IMG/VR virus record: IMGVR_UViG_3300045119_000107 | Location: 1-41,233 of that record | DNA: 41,233 nt | Reading direction: 5' to 3' (one strand) | From: a virus | In this document: one piece after another, positions 1 to 41,233 of the stretch | Position numbering within the stretch: the stretch's first letter is position 1 | Layout of the letters: the number at the start of each line of letters is the position of its first letter | Notes under the pieces: model-generated | What the model was told of the DNA's origin: nothing | Databases searched by the model: none | What the model saw: the letters and a program-made list of their open reading frames with translations, nothing else | Translations under genes and position numbers: made by a program

Positions 1-104
1 GAGGAATGATCTTTATCCTTGCGGCGATCGCGTGGACATTGGACAAACTATACGGCGAAGAAGCAAGTGTCGCGAAGTACATCAAGAGATGGAAGGAGGT
101 TAAA

Positions 105-395
105 ATGGACGAAGCAACAATGGAGCTAGAGGTAGCTCAGTTTGTGGCAGAAGTAGAGCTTTGGGATTCATACTCCCGAGGCATTGCCCCAATGAAAACT
201 GTGGACGTCTGGTACGAACTAACTGTCGCAGGCTTTGACGTGAATCAGCTTCTCGAAAACATTCACAGGCATGTTTCCATAATGCGTGATCCAGAAACAC
301 AGATAGATCTGTACTCTGTGCATTTGAACATGCTCGGTATAGTTGTGGATGAAATCGAGAGGCGTCGACAAATGCTTCCGGAAGATGAAGACTGA
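105..395 (+). CDS. small acidic protein, unknown function
   Basis: I do not recognise this 96-residue protein. It is acidic, mostly helical in appearance and ends in a Glu/Asp-rich tail (PEDED). I chose ATG at 105 because AGGAGG lies at 94-99 with good spacing. The same frame is open back to the left edge with an earlier ATG at 6, which would add a hydrophobic N-terminus (MIFILAAIAW) and make a membrane-anchored protein of 129 residues; the window edge prevents a choice. It is followed by a 140-bp non-coding stretch holding a GC-rich structured element. Coding call is fairly firm, start and function are not. Confidence 0.6.
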   Translation: MDEATMELEVAQFVAEVELWDSYSRGIAPMKTVDVWYELTVAGFDVNQLLENIHRHVSIMRDPETQIDLYSVHLNMLGIVVDEIERRRQMLPEDED

Positions 396-420
396 CGGCT
401 TGGATTCAAAAGTGCATCCA

Positions 421-518
421 GGTTGCCCGGAGACAGGCCGGTGCTGCTCGTGGGGCGTCGGCCCGCCACGACGTCACCCACACGTCGCCCCGGCCCGTAG
501 CGAGCCTCCTGGCGCACC
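421..518 (+). other. GC-rich structured element, candidate non-coding RNA
   Basis: This 98-bp stretch is 77% G+C (75 of 98), far above the surrounding genes. It can fold into a closing stem (421-432 with 506-518, 11 pairs with single bulges), an inner stem GGCCGG (436-441) with CCGGCC (490-495), and two enclosed hairpins (CGTG/GGGC at 449-456 with 461-470; ACGT at 471-474 with 482-485). A further pairing, GCTCG 446-450 with CGAGC 501-505, would cross the inner stem and make a pseudoknot. No T-loop or anticodon arm is present, so it is not a tRNA. Strand is assumed from the flanking genes. Confidence 0.35.
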
Positions 519-534
519 GTAGAAAGGGAAACGA

Positions 535-750
535 TTGGCAACTCTCTCAGATACAATGCTTTCAAAGCTTCAAACTCATTACTCACAACCAAACGGTTCG
601 TTAGATGATCTGCTTGCACAGTTCGCAACAGATAATCCCACGTTCATTCGTCCGCTGGGTTCACTTACTTTCTACTCAGCAGGACCAACAGAAAGTCTTT
701 CTGACGCTGCGTATCGTTGGTGGTCAGCTTACGTAGCGACACGCCGATGA
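535..750 (+). CDS. small protein, unknown function
   Basis: The 71-residue product starts at TTG, preceded by AAAGGGA at a usable distance. It has no recognisable domain and ends in a Trp-rich stretch (YRWWSAYVATRR). It is the first gene after the GC-rich element and overlaps the next gene by ATGA, which supports translation of both. Function unknown. Confidence 0.55.
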   Translation: MATLSDTMLSKLQTHYSQPNGSLDDLLAQFATDNPTFIRPLGSLTFYSAGPTESLSDAAYRWWSAYVATRR

Positions 751-959
751 GTTCACAGCTGTGGTCCTTCAATTATTTCTACTACATGGACAAAGCAAAC
801 GCTTGTATCCATCAAGCTCCTGTGCGATTCTCTCCGATTACATTTACTTTGGCTAATGAACTGTTGGATAGTTGGCCAGTGGGCGAAGATATAACGCAGG
901 AACTTGCAGAGGTCCGTGACCATAAGAAAATGAACTACCCATTGGACACTGGCCGATGA
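747..959 (+). CDS. small protein, unknown function
   Basis: A 70-residue protein starting at an ATG that overlaps the previous stop codon (ATGA, 747-750), a typical coupled phage arrangement. An earlier in-frame GTG at 717 would lie inside the upstream gene and is less likely. The N-terminus is aromatic (WSFNYFYYMDKANAC) and the C-terminus charged. It overlaps the HNH gene that follows, again by ATGA. No domain recognised. Confidence 0.55.
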   Translation: MSSQLWSFNYFYYMDKANACIHQAPVRFSPITFTLANELLDSWPVGEDITQELAEVRDHKKMNYPLDTGR

Positions 960-1303
960 GAGTCAACACTGACAACGTAAAAGATTGGCGGTCAACTGGA
1001 CGTAAGCGAGGCAGAAAGATTCTCTACGAAACCCGCAGAGCATTTCAATGTGTGGGTTGGGGAGAATATTGGTGTGGCAAGACTACAGAGTTTCCTCCAC
1101 CGGATGCACCTAGTTGGTTTGAAGACATTTGGCCGGAAGACGAACGTGTCTTGACGCAGTTGCAAGTCGATCATGAATCGAAAGACTACACGGACAATGA
1201 TCCAGCAAATCTCAATTGGCGGTGTCCAAGTTGTCATCGATTCGCAGATAATACTACAGGGAAGGGCGAGTCCAGAACAGGTGACCAATCCGGTTATTTC
1301 TGA
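956..1303 (+). CDS. HNH endonuclease
   Basis: A 115-residue HNH nuclease. What is visible: a Cys pair (QCVG..YWCG, about residues 32-41), the HNH core LQVDHESKDYTDNDPANLNW with the metal-binding DH, and a second Cys pair in RCPSCHRFAD. The four cysteines probably hold a structural zinc, with the beta-beta-alpha metal site between them. Such proteins cleave or nick DNA; in phages they act in packaging, as homing nucleases, or against host DNA. Here it sits among small early genes far from the terminase, so a packaging role is less likely. Start ATG overlaps the previous stop. One exact TACTACAGGG word lies at 1252-1261, encoding part of NTTGK. Confidence 0.85.
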   Translation: MRVNTDNVKDWRSTGRKRGRKILYETRRAFQCVGWGEYWCGKTTEFPPPDAPSWFEDIWPEDERVLTQLQVDHESKDYTDNDPANLNWRCPSCHRFADNTTGKGESRTGDQSGYF

Positions 1304-1433
1304 CGAAGAACGAATTCTACGAGAAGAAATCAGACAGCTAGAGAGGCGGATCACTTCATTAGGCAAGGAAATACGTGAGTGTAACCAGACGATCCTGTTA
1401 AAGCACAGAGCAATCAAAAATCTCGGTAAATGA
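1281..1433 (+). CDS. small coiled-coil protein
   Basis: Downstream of the HNH core the reading shifts to another frame with clear heptad character (EERILREEIRQLERRITSLG), giving a 50-residue coiled-coil protein if GTG at 1281 is used. The ribosome binding site is weak, so the start is uncertain; it overlaps the HNH gene end by 23 bp and the next gene by ATGA. It could form a dimer with itself or with a neighbour. No family recognised. Confidence 0.5.
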   Translation: MTNPVISDEERILREEIRQLERRITSLGKEIRECNQTILLKHRAIKNLGK

Positions 1434-1555
1434 TCCGAGATGTTCTAACCGTAATCGTTGTACTGATACTGGCCGGTCTTGTGGGAATGTACGTCAAGGA
1501 TCATCCAATCGACGTACTGAATAAGAATCCCACAACTACGACCACGACAGAATAG
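1430..1555 (+). CDS. single-span membrane microprotein
   Basis: A 41-residue protein starting at an ATG that overlaps the preceding stop (ATGA). Residues about 4-21 (DVLTVIVVLILAGLVGMY) form one transmembrane helix, followed by a short polar tail ending in a run of six Thr and Glu. It stands directly before a secreted lysozyme-fold protein, so a lysis-accessory or membrane-modifying role is possible, but nothing in the sequence proves it. Confidence 0.6.
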   Translation: MIRDVLTVIVVLILAGLVGMYVKDHPIDVLNKNPTTTTTTE

Positions 1556-1563
1556 GAACCCCA

Positions 1564-2004
1564 ATGGCAATCATCATTGCGGCATTACTCACGATCAATC
1601 CAATGTTCGTCCAGCAAAACGATGCAAGTTTCTGGACGAGCGGTGCAACCGCTTCGGCGACAGCGACCAGAACTACAGATCATTCAGAAAACACAGAAGC
1701 TAGCCAGGATTGGAATGTCCCGCAATGGGCACAGTGTCCAGATCAATGGCACAACGCTCGTGTTGCAGGTTGGGCGGAAGATCAAATGCCAACCCTTGAT
1801 TACATCATGCATCGTGAATCTCGGTGTACCCCCTCTGTAGTAAACTACCTTGGCTGCAAAGGTCTTCTCCAGCTTTGTAACTGGAAATGCAATGGTTCCT
1901 GTTTGGATGCGATTCCGAACTTGGAGAAGGGTTATGAGCTTTGGGAACAGTCGGGCTGGCGTCCGTGGTGCCTCCGTGGCGATCCCGTAACTGGAAGTTG
2001 CTAG
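1564..2004 (+). CDS. secreted lysozyme/transglycosylase-fold protein
   Basis: The 146-residue protein begins with a hydrophobic segment (MAIIIAALLTINPMFV) that can serve as signal peptide or anchor, then a Ser/Thr/Ala-rich linker (to about residue 50). The rest resembles a short SLT/Rpf-type lysozyme fold: a candidate catalytic Glu85 in IMHRESRC, then GCKGLLQL at 98-104, corresponding to the G-x-x-Q motif of transglycosylases, and six Cys that could form disulfides outside the cell. It would cleave or bind peptidoglycan. AGGAACC precedes the ATG. Its place among early genes, away from the late amidase, suggests a role other than final lysis. Fold assignment is by motif only. Confidence 0.6.
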   Translation: MAIIIAALLTINPMFVQQNDASFWTSGATASATATRTTDHSENTEASQDWNVPQWAQCPDQWHNARVAGWAEDQMPTLDYIMHRESRCTPSVVNYLGCKGLLQLCNWKCNGSCLDAIPNLEKGYELWEQSGWRPWCLRGDPVTGSC

Positions 2005-2014
2005 TAACAATCGC

Positions 2015-2043
2015 TTGACACCGAACCCACCATAGACCATACT
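2015..2043 (+). promoter_or_regulatory. promoter, TTGACA-17-CATACT
   Basis: TTGACA at 2015-2020 and CATACT at 2038-2043 with 17-bp spacing, in the gap ahead of the 257-residue gene at 2091. The extended -35 context (TCGCTTGACACC) recurs at 5411, 36023, 38879 and 39531, marking a promoter family. The leader would be about 40 nt and include AAGGAG. Confidence 0.7.
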
Positions 2044-2090
2044 GGTGCTTGGCCAGCAGTATCAAAACTCACAAGGAGCTTGTAGACACA

Positions 2091-2864
2091 ATGTCAGATC
2101 AGCAGCTTACCCTCAGCATCGCGAACCTCACGGCTCTCGGAGATGAGATCGGAGAAATCGATGGAGTTCTCGATTCCCTTTCCGGTGCTCAGTCCGCTGG
2201 GAAGCGAGCGGTTATCAATCGCTTGATGAAGGCGGTTCAGGACAACATCGATATCGTCTTCGCGAAGTTGGATGAGCAAGTGTTCTCCGACATTTCCGAT
2301 GACGATGTGTTCGTCGGAATGTATTCCGGACTTGTGAAGAGTCTGGAATCGAAGTACCAGCCTCGTCAGGATGCGATTCTCGAATCGAAGGCCGAGGAAA
2401 TCAAGGCCGAGACTCCTGTTCTCACGGAAGAGCAGATCAAGGACTTGACCGATTCCCGCAAGGAATTGGTGATGAAGTTCAAGGCAACGAAGGAGATCTT
2501 CAAGACCTTCGGAATGCCTGGAATCGACGAAGTTCCCGATCCCAAGCGTCGGACTGGTTCGCATGGGAAGCGTGGACCGCGTGCAATCACGCAGTTCACT
2601 TGGACCGTCGATGGAGTTCGTCAGTCCCCCGATAAGGATTCCCTTACGGGAGTTGCTTCGGAGAACGGTTACGAGAACTCGAAGGCTCTCCGAGATGCAC
2701 TTCGGGAAGCTGGAATCGATCTGAAGAATCCGGAAGACAAGATCGAGTTCACGCTCTCGAACGGCAAGGCTCTCGTCGGAATCAAGTCGGTGGAAGACGA
2801 AGACGACGATGAGGATGACGATTCCGAAGACGACGACGAAACGACTGAGGCTGTTTCGGCGTAA
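2091..2864 (+). CDS. acidic-tailed protein, possibly DNA-binding; paralogue of 37173-38027
   Basis: A 257-residue protein of unknown function. ATG at 2091 follows AAGGAG (2075-2080); an earlier TTG at 2049 lacks such a site. Order of parts: helical N-terminal half; basic glycine-rich linker (KRRTGSHGKRGPRA, about residues 157-170) that resembles an AT-hook-like strip; a small C-terminal domain beginning FTWTVDG and ending EFTLSNGKALVGI; then a strongly acidic tail of Asp/Glu. The gene at 37173-38027 has the same order of parts. The acidic tail recalls ssDNA-binding or DNA-mimic proteins, but no family is recognised. It has its own promoter and terminator, so it is a single-gene unit, probably well expressed. 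Confidence 0.8.
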   Translation: MSDQQLTLSIANLTALGDEIGEIDGVLDSLSGAQSAGKRAVINRLMKAVQDNIDIVFAKLDEQVFSDISDDDVFVGMYSGLVKSLESKYQPRQDAILESKAEEIKAETPVLTEEQIKDLTDSRKELVMKFKATKEIFKTFGMPGIDEVPDPKRRTGSHGKRGPRAITQFTWTVDGVRQSPDKDSLTGVASENGYENSKALRDALREAGIDLKNPEDKIEFTLSNGKALVGIKSVEDEDDDEDDDSEDDDETTEAVSA

Positions 2865-2869
2865 CAATT

Positions 2870-2913
2870 CGTGGGGAGAGATTCGAGCACCCGCCCGCTC
2901 GTCTCTCCCCACG
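2870..2913 (+). terminator. intrinsic terminator
   Basis: A 12-bp perfect stem (CGTGGGGAGAGA at 2870-2881 with its complement at 2902-2913) with an inner CGAGC/GCTCG pairing, followed by TTT. It ends the transcript of the 257-residue gene. Confidence 0.85.
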
Positions 2914-2924
2914 TTTGAATTGGG

Positions 2925-3109
2925 CCGACCTAATACAGAAATGGTTAGGCAGTGAGGACAAATGTCCCCCTCGTAAGTAGCTAAATACTGGCTACTCGGC
3001 TCGGTAACCGCCTCTTGATTCCACTGCTACGGGAATGGCGGTGAGAATCGGGAAACGGAAGTGGTGCCCAAGTCCTAGGACCGCCACTATAAATAAAGGT
3101 CCTAGGCAC
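2925..3109 (+). other. intergenic stretch with serial hairpins, candidate structured leader RNA
   Basis: Between the terminator at 2913 and the gene at 3118, five local hairpins follow each other: CCTAA 2929-2933 with TTAGG 2945-2949; GGAC 2956-2959 with GTCC 2964-2967; GTAGC 2977-2981 with GCTAC 2991-2995; ACCGCC 3007-3012 with GGCGGT 3037-3042 plus ATTCC/GGAAT inside; CCTAGGACC 3074-3082 with GGTCCTAGG 3098-3106. No reading frame of note occupies the region. It could be a cis-acting leader or a separate small RNA; I recognise no known riboswitch core. Confidence 0.35.
3074..3106 (+). promoter_or_regulatory. inverted repeat flanking a TATAAAT box
   Basis: Nine-base arms CCTAGGACC (3074-3082) and GGTCCTAGG (3098-3106) flank TATAAAT (3088-3094). 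The left arm includes the 10-bp palindrome GTCCTAGGAC. There is no good -35 box, so the arms may be an activator or repressor site on a promoter for the gene at 3118, which would then have a leader of under 20 nt and no clear ribosome binding site. Confidence 0.45.
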
Positions 3110-3117
3110 TTTCGCAT

Positions 3118-3450
3118 ATGACTGACGACCCGCTTACCCAGAAACTGAAAATCAAGGCATACTTCAGTATGCTATACAGCGGTCACATCACGCTGCAAAA
3201 AGCTCAGGAATTAATCGGCTTCATTGAAGAAGGAACTGATGGCTGGATGCACGGAGGCCACAGAGATTTCAATGGTGGGAAACTTTGCTACGAGTGTGCC
3301 GAAGAATTGATTGGACCTGGCGCTGGCGAAGTAAACGATCTACGTACAGCGAAAGGTCTCAGAGAAGCTTTCTGTGACTGGTGTGGTCACGGAGCCTTCA
3401 ATAAGAACGGACAACGAGTAAGTTATGTACTACTTATTAGTTCAAGCTAA
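3118..3450 (+). CDS. small putative zinc-binding protein
   Basis: A 110-residue protein with two Cys pairs, CYEC (about residues 58-61) and CDWC (about 87-90), spaced as in a zinc ribbon or treble clef. The N-terminal part is helical. There is no clear Shine-Dalgarno before the ATG, consistent with a very short leader from the TATAAAT box just upstream. It overlaps the next small membrane-protein frame. Role unknown; zinc-ribbon microproteins in phages often bind nucleic acid or host proteins. Confidence 0.65.
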   Translation: MTDDPLTQKLKIKAYFSMLYSGHITLQKAQELIGFIEEGTDGWMHGGHRDFNGGKLCYECAEELIGPGAGEVNDLRTAKGLREAFCDWCGHGAFNKNGQRVSYVLLISSS

Positions 3451-3649
3451 CCCAGGAACTCATACGCTTCCACTTTGGATCTGGCCTTTATTGGGGTCAG
3501 GTCCTTTTCTCGTTTTCACGGCTTACTTCCTATGGAATGAAGTATTTAGAGGACTCTATCCCTTCCGCAAGATAAGGTGGTTCTGGTATGTACGTGTTCT
3601 TGGATCTAGAGACAACCGGCCTCGACCCAGCAAAGGATCTGATTCTTGA
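3425..3649 (+). CDS. putative small membrane protein
   Basis: A 74-residue frame overlapping the previous gene by 26 bp and the exonuclease gene by 62 bp. Residues about 15-45 (LPLWIWPLLGSGPFLVFTAY) are hydrophobic, enough for one or two membrane spans; a basic C-terminus follows. Without it, a 137-bp gap would separate the flanking genes in an otherwise packed region, which favours it being real, but the overlaps are long for this genome. Confidence 0.45.
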   Translation: MYYLLVQANPGTHTLPLWIWPLLGSGPFLVFTAYFLWNEVFRGLYPFRKIRWFWYVRVLGSRDNRPRPSKGSDS

Positions 3650-4193
3650 AGCGGCGTTTGCTATCGTGGATGATGAGTTTGAAATTATCGACGAGAGGAA
3701 TTACATTTTCCCTGCAAGTTCTTGGACTGACCGCCGGCTAAACGATGCCGACCCTGTAGTAGTCGATATGCACACCGGCAATCACCTTCTGGCAGAGATG
3801 GCGAGATTAGCTGCCGAGGGAAATGCGATGAGTTATAATTACTACAGGGGTTGCCTCGAAGCCGAAGTTTTGAATTGGTTCCAAATGTGCGGCCTAGCAG
3901 AAAACACAGTGGAATTGGCAGGGAGCGGAGTTCATTTCGACCGTTCATTTTTGAAGGTTGGGATGCCGGCTCTAGAAGAATGGTTCCACTACCGAAACTG
4001 GGACACTTCAACCTTGAAGCGTGCGGCTCAAAGATGGGCACCAGAATGGTATCGGCGAAACCCTTCATTCGAGTACGAATCAAGCCATCGTGCGCTTCCA
4101 GATGTTCGTGCATCAATTGAGGTCAGCAAACTAGTTCGCGGCGTCTTTACCATAAGTGAGCGAATGTGGCCTGGCAGCGAGTCTCCCCTGTAG
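3588..4193 (+). CDS. oligoribonuclease-like DEDDh 3'-5' exonuclease
   Basis: A 201-residue member of the DEDDh family, closest in pattern to oligoribonuclease (Orn). ExoI is FLDLETTGLDP with D6 and E8; VDMHTGNHL (60-68) is an Orn-like signature; ExoII contains GSGVHFDRSFL with D118; ExoIII is HRALPDVRAS with H167 and D172. Orn degrades 2-5-nt RNA and also cyclic-dinucleotide remnants such as pGpG; in a phage it may recycle nucleotides from host RNA or change nucleotide signalling. The stop codon TAG at 4191-4193 lies within an exact TACTACAGGG word read on the minus strand (4186-4195); two more copies lie inside the gene (3752, 3840). Confidence 0.88.
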   Translation: MYVFLDLETTGLDPAKDLILEAAFAIVDDEFEIIDERNYIFPASSWTDRRLNDADPVVVDMHTGNHLLAEMARLAAEGNAMSYNYYRGCLEAEVLNWFQMCGLAENTVELAGSGVHFDRSFLKVGMPALEEWFHYRNWDTSTLKRAAQRWAPEWYRRNPSFEYESSHRALPDVRASIEVSKLVRGVFTISERMWPGSESPL

Positions 4194-4252
4194 TACACTG
4201 GTCTTAGACAAGAAGACCTTTAAGCCGTTCCGGCGATCGCTAGGGGATTTGT

Positions 4253-4615
4253 ATGCCAGGTTCAATGAATTCAGCCATTAAGCGTCGTCAGCTTCGATTC
4301 ATTGGGAACAAGAACACAATCCCGAACAAACACCCAGATGGAAATAAGGGTGGGTTTGGACCTGCACAGTTTGGTCGTGCTGCAAGTTCTCAGTCGGCAT
4401 CTGGTCCGATGAGTGCTGCTGCTTACCAAGGTGGAGCACCTTCCCCAAGTCACAACATTCATGTGCATGTTTCTTCTGCTCCTGATCCAACGGGTGTAGA
4501 AAGTCGGCCGGGAGTTGATATGCAAGCCAACGTTTCTCGAAAGAGAACTCCACCTGGCAATGCGGTTCCTCCCGGCTTCTCTAAGGGCGCAGTTGCCCGC
4601 CGACAGAAAGGTTAA
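4253..4615 (+). CDS. disordered Gly/Pro/Ser-rich protein with GFSK motif
   Basis: A 120-residue low-complexity protein: basic N-terminus (SAIKRRQLRFIGNKN), a Gly/Ser/Ala middle with a His-Val stretch (HNIHVHV), and a basic C-terminus PPGFSKGAVARRQKG. The next gene opens with the related MAGFSKAAIGRRMAG, so the two share a short basic module. AGGGGA precedes the ATG. A-T-rich third positions set this run of genes apart from the replication genes that follow. Possibly virion-associated or nucleic-acid-binding; no family recognised. Confidence 0.65.
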   Translation: MPGSMNSAIKRRQLRFIGNKNTIPNKHPDGNKGGFGPAQFGRAASSQSASGPMSAAAYQGGAPSPSHNIHVHVSSAPDPTGVESRPGVDMQANVSRKRTPPGNAVPPGFSKGAVARRQKG

Positions 4616-4617
4616 CA

Positions 4618-4782
4618 ATGGCTGGATTTAGTAAGGCTGCAATTGGTCGGCGGATGGCCGGTGGTAAAGGTGGACCGCCTCCGCAATTTGCTAAGAAGAA
4701 GAAAGCTGCTCCTAGCAAACCACCTACGCCTCCTGGCGGTGGAGGTAGTTTGCAAGACATAATGGGAATGATGGGTCAATGA
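4618..4782 (+). CDS. small basic Gly/Pro/Lys-rich protein
   Basis: A 54-residue protein starting 2 bp after the previous stop. It opens with GFSKAAIGRR, a copy of the C-terminal module of its neighbour, continues with Lys and Pro runs (AKKKKAAPSKPPTPP) and ends in a Met-rich tail (LQDIMGMMGQ). It overlaps the next gene by ATGA. Disordered and basic, hence possibly DNA-binding; function unknown. Confidence 0.6.
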   Translation: MAGFSKAAIGRRMAGGKGGPPPQFAKKKKAAPSKPPTPPGGGGSLQDIMGMMGQ

Positions 4783-5300
4783 CTCCACAAGAAGCACAAG
4801 CTGCTGCTATGATTCTTCTTTCCAAATCTGGTGGCGGTGCGGGTGGACAAGGACAAGCTTCAATTCCACAACCTGCACCACAACCAAACGTATTGCCTAG
4901 ACCGTTCAATCCAAATGACCAGGGATTCAATCGTATACGTGCTGAACCTAATCCTGATCCATTGTTTCAATTGCAACCTGGGGAAATGGGTAGAGCCGGT
5001 CAAGCTCATATAGTTGGTGGTGCACCAAATATGGGTGGCGCTGCTGCTGGAAGTGGTGGAAGTTGGGGCGGTCCAGAACCTGCTGTACCTGGCGGTGGAA
5101 TGGATTTCAATGCACTCTTGCGAAGGATGAACGGAAGAATTGGTAGTCAAGGTGCACTTCCTGCTGATAACAGTGTTACTGGTGCTCCTGGCGATCACAT
5201 CGGAACATCCGAACTTTTGCAAGGTGCATTGCTAGATCAAATCATGCGAAGTTTGCAGCAAAGAGATCAAGGTAGTGTTAGCCCACAGGTAGGAAGGTAA
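4779..5300 (+). CDS. disordered Gly/Pro/Gln-rich protein
   Basis: A 173-residue protein with a short helical start (MTPQEAQAAAMILLSK), a long Gly/Pro/Asn/Gln-rich middle with several GG repeats, and a helical C-terminus (SELLQGALLDQIMRSLQQRD). Composition resembles the small disordered proteins at 18486-18767 in the late operon, suggesting a structural or assembly role, but there is no direct homology that I can see. Coupled to its upstream neighbour by ATGA. Confidence 0.6.
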   Translation: MTPQEAQAAAMILLSKSGGGAGGQGQASIPQPAPQPNVLPRPFNPNDQGFNRIRAEPNPDPLFQLQPGEMGRAGQAHIVGGAPNMGGAAAGSGGSWGGPEPAVPGGGMDFNALLRRMNGRIGSQGALPADNSVTGAPGDHIGTSELLQGALLDQIMRSLQQRDQGSVSPQVGR

Positions 5301-5302
5301 CG

Positions 5303-5398
5303 ATGACTGAAACCCAGGCATGGATTCTGTTGATTGAAGTGGGGATCATAGCTCTCGTTTATCTCCTGAGTCTTTTTGGTACTGTTAAACGGCCGTAG
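5303..5398 (+). CDS. single-span membrane microprotein
   Basis: A 31-residue protein starting 2 bp after the previous stop. Residues about 6-26 (AWILLIEVGIIALVYLLSLF) form a single membrane helix with one Glu near its start; the tail is VKRP. It closes the transcription unit before the promoter at 5414. Confidence 0.5.
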   Translation: MTETQAWILLIEVGIIALVYLLSLFGTVKRP

Positions 5399-5413
5399 CT
5401 TTCAACAAATCGC

Positions 5414-5443
5414 TTGACACCTAACTACTACAGGGGCCACACT
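5414..5443 (+). promoter_or_regulatory. promoter with embedded TACTACAGGG operator-like word
   Basis: TTGACA at 5414-5419 and CACACT at 5438-5443 with an 18-bp spacer. The spacer holds TACTACAGGG at 5426-5435, so a protein bound there would cover the RNA polymerase site. The sequence from TCGCTTGACAC through CTAACTAC matches the promoter at 36026 almost base for base. It drives the gene at 5482, whose AAGGGAG lies in a leader of about 30 nt. Confidence 0.7.
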
Positions 5444-5481
5444 GATGGCTCAGGGCCGGTCGACTCTTTGAAAGGGAGCTA

Positions 5482-5982
5482 ATGTCTACAGATGATTTCG
5501 TGTTGGAAGGTGTTGATATGTCCCCGCAGGCTTCGGGTTACCCGAATCTCTATCAAGCGTGTATGCGTTTGCCTGCCAAGGCAAAGCAGGCGATGTACGC
5601 TGCGGCTTCCGCAAGAACTATCAAGCAGGGAACGTGGGATGGTTGTGCGTTCAATGCTGGTGGAATCGAAATTGGCAACGCACAAGTTGATTCCGTTCAA
5701 GCTGCTGCGGCCGCATTTGGTTGCGGCATGAAAGTTGTCTCCGCTTTCATTCGTGCATGGGATGGACTTCCCGAGCGTGGTGACAAGGCAACTGGCGTTC
5801 TCCGTGAAACGTTGGAAGAAGTTGGTCTCTTCAACGAACCCACGCGAGCTATTCGGATCGTTCGTACCGTTGAGTGGAAGTCCGAGCAAACGCAATTGGT
5901 CGAGGCTTTCCGTGCGGAGATGGACAATCCCGACTTCGATATTGACGGCCTGACTGAAGCTTGCGAGCTTCTCGGCGTCTAA
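5482..5982 (+). CDS. conserved-looking early protein, unknown function
   Basis: A 166-residue mixed helical protein with no motif I can name. AAGGGAG precedes the ATG. It is a single-gene unit between a dedicated promoter (with the operator-like word in its spacer) and a strong terminator, and its codons are GC-ending and regular, both signs of high expression. By position it is a good candidate for an early protein controlled directly by whatever binds TACTACAGGG. Confidence 0.75.
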   Translation: MSTDDFVLEGVDMSPQASGYPNLYQACMRLPAKAKQAMYAAASARTIKQGTWDGCAFNAGGIEIGNAQVDSVQAAAAAFGCGMKVVSAFIRAWDGLPERGDKATGVLRETLEEVGLFNEPTRAIRIVRTVEWKSEQTQLVEAFRAEMDNPDFDIDGLTEACELLGV

Positions 5983-5991
5983 CCGATTCGT

Positions 5992-6037
5992 AAACCCCTG
6001 GGGAGTTTTCCCCTCCTTGGGTCCTTCCCAGGGGTTT
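5992..6037 (+). terminator. intrinsic terminator
   Basis: AAACCCCTGGG (5992-6002) pairs perfectly with 6027-6037; an inner GGGGA/TCCCC pairing is also possible. The loop is long and the stem ends in TTT. It separates the 166-residue gene from the recombination genes. Confidence 0.75.
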
Positions 6038-6058
6038 GCGTTCCGAAAGGAATCGTAA

Positions 6059-6979
6059 GTGTCGGATTTAAAAGTTTCACATTCCCAACTTCAAACGTGG
6101 AGTGGATGCGAACAACGGTGGTTCTACAGCTACGTGCTGGGACTTCAACCGAAGGTCAAAGCGCATTACTTCTCGACTGGAAACTTCGTTCACAGTGGAC
6201 TAGAGGTAGTTTATAACTGTCGCATGGAAGGTCTGTCCTGGGACGAAACGATCGTGAAGTTGATTGACACTTGGAAGGTTCAAGCTCCGGCCATGATGAC
6301 GGAGAACATTGAATCGTTCAAGAAAGCAACACGAGTTTTGAAGCGATACGTTTCTCAGTTCGCCCCAAAGGCTGACGCTGGTATTCGTATTCTCGGAGTG
6401 GAAGTTCATTTCGAGGTTGACTTCCCAACTCCTAATGGAAACATCGTAACCGTTCATGGTTACATGGATCTGATTGTCGAAGTGAACGGCGTTCTGTTCG
6501 CTTGGGATCACAAGACAATCGGTAGTTCTTCTTTCTGGTCACAAGAGGAAGCGATGCTAGATCCACAGTTCGGGATCTACACGCTTGCTCTGCGAGAGAT
6601 GGGTTACCCAATCAAGGGTTTCATCATCAATCAGTTGAACACGTATGACTATGCAAAGTTCGATCAGGAACCGAACGAGAAGCTATTCAAGCGGTTGGAA
6701 ACGTATCGGACAGACGAACACCTGCGTTCCATCGCTAGCAACATCTGCAATATGGCGGACGAATTGATTGAGAAGCGGGAAGGTAAGCGGCCTCTCATTC
6801 GTCACCTGTCTAAGACAACCTGCAAGGGTTGTATCTTCCGTCAGCCCTGTCTCTATGAGTTGAAGGGCATTGACGTAACGAATCTTCTTGCGCAGGATTA
6901 CGTGAAGCGTGAAGGAAGAGAAGGAGAAATCCCCGACGAATTGATCGAGGATATGACCGCTTATGCTCTTAAATTTTAA
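6059..6979 (+). CDS. Cas4/RecB-like PD-(D/E)XK nuclease with probable Fe-S cluster
   Basis: A 306-residue nuclease. The core shows H46, D137 (GYMDLIVEV), D150-H-K152 (AWDHKT) and the following Q170-x3-Y174 helix (DPQFGIYTLAL). Cys17 near the start and the C-terminal triplet Cys255, Cys258, Cys264 (CKGC..PC) match the four-cysteine 4Fe-4S arrangement of Cas4 and AddB-type nucleases. Such phage enzymes resect DNA ends for recombination; here it precedes a Sak4-like ATPase and an ssDNA-binding-like protein, the usual single-strand annealing set. GTG start at 6059 with GAAAGGA upstream. Confidence 0.88.
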   Translation: MSDLKVSHSQLQTWSGCEQRWFYSYVLGLQPKVKAHYFSTGNFVHSGLEVVYNCRMEGLSWDETIVKLIDTWKVQAPAMMTENIESFKKATRVLKRYVSQFAPKADAGIRILGVEVHFEVDFPTPNGNIVTVHGYMDLIVEVNGVLFAWDHKTIGSSSFWSQEEAMLDPQFGIYTLALREMGYPIKGFIINQLNTYDYAKFDQEPNEKLFKRLETYRTDEHLRSIASNICNMADELIEKREGKRPLIRHLSKTTCKGCIFRQPCLYELKGIDVTNLLAQDYVKREGREGEIPDELIEDMTAYALKF

Positions 6980-7205
6980 CCCGAATCCTCGCAAGGTCAC
7001 CATTGAATTCGAGGATGGTACAGTCGAAACGTTTTGGGTGGGCGAGAAGTGTGGCTTTCTTCGGGAAGCATACACGTATCAAACCAACGAAGCTAACAAG
7101 ATCGTTGCCGTTCTCCATACGTACGAACTGTACTGGACCGAGAGAAAGGATTCACTAGATGCCCTCCATTCTGGAAATGGCGAAACCAGTCGGGGAGTTT
7201 CCTGA
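6963..7205 (+). CDS. small protein, unknown function
   Basis: An 80-residue protein starting inside the end of the nuclease gene and ending 47 bp inside the next gene. The N-terminal two thirds look like a small beta protein (VTIEFEDGTVETFWVG, IVAVLHTYELYW); the tail overlapping the ATPase start is less protein-like. No motif recognised. Confidence 0.5.
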   Translation: MLLNFNPNPRKVTIEFEDGTVETFWVGEKCGFLREAYTYQTNEANKIVAVLHTYELYWTERKDSLDALHSGNGETSRGVS

Positions 7206-7896
7206 TTGGCTTCACCTGGCTCTCTTTGGTCCACCAGGTTCCGGAAAGACTGTGTTCGCAGGTTCTGCTTACACAGAGGGACCAGTGATTCACTTCGATG
7301 TGGATGGTACCGGAGCTAAGAGTTTCAAGAACCATCCAGAGATGTTGCCTCACATTTCACGAGTTCGAGTTCGTACTTGTGAGGAACTTCTTGCAGCTGG
7401 AAACGAATTGCGTCAGATGAGACACGGCTACCATACCGCTATCATCGACACAGTTTCCACCATGCAAGAGCTTCACGTTCAGCGGATTATGAAGGAACAG
7501 TACGCAAAGAATCCGCAGAAGCGTGATCGTTACAAGACGTGGCAGGATGACTTCTACGAAGCGGGAAATCGCATGAAGGAAATCATCGAAGTCTTCTGCG
7601 ACTTGGAAATGCACGTTGTATTCATCTTCCATCAACGTGAAGACAAAGATGAAGCGACAGGAATCACATTCATTCGTCCCGCAGTAATACCATCTCTTGG
7701 CGGGACCATCGCCACGTTGGTTGACGTTACAGCGTACTACACTTGTAACGTTAAGGCGAATGGAGAAGAAGACAGGAAGATGAGAGTCAAGCCAACCAAT
7801 CGAATCCAAACCAAGACACGCAACTACTTCAAAACTCCAATCCTGGAGAACCCGGTCTTCAAAGACCTGCTACCACAAGAAAGGGTTTCAGCATGA
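7159..7896 (+). CDS. Sak4-like RecA-fold ATPase (single-strand annealing/recombination)
   Basis: A 245-residue P-loop ATPase with Walker A GPPGSGKT (24-31), a Walker B-like strand TAIIDTVST (about 94-102) and a following strand MHVVFIFHQ. Size, motifs and position between a Cas4/RecB nuclease and an ssDNA-binding-like protein fit the Sak4 group of phage recombinases, RecA-core proteins that promote strand annealing in replication-linked recombination. The ATG lies within the end of the previous small gene and the stop overlaps the next start (ATGA). Confidence 0.82.
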   Translation: MPSILEMAKPVGEFPDWLHLALFGPPGSGKTVFAGSAYTEGPVIHFDVDGTGAKSFKNHPEMLPHISRVRVRTCEELLAAGNELRQMRHGYHTAIIDTVSTMQELHVQRIMKEQYAKNPQKRDRYKTWQDDFYEAGNRMKEIIEVFCDLEMHVVFIFHQREDKDEATGITFIRPAVIPSLGGTIATLVDVTAYYTCNVKANGEEDRKMRVKPTNRIQTKTRNYFKTPILENPVFKDLLPQERVSA

Positions 7897-8372
7897 GCAT
7901 GAACGATGACGGGAACATTGTTCTCGACTTCGACTCCACGATTCTCCCCGAGGGGGAGTATCACGTTCACATCACTTCGGTGAAGGTGAACAAGAAGAAG
8001 AACGCCACGGCCGATGACTTTCCCTACCTCGAATTCCACTACTCAGTGGATATGCGAGTTGACGGCTCAGAACTTTCGCCGGAGCTTGTCGGCACAGATG
8101 TGATGGACATTGCAACGTTGAATCCTACGGGGCGTTGGAAGCTGAAGTCAGTTCTCGAAGCTTTCACCTGCGAGCCGTGGGGTGAGAAGGGAATGACGAT
8201 CAATCCGGAAGAGCTTATCGGATTGAACGCCATTGCAATGCTCGTTCACGAAACCTACAATGGCGTCCAGAGGGCGAAGCCTGCTCGGGTTTTCAATCCC
8301 GAGTTCGTTCCGCCGGTTACTGCGGACGTGCCATCCGGGGATGTTTGGGGCGATTTCAACTCAGGCAAGTAA
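7893..8372 (+). CDS. ssDNA-binding-like protein (DUF669-type)
   Basis: A 159-residue beta-rich protein: DDGNIVLDFDSTILPEGEYH at the start, then VHITSVKVNKKK, a C-terminal proline stretch and an acidic, aromatic end (GDVWGDFNSGK) typical of OB-fold ssDNA-binding proteins. The pattern of PEGEY followed by IxxxKV is seen in DUF669 proteins that accompany Sak4-type ATPases. It probably coats ssDNA for the ATPase and the primase-helicase downstream. Overlaps the previous gene by ATGA and is followed by a terminator. Confidence 0.7.
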   Translation: MSMNDDGNIVLDFDSTILPEGEYHVHITSVKVNKKKNATADDFPYLEFHYSVDMRVDGSELSPELVGTDVMDIATLNPTGRWKLKSVLEAFTCEPWGEKGMTINPEELIGLNAIAMLVHETYNGVQRAKPARVFNPEFVPPVTADVPSGDVWGDFNSGK

Positions 8373-8381
8373 TCCCCCAGA

Positions 8382-8433
8382 AACGAAATGGACCGCCCCC
8401 TGTAGTAAATCTACTATAGGGGGCGGTTTCGTT
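8382..8433 (+). terminator. terminator hairpin built from two inverted TACTACAGGG words
   Basis: The stem CCGCCCCCTGTAGTA (8393-8407) pairs with 8412-8426 around loop AATC; one G-U wobble is tolerated on plus-strand RNA. AACGAAA (8382-8388) and TTTCGTT (8427-8433) extend the stem after a TGGA bulge. The left arm holds an exact TACTACAGGG on the minus strand (8398-8407) and the right arm a one-mismatch copy (TACTATAGGG, 8412-8421). It lies between the ssDNA-binding-like gene and the primase-helicase. Confidence 0.8.
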
Positions 8434-8444
8434 CTAGCGAAAGG

Positions 8445-10226
8445 ATGAAAGTGGGTCGGGAACTAGACCACTATCTCGACACCATATTCGGCCAGCAAAC
8501 GGGGTACGTATATGTGGCTACGAAACACATTACAGGTGGATTCTCACAGGATTTCTATCAAGTCCCAAATCAACGTGAGGAACTCCGCACGCGTATTCTC
8601 TCTCGATTTAATGAGGGGGAAACGTATGTCTGTCCATCTCTATTCGCAGAGCCTTCGGGGAAGAAAGATTATTGTCTCGGTAGTCAAGTCGCCTGGGTTG
8701 ACTTCGATGCAAACTTCCCGCACGATTCTTGGCCCCAGGAAATACCAGTACCAAGCATGGTCATACAAACCTCGGGCCAGCGAAACGTCCACGCCTATTG
8801 GAAGCTTGACACTTTCCTTTCCGCCGGTGAAGTCGAAGAAATCAACCGCAGACTCACATATTTCTTCGGAGCCGATATATCTGGATGGGACGCTAATCAG
8901 CTCCTGCGACCGCCCGAAACAAAAAACCACAAGAAGAACACGGCAGTAAAACTACTTACTACAGGGAGCGGCGAAACTAAAAGGCTGGCAGACTTCATCG
9001 GACTACCTAGCCCTCCGGCGCTTCCTAAAAACATCGAGCAGCTTGCAATCCCACCGATTGAAGAGGCTCTCCAACACATTACTTGGCCGAGTAATCTCAA
9101 AGAGCTTTACGAGAACGGCCTGCCAGAAGGCCGACGGCATCAGGGAATGTTTGCGCTCGCAGCAGGGCTGGCTGAATTGAATGTCCCCCCGCCATTCATT
9201 CTGTCGGTTCTGCTGCACTCAGACAACAACGCTTTCCACAAGTTCGATCAGCGTCCAGATCAGAGAGTACGGATTGTCGAACTGGTAACCCGCGCCGTTT
9301 TGAAAGTCAACGATAAGAAAGCCAAAGAGAAAGAAGCACCCTTATGGCTACCGAACACGATAACTCAGCTGCTGACAGCCGAGTACAAGATGGAGTGGTT
9401 ACTGGCTCCGTATATCCACAAGACGACGTGTGCGATATTGAGCGGCCCACCTGGTGTGGGGAAGTCCTTAATGAGTCTTTCCTTAGCACAATCCCTTGTA
9501 CTCGGTGGAGAGTTTCTGAAGATGAAAGTGAATCGGAAATTGAGGATTGGTTTTATTTCAATGGAGATGGATGGGTACGAATTACACGCCGTACTTTCGC
9601 CCCAGGTTTCGGTACATTCTCAGGAGCAGAGAAATTTACTCGACGAGAACCTACTTATCCTACCCTTTGGTGAACCGAAGTTCTATAGTGACAAAGAAAC
9701 GGAAAGACTTCTCTTTCAATTTGTGGGGGACAACAAACTCGATGGGATATTCGTGGATTCCCTCTCGTCCACGACTCCTGGCGATTTATCTTCGGAGAAA
9801 GAAGGGAAGTTCATCTTCGAGTTGGATTCTAAGTTACGAGCCAGATTTGGGTGTTTCACTTGGTATATTCATCACAACCGCAAAGCGCAAGCCGACAACA
9901 AAAAACCAAATAAGCTTGCGGACCTACATGGTACCGTTCATATACAATCTAAACCTAACACCGTTCTTACACTTTGGCCGCTCGATCCGAAAGGGACACG
10001 AATCCTTTTTAAACCACTTAAGATCAGATCAGCCGTCCAACCAGACGAATTGACAGTGAGTCGAAACGATTTCCTGCACTACGAAATCAACAAATCAGTG
10101 GGACCGTCCAACATGGGAGGCGTTACCGTTGTTGAGAAAGAAGAAGTAGATGATATCGGAAGTGACGGTGAGAACCCACCTAGTGACGGAGGAGAACTTC
10201 CAGGAGATAATATGTCAGGTTTCTAA
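8445..10226 (+). CDS. primase-helicase (PrimPol-like plus RepA/RecA-fold helicase)
   Basis: A 593-residue two-part replication protein. The N-terminal part looks like an archaeo-eukaryotic primase: VAWVDFDAN with D86 and D88, then HAYWKLD with H117, then NQLLRPPETKNHK (151-163), a signature of plasmid and phage primases. The C-terminal part is a RepA-type hexameric helicase with Walker A GPPGVGKS (334-341), FISMEM after it and Walker B DGIFVDSLSS (433-442). It should prime and unwind the phage origin. AAAGG abuts the ATG at 8445; GTG at 8451 is better spaced, so the true start may be two codons later. It contains one exact TACTACAGGG (8957-8966). Confidence 0.85.
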   Translation: MKVGRELDHYLDTIFGQQTGYVYVATKHITGGFSQDFYQVPNQREELRTRILSRFNEGETYVCPSLFAEPSGKKDYCLGSQVAWVDFDANFPHDSWPQEIPVPSMVIQTSGQRNVHAYWKLDTFLSAGEVEEINRRLTYFFGADISGWDANQLLRPPETKNHKKNTAVKLLTTGSGETKRLADFIGLPSPPALPKNIEQLAIPPIEEALQHITWPSNLKELYENGLPEGRRHQGMFALAAGLAELNVPPPFILSVLLHSDNNAFHKFDQRPDQRVRIVELVTRAVLKVNDKKAKEKEAPLWLPNTITQLLTAEYKMEWLLAPYIHKTTCAILSGPPGVGKSLMSLSLAQSLVLGGEFLKMKVNRKLRIGFISMEMDGYELHAVLSPQVSVHSQEQRNLLDENLLILPFGEPKFYSDKETERLLFQFVGDNKLDGIFVDSLSSTTPGDLSSEKEGKFIFELDSKLRARFGCFTWYIHHNRKAQADNKKPNKLADLHGTVHIQSKPNTVLTLWPLDPKGTRILFKPLKIRSAVQPDELTVSRNDFLHYEINKSVGPSNMGGVTVVEKEEVDDIGSDGENPPSDGGELPGDNMSGF

Positions 10227-11871
10227 TGCAGAAGGCGAGGTAATAGTTGACACCGAAACATCAATTACAGATTCTCTTGGTGACAGGGATCTGCTTGGTG
10301 TTTCTGTTTCTCTGCCTGACGGTCGTATTGCGTATTTTCCATTTAACCACAAGATGGGACTTGACTTTGGTGATCGTAATCTTGGACCTGATCTTCTGCC
10401 TCATCTGTGGGAAGCTCTTAGCAGGAAAAACCTAGTCTTCCACAACGCAAAGTTCGACCTTCAAATCATGGAGAAATTCGGATTCCGCCGACAGGGTAGC
10501 TTTGTCTGCACCATGATGATGAGTCACATTGTTGACCCATATCCGCCACACGGTTTGAAGGAACTAGGCGAGTCACGTTTGGGAATTGAAGACTCAGCCG
10601 AGATGAAAGATTTGCTGAAACGGGTACAGAAGGCGGGACTCCAATGGGAACATATCCCGCCTTCTATAATGGCCCCGTATGCAGCAAACGATGCGTACCT
10701 GACTCGTGAGCTTTACAACTACCTCATGCTTGATTTCTGGGAATTCACGACACCAGAGTATTTTGACCAGGAGATGCATTTCCTCGATGTTCTAGCAAGG
10801 ATTGAATCTCGCGGTCTACCTGTGGATCGCAACGAGATAGTTGTGAAGCTGAATGCAGCAGTTGAACGAATGCTGCAAGTTCGGCAGGAACTTGGCTTTG
10901 ATCCAGCGAAGCGCACGCTGCTGGCTCGTAAGTTGTACGGAACACCGCCAGACGGTCTTGGCCTGCCGGTGCATGGACTGGGGAAGCCGACCAAATCTTT
11001 TCCACAAGGCTTTCCTACCATGAATGAGGCCATCTTGTCAAGATACTCACACCCGGTAGTTGGCCTAGTCAGAGAGTATCGGGGTTTACAGAAGGTGGAG
11101 TCGACTTACCTCCGTCCGTGGTGGGAGAAGTCACGAGCCGACGGGATGCTCCATCCAACCTTCAAGCCGTGGGGAACGATCACAGGGAGGCTCTCGTGTG
11201 AAAATCCGAACATGCAACAAATTCCAAGAAATAGTTATCTTAAGGGACTTTTCCTTTCACAGCCAAACCACCATCTCACAGAATTTGACTTCGATCAAAT
11301 TGAGTTTCGGTTGGCCGCAGCCTATTCAAAAGACCGTTCAATTATCAATCCTCTATTGGAAGGAGAAGATATACATTCCGTTGTGGCGAAGCAATTGGGA
11401 ATTACTCGTCAACAAGCCAAAACGATTAACTATCTCATGCTTTACGGCGGCGGTGTCGGGAAACTTGCCTACACTCTCGGTGTCCCTTTCAACTCCGCTA
11501 AAGCTTTCTGGGAAACTTACCAGAATCGTTATTCCGGGCTTACAGCAGCTAGCTACAATGCAACACTCGCAGCACAGCAAAAGGGCGTCATCAAATACTG
11601 GAATGGGAAACTCAAACCCTTTAAATCCAGTAAGGAACATCACAAGGCATTTAACGCTGCTTGTCAGGGCGGTGCATTCGAGATAGTGAAACGGTCGATG
11701 CTTCTACTAGATGAAGCTGGAATCGAAATGGTGAACCAATGCCACGACTCAGTATGGATCAATACCTCTACGGAAGCCGAAAACAAGGAGATACGGGAAC
11801 TCATGAGTTCTTGGCAAACGAAAACCTTCGGAGTTCCATTCCCCGTCAGTTCAAAGGTGATCGGAAAGTGA
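10150..11871 (+). CDS. family A DNA polymerase with 3'-5' exonuclease
   Basis: A 573-residue T7-like/Pol I-type polymerase without the 5'-3' nuclease domain. Exonuclease residues are intact: D34 and E36 (DTET), D103 (NAKFD), Y177 and D181 (YAAND). Polymerase motif A is DFDQIEFR with D380; motif B is RQQAKTINYLMLYGG with R420, K424, Y428; motif C is CHDSVW with H532 and D533. Y428 corresponds to E. coli Phe762, the tyrosine state also found in T7. It replicates the phage genome with the primase-helicase, whose gene end it overlaps by 77 bp; GTG codons at 10162, 10168 and 10183 are alternative starts. Confidence 0.93.
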   Translation: MISEVTVRTHLVTEENFQEIICQVSNAEGEVIVDTETSITDSLGDRDLLGVSVSLPDGRIAYFPFNHKMGLDFGDRNLGPDLLPHLWEALSRKNLVFHNAKFDLQIMEKFGFRRQGSFVCTMMMSHIVDPYPPHGLKELGESRLGIEDSAEMKDLLKRVQKAGLQWEHIPPSIMAPYAANDAYLTRELYNYLMLDFWEFTTPEYFDQEMHFLDVLARIESRGLPVDRNEIVVKLNAAVERMLQVRQELGFDPAKRTLLARKLYGTPPDGLGLPVHGLGKPTKSFPQGFPTMNEAILSRYSHPVVGLVREYRGLQKVESTYLRPWWEKSRADGMLHPTFKPWGTITGRLSCENPNMQQIPRNSYLKGLFLSQPNHHLTEFDFDQIEFRLAAAYSKDRSIINPLLEGEDIHSVVAKQLGITRQQAKTINYLMLYGGGVGKLAYTLGVPFNSAKAFWETYQNRYSGLTAASYNATLAAQQKGVIKYWNGKLKPFKSSKEHHKAFNAACQGGAFEIVKRSMLLLDEAGIEMVNQCHDSVWINTSTEAENKEIRELMSSWQTKTFGVPFPVSSKVIGK

Positions 11872-12047
11872 GAAGCTTACAATCACCTGAAACCAAGATC
11901 ATGCACCGAGATGCAGCAGGTGTGCTAGAACGAATCATCACAGACGAAACAGCACATGCTCTCGATGCTGAATCCCGCAGCGTTCTAGCTCACGCTTACG
12001 GCATCTGTTATTCCATTGGCTACATTAAGGAGTACGATGGCTCTTAG
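11868..12047 (+). CDS. small helical protein, unknown function
   Basis: A 59-residue protein if GTG at 11868 is used; this overlaps the polymerase stop as GTGA and has AAGG upstream. The sequence is helical (AAGVLERIITDETAHALDAE) with no recognised motif. It lies between the polymerase and resolvase genes and overlaps the next gene start. Confidence 0.6.
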   Translation: MRSLQSPETKIMHRDAAGVLERIITDETAHALDAESRSVLAHAYGICYSIGYIKEYDGS

Positions 12048-12333
12048 TGCGAAGGTCATTAAGGAAGGAGAATGGGGAGTTCTCATTCTGGATGGCAATG
12101 AAAGAGTCATGCTCCTTGATGCCGACACAGCAATCAAGTTGGGAATCCATTTGATGATTCTCGGGCAGGATGCTCTTCACGGCAAAGCATTTCAAATGGT
12201 TTGCATGGACAAAGGATTGCCGCCTGATACGTTCCTAGATATGTGGACCAGAATTAACCAGTACATCAATATCCTCAACGCCGAGCAGGTAGATACGGAG
12301 CCGTTGGACGGTGGAGACAGTTCTAGCAATTGA
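12037..12333 (+). CDS. small protein, unknown function
   Basis: A 98-residue protein; ATG at 12037 follows AAGGAG. The first part is a beta hairpin-like stretch (EWGVLILDGNERVMLLDADT), the second helical and amphipathic, the tail acidic and Ser-rich. Located in the replication operon, so perhaps a replication accessory protein; no family recognised. Confidence 0.65.
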   Translation: MALSAKVIKEGEWGVLILDGNERVMLLDADTAIKLGIHLMILGQDALHGKAFQMVCMDKGLPPDTFLDMWTRINQYINILNAEQVDTEPLDGGDSSSN

Positions 12334-12781
12334 CCCCGGATTTCATCTTGGGTGGGTCCAAGTGCAATTCAATCCGGACGAGAAGAAAGTACAACTACAG
12401 GGGGCGGGGACAACTCTCGGGACGGAAAACATCTTGACGTTTATTCAGAACTCGAAAGCTGATATCTACGTGGTTGAGGATTACAAGATCAGACCGGCCC
12501 GCAACCAATCAAAACTAGAGCGGCGACGGTACGAACATCAATGGGATTCCGGTGACACTATGCGTTACATCGGAATGATTCAAGCACGCGCTCACGCTCT
12601 CGGCGCAGGATTCGTATTGCAACAGCCAGCCTGTAAACCTGCGGGGTACGGCTGGATGGGTAAGCAATACGTGAAGGGTCGGAAGGATGCCCAAGTTCAT
12701 CAGGATGACGCGACGTCTCATCTGTGTTTCTATCTTGTGAAAAATCGAGGCTGCCCACCTGATATCTTGAAACGACACTAA
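12311..12781 (+). CDS. RuvC-like Holliday junction resolvase
   Basis: A 156-residue RNase H-fold nuclease of the RuvC type. Acidic residues expected at the active site are visible: D8 in LAIDPGFHLGW, E56 in YVVEDYKI, and D132-D133-A in the final helix (QDDATSHLCF). Such phage resolvases cut branched DNA made by recombination and replication before packaging. GTG start at 12311 inside the end of the previous gene. Its last 224 bp overlap, on the other strand, the frame of the whiB gene that converges on it. A one-mismatch copy of the word (AACTACAGGG) lies at 12393. Confidence 0.82.
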   Translation: METVLAIDPGFHLGWVQVQFNPDEKKVQLQGAGTTLGTENILTFIQNSKADIYVVEDYKIRPARNQSKLERRRYEHQWDSGDTMRYIGMIQARAHALGAGFVLQQPACKPAGYGWMGKQYVKGRKDAQVHQDDATSHLCFYLVKNRGCPPDILKRH

Positions 12782-13031
12782 CTGTCCGAATCGAATTGCT
12801 GGCCACTACTTGTAGTAAACGGTAGGCATAGCTTCGTTCGGCATCAGTCGTTCCGCCCCAAATTCCAAACTGCCCTGTAGTATGCGCCCACTCTAAACAG
12901 GGACGCCTGCATGGACATTTGTCACAGTAGCTTTTCGCTACACGAACTTTCTGTAGATCTTTTGTGTCAACGAAGAATATATCGGGATCGACACCGATAC
13001 ATGCGGCACCTGTTGACCACGCATGGTTCAT
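12558..13031 (-). CDS. WhiB-family Fe-S transcription regulator
   Basis: A 157-residue protein whose first 80 residues are a clear WhiB domain: Cys11, then Cys36-x2-Cys39-x5-Cys45 (CDKCPCRRPCLEW) for a 4Fe-4S cluster, and the GIWGG turn (56-60). WhiB proteins bind the primary sigma factor of actinobacteria and change promoter choice; mycobacteriophage WhiB proteins can block host WhiB2 and cause superinfection exclusion. The ATG lies 3 bp after the stop of the 1163-residue gene, so it is the last gene of the late operon. Residues after about 84 run antisense through the resolvase gene and resemble no WhiB tail. One exact TACTACAGGG at 12873-12882 encodes part of HTTGQ. Confidence 0.88.
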   Translation of the reverse strand: MNHAWSTGAACIGVDPDIFFVDTKDLQKVRVAKSYCDKCPCRRPCLEWAHTTGQFGIWGGTTDAERSYAYRLLQVVASNSIRTVSVVSRYQVGSLDFSQDRNTDETSRHPDELGHPSDPSRIAYPSSRTPQVYRLAVAIRILRRERERVLESFRCNA

Positions 13032-13034
13032 TTC

Positions 13035-16000
13035 TCATTGACCCTTCGCCTTTTTAGACAACCCGATGGCGTACACCAATGCTTCTTCGGGAGTGGAAAA
13101 TCCACTCTTCTCAGCTATCTTGTAGTGCTTATTGTAGACCTCGTATCCGTACTTCAATTTACGAACTTCGTAATCACCAAGGTCTTTATTGATCTGATTC
13201 AACTGTGCGTTGAGAGGAGTTTGTTGTCGACGCAGTTCACTCAACTGATCGTTCTCAGAGACTTTACGAGTTCCAATTCCAGTAGCCTTGTTAATCTTGT
13301 TTGCTAGGTCTTTATTTGGATCCATTAGATCCTTGATAGTTTGAATAACACCAATCTTCTGTCCCAGGTAATCACCGGTATCCGGATTAATTGAAGACCC
13401 AGTGTAGAGATTCTTATGTGTCATCCTTTCAATTGCCGTTTGAGCAATAGGATTGAGAGAACCTCCTACATTTTGTAGCATGGAGTCAATAGTCCCGCCA
13501 CCAAACCATTTACCCAAATCTTGCGAGGGAAGAGGAACACTCCAGACGTTAGGTTCTGCCTCATCTGTAAGGCGTGCGAATCCAACGTCCTTAAGCCACT
13601 GAGGGTAATCAATATGTCCAAGGTCTGAAGGATTTACGCCGGCGAGATTGGAGATGGTGTTATTTAGCTGCGTAGCTGCCTGCATTCTACCGGGACGAGT
13701 TGCTAGAGATTCAATCATCAACGGTAGAGCTTTACGAGTCCAAGTGTAGAATGGCATTCCACGCTTCATTACATTTCTCTCGAAGGGTGTCAAGTCTCCG
13801 TAGTTGATGTTCCATTTGTTGACTCGCTTGCCAGCTTCGGTGGCAGCTTTCCAAAGTCCCGCAGCATTCTTCGCACCAAGGTTAGTCTTGTCTCCTTCTT
13901 TGACAAGTACATCAATGAAGTGAGCATAACGACCGGCCATTTCTCGCTTCTCTGAGAAGTTTTGGATCTTGTTCAGGATGGGATTTCTCCCCTCCATGAA
14001 CTCACTGGAAATGAATCCCTTGTTCATTCCAGATTGCCGAGCAAGATTCTCAATGTCGTCACCAGTTAGAAGTTGCTGACCAACTCGAACTCTAAGTTCT
14101 CCTCGTCTGCCAGTCACCATCTTCATACCCTGCGTATAACGATGAGGATTCTGTACGCCATCAAGGTAGTTCAGGAATGTATCACCGATGGCATTACGAA
14201 TGTGATGCGCAGGAAGAAGAGTGGTATTGGTCATCTTCCATCCACGCATCAACTTATCAAACTTACGCCAGAGTTGTTTAGTTTCCTCGTCGGTCTTACC
14301 CATGAAAGCACCGACACCAGTGTAAACATCCTTGACTTTTGGATCCATATATAGTTTGAACCCAGGCTTCATATACATATTCTTTGGAGCTTTTGCTTCT
14401 ACTAGACCGAGTTTCTGAGCTACAACTGGATCGTTCAGAACCTGACCATACTTCCCAACCAGACTACGATTGAAAGTGTCATTCAACATAGCTCGCTGAT
14501 GTTCAGCGGTGTGAGCCAGAAGGATTTTATCAGCCTCACGAATGGGCTTCATACCCAAATCGTCGGCTTCCTGTAGTGTAAGTTGCTCACCGTCCCTAAG
14601 ACGAGCCTTACGCACTCCCTTAATATCTCGGATCTTCTGAGGCGATCCACCCAAGTAGTGATGAAATACGTAGTTGCCTACTTCATCAGCATTGTCGTAC
14701 TTTCCTCTAGTTACATCTTCAGAGAAATGTTTCGCTGTCAGATTCTTGAAGTATTTCTGAACATCACCAAGATCTTTACCATTCTTGCCAAGCTCTCCTG
14801 CAAGAGAAACACCTTGTTCAGTAGCGTCGGCAACACGCTTTCGTTCAGTCTTAGTGAGTCCCTTGAATGTATCCACAATCTCATTGTGGGTTTTCTGGAA
14901 ATCGGTGACACCCATAGAGTTTGCTTTATTGAACAGCGTGTGAGTTTCACCAGGGAACCAGTAGTTGGTACTGAACATCTTGGAAAGACCCTTGCCGATT
15001 TCAGTATCGGCAATCTTGGCCTTAGCAGCACGAGCACCCTGGTAGGGAATGTCAGCGAAGGGAATCTTACCGAGAGGAATGTCTTTCCCAGCAAGTTTGA
15101 GGTTAAGGATTCTACGATTACTTTTCGCAGCACTTACCGCTGCGGTGGCTAGCTTTTGCTTTGCCATCTCGCCAGCAACTTCGCTCTCGATAGAAGTACG
15201 AGTAGCAGCAATAGCGTCACCAAGTTTTGCACCACCCGCTACAGCTTTCACAAGTAGCTCATTTGCAAGCTTCTCATTAGCTGTTACTGGAGTAGCAATT
15301 GGTCCGCCAGCTTTCACCAACTGCTTGCTTATATTCTTGCCAGCAGTTTCAGCTGCCTTCGCTACAGCCTTAGAGCCAGCATATTTAGCTGCTACTTTCA
15401 TAGCTTCATTGTTAACATCAATGGCATCTTTAGCAGCTGATCCCGCCATGATGCCTTTCGCACCTTCAGCTACAGTACCAACGCCCACATAAGTAGATGG
15501 GTTCATACCAATGTCCCACATTACTTGTGCAGGAACTCGTTCATACCAAGGAGCTTCCTTGGCAGGCTTGTACATCTTTACATTTGAATCCCAGGTAAGG
15601 TATTTCCCTGGACGATTGGGGTCCTTAATAACGTCAGGACTTCCAAGCTGCTGCTGTAGATCTACAGCACTTGTCTTTATCTTGCCTTGAACTGCCCGCA
15701 TAATATCAGCAGGAATATCACTCATGGATTTATTTGGATCGCCAAAATCACTGATAGCGGCATTCACTGGCTGTGCAGTAACACGATCCAGATAATCTAG
15801 ACCTTTTCCAACGCCCTGTATTGTTGAAGTTGCAATAGAACCAGCTTCATCTAGCAAGCTTCTAGGGTTGAGGAAATTGAGTCCACCACTACCACTCGCA
15901 TTATTTGAAGCTTTAATTTCCTTCTTCTGCTTGTCCATTGTTCCATGAAGCGCCTGGACTTTTGGAGTTGCCTGAGCGTATGGATTGAATGGTTGCGGCT

Positions 16001-16526
16001 GCCCTGCCACAGTAAACTTCGTGGGATCAAATGGAGTGGGCGAAAGAGGTGCAGAAGGATCAGGCTGAGCAATATCTACTGATGTTGGATCTACTGCGGG
16101 ACTACTTTGATCTTTTGGGGTTGAAACGCCGACCACCGGCGGCGCAATTGCATCGTAACCAGCCGGTAGAGTTCCCTTTGCAAACGCTGCTTGGAGTCCC
16201 TTAACAAGAGCAGCGTACTGTTTATCTTGCTGCTTGGATGCTTCATCCGCCGTAGTATTAGAAGCTTTGTTCCGAGCAGCTACTTCCTTATTAGAAGCTG
16301 CCGCAGTTGTTTTAGCAGCATCAGTTGCATTCTTTGTAATTTCCTTGATAGCTGCTGTTTTAGCAGAAGCCAGAGCAGTATCTAGAGGACTCTTTCCTGT
16401 AGTCTTTGACTTCTTATTTGATTTGGCCGCAATTTTGTCGAACCAGGGAGAAGTAGCTTCTCTTGCGCCAGAACTAGGCTTTCCAGCCGCTGCCCATTCG
16501 TCGTAACCACCGGGAACTACAGGCAT
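13035..16526 (-). CDS. large internal virion / DNA-ejection-type protein
   Basis: At 1163 residues the largest product here. The N-terminal third is Ala/Lys/Thr-rich and disordered; then come helical segments with several MxxGSAAKDA-like Ala-rich stretches, and a C-terminal region with NIKRG-like motif MKRGMPFYTWTRKALPLMIE (near residue 950), a sequence I associate with large internal virion proteins of short-tailed phages. No lysozyme or nuclease motif was found. It follows three smaller Gln/Ala-rich genes, the common position of ejected proteins. Overlaps the upstream stop as TAATG. The role is inferred from size, composition and position. Confidence 0.6.
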   Translation of the reverse strand: MPVVPGGYDEWAAAGKPSSGAREATSPWFDKIAAKSNKKSKTTGKSPLDTALASAKTAAIKEITKNATDAAKTTAAASNKEVAARNKASNTTADEASKQQDKQYAALVKGLQAAFAKGTLPAGYDAIAPPVVGVSTPKDQSSPAVDPTSVDIAQPDPSAPLSPTPFDPTKFTVAGQPQPFNPYAQATPKVQALHGTMDKQKKEIKASNNASGSGGLNFLNPRSLLDEAGSIATSTIQGVGKGLDYLDRVTAQPVNAAISDFGDPNKSMSDIPADIMRAVQGKIKTSAVDLQQQLGSPDVIKDPNRPGKYLTWDSNVKMYKPAKEAPWYERVPAQVMWDIGMNPSTYVGVGTVAEGAKGIMAGSAAKDAIDVNNEAMKVAAKYAGSKAVAKAAETAGKNISKQLVKAGGPIATPVTANEKLANELLVKAVAGGAKLGDAIAATRTSIESEVAGEMAKQKLATAAVSAAKSNRRILNLKLAGKDIPLGKIPFADIPYQGARAAKAKIADTEIGKGLSKMFSTNYWFPGETHTLFNKANSMGVTDFQKTHNEIVDTFKGLTKTERKRVADATEQGVSLAGELGKNGKDLGDVQKYFKNLTAKHFSEDVTRGKYDNADEVGNYVFHHYLGGSPQKIRDIKGVRKARLRDGEQLTLQEADDLGMKPIREADKILLAHTAEHQRAMLNDTFNRSLVGKYGQVLNDPVVAQKLGLVEAKAPKNMYMKPGFKLYMDPKVKDVYTGVGAFMGKTDEETKQLWRKFDKLMRGWKMTNTTLLPAHHIRNAIGDTFLNYLDGVQNPHRYTQGMKMVTGRRGELRVRVGQQLLTGDDIENLARQSGMNKGFISSEFMEGRNPILNKIQNFSEKREMAGRYAHFIDVLVKEGDKTNLGAKNAAGLWKAATEAGKRVNKWNINYGDLTPFERNVMKRGMPFYTWTRKALPLMIESLATRPGRMQAATQLNNTISNLAGVNPSDLGHIDYPQWLKDVGFARLTDEAEPNVWSVPLPSQDLGKWFGGGTIDSMLQNVGGSLNPIAQTAIERMTHKNLYTGSSINPDTGDYLGQKIGVIQTIKDLMDPNKDLANKINKATGIGTRKVSENDQLSELRRQQTPLNAQLNQINKDLGDYEVRKLKYGYEVYNKHYKIAEKSGFSTPEEALVYAIGLSKKAKGQ

Positions 16527-17707
16527 TACTTCGCCGTTGCGGTTCTAGTATTGGACTTTTGACCAATTCCCTGACCCGGATTAGCCTTTCTGTAGTAATA
16601 CTGTGCAAGCATCAAAGGATCATTCACGTTATTAGTTCCAGCGTTGGGATCATCGGTCATCTTAGAAAGTGGACCCCACAAATCAGATGGCTGGATACCG
16701 GATGGGTTTACAGACGATGCGGCCGAACTAGATCCGCCGCCTTTCTTACCGCCTCCACCTTTACCTCCACCACCTCCACCACCGCCTCCAGAACCTCCAG
16801 CGCCGCCAGTTTGAAGTGCAGCCAATTGATTCTGGAGAGTTGCCAACGCAATCTCCTGTTGCTGCTTCGCCAAATCCTGTGAAGAAGAAGTCGCCATGTA
16901 CTGTTCGTACAACTGATTCGGATCGGCAAGTCCCCAATGCTGTTGAGCCATCTCGGCCAAAGCGTCACGAGACTGAGTTCCCTGAACTGCTGAACTCAAA
17001 GCCCTTTGTTGCAGAAGATCGTCTATGATTCCCCGCCGCTGATCAAATGTGGCCTGCGCGTTCCCTTTATTCGTGGCGTTAATCGCTCCGAGTCTTGCAA
17101 GCTGATCCTGCAAATTAGACGTTTGGGAACCCACCCCTGTAGTCTGCCCCAAACCAATCGAATTGGCGAAGTCTTGATTTGCATTCACGCGACCCTGACC
17201 GAATTGCTGAACGTCTTGACCAGCTTGATCGAAGTAACCGCCGATCTTCTGTCCTTCGGCCGCACTTCGTTGCTCGTAGTCTTGTCGTCCAGCACCCAAA
17301 GCCTGAGAAAGCTGATCGTAGTAGCCAGCAACATTCTTGTCAGTGTTCTGGTACAACTGACTTTGAAGCGTTGGAATCGCCAGGTACGGATTCGGAGTGA
17401 AAGTCTTGCCAGCATCCGAAAGAGCTTTCGTCATATCAGCGATCGTCATGTTGTTGCCATTGGGATCGTTGATCTGAGTCTGGCCTTGGTAGAACTTGTC
17501 CAAGTAGCCGCCAGGCTTACTGAATGCTTCCCAGTTCGGTCCCATAGAACCACCGAAGTCAGCATTACTCATCACAGATTGAACTGGCACCTGACCAGCC
17601 TGGTCCAAATACGGACCCTTATTAACTGGCCCTGGTGCAGACGGCTGCAAGTTCTTTACAGCGGCAGCATAGTAATCAGGTGAAGTTGTAGAAGCTGAGG
17701 TAGCCAT
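16526..17707 (-). CDS. Gln/Ala/Gly-rich internal virion protein candidate
   Basis: A 393-residue protein: a disordered start, a long helical Gln-rich region (residues about 110-300), and a glycine tract of nine consecutive Gly within a Gly/Lys linker (about 308-330) before a short C-terminal part (PSDLWGPLSKMTDDPN). Composition fits virion proteins that travel with the DNA through a short tail. Start overlaps the upstream stop (TAATG). A one-mismatch word copy (17135-17144) lies inside. Function inferred from context. Confidence 0.6.
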   Translation of the reverse strand: MATSASTTSPDYYAAAVKNLQPSAPGPVNKGPYLDQAGQVPVQSVMSNADFGGSMGPNWEAFSKPGGYLDKFYQGQTQINDPNGNNMTIADMTKALSDAGKTFTPNPYLAIPTLQSQLYQNTDKNVAGYYDQLSQALGAGRQDYEQRSAAEGQKIGGYFDQAGQDVQQFGQGRVNANQDFANSIGLGQTTGVGSQTSNLQDQLARLGAINATNKGNAQATFDQRRGIIDDLLQQRALSSAVQGTQSRDALAEMAQQHWGLADPNQLYEQYMATSSSQDLAKQQQEIALATLQNQLAALQTGGAGGSGGGGGGGGGKGGGGKKGGGSSSAASSVNPSGIQPSDLWGPLSKMTDDPNAGTNNVNDPLMLAQYYYRKANPGQGIGQKSNTRTATAK

Positions 17708-18486
17708 TAGGCTGGTACTCCTTGTGCGGCTGCAATCTGCTTGAGAAGAGCAAGTTGCTGTTGATTTCCTGCTGTCTGCGTTTGATTAAATTGCGCCAAC
17801 AGAGCCGCATTCGCTTGATCCTGTGTCTGCTGCAATTGGCGAGCAGCTTGTTGCTGAGCTTGTTGTTGAACCCAGGTGCTTAGATCACTGGTGTATTTAC
17901 TTTCGAGACCACCAAGACCTTGCTCGTAATCAGACTGAGTACCCAATCGTTGTGTTGAAAGCTGATTCAAAGCCTGAGCTTTCGCAGATGCAAGTTGATC
18001 GAGCTTTTGAGCGTAGTTCTGACCAAGTGAAGCTCGCTGGTCAGTTGTGATTCCAGATGACAAGATGCCCTGGAACGCCATTCGATCCATCAGCTGCTTC
18101 ATATCTGAATCTTGATTCTGTAGCTGGTAGCCACGGTTCTTCTCGTAATTGGTATTGATGAGATTCTGTGACTCATCGTAACCAGCCATCTTTTGTGCAG
18201 TAGTTCCGTAGAGAGTTGAAACGCCTTGATCGAATCCAGCATTGTAAGGAGCACCTGCGGCATCAGTTGCACCTTGAACAGAACCCATCAATCTACGACG
18301 GATTGCTTCTGGATCAGGAGAAGACATTGGTGGAGCAGCAGGTTGTTGTACTGGCTGTAATGGATCAGAAACTCCAATACCGCCAGGCCGAGATACAGGA
18401 TTCAATCCAGCTTGTGGAGCCATCGTGCTTCTTTGTTGTGCGTAGTATTGTGGAGAATCTAAATTCCCCATAGTTCCTGTTGCCAT
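17707..18486 (-). CDS. Gln-rich coiled-coil virion protein candidate
   Basis: A 259-residue protein, disordered and Pro-rich for about 60 residues, then helical and very rich in Gln and Ala (for example VQQQAQQQAARQLQQTQDQA). The architecture resembles the next protein downstream in the operon and may derive from the same ancestor. Probably an internal or ejection protein. Starts at ATG overlapping the previous stop as TGATG. Confidence 0.58.
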   Translation of the reverse strand: MATGTMGNLDSPQYYAQQRSTMAPQAGLNPVSRPGGIGVSDPLQPVQQPAAPPMSSPDPEAIRRRLMGSVQGATDAAGAPYNAGFDQGVSTLYGTTAQKMAGYDESQNLINTNYEKNRGYQLQNQDSDMKQLMDRMAFQGILSSGITTDQRASLGQNYAQKLDQLASAKAQALNQLSTQRLGTQSDYEQGLGGLESKYTSDLSTWVQQQAQQQAARQLQQTQDQANAALLAQFNQTQTAGNQQQLALLKQIAAAQGVPA

Positions 18487-18767
18487 CAGAAACCACCTTG
18501 TAGCTGCTGTTGAATCTTGCCTGCTCTACGAGTCTTCTGCAACCTGCGACGAATTGCTTCCTGCGTCAATTGATCCTGTGTAACTGCAAGTCCCTGAGTT
18601 TGTGCACGAGTACCGACTCGGGGAGCAGGAGAACCCCCTTGGTACACGTTTGTTCCACGAGCAGCTTGCCCCATCGGACCACGGGAATCAACTAGTCCCA
18701 AAAGAGAAGCAATCAATCCACCTGAACTTCCCTGAGCTTGTCCTGGCAAACCTCTCGCTGGCGGCAT
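18486..18767 (-). CDS. small disordered virion-operon protein
   Basis: A 93-residue Gly/Pro/Gln-rich protein (MPPARGLPGQAQGSSGGLIA) with a basic helical C-terminus (EAIRRRLQKTRRAGKIQQQL). The EAIRRRL element also occurs in the following gene product (PEAIRRRLMGSV), linking the two. TAGGAG precedes the ATG. Function unknown. Confidence 0.55.
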   Translation of the reverse strand: MPPARGLPGQAQGSSGGLIASLLGLVDSRGPMGQAARGTNVYQGGSPAPRVGTRAQTQGLAVTQDQLTQEAIRRRLQKTRRAGKIQQQLQGGF

Positions 18768-18776
18768 TATTGACTC

Positions 18777-20669
18777 CTATGCAGTAATTGACCACGAAAT
18801 ACCATCAAGATTGAGATATTGAAGACCGCTGGGGGTACCAATTTTATAATCTTGTTGTAGCACGACACTACCATCAAGACCAATGTCCAAACGTATTCCT
18901 CCACCAAATACCTGCACAATATAAGAAATAGCAGCAACTGGTGTTCGGAATCCAACTGGCATTGTAGCAATTTGTGATCCACCTGCACTAATCGCATTAG
19001 GATTACGGGTGCAACCACCACGTAGAAATACTCGATCACCTTCCAAACGATACTGGCACGGTGCATAACCTCCAGCATTACTCCACCCTGACGCAAATGG
19101 AAGTGCTGCCCACGCAGTTGTTCCAACAGAAGTACCTGGAGTACCTGGATCACCTTTTGCTCCACCAATAGGAATAATTGAAAGATACGAGCGAGATGCT
19201 TGAAAACTATGAATAGCATCAACTGCCATCCATACTGCTACATAATCTCCAACTCGTAGTGAAGCAATCAATTCACCATCACTAGGATTATAGTCATTAG
19301 AACTACCCATGTTATTGGAGCCAACCGGATTAGAACTAGCTAAAATATTCATGGTAGTAGGATCATGAACCTGAATATACGTATCAGTATACTGTGTTCG
19401 AGCAGCCCAACTTTGACTTAGATGAATTCCAATACGATATAGCCCAGCAACATCACATACTGCTACAGTTCCATTAGCGTGCAGATGAAAACCTTGTACT
19501 AAAGCAGGAGCAGCAGGTAGAAGTTGAACTTTGGTAGACGGATTGATAGTTGCAGGACCTGTGAATGAACCCCACCAGTAATTTGCAGACGCTAGATTCC
19601 CAGCAATTCCTGGATCACCTTTATCACCCTTAGTTCCACCAACCGGCATGACCAAAATACTAGAACGAGCATCAACATTTCCAGCCAAGGGTGTCATTAC
19701 ATACCCTTGAATGTAGTCTCCCACCGCCATGTTAAACATAACTTCATGAACGGGACCAGCAAAGAAAGCATTCCCACTAATTCCAGTACTTACCATATCG
19801 TGAGATGCAATTTGAGTACCGCCTGAATTAAATTGTGTTAAACGTAACTGCGCCCATGCCCACGGAGAAGTAGGACCAGTCAAACTTACTTCTAATTGCA
19901 CTCGATAACGACCAGCATTCTGTGCAACGAGATTGATGCCACTGGCTGTAAATCCATTAATAAATGTAGTAGGCGGCGTAGCAGCAATAAACGATACTGC
20001 TGCCCATGTATTTGCTGTAACGGCTCCAGCTACTAAACCAAGGTACGCATAGCTAGACTGAGATGCTGTAAAATCTGGACCTGTATCTCCCTTATCTCCC
20101 TTTGGCCCTCCCATTGGCCAAATGAAGAAACTAGATTGTGTTAGAACACTAAATCCTGCACCTGCAATGAGTGAGTTGACAACAAGAGTATCTCCAACCT
20201 GCATATCAAACTGACCAGCCGCATCAGCTTGATTGTATGGAAATCCACTAGCTGCTGCTAAACCAATATGATCCCAAGCAACAATTGTAGCAGCTCCACG
20301 CATTTGAGCAATACTAACCCAAAATGGATTTGCAGTAGCAGTATTTGTACCTGTTCCAACAATTGCTAGAGCTGAATATTTACCAGCTACATCACAACGA
20401 ACTGCGCCACTAACAAGAGTAAACCCCGACCGCATACTAGCTACATCAATTGGAAGATTAGTCCATACGTTATTGCCAATAACTGTATTCGCTACGAGAC
20501 GACTTGCCCAATAATTAGCTGTACTGCTTCCACCTTGAACTTGAATCCACTGCGTTCCATCAGATAGGAACATTGTCTTAGAAGTAGTGTTGAAATACGT
20601 ATCTCCCGCAGAACCTACTGGTGGAGCAGTAGCATACGGCGCAGCATTCGTAATTCCGTAAGAACGCAT
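18777..20669 (-). CDS. tail fibre/surface protein with three collagen-linked beta modules
   Basis: A 630-residue protein; the ATG at 20669 overlaps the stop of the upstream fibre as TAATG, and the longer frame to 20753 would lie inside that gene. It contains three similar beta-rich modules of about 150 residues, each with an AGxY strand, a VGD turn and an ending of the form P-x-GG-x-KGD followed by a short Gly-x-Y collagen stub. A different C-terminal domain follows (about 115 residues, beta, with one Cys pair). Such fibres trimerise through collagen-like parts and present C1q/TNF-like jelly-roll domains to host surface glycans. Receptor unknown. Confidence 0.7.
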   Translation of the reverse strand: MRSYGITNAAPYATAPPVGSAGDTYFNTTSKTMFLSDGTQWIQVQGGSSTANYWASRLVANTVIGNNVWTNLPIDVASMRSGFTLVSGAVRCDVAGKYSALAIVGTGTNTATANPFWVSIAQMRGAATIVAWDHIGLAAASGFPYNQADAAGQFDMQVGDTLVVNSLIAGAGFSVLTQSSFFIWPMGGPKGDKGDTGPDFTASQSSYAYLGLVAGAVTANTWAAVSFIAATPPTTFINGFTASGINLVAQNAGRYRVQLEVSLTGPTSPWAWAQLRLTQFNSGGTQIASHDMVSTGISGNAFFAGPVHEVMFNMAVGDYIQGYVMTPLAGNVDARSSILVMPVGGTKGDKGDPGIAGNLASANYWWGSFTGPATINPSTKVQLLPAAPALVQGFHLHANGTVAVCDVAGLYRIGIHLSQSWAARTQYTDTYIQVHDPTTMNILASSNPVGSNNMGSSNDYNPSDGELIASLRVGDYVAVWMAVDAIHSFQASRSYLSIIPIGGAKGDPGTPGTSVGTTAWAALPFASGWSNAGGYAPCQYRLEGDRVFLRGGCTRNPNAISAGGSQIATMPVGFRTPVAAISYIVQVFGGGIRLDIGLDGSVVLQQDYKIGTPSGLQYLNLDGISWSITA

Positions 20670-21997
20670 TATCCCATCACCACCGCTCTGTACCCCACTC
20701 CAAGATTTGGATTGTAACGAATCGTTACTGTGTTCACAGTAGTAGCGTCCCAATCTACTTCAACAGCAGAAAATGGAGTGGAGCCATTCAACACACTTAT
20801 ATGCACATCTCTTGTATTTAAATTGTGAGTAATTACTTCTGGACTCGCAGTTCCTGTAAGAGCCACTGCAAATTTCTGAACTCCACCTGCGGGACCAGTT
20901 GGCCCCGTTGGTCCTGCTGGACCTGTTGCACCTGTATTACCAATTGGTCCTTGTGAACCTGTTGCACCAGTTGCTCCTGTTGTACCAGTATCTCCCTTTG
21001 CACCACCAACTGGAATAATACTGATACTAGTATTTACACCTTGAACTGTACGAGTATCACTAGAATAAGCAGCGCTTTGAATTACATCTCCAACTTGAAG
21101 ATCAACCAGTAGTTGCGCTACCTTCGTAGTGTATGCGTTAGCGCCTCCAGTGAAAGTAACAGTGTTGTTAGCAACAACAGATCCACTACGCATATGAACT
21201 GCGTAACCAGTGAAATTGGCTAGCGTTGTTCCTAGAGTAGTTATTGCAGCTAGAACTAAATAACGACCGGCAACTTGACACTGAATATCTGTGGGTGGTG
21301 GACCACCAGTCGCTACGAGTGAGAACCCACTTGATTTAGTATTAGCAGCACTAAGAGTTAGAAGCGTATAGGTACTAGGAGGAACGGTTGTATTTCCCGA
21401 AGCCCTACTAAAGAAATACGCTGACAAGAATGCAGTAGCGGAATCTTGTCCTGGTGGACCTTGTGTACCAGTATCTCCTTTGTCACCTTTTGGACCTTGG
21501 GGACCAGTAGCTCCAATAGGACCAGTTGGACCAATTGGACCGGGAACAGTTGAATCCGCTCCAGTTGCTCCAGTTGGACCTGTTGGTCCTTGTGGACCTT
21601 GTGGTCCAGTATTTCCGGGCGAACCTTGTGAACCAGTTGAGCCAGTATTTCCAGTATCACCTTTTGGACCCTGCGGACCTGTATTTCCAATTGGACCTTG
21701 TGGACCTGTAGGACCAATTGGTCCCTGTGGTCCAGTTGGTCCTGGCGGTCCAGCTTGTCCAGCAGCACCTGCATGAATATGATCTTCTCTTGCAGGAGTA
21801 TCTGAAATTCCTGGAAATGGCACAGTGCCAAGCGGTTGTGGATCAACCGGCATGTGGAAAGCCAGACCGAAACGATGACGCTCCGGAAGATCGTGATGAA
21901 ATTGATCTAGCTGGATTGACGTTGCTGTATAAAACGTCTCATCTGCCGCTAGGGGATCGTTTGACCCACCATCACTCTTCGGAGGTTTGTCGCTCAT
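20669..21997 (-). CDS. collagen-repeat tail fibre protein
   Basis: A 442-residue fibre: about 80 residues of N-terminal domain, a long Gly-x-Y collagen-like rod (about residues 80-190), one jelly-roll-like module of the same kind as those in the next gene (ending [11 protein letters not shown]), a second collagen rod, and a small C-terminal beta domain ([20 protein letters not shown]). The rod codons favour GGA/CCT-type A/T endings. It is probably trimeric and attached to the neck or tail. It overlaps the upstream 77-residue gene by 26 bp. Confidence 0.78.
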
Positions 21998-22205
21998 CCA
22001 CGATCCAATTTTGGTACGAAGGAAGGTCGGCCAATATTACATCGATCAAACCGATACCTTCGGAATCCATAAATTGCTGTAGAGGCCCGTTTACTACAGG
22101 GCTAGCGGGCAGTTCGTTTCTGAGCAAAATCTCTACCGCACGATATTGTTCTTCCTGAGTGCCAAACTTCGACAGTTCTTCTTCGACCTGCGCTCTCGTT
22201 ATCAT
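21972..22205 (-). CDS. small protein of the neck/tail region
   Basis: A 77-residue acidic helical protein ([20 protein letters not shown]) starting at an ATG that overlaps the previous stop. An exact TACTACAGGG on the plus strand (22092-22101) lies inside, encoding PVVN. It links the gp10-like gene to the fibre genes; function unknown. Confidence 0.62.
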
Positions 22206-23713
22206 GTGTCCGTTGCCACCAGAGACTTAAGCATGAGGATGAAATTGAACGTGAGAACTCGGAGATTAGCCGTTGTATCCTCAGTGAGAAGTATACCCAC
22301 CTGACGGAAATAACCAGGGCCGGGAATTCTGTATTCCTTTGAACCTTGAACAACGAGATTGCCCGAAAGAACAGCAGTATCCTCTAGTTCATTGTCTACG
22401 GAATACGTGATTTGAGGAACTGCTCCCCCATCTGAATCAAGGTTTGGCAGAAAGAGTTTGCATCGCTTCATGTCAAAAGTGTCATTGAAAGCGAAGGGAG
22501 TCGTTCTAAATCGTGACTTGAAGGGATAGTTCTTGTCGGAATGGATAGTTTCGGAGAGAGTGTAGATCGATCGAGTATCTGTCGGCTCTACGTTCCACGA
22601 ATCTACAAGCTGCAACGTAGGCGGCAGGTTTGTAATGGTACCAGGATTGTACCAATTGAAGATTGATTGAGGACGCCAAGCTCCAACACCAGGAGCTACT
22701 TGCATTTCAGACCAAGAGTCAGAATCGATCGTGTACCAGAGATATGCACACGGCGTGACACCGTTAACTGCCGGCTGAGAAGTTTGTCGATAGCAAACGA
22801 ACAAGCGTCTGCCACTCATTGACAAACAGGTTTTTGCATCTCTGTAAGGGAGCGGACTCTGCTTGAAATAACTGCGTACCTTCGGAGATACTTCCTTGAA
22901 CACTGAACCGTCTGAACGCCACACTCCATCCCACGACAGCATGTAGATGAGTCCCTGAAATACTAGGACGCAGTTCTCAGAGATAGCTCCACGCTCTACG
23001 TTGAGAACTCGTAGCTGCCAACTCGCTATGTTTCCAGCAAGAAACAACTGCCAGACTGACATAGTTTTGAAGAGGATTAGCCGGTCTGCAAATGGAAGAG
23101 ATGCTACCAGCATCCCTGGCGCACCAGTACGAATCTTGATTACAGATGAAACTCCCCAAGTCTCTACTCCCGCAGGACCGGGATCAGAGAAATAGAAGTT
23201 GCTGCTCGTTAAACCATCGCATACCCAAAGCCTATCTTTGAACTCTAGTATGTGACAGCCACCAGGAGAACCAGCTACTGCGGTTAAAGTTGTACCATCC
23301 CATCTTGCAACTCCTGTAGCATCTATCAGATAGAGCCGATTGTTGTACTGGATGGCACTTAGAAACTGACGAGAACTACTTACTACAATGGTCCAGGTAA
23401 GTCCACCGTCCAAACTGGCAAGCGTTCTCCCCAAACCAGATTCAAACCCCGCTACAGTTTGTGGTGCTACCGAACCTGTGTCGTAAACCGCCAGGATTTT
23501 AGATGCGCCGCTGGGTGCTGTCTGTGACCAATTCTGGAAACCTGGACGTTTCTCTAGAGTTCGTGCAAGCGTTACGTTGAAGTTAACTAGCTCCGAGAAC
23601 TCTTGATCCCGAATCAAATCGTAATCGAGAGTAGTATTCAATCCAGCGAAACGCTGTACAACTTCACGATGTTCGTAACGTCGTAATCGACGGGGACCGG
23701 ATACATTTACCAT
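22202..23713 (-). CDS. gp10-like stabilisation/neck protein candidate (beta-propeller-like)
   Basis: A 503-residue protein with repeated WxxxxxSG-like blades (for example VCDGLTSSNFYFSD, YMLSWDGVWRSDGS), suggestive of a beta-propeller, and an N-terminal FAGLNTTLDYDLIRDQEFSE typical of phage proteins that list virion-stabilising or tail components. In P22-like phages gp10 sits between the adaptor (gp4) and the needle, and this gene has the same relative place. I chose ATG at 23713; a TTG four codons upstream is possible. The assignment is by architecture and order. Confidence 0.55.
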   Translation of the reverse strand: MVNVSGPRRLRRYEHREVVQRFAGLNTTLDYDLIRDQEFSELVNFNVTLARTLEKRPGFQNWSQTAPSGASKILAVYDTGSVAPQTVAGFESGLGRTLASLDGGLTWTIVVSSSRQFLSAIQYNNRLYLIDATGVARWDGTTLTAVAGSPGGCHILEFKDRLWVCDGLTSSNFYFSDPGPAGVETWGVSSVIKIRTGAPGMLVASLPFADRLILFKTMSVWQLFLAGNIASWQLRVLNVERGAISENCVLVFQGLIYMLSWDGVWRSDGSVFKEVSPKVRSYFKQSPLPYRDAKTCLSMSGRRLFVCYRQTSQPAVNGVTPCAYLWYTIDSDSWSEMQVAPGVGAWRPQSIFNWYNPGTITNLPPTLQLVDSWNVEPTDTRSIYTLSETIHSDKNYPFKSRFRTTPFAFNDTFDMKRCKLFLPNLDSDGGAVPQITYSVDNELEDTAVLSGNLVVQGSKEYRIPGPGYFRQVGILLTEDTTANLRVLTFNFILMLKSLVATDT

Positions 23714-24342
23714 CCTTGATCCCAAGGATCAGGTCGAACGGCCATGTATGCGTTTGTAGTTGGATCGAATATAATCTCGGAGGACTCCGCCATTCGCTGT
23801 GTGTGAACGCTCTGTAGAGCATTCCGTTCGTCGAAGTCTTCGTTCAGTTCACGAGCTTTCATCATACAGTAGTTGATGACGTCTTCATTGAGATGCTGCG
23901 GCAAACCGAGAGGATCAGTTCCGGATATAATTGTCGGAGCTAGCTTTGTGTAATACAAATTGACAGCGCCAGTTTGAGCGATGTTTGGATTTGGGTACAA
24001 GTGAAGAACGCCACCCCAAATATACCACCACGGCTTAGCATCTCCTGTGGCGTGTACTGGATCATTCTCTGAATACATATCTAGTTGATCTAGAGTGGTC
24101 TGTTGAATCATAAAGCCCTTGTACTCCACACGAGCAGCACGAATGAAATCAACAGGAAGAACGTAATCGTTGGAACCAACCACCGTGTCGTAAGTCTTCA
24201 TTCCCTGTAGTACTTCGGTTCTACGGCAAATGTCATTTTGGGCAGCGTTGATCCAGTCAATTACGTCAAGAATTCTGATCTGCGATTCGTTCTCGTCACC
24301 GAACGTTCTTTGGACACGACGAATCACATCATCAGCGTTCAC
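23707..24342 (-). CDS. head-tail adaptor protein candidate
   Basis: A 211-residue protein. The start MNADDVIRRVQRTFGDENES, followed by DVIDWINAAQNDICRRT and later YYTKLAPTI, is the pattern of helical adaptor proteins that bind beneath the portal in short-tailed phages. It follows the capsid and a small connector gene and precedes the gp10-like gene. An exact TACTACAGGG on the minus strand (24203-24212) encodes VLQG. Overlaps its upstream neighbour by 11 bp. Confidence 0.68.
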   Translation of the reverse strand: MNADDVIRRVQRTFGDENESQIRILDVIDWINAAQNDICRRTEVLQGMKTYDTVVGSNDYVLPVDFIRAARVEYKGFMIQQTTLDQLDMYSENDPVHATGDAKPWWYIWGGVLHLYPNPNIAQTGAVNLYYTKLAPTIISGTDPLGLPQHLNEDVINYCMMKARELNEDFDERNALQSVHTQRMAESSEIIFDPTTNAYMAVRPDPWDQGW

Positions 24343-24823
24343 GTTTTACCACGCCCTTATCGTCTTGAATCGTAACCTTCTCGCCTGCATTGTTTCTAAA
24401 CGAATAGCTTGTACCAGGACTTTGGAGAATGTGCTTCGCTAGGTCCGCAGCTTCGTCCAACCGCTCCTTAAACCGCTGTCGTTCGCCAGCTTTGAGAGCG
24501 TTATTGTTGGCATCGATTCTGTCGAGGACACTGCCTCGTAGAGAATCGGCATTCCATATTCGTTCAATGACGCTCTTATCCAGAGTCCAGGTAGTGAATA
24601 CCACTCTGTCAAATCCGTCGGCACAATGTTCGATAATTCTGTAGGGGGCATCGGTGAGTTGTTCAAATCGATCTGGATCAAGAAATTGTACATTTAGCAC
24701 CGGCCATATTCGTCGAATTTCTTCAACTACACCGAGCACGTCGTTTTCAACCTGGACCCCTCGGCCCAAGTCAACAAGACGTTTCGCTGTTTCACGGTCT
24801 GGTGGAGTGTATCTGCCACTCAT
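24332..24823 (-). CDS. head-completion or connector protein candidate
   Basis: A 163-residue protein directly behind the major capsid gene. It has a globular first part (WPVLNVQFLDPDRFEQLTDA, CADGFDRVVFTTWTL), a Lys/Glu-rich helical part and a short beta tail (EKVTIQDDKGVVKRE). No family recognised; position suggests a head-associated role. It lies behind a hairpin that may reduce its transcription relative to the capsid gene. Confidence 0.6.
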   Translation of the reverse strand: MSGRYTPPDRETAKRLVDLGRGVQVENDVLGVVEEIRRIWPVLNVQFLDPDRFEQLTDAPYRIIEHCADGFDRVVFTTWTLDKSVIERIWNADSLRGSVLDRIDANNNALKAGERQRFKERLDEAADLAKHILQSPGTSYSFRNNAGEKVTIQDDKGVVKRER

Positions 24824-24826
24824 AGA

Positions 24827-24879
24827 TTCTTCGGCCCCGCAGGGCGGTAAAGAAGGGAGCTTACTACAGGGCCGAAGAA
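24827..24879 (-). terminator. attenuator-like hairpin after the capsid gene
   Basis: On the transcribed minus strand TTCTTCGGCCC (24879-24869) pairs with GGGCCGAAGAA (24837-24827), an 11-bp perfect stem around a loop of about 31 nt. The loop contains an exact TACTACAGGG word (plus strand 24862-24871). There is no good U-tract, so partial termination or mRNA protection is as likely as full termination. This is the only gap of note in the structural operon. Confidence 0.55.
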
Positions 24880-24893
24880 ATCAAACGGGAGCC

Positions 24894-26114
24894 TTAGCTC
24901 TCCGTGATATCACCAAGGTTGGCGTTCGCATTCCTCTGCGTGATACCAACCTGCCAGTACTTCCGCATCATTGCCTGCCACGAATCGTAGTCAGGAATCC
25001 ACTTCAGAACGGAATTGTCGTCATCCGCCCAAGCCCATTCCTTCTTGCGGTAGATCTTCCACTTCGATTCGTCGAGGAAGAACATCTGGTTCGTCGGAGC
25101 GTCCACATCTTCCACGACAGGAACTTCCGTGCCGTAGTTGAAAGGAAGACCCTGGAACCCACCGGGGAAACTCTTCGTATCAGTAAATCGCCGCTGCTGT
25201 GTGAGCAGGTTGAAGTACGAACGACGAACACCCAAGCTGGTGAGGATGACCGAAATCTTCCCACCATTGCGACGAGAATCATCGCAGGTCTTAATCATCA
25301 GGGCTTCCGAAAGCGGACGGTTCACACCGGCGTTGCGATTCACAATCGCCGCCCAAAGAGGCTGCGTTGCGGGATCGACACCATGAAGAAGACCAGTGTC
25401 ATTTACGATACTGGCAATTCCTTCTGGTTCCTGCCCACGGTTACCAGTTCGGTAAATTGCGTGGCCTGCAACAGTAGGTCCAGCAACCGTCGGACCCATT
25501 GAAGCAGAGAACGTAACTGTGCTAGTGGTGTAAACGATCGAAGTGATCGTTACATTTGTAGCTCCACCAGTGGCAACACCCGTTCCCGCAACAAGTACGT
25601 CGACGGCTTCACCAAGCTGGAGATACTGAATTCCACCATCAACCACATGCGAAGCAGAAGTTGCCGCATCCATGATGAATGCAATGGCACCGTTGCTAAG
25701 ACGGTTTCCGTACGCAATGCGGTTTGAATCCTTTGCAAGATCGTCCTTGAGGCGATTCATTTCCTCATCAAGAGCAGAAGCGAAAGCCTGGAAGTTGGAG
25801 TCTGCAAGCTCCATAGCCTGTCCAGAAAGACGAATACGGCCGTAACCGTACTTCAGCTTAACCTGAACGGCCGCATACGCCTGGTTCCCTGGCGCTGCAA
25901 GCGGAGTTTCCTCTGCACGGTACGAGATACCTGTATTGCGCTGCACACGAATCGGGAAGGTAACATACTTGCCACCAACCGTATCGGTGATGCCATCAGA
26001 ACTCTTTTCGAGTCGCTTCATGGCATTGTATTCTTCGTTGAGTTGATCCTGAATGCGACCCTCGTAGATCTCTTTCAGGATGGAGTTGACCGTAATGAGA
26101 GTTGCGGCAGCCAT
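24894..26114 (-). CDS. major capsid protein
   Basis: A 406-residue protein following a scaffold gene. The N-terminal helix (LITVNSILKEIYEGRIQDQL), the E-loop-like VTFPIRVQRNTGISYRAEE, the following LSGQAMELADSNFQAFASAL and a C-terminal domain rich in Asp/Trp are typical of HK97-fold capsids of this kind. Size and order (portal, small gene, scaffold, capsid) agree. Codons are GC-ending and regular compared with the flanking genes, as expected for the most abundant virion protein. Confidence 0.85.
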   Translation of the reverse strand: MAAATLITVNSILKEIYEGRIQDQLNEEYNAMKRLEKSSDGITDTVGGKYVTFPIRVQRNTGISYRAEETPLAAPGNQAYAAVQVKLKYGYGRIRLSGQAMELADSNFQAFASALDEEMNRLKDDLAKDSNRIAYGNRLSNGAIAFIMDAATSASHVVDGGIQYLQLGEAVDVLVAGTGVATGGATNVTITSIVYTTSTVTFSASMGPTVAGPTVAGHAIYRTGNRGQEPEGIASIVNDTGLLHGVDPATQPLWAAIVNRNAGVNRPLSEALMIKTCDDSRRNGGKISVILTSLGVRRSYFNLLTQQRRFTDTKSFPGGFQGLPFNYGTEVPVVEDVDAPTNQMFFLDESKWKIYRKKEWAWADDDNSVLKWIPDYDSWQAMMRKYWQVGITQRNANANLGDITES

Positions 26115-26879
26115 CTATTGTCCTTGTTGTTGTGCGAGTCGAAGCATTTCACCAACTACTCCTCTTACATCCGCACCGGATGCTTTCGCAGGATTGAAGT
26201 TACCCTGCTGCCCGACCGCACCACCACCGGAAAGAACAGTGAATGGTTGGCGTGACTGTTGCCCTCCATACTTTTGCTGGAACTCTTGAACGGCTTGTGC
26301 TCCGTCCATTCCAGTCTGCATCTTCGCAAGGACATAATCCTCATCGAAGCCACCGTATTGAGAAGACAACCAGTTCATGTATCGATCCAACTCAGCGTCT
26401 TCCTGAGCTTCCTGAGTAGCGGTATTCATTCCAATAACGCGCTCAGCTAAAGCTTGGAGAAGCTGCCCTTGCTGATCCATCGTCCGCAGTTTCTCAATCA
26501 CTGCTGGAGGAAGGTCACCAAATTCATCTTCAGGAGTCGTTTGCTGCTGTTGCTGTTGCTGCCCAAACGTCTCATGGAGTGTTTTATATACCTGCTCAGG
26601 ATTATTGCGTAGGTACTCGAATACGGCCTTATATTGAGTAAGAGCTTCGTAGTCTCCGAGTTGCTTATAAGGCTCGTACTGAGAATGAATGTCTTGGAAG
26701 CGACGAGTTACGCCAGCATCCCAATCCTTCACATACTTTCCAACGATTTCACGATCTGCTTCGGGAACCCGAGACAGAAAGTCGTTGGAAAGTCCTGCAT
26801 CCTGTTGCTGATTGGCTCCAGAAAATCCCGCATCGAAATCAAATCCCGGCGGAATTCCTGGCTGGCCGTCATCACCCAT
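26115..26879 (-). CDS. scaffold protein
   Basis: A 254-residue acidic, Gln-rich helical protein between portal and capsid genes. A disordered start (PGIPPGFDFDAGFSGANQQQ), a coiled middle with a Gln run (GQQQQQQQTTPEDEFG) and a helical C-terminus (VVGEMLRLAQQQGQ) fit a scaffold that shapes the procapsid and is then lost. AAGGAG lies before the ATG. The assignment is from position and composition. Confidence 0.75.
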   Translation of the reverse strand: MGDDGQPGIPPGFDFDAGFSGANQQQDAGLSNDFLSRVPEADREIVGKYVKDWDAGVTRRFQDIHSQYEPYKQLGDYEALTQYKAVFEYLRNNPEQVYKTLHETFGQQQQQQQTTPEDEFGDLPPAVIEKLRTMDQQGQLLQALAERVIGMNTATQEAQEDAELDRYMNWLSSQYGGFDEDYVLAKMQTGMDGAQAVQEFQQKYGGQQSRQPFTVLSGGGAVGQQGNFNPAKASGADVRGVVGEMLRLAQQQGQ

Positions 26880-26888
26880 TATATCTCC

Positions 26889-27137
26889 TTACGGTCCAAG
26901 CAGACGAAGTGCATAGACCATATCGTTGTAGGTCATTTGAGCAAGTACGGCTGTCGTGTAATACGTGCCGTTAATTGTGGCAAGACGAGTACGCATAACT
27001 CCAAGTGAATTGAAGTTCGGAGAACCGTAACCAGTGATTACATCATCACCGCCATTGATGTTCGACGGTCCAGCCGTACTGGCTTGTGAAGAAATTGCGA
27101 TGTTAGGAGTATTACCGATTTGAACGAATCCACTCAT
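26889..27137 (-). CDS. small virion-operon protein
   Basis: An 82-residue protein overlapping the portal stop by ATGA. It is Asn/Gly/Ser-rich at the start and ends with an amphipathic stretch (MTYNDMVYALRLLGP). Possibly a head decoration or assembly protein; function unknown. Confidence 0.6.
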   Translation of the reverse strand: MSGFVQIGNTPNIAISSQASTAGPSNINGGDDVITGYGSPNFNSLGVMRTRLATINGTYYTTAVLAQMTYNDMVYALRLLGP

Positions 27138-29137
27138 TGTGGTCCTCCAGGTGGCATTTGGGGCGGCATATGGGGCGGCATACCTGGCGGTCCTGCTGGT
27201 GGCTGGGGTCCAGGTGTTCCCATTTGTGCGCCCTGCATCTGTTGAGTTTGGTACCTTTGCTTGTGTGCCATCAAGTGTTCAACCAATACTTGCTTAACTG
27301 TGGGATCGGCCAATTCGTACTGCTGAGTTTTCATGTACGACTCGTGTCCCGTAATATGAGCAATATCGTTGTCCCACTCGTTAATTGGCATCGGCGACGG
27401 CGGCAACTGTTGTGGAATCATTTGTCCTGTAGGATCAGGAACAAGAGTTTGTTGCGGCGCAGCCTGCATCATCTTGTCGTTCTCTCTTTGCACCTGTCGA
27501 TCATCTGCAAGAGTTTCATCATACATGCGATCTGTTTCTACGAGATGCATGTACTTTAGAACTTGCGGCGGAGTGATCCATCCACGGGTACCCAATTCGA
27601 CAAGCATAGCTTGTCTTGCTGCTCGGCTTCGTGGAGCGGCACTTCCAGATTCGACAACGAAATCTTGATTTCCTCCGATAGAGTCCTTTGTGAATTGCTC
27701 AATCTCATAAGTCTGATTGATTCCAAGAATGCGAACCAATCGAGGTTGATCCCAGTTCTCACTGACATGGAAGAGGATATGTCGACCTACCTTCTCCGTG
27801 ACTTCTTCGATCGATGCTGTAGTAGACGAAAGTTTCGAGTCGTTCTCTTCTTGGAGATATGCAATCGCTGAAGCTGCTGTAACGCCTGGCGGCGTGCGTC
27901 CCTTCGCGATTTCATATTGTCCCGAAATATCATCTATGTCCTTCTGGATTCGATCAATCTCTTGAATGACGTAGGCAGGGAGAGATACGAGTGGAAGCGG
28001 CTCTGGTTTTTGGAAACCGGGCTGATACTGTATGATAAGTCCCGGTTCAGACGTGATCTTACGCGCATCAATCGATCCTCGAACAGCAACCAACTGAGGT
28101 TTTGACATACGATTCTTGGCCTCAATAATCTGAGACCGAGTACGGTTATACTCTCGTTGTAGCGGAATGATATCAACCAAAGTCGAATCAGCCCAGAATC
28201 GTCCAGTCTGGATATGATCCAACTTTGAGAACGGATATTGCCCGTGTGCGTATGGGTAACCTTTAACTTCTTGGAGAAACTGACCGTTCGCAAAGGTTAG
28301 AAGACCGCCTTCAGGGTATCTACTACAGGGCTTGATCCACAATTCCTTTACCATAACGTACTGGTCAGGAGTCTGCTGACTCGCACCAATTGCATTCAAG
28401 AACCGTTGTTCAAGAAGGCTTGCCGAGACATTCGTATCCGCCGCAACATCTACATCGAACTTTTCCTTGACCCATTCCTTGGTCTTCGCCATAGCGTGAA
28501 TGAGAAGAGGCTGGTTCTCAATGTCTTCTTCCTGCTGATCCAACACGTACATGTGGAAAGCATTGACAGGTTCAATGACTATGACCCCAGGTACACCGCT
28601 AGGATCTTTCTTGTCAGGATCGTAGGAATCCTTCAAGAAGCCAGTTCCAGTCAAGGCCATCCAGAAAACTGCACGCTTAAGAAGCCGGTTGTAATGAAGC
28701 TCGTCCATCTCGTAGCGAGAAATCATTTCCGCCGCACGAGCTTCCTGTAGATCTTGATCGTCAGACCCACGAGGCCGAACATACGATTGCGGTTCTTCTT
28801 TCGTGAGTTTACTAACTTCATTACGAATAAGTGGGCGACACTTATTGGAAACCAACCGCACACGCCAAGACGGTGCGGCTGGTTCGTACAGGCGGGCAGT
28901 TGACTGACTGGAAGCATTCAACCAAGCTACGTACTGCCTGCCAAAGTAAAACGCAAGATTCATGTACCACTGGCGCTCAAATGGCTCACGCAAGCGTTTT
29001 GCACGAGAGAAGATCTTCTCCCCCCATGCAACAGTGTCGTTGAGTTCCTTACGACCGGCAGCCGATTTCGCTAGCTGTTGGTCACCGTTTGGCCCATTAG
29101 GGTAAGTCGAGGCCAAGTTCAATTCGGTCGTACTCAT
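27134..29137 (-). CDS. portal protein
   Basis: A 667-residue portal of the large, P22-like type. Visible landmarks: LVSNKCRPLIRNEVSKLTKE near residue 100, MALTGTGFLKDSYDPDK, VIVIEPVNAFHMYVLDQQEE, then IIEAKNRMSKPQLVAVRGS and IQKDIDDISGQYEIAKG, followed by a long Pro/Gln/Met-rich tail that may form the barrel or be disordered. It forms the dodecameric DNA channel and docks the terminase. ATG at 29137 is preferred over the TTG one codon upstream. One exact TACTACAGGG (28321-28330) lies inside. Confidence 0.88.
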   Translation of the reverse strand: MSTTELNLASTYPNGPNGDQQLAKSAAGRKELNDTVAWGEKIFSRAKRLREPFERQWYMNLAFYFGRQYVAWLNASSQSTARLYEPAAPSWRVRLVSNKCRPLIRNEVSKLTKEEPQSYVRPRGSDDQDLQEARAAEMISRYEMDELHYNRLLKRAVFWMALTGTGFLKDSYDPDKKDPSGVPGVIVIEPVNAFHMYVLDQQEEDIENQPLLIHAMAKTKEWVKEKFDVDVAADTNVSASLLEQRFLNAIGASQQTPDQYVMVKELWIKPCSRYPEGGLLTFANGQFLQEVKGYPYAHGQYPFSKLDHIQTGRFWADSTLVDIIPLQREYNRTRSQIIEAKNRMSKPQLVAVRGSIDARKITSEPGLIIQYQPGFQKPEPLPLVSLPAYVIQEIDRIQKDIDDISGQYEIAKGRTPPGVTAASAIAYLQEENDSKLSSTTASIEEVTEKVGRHILFHVSENWDQPRLVRILGINQTYEIEQFTKDSIGGNQDFVVESGSAAPRSRAARQAMLVELGTRGWITPPQVLKYMHLVETDRMYDETLADDRQVQRENDKMMQAAPQQTLVPDPTGQMIPQQLPPSPMPINEWDNDIAHITGHESYMKTQQYELADPTVKQVLVEHLMAHKQRYQTQQMQGAQMGTPGPQPPAGPPGMPPHMPPQMPPGGPQ

Positions 29138-29459
29138 CAAGACCTGTTTCTACAAGAGTCTCGCCGACGGGATATTGCTGTCCGAGAAGTTCCGCAACTC
29201 GGCGCATTTCATTGTCATCCGATAGTCCAATGCCTTCACCATCCTGTAGTGAGATCTGGCTGGACTGTGACAAAGTCAAGCTCTGATAGCTCTGCCACTC
29301 CTTCGTCATCAGACGATTCAGTAAGTCTGACTCCCGCTGATTCCGCAGAGACTCCAATTGCTGGTTTCGGGTCACTAGGACTCTTATGAGCCAGAGTGTT
29401 GAGAAACTCTGTAGAATCACCAACAGGAACAGAAATGATAGAGGCCAAAGCGGATTCAT
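29097..29459 (-). CDS. membrane protein with helical tail, overlaps two neighbours
   Basis: A 120-residue frame: N-terminal membrane helix (PLWPLSFLFLLVILQSFSTL) followed by a coiled, polar part (NQQLESLRNQRESDLLNRLM) and an acidic end. AAAGG precedes its ATG. It overlaps the end of the Cys-rich upstream gene by 224 bp in a different frame and the portal start by 41 bp. It fills an otherwise empty 98-bp gap, which supports it. A membrane-attached accessory or lysis role is possible. Confidence 0.5.
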   Translation of the reverse strand: MNPLWPLSFLFLLVILQSFSTLWLIRVLVTRNQQLESLRNQRESDLLNRLMTKEWQSYQSLTLSQSSQISLQDGEGIGLSDDNEMRRVAELLGQQYPVGETLVETGLDEYDRIELGLDLP

Positions 29460-29706
29460 ACCTCAGCGACCTTTCGAGAAGTTCTTGTCCTACCGATTCT
29501 AGATCCAGAATACGCTCCGAGTATTCTGAAACATCACCGGCTCTAAAGAGAAACACCATCGTCCCGCAGCACAGATTGCAGAAGTAGATGTTACCCCAGA
29601 ATTCTGCCTGCTTTTCAATGTCCAAGAACCAAGGTCGATCTGAGTCTGAGCCTCCGCAAACAAGGCAAACTCCTGGAACGAACTGGGCGTGGGTTACAAT
29701 CTTCAT
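29236..29706 (-). CDS. Cys-rich putative zinc-binding protein
   Basis: A 156-residue protein with CLVC (residues 14-17) and CNLCC (43-47), a zinc-ribbon-like pair, in the first third; the rest is helical and acidic with a disordered Ser/Glu-rich C-terminus. The ATG overlaps the previous stop (ATGA). Its last 224 bp share DNA with a membrane-protein frame. It lies between terminase and portal genes; role unknown. Confidence 0.6.
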   Translation of the reverse strand: MKIVTHAQFVPGVCLVCGGSDSDRPWFLDIEKQAEFWGNIYFCNLCCGTMVFLFRAGDVSEYSERILDLESVGQELLERSLRYESALASIISVPVGDSTEFLNTLAHKSPSDPKPAIGVSAESAGVRLTESSDDEGVAELSELDFVTVQPDLTTGW

Positions 29707-30146
29707 GACTTCTTTTCAGCCGCCTGATGTGTTGGAGCGGGAGCAGCCTTTGCCTTCGGAGTTTCTTCCTCGACCATTGTATAGGTGCGAGCGGTTCCCT
29801 GATCGTCAACCAGAGTAACCGTCTTCTTGCCCTTCTTTTCATCGTTCTTCTTCGCAGCGGCTTCAGCAGCAGTACGTTGCGCTGCTTCTGCATCGCTTTC
29901 CTCGGCACCCTCTTCACCTTCAGGAGCTTCTGCACGCTGCTTCTGAACCATTCCAGCAGGAGCAGATTCCGTGAAGTCAGTAACTCCAGTGAATCGAACG
30001 ACAAGGGTTTGATCGTGGTCAGACAGAGTGTACGTCTGAGTTCCGTGGAAGCCGGAGATGGAAACAGTTGCGCCGGGTTCGTTCTCAAACGAATACACCG
30101 CAGCCACTTCACCTTCGACTGGACTAACTACTTCGAGACTCGGCAT
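29703..30146 (-). CDS. acidic/Ala-rich virion-operon protein
   Basis: A 147-residue protein. Residues 1-60 form a small beta domain (VYSFENEPGATVSISGFHGT); the middle is charged, Glu/Ala/Lys-rich and disordered; a second short beta stretch (KKTVTLVDDQGTARTYTMVE) precedes a disordered Ala/Pro tail. Coupled to the terminase gene. Function unknown. Confidence 0.6.
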   Translation of the reverse strand: MPSLEVVSPVEGEVAAVYSFENEPGATVSISGFHGTQTYTLSDHDQTLVVRFTGVTDFTESAPAGMVQKQRAEAPEGEEGAEESDAEAAQRTAAEAAAKKNDEKKGKKTVTLVDDQGTARTYTMVEEETPKAKAAPAPTHQAAEKKS

Positions 30147-31655
30147 CTACCACTCATCTCCTAAATGAAAGTCTGTGTCGGTACTTTCGGATTCAGCCAA
30201 TTTAATGAAGGCCGGGTCGAAATCGGCTTTGGAAACGTAGGTACGTGTGGCCGGCAACACGTCTGGCATTGGACTTGGTTCCAATACCTTACCTTCCATT
30301 ATGGGTCTGGAGGCAACCCCATAGCGAAGTGCATCCATTGCATGATCGTCTTTCTTATGTGGTTCCTCCTTTACGTTCTTATCGTCACGAGTTTTCGCTG
30401 TTGCCCACGTTGACCAGCGATATTTGGCAAACTCCCTGATCGTATGTTCACAGTTCCTGGTTACGAAGAGGAGTTTTTGCGAGAGTCGCTGGGCCACAAG
30501 ATTGATTCCAGCATGAACGTCATTATTACCAGGAACAATATAGATGCCATTGTTAGCATACTCGATATGAACGGAAGTACCAGTAATAGGATCAGAATTA
30601 ATAATAGATGGATCACCAACCGAATATGCCGGAACACGACCGAGTTCTCTCCTTTTTAGGTGCACCAGCTTTGCTAGCTCACTAATTACTAGATGGTCTT
30701 CGTAGATTTCATCATAGATAATAATCCTACCATCCGTATCCGCCGCACCGAATAACCACGCGGTGGGATTATTGAAACCGTGATCCATCATATCGAAGTG
30801 AGTCCATTCCTTCAATAGATTCGGCCAGTAGACCGAATTTACTACAGGGGGCAGGACTACTTCCTGTGTGAAGCCTTTGTAGATCAAACCACCAACGGCC
30901 ATGAACTTTCCGAAGCGACGTGCTTCCTTCTCGTCAGGCGGCATTAATGAAATGATAGCATCAATCTCAGAAACTGACAGAGTAATATTGTCATCGATTC
31001 CAGTCTCAACGACATAGATGTTGGGATTGGTTCGCGAGGCAATATAAACCGTGTCATAAACCCACGTCATACCATTGATAGGCGTCATTGTAATCCACCA
31101 ATGACCGCCAGTATCGACTAGCCGCAATAGACATTCGTTGAAGATCGAATGTGGAGGTTCTTCATCGAACCAGACGAAATGACGACTAGTACCGGCGAAC
31201 TTTTCAAGGTCCTGATCGTACGACATAAACTCAATGAAAGACTCATTCGCCAGGTACAGCGTGCGCAGTTCTCTGTCATATGCCGACTCCCAGGAATTAC
31301 CACGCAGTTCGCTAAGCGGCATCCATTTAGCAATCTCGGGCCGGATGATCTTCTCCACACCATTGATGAAATCCACCGAGACACATCGGCCTCTGACTGG
31401 AGGCGGGGGCGTCTTAATATACTTATGTTTACCGGCAACCCACATAACTGCTTCCGTTGCACCACCAACCGTCTTGCCACTACGGTTACCTCCAAGGAAG
31501 AGTCTTCCCTTAGCCCCACTTGAATGGAAGCTGATCTGCTTTTCCATCGGCTTGTAACCGTAAATAGTCGGCCGCTGTGCTGCTTGCCTCAGCCCTGTAG
31601 TAAGTGCAGTAAAGGCGTCGTCACCAGTTTTCAAGGCTGTTCTAGAACGCGGCAC
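30147..31655 (-). CDS. terminase large subunit
   Basis: A 502-residue packaging motor. Walker A GGNRSGKT (55-62), Walker B HFVWFDEEPP (159-168) with catalytic Glu, and a C-terminal nuclease region starting WTHFDMMDHGFNNPTAW (near 285-301) and including YEDHLVISELAKLVHLK and the late Asp in HKKDDHAMDALRYG. It powers DNA into the portal and cuts concatemers. GTG at 31655 shares its G with the upstream TAG. Exact TACTACAGGG words lie at 30840 and 31593. Confidence 0.93.
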   Translation of the reverse strand: MPRSRTALKTGDDAFTALTTGLRQAAQRPTIYGYKPMEKQISFHSSGAKGRLFLGGNRSGKTVGGATEAVMWVAGKHKYIKTPPPPVRGRCVSVDFINGVEKIIRPEIAKWMPLSELRGNSWESAYDRELRTLYLANESFIEFMSYDQDLEKFAGTSRHFVWFDEEPPHSIFNECLLRLVDTGGHWWITMTPINGMTWVYDTVYIASRTNPNIYVVETGIDDNITLSVSEIDAIISLMPPDEKEARRFGKFMAVGGLIYKGFTQEVVLPPVVNSVYWPNLLKEWTHFDMMDHGFNNPTAWLFGAADTDGRIIIYDEIYEDHLVISELAKLVHLKRRELGRVPAYSVGDPSIINSDPITGTSVHIEYANNGIYIVPGNNDVHAGINLVAQRLSQKLLFVTRNCEHTIREFAKYRWSTWATAKTRDDKNVKEEPHKKDDHAMDALRYGVASRPIMEGKVLEPSPMPDVLPATRTYVSKADFDPAFIKLAESESTDTDFHLGDEW

Positions 31656-31840
31656 TAATTACCTCTTCTGAATAGAGATTCAACTGAAACTACACCGATC
31701 ATTACAGCACCAATAACCAATTGAACTACAGTGTCTTGATACGTAGATAAGGCGTCTATAATTACCAGAACGCCAAGGATAAAGGTAATGATCTTTCGGA
31801 AGGCATCAAATGTCTTCCACCAGTTTCTATCCCTTACGAT
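31655..31840 (-). CDS. holin-like protein with two membrane spans; start codon unclear
   Basis: Directly after the amidase, a frame encodes RDRNWWKTFDAFRK, then two hydrophobic spans (IITFILGVLVIIDAL and VVQLVIGAVMIGVVSVESLF) and a basic end, ending at TAG (31657-31655), which overlaps the terminase start. Size, WWK start and two spans fit phage holins, which open the membrane for the endolysin. No ATG, GTG or TTG precedes the hydrophobic part in this frame after the in-frame TGA at 31879-31877; ATC at 31840 or ATT at 31861 would be the start, or translation depends on the amidase. The left boundary given here is an estimate. Confidence 0.55.
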   Translation of the reverse strand: MVRDRNWWKTFDAFRKIITFILGVLVIIDALSTYQDTVVQLVIGAVMIGVVSVESLFRRGN

Positions 31841-32661
31841 GGCTTGGGTCCGATCAACAATCCGAAAGCATCGGGATCACCTACAGGGGTGTTCCAGGTA
31901 TCTGATTTGTTTCCCGCTGCACCTGCAAGTGCTTTCATCGTATCAAGTTGCCCCGGATCACGAACCCACTGAATTGTTCCCCCAGGAAGAACCTTGTAGG
32001 TTGTGAAGTCCACAGGCGAAGTGTAGGTAGAACCATCTACAGCATGACCAACGGTTCCACGATTGCACGAAATGAATCCACACGGAATACCCATATCATC
32101 ATCTCCTGATGGGGGAATAGGTTGCGGTTGTGGCGGCGCACCGCCAGGTTCGAGTTCTCCTGCGGTTACCTTTGCGTACCACGGATCACCAGGACACGAA
32201 GTTCCAAACGCATCTCTGTGACCAATCCAATGCTGAGCATTACAATACTCACGAACAGCCGCCATCAGTCTCTCATCCGCAGCTTCCATTTGGGGAGACA
32301 TTGGATCGTAAGTATTCGGGGACATTCCTAGACAGGAAACTGTAGTTGTATTGGTTGGGGTACTACCATCTGAAGCGGCCCGTACTCGCAATCCTCGGAT
32401 CTCATAAAGGTTGCCGGCTTGGTCTGATCCAAAGGAATAACCAAGGTCATACCCTCTTGAATTCCGGTAATCATTCTGCATGTTCCTAAGAAGTCTAGGT
32501 ATATCTGAACAATCAATGCCGTTTCCTCCCATGTAATGTTTGGTCATGTGATCTACCGAACCAGCTTGGAAACTGGGAGAGCCTCCGATCCAAGGCGTAG
32601 CTTGGAGCCAAGTCTCTCGTTGCATGATTCCATTGCGAGCTAGCCAATCAGTATAACTCAT
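31834..32661 (-). CDS. N-acetylmuramoyl-L-alanine amidase endolysin
   Basis: A 275-residue lysis enzyme. Residues about 15-165 form an Amidase_2/PGRP domain with likely zinc ligands H42 (TKHYMG), H148 (GHRD) and C156 (SCPG), and the intermediate YSFGSDQAGNLYEIRG. After a Pro/Gln linker, residues about 185-275 form a second small domain, perhaps for cell-wall binding. It cleaves the bond between muramic acid and the stem peptide. The gene sits among the tail genes, followed by the holin-like frame. ATG overlaps the previous stop. Confidence 0.9.
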   Translation of the reverse strand: MSYTDWLARNGIMQRETWLQATPWIGGSPSFQAGSVDHMTKHYMGGNGIDCSDIPRLLRNMQNDYRNSRGYDLGYSFGSDQAGNLYEIRGLRVRAASDGSTPTNTTTVSCLGMSPNTYDPMSPQMEAADERLMAAVREYCNAQHWIGHRDAFGTSCPGDPWYAKVTAGELEPGGAPPQPQPIPPSGDDDMGIPCGFISCNRGTVGHAVDGSTYTSPVDFTTYKVLPGGTIQWVRDPGQLDTMKALAGAAGNKSDTWNTPVGDPDAFGLLIGPKPS

Positions 32662-32774
32662 TCCGCAGGCTCCTCAATCAAATCGGAACGGTAGTTGAAC
32701 GCAAGAACACTTACTTCGTCTTCTGTGCGTCCAGCTTCCTGAGTATCGAAATCGTGAACATCGTCCCAGTCCAT
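32658..32774 (-). CDS. small acidic protein
   Basis: A 38-residue protein with AGGAG at good distance before its ATG and a stop that overlaps the amidase start (ATGA). It is strongly acidic (MDWDDVHDFDTQEAGRTEDE). Too short to assign; the ribosome binding site and coupling argue that it is translated. Confidence 0.55.
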   Translation of the reverse strand: MDWDDVHDFDTQEAGRTEDEVSVLAFNYRSDLIEEPAE

Positions 32775-32781
32775 AACTCTC

Positions 32782-33429
32782 CTAAGGAGTATCTACGGTT
32801 GGATCACACATGAAGTCCAGGTTCAAATCCACACTGATAGCTGGACTACCAGAAGTTATGTTAACTCCAGTGTTAACACTAGTTGTTCCTCCACCAGCTT
32901 CCTGAACAACACAGCGTGAAGCACCAGTGGCAGCACCATTGTCAACCCAAAGTCCAGAACCACCAGACACTCTATTAGTTTGCGGAATATAGATTCTGGC
33001 GTACCCTGCTTGTTGCGCTCCCTGCATCATTACAGGTGTAGCGAAGTAAATAGCGAAGAGGGCTGACAATGAAGGAACTGCGCTAGCAATTGATCCAATC
33101 GCTTTAGCATTTCCCATCTCTTGTCTCCACCACATACTACCAGTTGTGCCACCAGCGCCAGGAGTTATTGCGCCACCTGCATATGGCTGCGTGTACAATA
33201 CTCCAGTAAACGGTCGCCACGGCATACTGTAAACCCACCAAGCGCCACCCACACTTACGTATGTAATGCGAGTGTCGACACAGAACGCAAACATGCCATC
33301 TTTGGGAACTGCTGTTGCCAGCATCTCTGCCTTGTTGACAAAGACCTGCATCACATGGTCACGTATGATATTACCCCAGCCAGCAGAAGAAACTACTAGC
33401 GCTGATGAAACGTCACCGATCCACGGCAT
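32782..33429 (-). CDS. putative tail/surface protein
   Basis: A 215-residue beta-rich protein: GDVSSALVVSSAGWGNIIRD at the start, a Gly/Thr-rich middle (GGAITPGAGGTTGSMWW), a C-terminal domain ending in DLNLDFMCDPTVDTP. It starts directly after the stop of the previous surface protein gene. Probably part of a fibre or decoration; no domain recognised. Confidence 0.55.
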   Translation of the reverse strand: MPWIGDVSSALVVSSAGWGNIIRDHVMQVFVNKAEMLATAVPKDGMFAFCVDTRITYVSVGGAWWVYSMPWRPFTGVLYTQPYAGGAITPGAGGTTGSMWWRQEMGNAKAIGSIASAVPSLSALFAIYFATPVMMQGAQQAGYARIYIPQTNRVSGGSGLWVDNGAATGASRCVVQEAGGGTTSVNTGVNITSGSPAISVDLNLDFMCDPTVDTP

Positions 33430-33993
33430 TTATGGCCCCCATAGGTCTACGTCCCATTTGGCAGAATCCCACATGGGGAGAGTTCCAACAAAACCTTCAT
33501 CGAAGCAAAACAGATTATAGATACCAGCGGGAATTGAACCGCTTTGTACTCTTAGTTTCCTTGTCACATCAGCCAATAGAGTGATGGGAAATGATTCACG
33601 ATGAGCCATCGTGAATGATCCTTGTTGTGGAACGGATGGAGATACAGGACCAAGAAGATTCCTACTGTCTATGACAGTGTTGGCTGGATCTACAAGCTGA
33701 AAGATTCCAGTAGATGGAGCAGAAGTGTAACCAGGGAAGTTAGCCACCCAGTATACTTGTCGTCCACGAATCTTACCGAAAGGAATGGTCAGAGTCAGCG
33801 CATCGGTTGTAGCACCGACACTAGCTGTTCCTTCTGCAAATCCCAATAGGCGAGTAGCTGCTCGATTAGGAAGCCACTTGTAGTCAGGACCGTACCAATA
33901 CAACACACTGCCAGTATCGGTCTCAAAAATTCTGTCACCGACCATTGGATTGGGCGGTCGAGTTGTACTGGTTACAATGTTAGAATCTGTCAT
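33430..33993 (-). CDS. putative surface/fibre protein, paralogue of neighbour
   Basis: A 187-residue protein that shares with the C-terminal two thirds of the upstream gene product the signature TRPPNP.VG..IFETDTG.VLY.YG and a similar run of beta strands ending with a KLR element. The pair probably arose by duplication. Overlaps the upstream stop by ATGA. A role in surface binding is inferred from the beta-rich sequence and the neighbours. Confidence 0.58.
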   Translation of the reverse strand: MTDSNIVTSTTRPPNPMVGDRIFETDTGSVLYWYGPDYKWLPNRAATRLLGFAEGTASVGATTDALTLTIPFGKIRGRQVYWVANFPGYTSAPSTGIFQLVDPANTVIDSRNLLGPVSPSVPQQGSFTMAHRESFPITLLADVTRKLRVQSGSIPAGIYNLFCFDEGFVGTLPMWDSAKWDVDLWGP

Positions 33994-34889
33994 GTAATTA
34001 CCGGAGGAGCTTGTGGTCCAGCATCTCTCACAGACAACGTAACGGGATGCAGTGCATCCGTTTCAACCTTCCAGATTTCAGAAGCGTTGTTGACTTTCGT
34101 GCGAAGTTTTCTTACTACAGGGGCAGTAAGTAGAACTGGAGCTTCACGAATGTACATTTCTGCTGGAATCGTGAACGGCACATTAGGAGGCAGAATGTCT
34201 CTGCTGTTGAGGATTACATTTGCATTGTCTGTAATAGCAAACGATGCGGGGCCATTCAATGTGCCGGTTAATTCCAGCCAGAGAGATACGATAGTAATGT
34301 ACTGCCGGCCTTGCAACATGGTGAATGGACCGAGAGCACAACCAGTTACATCAACGAACACAGTAGAAGAAGTAGTGAAGTCTCCTACGAAAGCAGTTCC
34401 AACGACTTCTCCCCAGGCGATTCCCCAATCGGGCCTCCAGCCTAGAGTCGTTCCGTAGTAATAAAGAACTCGTCCGGTATCCGTTTCAAAGATCTGCATA
34501 CCCACGTAGGGATTTACAGGACGGGTGTTTGAAGTAACTGTGAGAGGAATGTTCAGGGAATTCGTTGCTGCCCCACTTCGCAAACAGTCGTGCAGTTTGC
34601 AATCGAAGTCCGGAACATCGAAGAACCAAGTACGAGTTCCGCCTTTGACTCGCCCCAGCATTTCTCTTACCCTGTAGTAAGACGTCTGTGGATCTAGGTT
34701 ACTAGTGCGTTCCAACGGAACGGCCCACGAACCATTAATGTCCGAAACTGTTTCAGACACTTGGAAAAGCTCTGACGAATCAGAACTCCGCCAACCAGGA
34801 CCGGGGACAAGATCGATTACTACAGGGGTGCCGGGAACTGGAAAGCCTGATAGATCACTAACCACGTTGGAGATAATGGAGGTAGTCAC
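33990..34889 (-). CDS. putative surface/fibre protein with duplicated module
   Basis: A 299-residue protein. Residues 1-105 form an Ig- or carboxypeptidase-regulatory-like beta domain (VSDLSGFPVPGTPVVIDLVP, later SDINGSWAVPL), as in proteins that carry surface modules; residues 110-299 form the module shared with the next gene (IFETDTGRVLYYYG). GTG start overlaps the small-terminase candidate stop. It carries three exact TACTACAGGG words (34113, 34670, 34818), the densest gene for this word. Confidence 0.6.
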   Translation of the reverse strand: MTTSIISNVVSDLSGFPVPGTPVVIDLVPGPGWRSSDSSELFQVSETVSDINGSWAVPLERTSNLDPQTSYYRVREMLGRVKGGTRTWFFDVPDFDCKLHDCLRSGAATNSLNIPLTVTSNTRPVNPYVGMQIFETDTGRVLYYYGTTLGWRPDWGIAWGEVVGTAFVGDFTTSSTVFVDVTGCALGPFTMLQGRQYITIVSLWLELTGTLNGPASFAITDNANVILNSRDILPPNVPFTIPAEMYIREAPVLLTAPVVRKLRTKVNNASEIWKVETDALHPVTLSVRDAGPQAPPVIT

Positions 34890-35590
34890 TCGGCCGGCCC
34901 CAGTTCGATGACGTTTTGTCTGGACCCATTAAAGCTTCCAACTCCAAGAAGATCAAGCTCATTGGCAACAATCTGCAATACTTCAGGAGAGCAGTGACGT
35001 GAGAGAATGTCAATGATCTGCGCAAGCAACTTACGCATATCTAGCATCTCCTGAGAGCGGCGGGAATAGATCCCTGTCATTTCATGGTAGTACTCAATTG
35101 CTGCCAGATTGCCTGCCTCGACAGCAGCTACGATCCTATTCTTAGCCACCGGAGCAACGCCGTCGAATTGAATCTCCGCCCGTTTCGTCAGGTAACGTTT
35201 GAAGTTCGGATCTTTCATCCAAGCGTTGTACTGAGCGAAAGTTATCTCGATCCCCATAGAATCCTTGAGAGCCTTGAGCTTCTCACGAATACCACGACGA
35301 TCGAATGTGTCAAGCATCAGGTTCACGAGATAGGCTTGCTCAATAGAGACTAGCCCATCCGAATTAACCATCGTGATGCCACGACGCTTGAGGGTTTCTT
35401 TTACTACAGGTTTGTCAAGATAGGTTAAGACTGTCGTACCGCTCAGTCCCAGTAGGTCTACTGTCTGCTGAACTGACGGTATCTCTCCCGTCTCGAAATA
35501 CTTCTGCTCCAGAAAGGTGATTATTCCCAGTGCGGTTTGATCTAAGATCTCGTCTTTCTCGGGCTTCGTAGAAATCTTGAAGTCTGTCAT
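34886..35590 (-). CDS. helix-turn-helix protein, small terminase candidate
   Basis: A 234-residue helical protein. ATG at 35590 follows AGGAG; a longer frame to 35644 lacks support. Residues about 39-65 (IPSVQQTVDLLGLSGTTVLTYL) look like a helix-turn-helix, followed by helical segments with FAQYNAWMKDPNFKRYLTK. This pattern, an early late-operon position and the lack of another candidate fit a small terminase subunit that recognises the packaging site. A transcription factor is the alternative. A TACTACAGGT copy lies at 35402. Confidence 0.5.
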   Translation of the reverse strand: MTDFKISTKPEKDEILDQTALGIITFLEQKYFETGEIPSVQQTVDLLGLSGTTVLTYLDKPVVKETLKRRGITMVNSDGLVSIEQAYLVNLMLDTFDRRGIREKLKALKDSMGIEITFAQYNAWMKDPNFKRYLTKRAEIQFDGVAPVAKNRIVAAVEAGNLAAIEYYHEMTGIYSRRSQEMLDMRKLLAQIIDILSRHCSPEVLQIVANELDLLGVGSFNGSRQNVIELGPAE

Positions 35591-36137
35591 GTAGCTCCTG
35601 TAGTTGAACGGGAGTGAAGCCGGCCTGCCCAAGAATCTTTCCAAGGTCGGTTTTGAGGATTCGTTTCGGTTGCCAAAGCAGTACGGACTGACAGCAATAG
35701 TTCTTCGTGAACCGAGTTACCCCAATACCATTGAACTTGAACGTAGCTCGCAGCGGTTCACTGAAAAGATTAGGTTCCGGAAGTAACCACATCTTTTTGT
35801 TTTCTTGACGTGTACGACGCTGGAAGCGGTAGTAGTTTCTAACAAGTGCTTCACGCAGGAACATACGAGCGAAGAAGTCAGTCAGTTTCGGGATCGGATG
35901 CAGAAAGAGTCCTTGCTCATTATACCTAACGCAAGAAACACTAACTACTGCACCGTCCGCTACCTCCTGTTGGCTCAACTGCAATAATTGCCGAGCTTGG
36001 AGGTACGGGTTTACCAGACTGCCGCTTGACACGTAACTACCCCCAGAGGTACCCTGTTGGTCTATGAGCCATCCTACAGGGGTAGGGGCGGCTTGTCCAG
36101 TGTGTTGTGCCGTGGAGGCGGACGGTTTCAATTCCAC
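35415..36137 (-). CDS. unknown protein at the head of the late operon
   Basis: A 240-residue frame with GTG start preceded by GAGG. The middle (MFLREALVRNYYRFQRRTRQ, FKFNGIGVTRFTKNYCCQSV) looks like real protein; the last 58 residues share DNA with the next gene in another frame (176 bp overlap). Its first 74 bp overlap, on the opposite strand, the start and promoter of the zinc-protein gene at 36064. I recognise no family. The long overlaps lower confidence in both ends. Confidence 0.5.
   Translation of the reverse strand: MELKPSASTAQHTGQAAPTPVGWLIDQQGTSGGSYVSSGSLVNPYLQARQLLQLSQQEVADGAVVSVSCVRYNEQGLFLHPIPKLTDFFARMFLREALVRNYYRFQRRTRQENKKMWLLPEPNLFSEPLRATFKFNGIGVTRFTKNYCCQSVLLWQPKRILKTDLGKILGQAGFTPVQLQELHDRLQDFYEARERRDLRSNRTGNNHLSGAEVFRDGRDTVSSADSRPTGTERYDSLNLS
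36026..36055 (+). promoter_or_regulatory. promoter, TTGACA-18-TACCCT
   Basis: TTGACA at 36026-36031 and TACCCT at 36050-36055, spacing 18 bp. The -35 context and the spacer start (GCTTGACACGTAACTAC) nearly equal the promoter at 5414, but the operator word is degraded (TACCCCCAGAGG in place of TACTACAGGGG). The expected start site falls at the ATG at 36064, so the transcript would be leaderless. Confidence 0.65.
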
Positions 36138-36387
36138 ACGTAATCCTCATTGGAACCATTGCGTTTCCTGCTGTGCAATTTGGACGGGGCGGGACAGAGC
36201 ACATTGTTCTCTGTGTCATTGCACTTTCAATTCAAGTGCAGATAGTGATTTGCACTGGTCAGATTCTGGACACCACCATCCCGTAAACCTCCCCTTCACT
36301 TTTCAGCTGGGTCTGTGGTCTTTCAACAGTCCACCGGCCTTGCCTCTAGTCCCTACACAAAAGAAGGAGTTCAATTTTCGTGTCTAA
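36064..36387 (+). CDS. FDXHR-like zinc-binding protein
   Basis: A 107-residue protein with three Cys pairs: C11/C14, C33/C36 and C48/C51, and the motif WTGRDRAHCSLCHCTFNS followed by SDLHW (H64). This closely resembles the FDXHR family (WTG..RAHC..CH.TF....FD.HR), small zinc proteins common in actinobacterial phages; the FDxHR box itself is altered to SDLHW. The role in phages is not established. The gene is probably leaderless, starting about 9 bp after the -10 box. A word variant (CCTACAGGGG) overlaps its first codons. Confidence 0.72.
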   Translation: MSHPTGVGAACPVCCAVEADGFNSTRNPHWNHCVSCCAIWTGRDRAHCSLCHCTFNSSADSDLHWSDSGHHHPVNLPFTFQLGLWSFNSPPALPLVPTQKKEFNFRV

Positions 36388-36610
36388 CCAATACGGCGGC
36401 TTCGACATTCTCCGCATAGACGATTCTTTCTATGAGGGTTTTAGTCTACTCAACCCCGAAGGTGAGATTTTTCACGAAGTGCGGATTGCGACAGAATACT
36501 CTCCTGGGTGGTCCTATTTACTACAGGAAGCAGAAGAGTTGGTAGAAACTATGAGAAGCAGGCGGGCCATTTTGGATGAGGAGCAAAAGAGGTACAGGAG
36601 TGATCGGTGA
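36380..36610 (+). CDS. small protein, unknown function
   Basis: A 76-residue protein with GTG start after AAGGAG, overlapping the previous stop. It has a beta-like start (GGFDILRIDDSFYEGF) and a charged helical end (EEQKRYRSDR). A one-mismatch word (TACTACAGGA, 36519-36528) lies inside, encoding LLQE. Confidence 0.6.
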   Translation: MSNQYGGFDILRIDDSFYEGFSLLNPEGEIFHEVRIATEYSPGWSYLLQEAEELVETMRSRRAILDEEQKRYRSDR

Positions 36611-36729
36611 GTAAAGAGAGCCGTAGAAAATATGTTCGTGAGAACTACCTGCTGCTGTTCGGTATCTTCTTTTTAGCGTTGGGGATTGCTATGGTGTTGA
36701 CGGCTCCGGCTTTGGTGAGTGGGTGGTGA
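36607..36729 (+). CDS. single-span membrane microprotein
   Basis: A 40-residue protein; GTG overlaps the previous stop (GTGA). A basic start (SKESRRKYVREN) is followed by one membrane helix (LLLFGIFFLALGIAMVLTAP). This is an inside-positive, single-span protein, typical of early phage membrane microproteins of unknown target. Confidence 0.58.
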   Translation: MSKESRRKYVRENYLLLFGIFFLALGIAMVLTAPALVSGW

Positions 36730-36825
36730 GTTTTAGTCTAGGGAGCTAAGTAAGAGTTACGGCAATTTGGTACGGCTCCACTACGCTACGCCATCGCCGA
36801 AAGACCTGAACAAACCAAACAAAAC

Positions 36826-36910
36826 TGTTAGGCCGGCCTAACACTCTGTGTTAGGCCAGCTTAATATGTTGTGAATGGTAAACTAAATACTACAAGTTAA
36901 GCTAACCTGA
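36826..36910 (+). promoter_or_regulatory. tandem TTAGGC palindromes and an iron-box-like site
   Basis: TGTTAGGCCGGCCTAACA (36826-36843) is a perfect 18-bp palindrome. Its right half also pairs with GTGTTAGGCC (36848-36857), giving a 10-bp stem. A second, imperfect palindrome TTAGGCCAGCTTAA follows at 36851-36864, centred 23 bp away. At 36892-36910, AAGTTAAGCTAACCTGA matches the actinobacterial DtxR/IdeR box TTAGGTTAGGCTAACCTAA at 14 of 19 positions. A TACTACAAG word variant (36889-36897) abuts it. Confidence 0.5.
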
Positions 36911-36919
36911 TATTGGTTT

Positions 36920-36992
36920 TGAGAATGGTTCTCATTCCTGATTCTCGGTACTCGATTCCTTATAATGATTCGCGTAATGAGAATCGTTATCG
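36920..36992 (+). promoter_or_regulatory. Zur/Fur-box-like inverted repeats
   Basis: TGAGAATGGTTCTCA (36920-36934) is a perfect inverted repeat with a 3-bp centre and resembles actinobacterial Zur boxes (TGAAAATGATTTTCA type). A related but less symmetric site, TGAGAATCGTTATCG, stands at 36978-36992. The TATAAT box at 36961-36966 lies between them, a suitable place for repression. Resemblance only; the regulator is not known. Confidence 0.4.
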
Positions 36993-37016
36993 TCACACAA
37001 CTGTATTAGTTGTTTC

Positions 37017-37046
37017 TTGACTTTTAAATCGATTCACCATTAGGCT
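37017..37046 (+). promoter_or_regulatory. promoter candidate, TTGACT-18-TAGGCT
   Basis: TTGACT at 37017-37022 and TAGGCT at 37041-37046, 18 bp apart; TAGGCT fits the TANNNT form of actinobacterial -10 boxes. It would give the gene at 37173 a leader of about 120 nt with two hairpins. Confidence 0.5.
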
Positions 37047-37049
37047 GTC

Positions 37050-37126
37050 GAGCACGCCGTTTGCGTAACGGTGCGCTCATTGACAACCTAGGTATTCCTG
37101 CCGGGCGGACTTCAGTCTGCCTGGCA
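37050..37126 (+). terminator. two strong leader hairpins, possible attenuator
   Basis: First hairpin: GAGCACGCCGTT (37050-37061) with 37067-37078, ten Watson-Crick pairs, one wobble and one mismatch. Second: TGCCGGGCGGAC (37099-37110) with GTCTGCCTGGCA (37115-37126), twelve pairs including two wobbles around loop TTCA, followed by TTTCG. The second could terminate transcripts from upstream or protect the leader of the next gene. Confidence 0.5.
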
Positions 37127-37172
37127 TTTCGTATTTCCATTCATTCAATATCAACAGAAAGCAGAAACGGAT

Positions 37173-38027
37173 ATGTCAGATAATCAAGTCTCATTCTTCC
37201 CGCCGGAACTTGCTAAGTACGGCATTGAATGGGATTTCATGAAGTTGAATGATTCATTCGTGGCGCTAGTTGCTACGTGCTGGATGATTCAATCGCAAAT
37301 CGAAGCGGCTAAGAAAGAAAGCGCCTCGGATACCGTGAAAGTCGCAACGCATCCATATGACGTGAAAGCGTCTAAGGATAAGAAAGCCGCTGCTAAAGCG
37401 GCCGAGTTGCTTAAGGCTTTCATTGCGGCGTGTGATGCTGCTATCTCGACCAATAAGAATGTCGCATGGCATTTGGCCGAGACTGATAGCGCCGTCACTG
37501 CCTACCTTACTAGCGAGATGCAATATCACCGCTTTAAGGAAAGCCCCGCTAAACCCGCTACTGCTGGCACTAAGTTGGATGAGTTGCGAAAGGATAGGTA
37601 CGTACTTACTAACCTCGCAAAGATGTTCGTTGGTGGGCAGCCATTGCTCGCTAATGATCCTCGTCTTATCCTCGAAGATGGAAAGGTAAAGCTTCCTAAT
37701 CTTCAGGGCGCTGGCGGTGGTAATACAAGCAATGTCCCTACCGGACGCGGAGCCGGATACAAGCGAGCCACTTGGATTATCGACGGAAAGAAATATCCGA
37801 TCGGCACAGATCCAAGGGAACTAGTGCGAGTTATCTGGGTTGGTATCGAAAGGGTTGGAAAGAAGCCCTCCGATATCTTCGACGTAATGACCGCTAAGGT
37901 TAAGGCGGAGAAACTCACGCTAAAGCAGCGTGAGAATATGACCTTCACCATAAACGGCAAGGTCATTCAATACATCGGTGACTCTTACAAAGAGGAAGAT
38001 AACACCGAGGCGGATAGCGAAAGCTAA
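37173..38027 (+). CDS. paralogue of 2091-2864, possibly DNA-binding
   Basis: A 284-residue protein with the same order of parts as the product of 2091-2864: helical N-terminal half, a Gly-rich basic linker (TGRGAGYKRA, about 191-200), a C-terminal domain that begins TWIIDGKKY and ends MTFTINGKVIQYIGD, and an acidic tail. No family recognised. It has a structured upstream region and its own terminator, so like its paralogue it seems to be strongly and separately expressed. No strong ribosome binding site is visible before the ATG. Confidence 0.8.
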   Translation: MSDNQVSFFPPELAKYGIEWDFMKLNDSFVALVATCWMIQSQIEAAKKESASDTVKVATHPYDVKASKDKKAAAKAAELLKAFIAACDAAISTNKNVAWHLAETDSAVTAYLTSEMQYHRFKESPAKPATAGTKLDELRKDRYVLTNLAKMFVGGQPLLANDPRLILEDGKVKLPNLQGAGGGNTSNVPTGRGAGYKRATWIIDGKKYPIGTDPRELVRVIWVGIERVGKKPSDIFDVMTAKVKAEKLTLKQRENMTFTINGKVIQYIGDSYKEEDNTEADSES

Positions 38028-38045
38028 TCGCTAGTAGGGTGAGAG

Positions 38046-38070
38046 CGGCCGGGGTGAATAGCCCCGGCCG
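38046..38070 (+). terminator. intrinsic terminator
   Basis: CGGCCGGGG (38046-38054) pairs perfectly with CCCCGGCCG (38062-38070) around loop TGAATAG; followed by TTCGATT. It ends the 284-residue gene transcript ahead of the two zinc microproteins. Confidence 0.8.
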
Positions 38071-38100
38071 TTCGATTCCCCACTAATGAAAGGCAACGCA

Positions 38101-38247
38101 ATGGCGCAGCAATGCTACAAATGCAATACCGAAATCAACTTCGGTTACTTCCTAGATAATCCCGATGGCACTACGCTTTACTGGTGCAATACGCCGTGCG
38201 ATTATCTAATCGATTGGGATGCGGAAGATAAAGCGGGGCGGATGTAA
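38101..38247 (+). CDS. zinc-ribbon-like microprotein
   Basis: A 48-residue protein with CYKC (5-8) and C29-x3-C33, a minimal zinc-binding layout, and aromatic residues between. AAAGG precedes the ATG with good spacing. It ends as TAATG with the next Cys-rich gene. Codons use GCG and CGG more than the surrounding genes. Function unknown. Confidence 0.6.
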   Translation: MAQQCYKCNTEINFGYFLDNPDGTTLYWCNTPCDYLIDWDAEDKAGRM

Positions 38248-38378
38248 TGTGCGAATGCTGCGGCAATAACGCAACGCATTATCTAATCGACGATAACTAC
38301 GAGGCGCAGTTATGTCGGCGGTGCGCTTATGAATTGAAAGCGCATTGCGATTCGGTAAAGCGAATTCAATCCCGATAA
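38247..38378 (+). CDS. zinc-ribbon-like microprotein
   Basis: A 43-residue protein with CECC (2-5) and C23-x2-C26, then C34; the layout CxxC..CRRC is that of a treble clef or zinc ribbon. It is translationally coupled (TAATG) to its upstream partner and shares the element HYLID/DYLID with it, so the two may be duplicates. Function unknown. Confidence 0.58.
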   Translation: MCECCGNNATHYLIDDNYEAQLCRRCAYELKAHCDSVKRIQSR

Positions 38379-38391
38379 ACAAGTCGGAGTT

Positions 38392-38454
38392 CGAATAGTC
38401 GATATCGACTATTCGCCTCCGGCGACGCAACGCGCACGCAAAGCGTGCGGTCGC
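38392..38454. repeat. 24-bp palindrome followed by GC-rich hairpin
   Basis: 38392-38415 is a perfect 24-bp palindrome (half-site CGAATAGTCGAT). It is followed by CGCACGC (38433-38439) with GCGTGCG (38443-38449) around AAA, extended by GCGAC (38422-38426) with GTCGC (38450-38454). It may be a terminator without a U-tract for the zinc microproteins or a protein binding site. Confidence 0.55.
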
Positions 38455-38607
38455 GGGAATGATTCGTGTCAAGCAATTTAAACTAGAAACTTTAACGTTA
38501 CTGCTGGGCGTGCCGAACTAAAGTAAAAGAAACAACTCGAGTAACTAAAGCAAGCAATAGTTGTGCTGCTAGTAACACATACTAGTAGGTAGAAAACAGG
38601 TGGTCAT

Positions 38608-38780
38608 AGATTTACTACAGGGCTTGGTGTTTCGACACTGGATTGTGAGCATTCTGAAACTGGTCCACCGATGGGTCTAAAGACCCATCGATGGTCCATT
38701 AGATTTCAGAAACAACTGATGCAAGAGACTCACTGGATTTCAGTGCATAACCGCAGGTCACCACCCCTGTATGATCTACT
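38608..38780. repeat. dyad region with operator words and nested inverted repeats
   Basis: An exact TACTACAGGG at 38613-38622 (context TAGATT...CTTGGTG) faces an imperfect inverted partner at about 38757-38780 (reverse reading TAGATCATACAGGGGTGGTG). Between them lies a long interrupted dyad: TTCTGAAA (38652-38659) with TTTCAGAA (38704-38711), and inside it CGATGGGTC (38669-38677) with GACCCATCG (38682-38690) around TAAA. CACTGGATT is repeated directly at 38636 and 38731. The region stands just upstream of a winged-helix gene. Confidence 0.55.
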
Positions 38781-38881
38781 GATACTGTATGGACCACACC
38801 ACTGTCAGTAGCACACACCTCATTTGGTACCGGACCACCTACTTTGACACGCAGAATCCAGCTTCCTATCCTTTAAATCGC

Positions 38882-38910
38882 TTGACGCCTAACTAACAAC
38901 AATATATCCT
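38882..38910 (+). promoter_or_regulatory. promoter, TTGACG-17-TATCCT
   Basis: TTGACG at 38882-38887, TATCCT at 38905-38910, spacing 17 bp; the -35 context TCGCTTGACGCCTAACTA repeats that of 5414. The start site would fall at or next to the ATG at 38918, giving a leaderless mRNA for the winged-helix gene. Confidence 0.75.
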
Positions 38911-38917
38911 GACACCC

Positions 38918-39538
38918 ATGCCCAACAATATGCGTGGTTCACGAGGACAACTAATCCTAAAGTTCCTCGAAGACAACTATCCTAAGACCTATTCGAAGAA
39001 TGAACTAGCGGCCGCTTTGAAACTGCCGCCTATCTCGACCTACCGAGTCTTGACACAGATTCTAGTGCCGAGCGGTGGAGTCCTAGCAGATACTTCACGC
39101 TCACCTATTCACTACCAGTATATCAAGGGTGCAAAAATTAACATCTGGCCACCGCTTCAACTACTGGACAATCCACAGACAGAAGTCGTAATCAAACCAC
39201 AGTTCGATAATCTCCTTGCCATTTCAACTGATTACAAGACACCACCAATCAAGTTGCCGATCGCTGTCATCTACGCAGCTATCTTCTGCATGGAGATTGA
39301 TGATCCCGAAGAACGAGCGAACTACTTGGAATGGCTTGAAGCGACCGCGATCAAACTCCACCAGTATTACTTAGCATACCGTATCATCCGAACGATTCAA
39401 GCATTGCCATTGAAAGACAGACGCATTGAGAAGTTTGGTATTAGTAACAAGCTACCAAATCAACCAAAGGATGACGAAATGAGCATGACCATCCTATTCA
39501 AGCAGGAGCTTAAAAGCTTCCTGAAACAAATCCCTTGA
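38918..39538 (+). CDS. winged-helix DNA-binding protein, candidate phage regulator
   Basis: A 206-residue protein. Residues about 8-65 look like a winged helix: helix RGQLILKFLEDN, then SKNELAAALKLPPISTYRVL as helix-turn-helix, then a hairpin wing (GGVLADTSRSPIHYQY). The rest is helical and may dimerise. The gene is leaderless behind its own promoter and just downstream of the dyad region with the TACTACAGGG word. By position it is the best candidate in this window for the protein that reads the word and for self-regulation; this link is inference. Confidence 0.7.
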   Translation: MPNNMRGSRGQLILKFLEDNYPKTYSKNELAAALKLPPISTYRVLTQILVPSGGVLADTSRSPIHYQYIKGAKINIWPPLQLLDNPQTEVVIKPQFDNLLAISTDYKTPPIKLPIAVIYAAIFCMEIDDPEERANYLEWLEATAIKLHQYYLAYRIIRTIQALPLKDRRIEKFGISNKLPNQPKDDEMSMTILFKQELKSFLKQIP

Positions 39539-39563
39539 CACGTATATAGCCCACATATATGCT
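39535..39563 (+). promoter_or_regulatory. promoter, TTGACA-17-TATGCT
   Basis: TTGACA at 39535-39540 overlaps the stop codon of the winged-helix gene; TATGCT at 39558-39563; spacing 17 bp. It should drive the genes from 39609 through the helicase. The terminator hairpin of the upstream gene overlaps the start site. Confidence 0.78.
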
Positions 39564-39582
39564 TGCTTTGCAAGCAGTTTTT
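39560..39582 (+). terminator. intrinsic terminator overlapping a start site
   Basis: TGCTTGC (39560-39566) pairs with GCAAGCA (39570-39576) around TTT, followed by GTTTTT. It stops transcripts of the winged-helix gene. Transcripts from the promoter at 39535 begin inside the stem and so escape it. Confidence 0.75.
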
Positions 39583-39608
39583 CATCCAACCGGAAAGGTA
39601 GAAACGAA

Positions 39609-39764
39609 ATGAAAGTCATCATTAGTCGGGACGGAACGGTTCTCGACGCTAGCGATTGCGTGATGCTGGAATGCAATCCCGCTTGGGTTGATTACTTGAC
39701 GGATCAACTCGCAGACACCGATCGGTACAACGTTGCGATTCACCTGGGAGCAAAGAATGTCTGA
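39609..39764 (+). CDS. small protein, unknown function
   Basis: A 51-residue protein with AAAGG before its ATG. It begins with a beta hairpin (KVIISRDGTVLDASDCVML), then a short helical end. The stop overlaps the next gene start (ATGTCTGA). No family recognised; first gene of the helicase operon. Confidence 0.6.
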   Translation: MKVIISRDGTVLDASDCVMLECNPAWVDYLTDQLADTDRYNVAIHLGAKNV

Positions 39765-39915
39765 GAACTTCGAGTGGGAGTGGGCATCATTCGATGCCGA
39801 TTCGATTCCTGCCAAACAACTTGCCGCTCTCATGGTGAAGTTCGAGGCTGGCGAAATCGACAACGACACGGCGTGTGATTCCATCATGGCAATCGTGAAA
39901 GAATGGACGATCTAA
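39757..39915 (+). CDS. small acidic protein, unknown function
   Basis: A 52-residue acidic helical protein (WASFDADSIPAKQLAALMVK). I chose ATG at 39757, inside the end of the previous gene; an earlier ATG eight codons upstream lacks a site. Its TAA overlaps the helicase start. Function unknown. Confidence 0.58.
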   Translation: MSENFEWEWASFDADSIPAKQLAALMVKFEAGEIDNDTACDSIMAIVKEWTI

Positions 39916-41233
39916 TGAGCGAGTGGGACGATATTCAAGCAGCAATCAAGGCAATCCAGAAGCAACTGGAATCAATCGAGTCGGAGAACAAGTCTTGGCA
40001 GAAAGTAGCCGAGACAGCCGCTCAGCAGCACAAGGTGATCCGCAAGGATTACGATGAGCAGGTTCGTATCCTCACGAAGCAGTACGAAGACGATTCCGCT
40101 CAGCTTCGACACGATCAGGCCGCAGCGCAAACTCAAATGCGTTTGACGTATACCGAAATCGGTCTGCTGAAGGATCGTTTGAACGGTCTGAACAAGAACG
40201 CTACGACCTTGCTAGAGAGGCAGGCTGCATCACAGAAGTTGCAAGATGCTGAGAAGAAGATCATTGAAATCGCAGCTGAGTCTCTTTGGTGGACAAAGGG
40301 CGCAGAGTTCCAGAGGGAAGACATTACCTTCATCGTGAATGCTTTCCTCGAAGGTAAGCGTGGAGTTGCGAACTTCAACGATATGGGAACTGGTAAGACG
40401 ATGGAAACTGCCGGTGCCATTCAAGTCTTGACGAGACTGTTCTACACGCTCGAAGGCAGAATGCCTCGTCGTCTTTGGCTCACCAAGAAGAGCCTGATGC
40501 GATCCAACATTGCCGAAGTTCTTAAGTGGACGCCGGACGAGATGCCTGTTCTTTGCAAGGGCAGTAACCCGGAAATGATGCGAGACTTCGCAATCCAGAT
40601 GGCCGTGCAGAGCAATCAGATTCTCGTGGCCAACTACGAGGTTGCACGTTCCACGCCGCAGCTTAAGAACGTCGAGTGGGATTTCGTTATCATCGACGAG
40701 GTTCACAAACTTAAGGGCGGAGCGAATCCTCAGGGAAGTACTGCCGTGTGGGCAGCCGTGCGGGACGTTTGCAAAGCAGCACGATTCATCATCATGCTGT
40801 CCGGTACTCCGATCGTGAACCATCCCAGGGAGATGTGGAGCTACCTTCATATCTTTGATCCCGAGAAGTTCCCAGCAGCAAGCAAGGGCGCACCGGCTGC
40901 GATGTTCGAGAGAATGTTCTGCTGGGGATATGGCGAGGCTGGCATTCAGGTTGATTGGACTCGATTGATTAAGACTCTGTCTGGTCAATCATTCCGTCGG
41001 ACAAAGGCCGAGTGCAAGATTCAGCTTCCCGATCGCATTCGTGAAGAGCGCACAGTTGAAATGACTGGCGAACAGGAAGTTGCTTACGAGCAGATTCGTA
41101 CTCAGTTCTTTATGTGGCTGGACGAACAGCACGAGAAGTCACTCTCGGTCACGGCCATCATTGCACAACTTACTCGCCTGCGGCAGCTTTCGCTTTGGCC
41201 GGCTGGAATCAAAATCAAGAACGGCGACCACCG
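39915..41233 (+). CDS. SNF2-type DEAD/H helicase, partial at right edge
   Basis: At least 439 residues, cut by the window end. Residues 1-120 are a charged coiled coil. The helicase part begins near 125 with FQREDITFIVNAF, Walker A NFNDMGTGKT (153-162), motif Ia-like RRLWLTKKSL, motif II IIDEVHKLK (259-267) and motif III MLSGTPI (294-300), followed by SFRRTKAECKIQLP as in SNF2-like phage helicases. It translocates on duplex DNA and may serve replication, recombination or host-protein removal. The coiled-coil start is unusual for the family and may mediate assembly. ATG overlaps the previous stop as TAATG. Confidence 0.88.
   Translation, partial: MSEWDDIQAAIKAIQKQLESIESENKSWQKVAETAAQQHKVIRKDYDEQVRILTKQYEDDSAQLRHDQAAAQTQMRLTYTEIGLLKDRLNGLNKNATTLLERQAASQKLQDAEKKIIEIAAESLWWTKGAEFQREDITFIVNAFLEGKRGVANFNDMGTGKTMETAGAIQVLTRLFYTLEGRMPRRLWLTKKSLMRSNIAEVLKWTPDEMPVLCKGSNPEMMRDFAIQMAVQSNQILVANYEVARSTPQLKNVEWDFVIIDEVHKLKGGANPQGSTAVWAAVRDVCKAARFIIMLSGTPIVNHPREMWSYLHIFDPEKFPAASKGAPAAMFERMFCWGYGEAGIQVDWTRLIKTLSGQSFRRTKAECKIQLPDRIREERTVEMTGEQEVAYEQIRTQFFMWLDEQHEKSLSVTAIIAQLTRLRQLSLWPAGIKIKNGDH

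Follow-up and report, generated by a model that had tools for sequence, protein, structure and literature searches.

A leaderless winged-helix gene behind a phage-private array of inverted repeats, and a separate genome-wide word as candidate priming sites, in a phage grouped with the actinobacterial podoviruses

The locus described here is best read, at roughly even odds (a probability of about 0.5), as a phage-private autoregulated cassette, in which an array of inverted repeats would supply the binding sites of a winged-helix protein; the short word at its left edge would belong to a separate system, most plausibly the priming sites of the phage's own AEP-type primase. That is, a winged-helix gene with its own promoter and terminator lies behind about 290 bp of inverted repeats; these would serve as a cluster of binding sites for the product, P0001, which would most likely control the early promoter of its own gene and perhaps transcription nearby; from phage to phage, protein and sites would change jointly within a constant layout. 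The word would stand outside this circuit, read by some factor common to the phage group. The window, meaning the whole stretch of DNA analysed, is an IMG/VR virus record of 41,233 bp. Features of the locus and its immediate surroundings are as follows.

38371-38623, + strand: conserved noncoding stretch, 82.5% identical to the relative G005; the blastn alignment stops at 38623
38392-38415, no strand: perfect palindrome of 24 bp, CGAATAGTCGATATCGACTATTCG, inside the conserved noncoding stretch; 22 bp kept in G005
38590-38875, no strand: dyad-rich, phage-private array, a candidate operator or iteron array for the winged-helix protein; fold z -2.4; its word is close to TGGTCCA
38612-38622, - strand: the dispersed word, present here as TTACTACAGGG on the + strand and CCCTGTAGTAA on the - strand; the window has about 27 such sites
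38652-38712, no strand: long interrupted palindrome, best arms 38661-38678 and 38681-38698
38763-38772, no strand: imperfect inverted partner of the word, CACCCCTGTA, of which the half CCCCTGTA alone matches the word
38882-38910, + strand: promoter TTGACG-17-TATCCT, a 9/12 match, predicted to give a leaderless transcript; -35 position kept in both homologues
38918-39538, + strand: gene for the winged-helix DNA-binding protein (206 aa, predicted leaderless), with an N-terminal winged helix and a helical C-terminal part
39535-39563, + strand: second promoter-like site, TTGACA-17-TATGCT, directly after the gene
39560-39583, + strand: terminator-like hairpin and T run, closing the winged-helix gene

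The window is placed with the actinobacterial podoviruses because it carries matches to a terminase and a P22-like portal, DNA polymerase A, an AEP-type primase-helicase, a PD-(D/E)XK/Cas4-like nuclease, a Sak4-type protein and a WhiB gene; the host is probably a soil actinobacterium. Judged by terminase, its nearest named relatives are MW202795, the Arthrobacter phages around Jasmine, Cellulosimicrobium phage DS1 and Microbacterium phage Shocker. A primarily lytic lifestyle is reported for the Arthrobacter phages that were described together with Jasmine (PMC5513430). Two further relatives, G005 and G006 (terminases 97% and 60% identical to that of the window), repeat the order of the locus: word, hairpin, some 300 nt of dyads, leaderless promoter, winged-helix gene.

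An earlier note on this DNA had proposed a promoter feeding a leaderless gene, and both proposals gain from the comparison with these relatives. As a motif the promoter is not above chance (three such sites in the window, 3.1 expected), and the motif score alone would be insufficient; it is credible because in both homologues TTGACA lies as far from the start codon as the -35 box does here, and only 5 of the 566 ATGs of the window have a -35 box at that distance. The gap between the -10 element and the ATG is 7 nt in the window and 6-7 nt in the homologues, a leaderless spacing common to all three loci, whose upstream sequences are otherwise unalignable. The shared -35 position and short gap make it most likely, judging from sequence, that the gene is leaderless. 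The promoter has an extended -35 element, AAATCGCTTGACAC, and members of this family are found in the window at 2014, 5413, 38881 and 39534 on the + strand and at 38473 on the - strand; at 5413, a copy of the dispersed word (site 5430) occupies the spacer between -35 and -10.

P0001 itself gives no Pfam match; one member of its three-sequence family, A1, matches HTH_11 (6e-6) and HTH_IclR (1.3e-3). The AlphaFold model of P0001 is confident for about residues 5-70 and puts the winged helix at 4-70, with helices at 4-19, 27-33 and 38-49 and strands at 55-58 and 65-68, and scores Z up to 11.9 against winged-helix structures. Family profile match and model together give a three-helix HTH with a beta wing, and bear out the winged helix named in the earlier note; the rest of the chain is helical, with low model confidence and no assigned fold. 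The best structural matches are Z-alpha domains; the equivalents of Asn173 and Tyr177, Z-contacting residues of ADAR1, do not appear to be kept in P0001 (alignment by eye), and a generic winged helix is likelier than a Z-alpha domain. P0001 has no match among PDB sequences at E up to 10 and no recognisable homologue in any known phage of the phage collection. Single-sequence and alignment searches of viral and bacterial contigs returned G005 and G006 only (45% and 24% identical), so that the family counts three sequences, two of them cut by contig ends. Searching by the upstream neighbour gene of 284 aa brought no further loci with the region; the A1 profile found no significant match among the candidate HTH genes of MW202795, Shocker, DS1 and Jasmine; and no homologue is detectable in 26 of the 28 relative records searched, several of them roughly 45 kb long.

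Homology to G005 stops right after the dispersed word (38623), upstream of the dyad region, and the dyad regions of G005 and G006 have no sequence similarity to that of the window. Each of the three loci has about 300 nt that fold better than shuffled sequence (z -2.4 in the window; -3.8 and -4.1 in the equivalent regions, L042 and L043), opening with a hairpin of some 50-60 nt. In the window, the long interrupted palindrome singled out by the earlier note is genuine: the arms of 18 nt match at 89%, with extra pairing out to 38652-38712, and the 41 kb contain only three other long near-perfect inverted repeats, where six mononucleotide shuffles gave none. A further long inverted repeat (TTAGGCCGGCCTAACACTCTGTGTTAGGCCAGCTTAA) lies at 36828-36864, in a noncoding stretch ahead of the early genes. 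The exact word said to bracket the palindrome is also there (TTACTACAGGG at 38612-38622, + strand), and is strongly over-represented in the window. Its imperfect inverted partner is present at 38763-38772, but is a half match (CCCCTGTA) with no counterpart seen in the two homologous loci (read by eye), and is probably a chance or decayed site rather than a functional one.

Each locus has a short word of its own. An unbiased scan of the whole record puts the densest private-word cluster at the locus both in G006 (CATACGA; CATACGAA) and, tied with one other scan window, in G005 (TGATATC/GATATCA); the own-word clusters of L042 and L043 were matched in 0 of 60 shuffles each. The clustering of repeats beside the gene, which an iteron-type origin would also show, is significant in these two and marginal in the window, where clustering of GGTCCA was matched in 2 to 10 of 60 shuffles and where a coding repeat at 21.5 kb has the word at a higher density than the dyad region. 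The coding region 21300-21700, probably a tail-fibre gene, has dense GGTCCAATTGGTCC-type repeats, which make it the part of the window richest in GGWCC. The private word, different at each locus, would be a better candidate for the target of P0001 than the dispersed word. Protein and private array are read as evolving together because the winged-helix proteins are only 45% and 24% identical where the terminases are 97% and 60% identical. DS1 is a possible fourth case of an array with a winged-helix gene: its CCTAGGG repeats flank a promoter-like site, left and right, and the gene that follows codes for 210 aa and has weak wHTH matches. In Jasmine (L083), a CCTAT/ATAGG repeat array with large dyads lies at 45200-45370, in a long noncoding region beside an Lsr2-like gene, and is a possible origin.

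The layout had been taken as that of an autoregulated repressor or of a replication-initiation control point. The leaderless gene, its own promoter, the adjoining dyads and the recurrence of this layout in two relatives leave both as fair options; a lysogeny repressor fares worse, as no Phage_integrase or Resolvase match is found in 12 records of the group (records possibly incomplete), which weighs against it. The main rival to autoregulation makes the dyad region a replication origin and the winged-helix protein its initiator, which would act on iteron-like repeats and open the DNA for the primase-helicase. Most of the array lies upstream of the promoter, not across it, an unusual arrangement if the protein simply represses its own gene, and one that resembles an iteron origin more; the noncoding stretch 38248-38917 is long, lies in the early region and has several hairpins; the phage brings its own replication enzymes; and similar noncoding repeat arrays occur in Jasmine and DS1. 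We nevertheless regard an origin as doubtful: P0001 offers no clear initiator fold apart from the one winged helix, there is no skew signal separable from gene orientation, and the DS1 array straddles its promoter, so that an operator fits it better and autoregulation is favoured over an origin. It is quite unlikely that the region works not as DNA bound by a protein but as a transcript, a structured regulatory RNA; the strong predicted folds and similar hairpin placement in all three loci would suit such an RNA, but Rfam has no match for the region, neither sequence nor helix can be aligned between loci, and the repeats are clustered short words of the kind typical of protein sites.

The dispersed word has a different distribution. 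In the window there are 11 exact copies of TTACTACAGGG, and 34 matches at up to 2 mismatches, where 7.3 are expected and 0 of 100 shuffles gave as many; the sites, about 27, occur in both orientations and are mostly intragenic. Counts of sites in the same and the opposite orientation to transcription are 11/16 in the window, 10/18 in MW202795, 17/6 in Jasmine and 26/19 in Shocker, with no consistent orientation across the four. In nearly all relatives examined, the top-enriched 8-mer is a variant of CCCCTGTnGn; about 20 relatives have their own variant, most of them with no detectable winged-helix homologue. The variant is CCCTGTAGTA in the window, CCCCTGTCGCG in G018 (58 sites), CCCCTGTAGCA in G027 (66 sites), CCTGTGGC in G023 (56 sites), CTGTGGGA in Jasmine, CTGTCGCT in DS1 and CTGTAAAGG in Shocker. 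Shocker (L085) has a second dispersed word, TTAGGGTA, with 15 sites genome-wide, mostly in short intergenic gaps; it looks like a start-associated repeat, distinct from CTGTAAAGG.

These sites are conserved, 18 of 21 in comparison with G005 and 8 of 13 with G019 (background 10%), and they change in concert: the base after CCTGTAGT is A in 20 of the 27 window sites and T in 12 of the 15 G019 sites, and six of the eight homologous sites retained between the two have changed from A to T. Conservation and concerted change therefore indicate a sequence-specific factor acting genome-wide. The spacing of the words hardly departs from random: in a few genomes it is, at most, a little more even. Inside genes there is a codon-phase skew, which we attribute to the avoidance of TAG stop codons and of Cys codons, and both strands are about equally used.

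The proposed reader of the word is the primase, and two further features are needed here.

8392-8427, no strand: two facing dispersed-word sites in a near-perfect hairpin that directly precedes the primase-helicase gene; the same sequence in G005
8445-10226, + strand: AEP-type primase with DnaB/RecA-like helicase, the proposed reader

Evidence for the primase consists of a phrog DNA primase match (3.5e-15), a weak match to a PrimPol AEP in the PDB, and DxD and SxxRNxHxYW motifs (read by eye). In G018, words also occur within an intergenic hairpin before the primase gene. Searching the named phages for the primase-helicase led to siphophages with different annotated virion genes, and in all seven examined that have a related primase module a TGTGG-core dispersed word is among the top words: GTGTGGCC, 41 times in Teagan; GGCCACAC, 31 times in Schubert; TGGTGTGG in Troje and Gibbous; GGGTGTGG in FF47; GTGTGGCT in Serratia phage Opt-155; and CCTGTGGA in ctuI7215. 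FF47 (L097) has a strand bias of 19:1 for GGGTGTGG across its genome, which may reflect coupling to replication direction (unidirectional replication) or codon bias. Two phages served as controls. CF418P1, which has a terminase homologue and is not among the primase matches listed, has no such word. From TM4 the method recovered a GGATAGGAGCC-type repeat, presumably the start-associated sequence known for this phage, and so it does pick up real repeats; with a primase of its own and a mild enrichment of TGTGG, TM4 is no clean negative.

The AEP primases NrSPol and ORF904 use GTG as template signal, best as GTGG or GTGA, and begin the primer just upstream of it (PMC8718748; PMC12205980); such a start would land on the C run of CCCCTGT. 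Since TGTGG-core words accompany the primase and AEP primases prefer GTG/GTGG, the word may plausibly be the priming site of the phage's own AEP primase. A tentative generalization, somewhat short of an even bet, is that in the actinobacterial podoviruses and the siphophages sharing the module a lineage-specific word (CCCCTGTnGn or xTGTGGx) on both strands would be the AEP primase template site, a private priming code that co-evolves with the enzyme.

The primase cannot be told apart from its companions in the shared replication module, since these genes travel together, and no single protein stood out as reader in the distance correlations. Another protein of the replication and recombination module (the Cas4-like exonuclease, the Sak4-type annealing protein or a resolvase) might read the word, for example as a Chi-like or nicking site: these genes co-occur with the word across the group, and among the distance correlations with the word that of Sak4 is the best (rho 0.65). 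This we think conceivable rather than probable, as these proteins have no known specificity for such words, unlike the AEP primases with their GTG/GTGG preference. Very improbable is the remaining account, in which the word would be a stoperator-like operator and P0001 an immunity repressor, as in cluster A mycobacteriophages. About 27 asymmetric sites, shifted variants in related phages like the stoperators of the L5 clade (PMC6550527), and one site within a promoter spacer at 5430 recommend it; against it stand the lack of orientation bias, the intragenic location, the 12 records free of integrase or resolvase matches, the word-bearing relatives that have no detectable P0001 homologue, and a word that is the same in G005 although the winged-helix protein there is 45% identical. 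Much the same facts speak against the 'master regulator' that the earlier note had built on the word. The word is probably not the operator of this protein; it should be removed from the regulatory reading of the locus and treated as a separate, more interesting genome-wide system.

With the same gene and layout in three phages, and with protein and presumed array rewritten in each, the cassette offers a natural series for studying the co-evolution of protein and site. Something other than transcriptional silencing is needed to explain genome-wide sites that are strand-independent and intragenic and that shift in concert. Should these be priming sites, sequence would directly show where lagging strands start in hundreds of phage genomes, and the phage genome alone would suffice to predict the specificity of an AEP primase.

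Several known systems resemble parts of this picture. The stoperators of the L5/Bxb1 repressor in cluster A (PMC6550527) are likewise dozens of short asymmetric sites spread over the genome, with a consensus shifted between relatives; the word here has no orientation to transcription and is mostly intragenic, neither an integrase nor a resolvase turned up, and the HTH gene close by does not vary with the word. The repeats of cluster O mycobacteriophages (PMC4351075) are similar in having more than 30 dispersed copies, some intragenic, with function unassigned and in phages that lack an integrase; those are palindromic 17-mers (17 bp), whereas the present word is asymmetric, about 11 bp long and variable between relatives. 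Plasmid-type Rep/iteron origins and autoregulated winged-helix operators share with the cassette clustered repeats directly upstream of a winged-helix gene; the repeats here are imperfect, inverted and private to each phage, and the protein matches no known Rep or repressor family. Jasmine and related actinobacterial podoviruses (PMC5513430) have a related terminase, primase-helicase and polymerase, and share with the window a WhiB gene, a dispersed CTGT-core word and a noncoding repeat array; their words differ, and a winged-helix homologue is not detectable in them. For NrSPol/ORF904, genome-wide enrichment and concerted evolution of sites, the features of the present phages, are not described in the available portions of the papers (PMC8718748; PMC12205980), and the primase here is known from sequence; what they share is short asymmetric template words of the GTG/GTGG kind, in a phage that encodes an AEP-type primase-helicase fusion.
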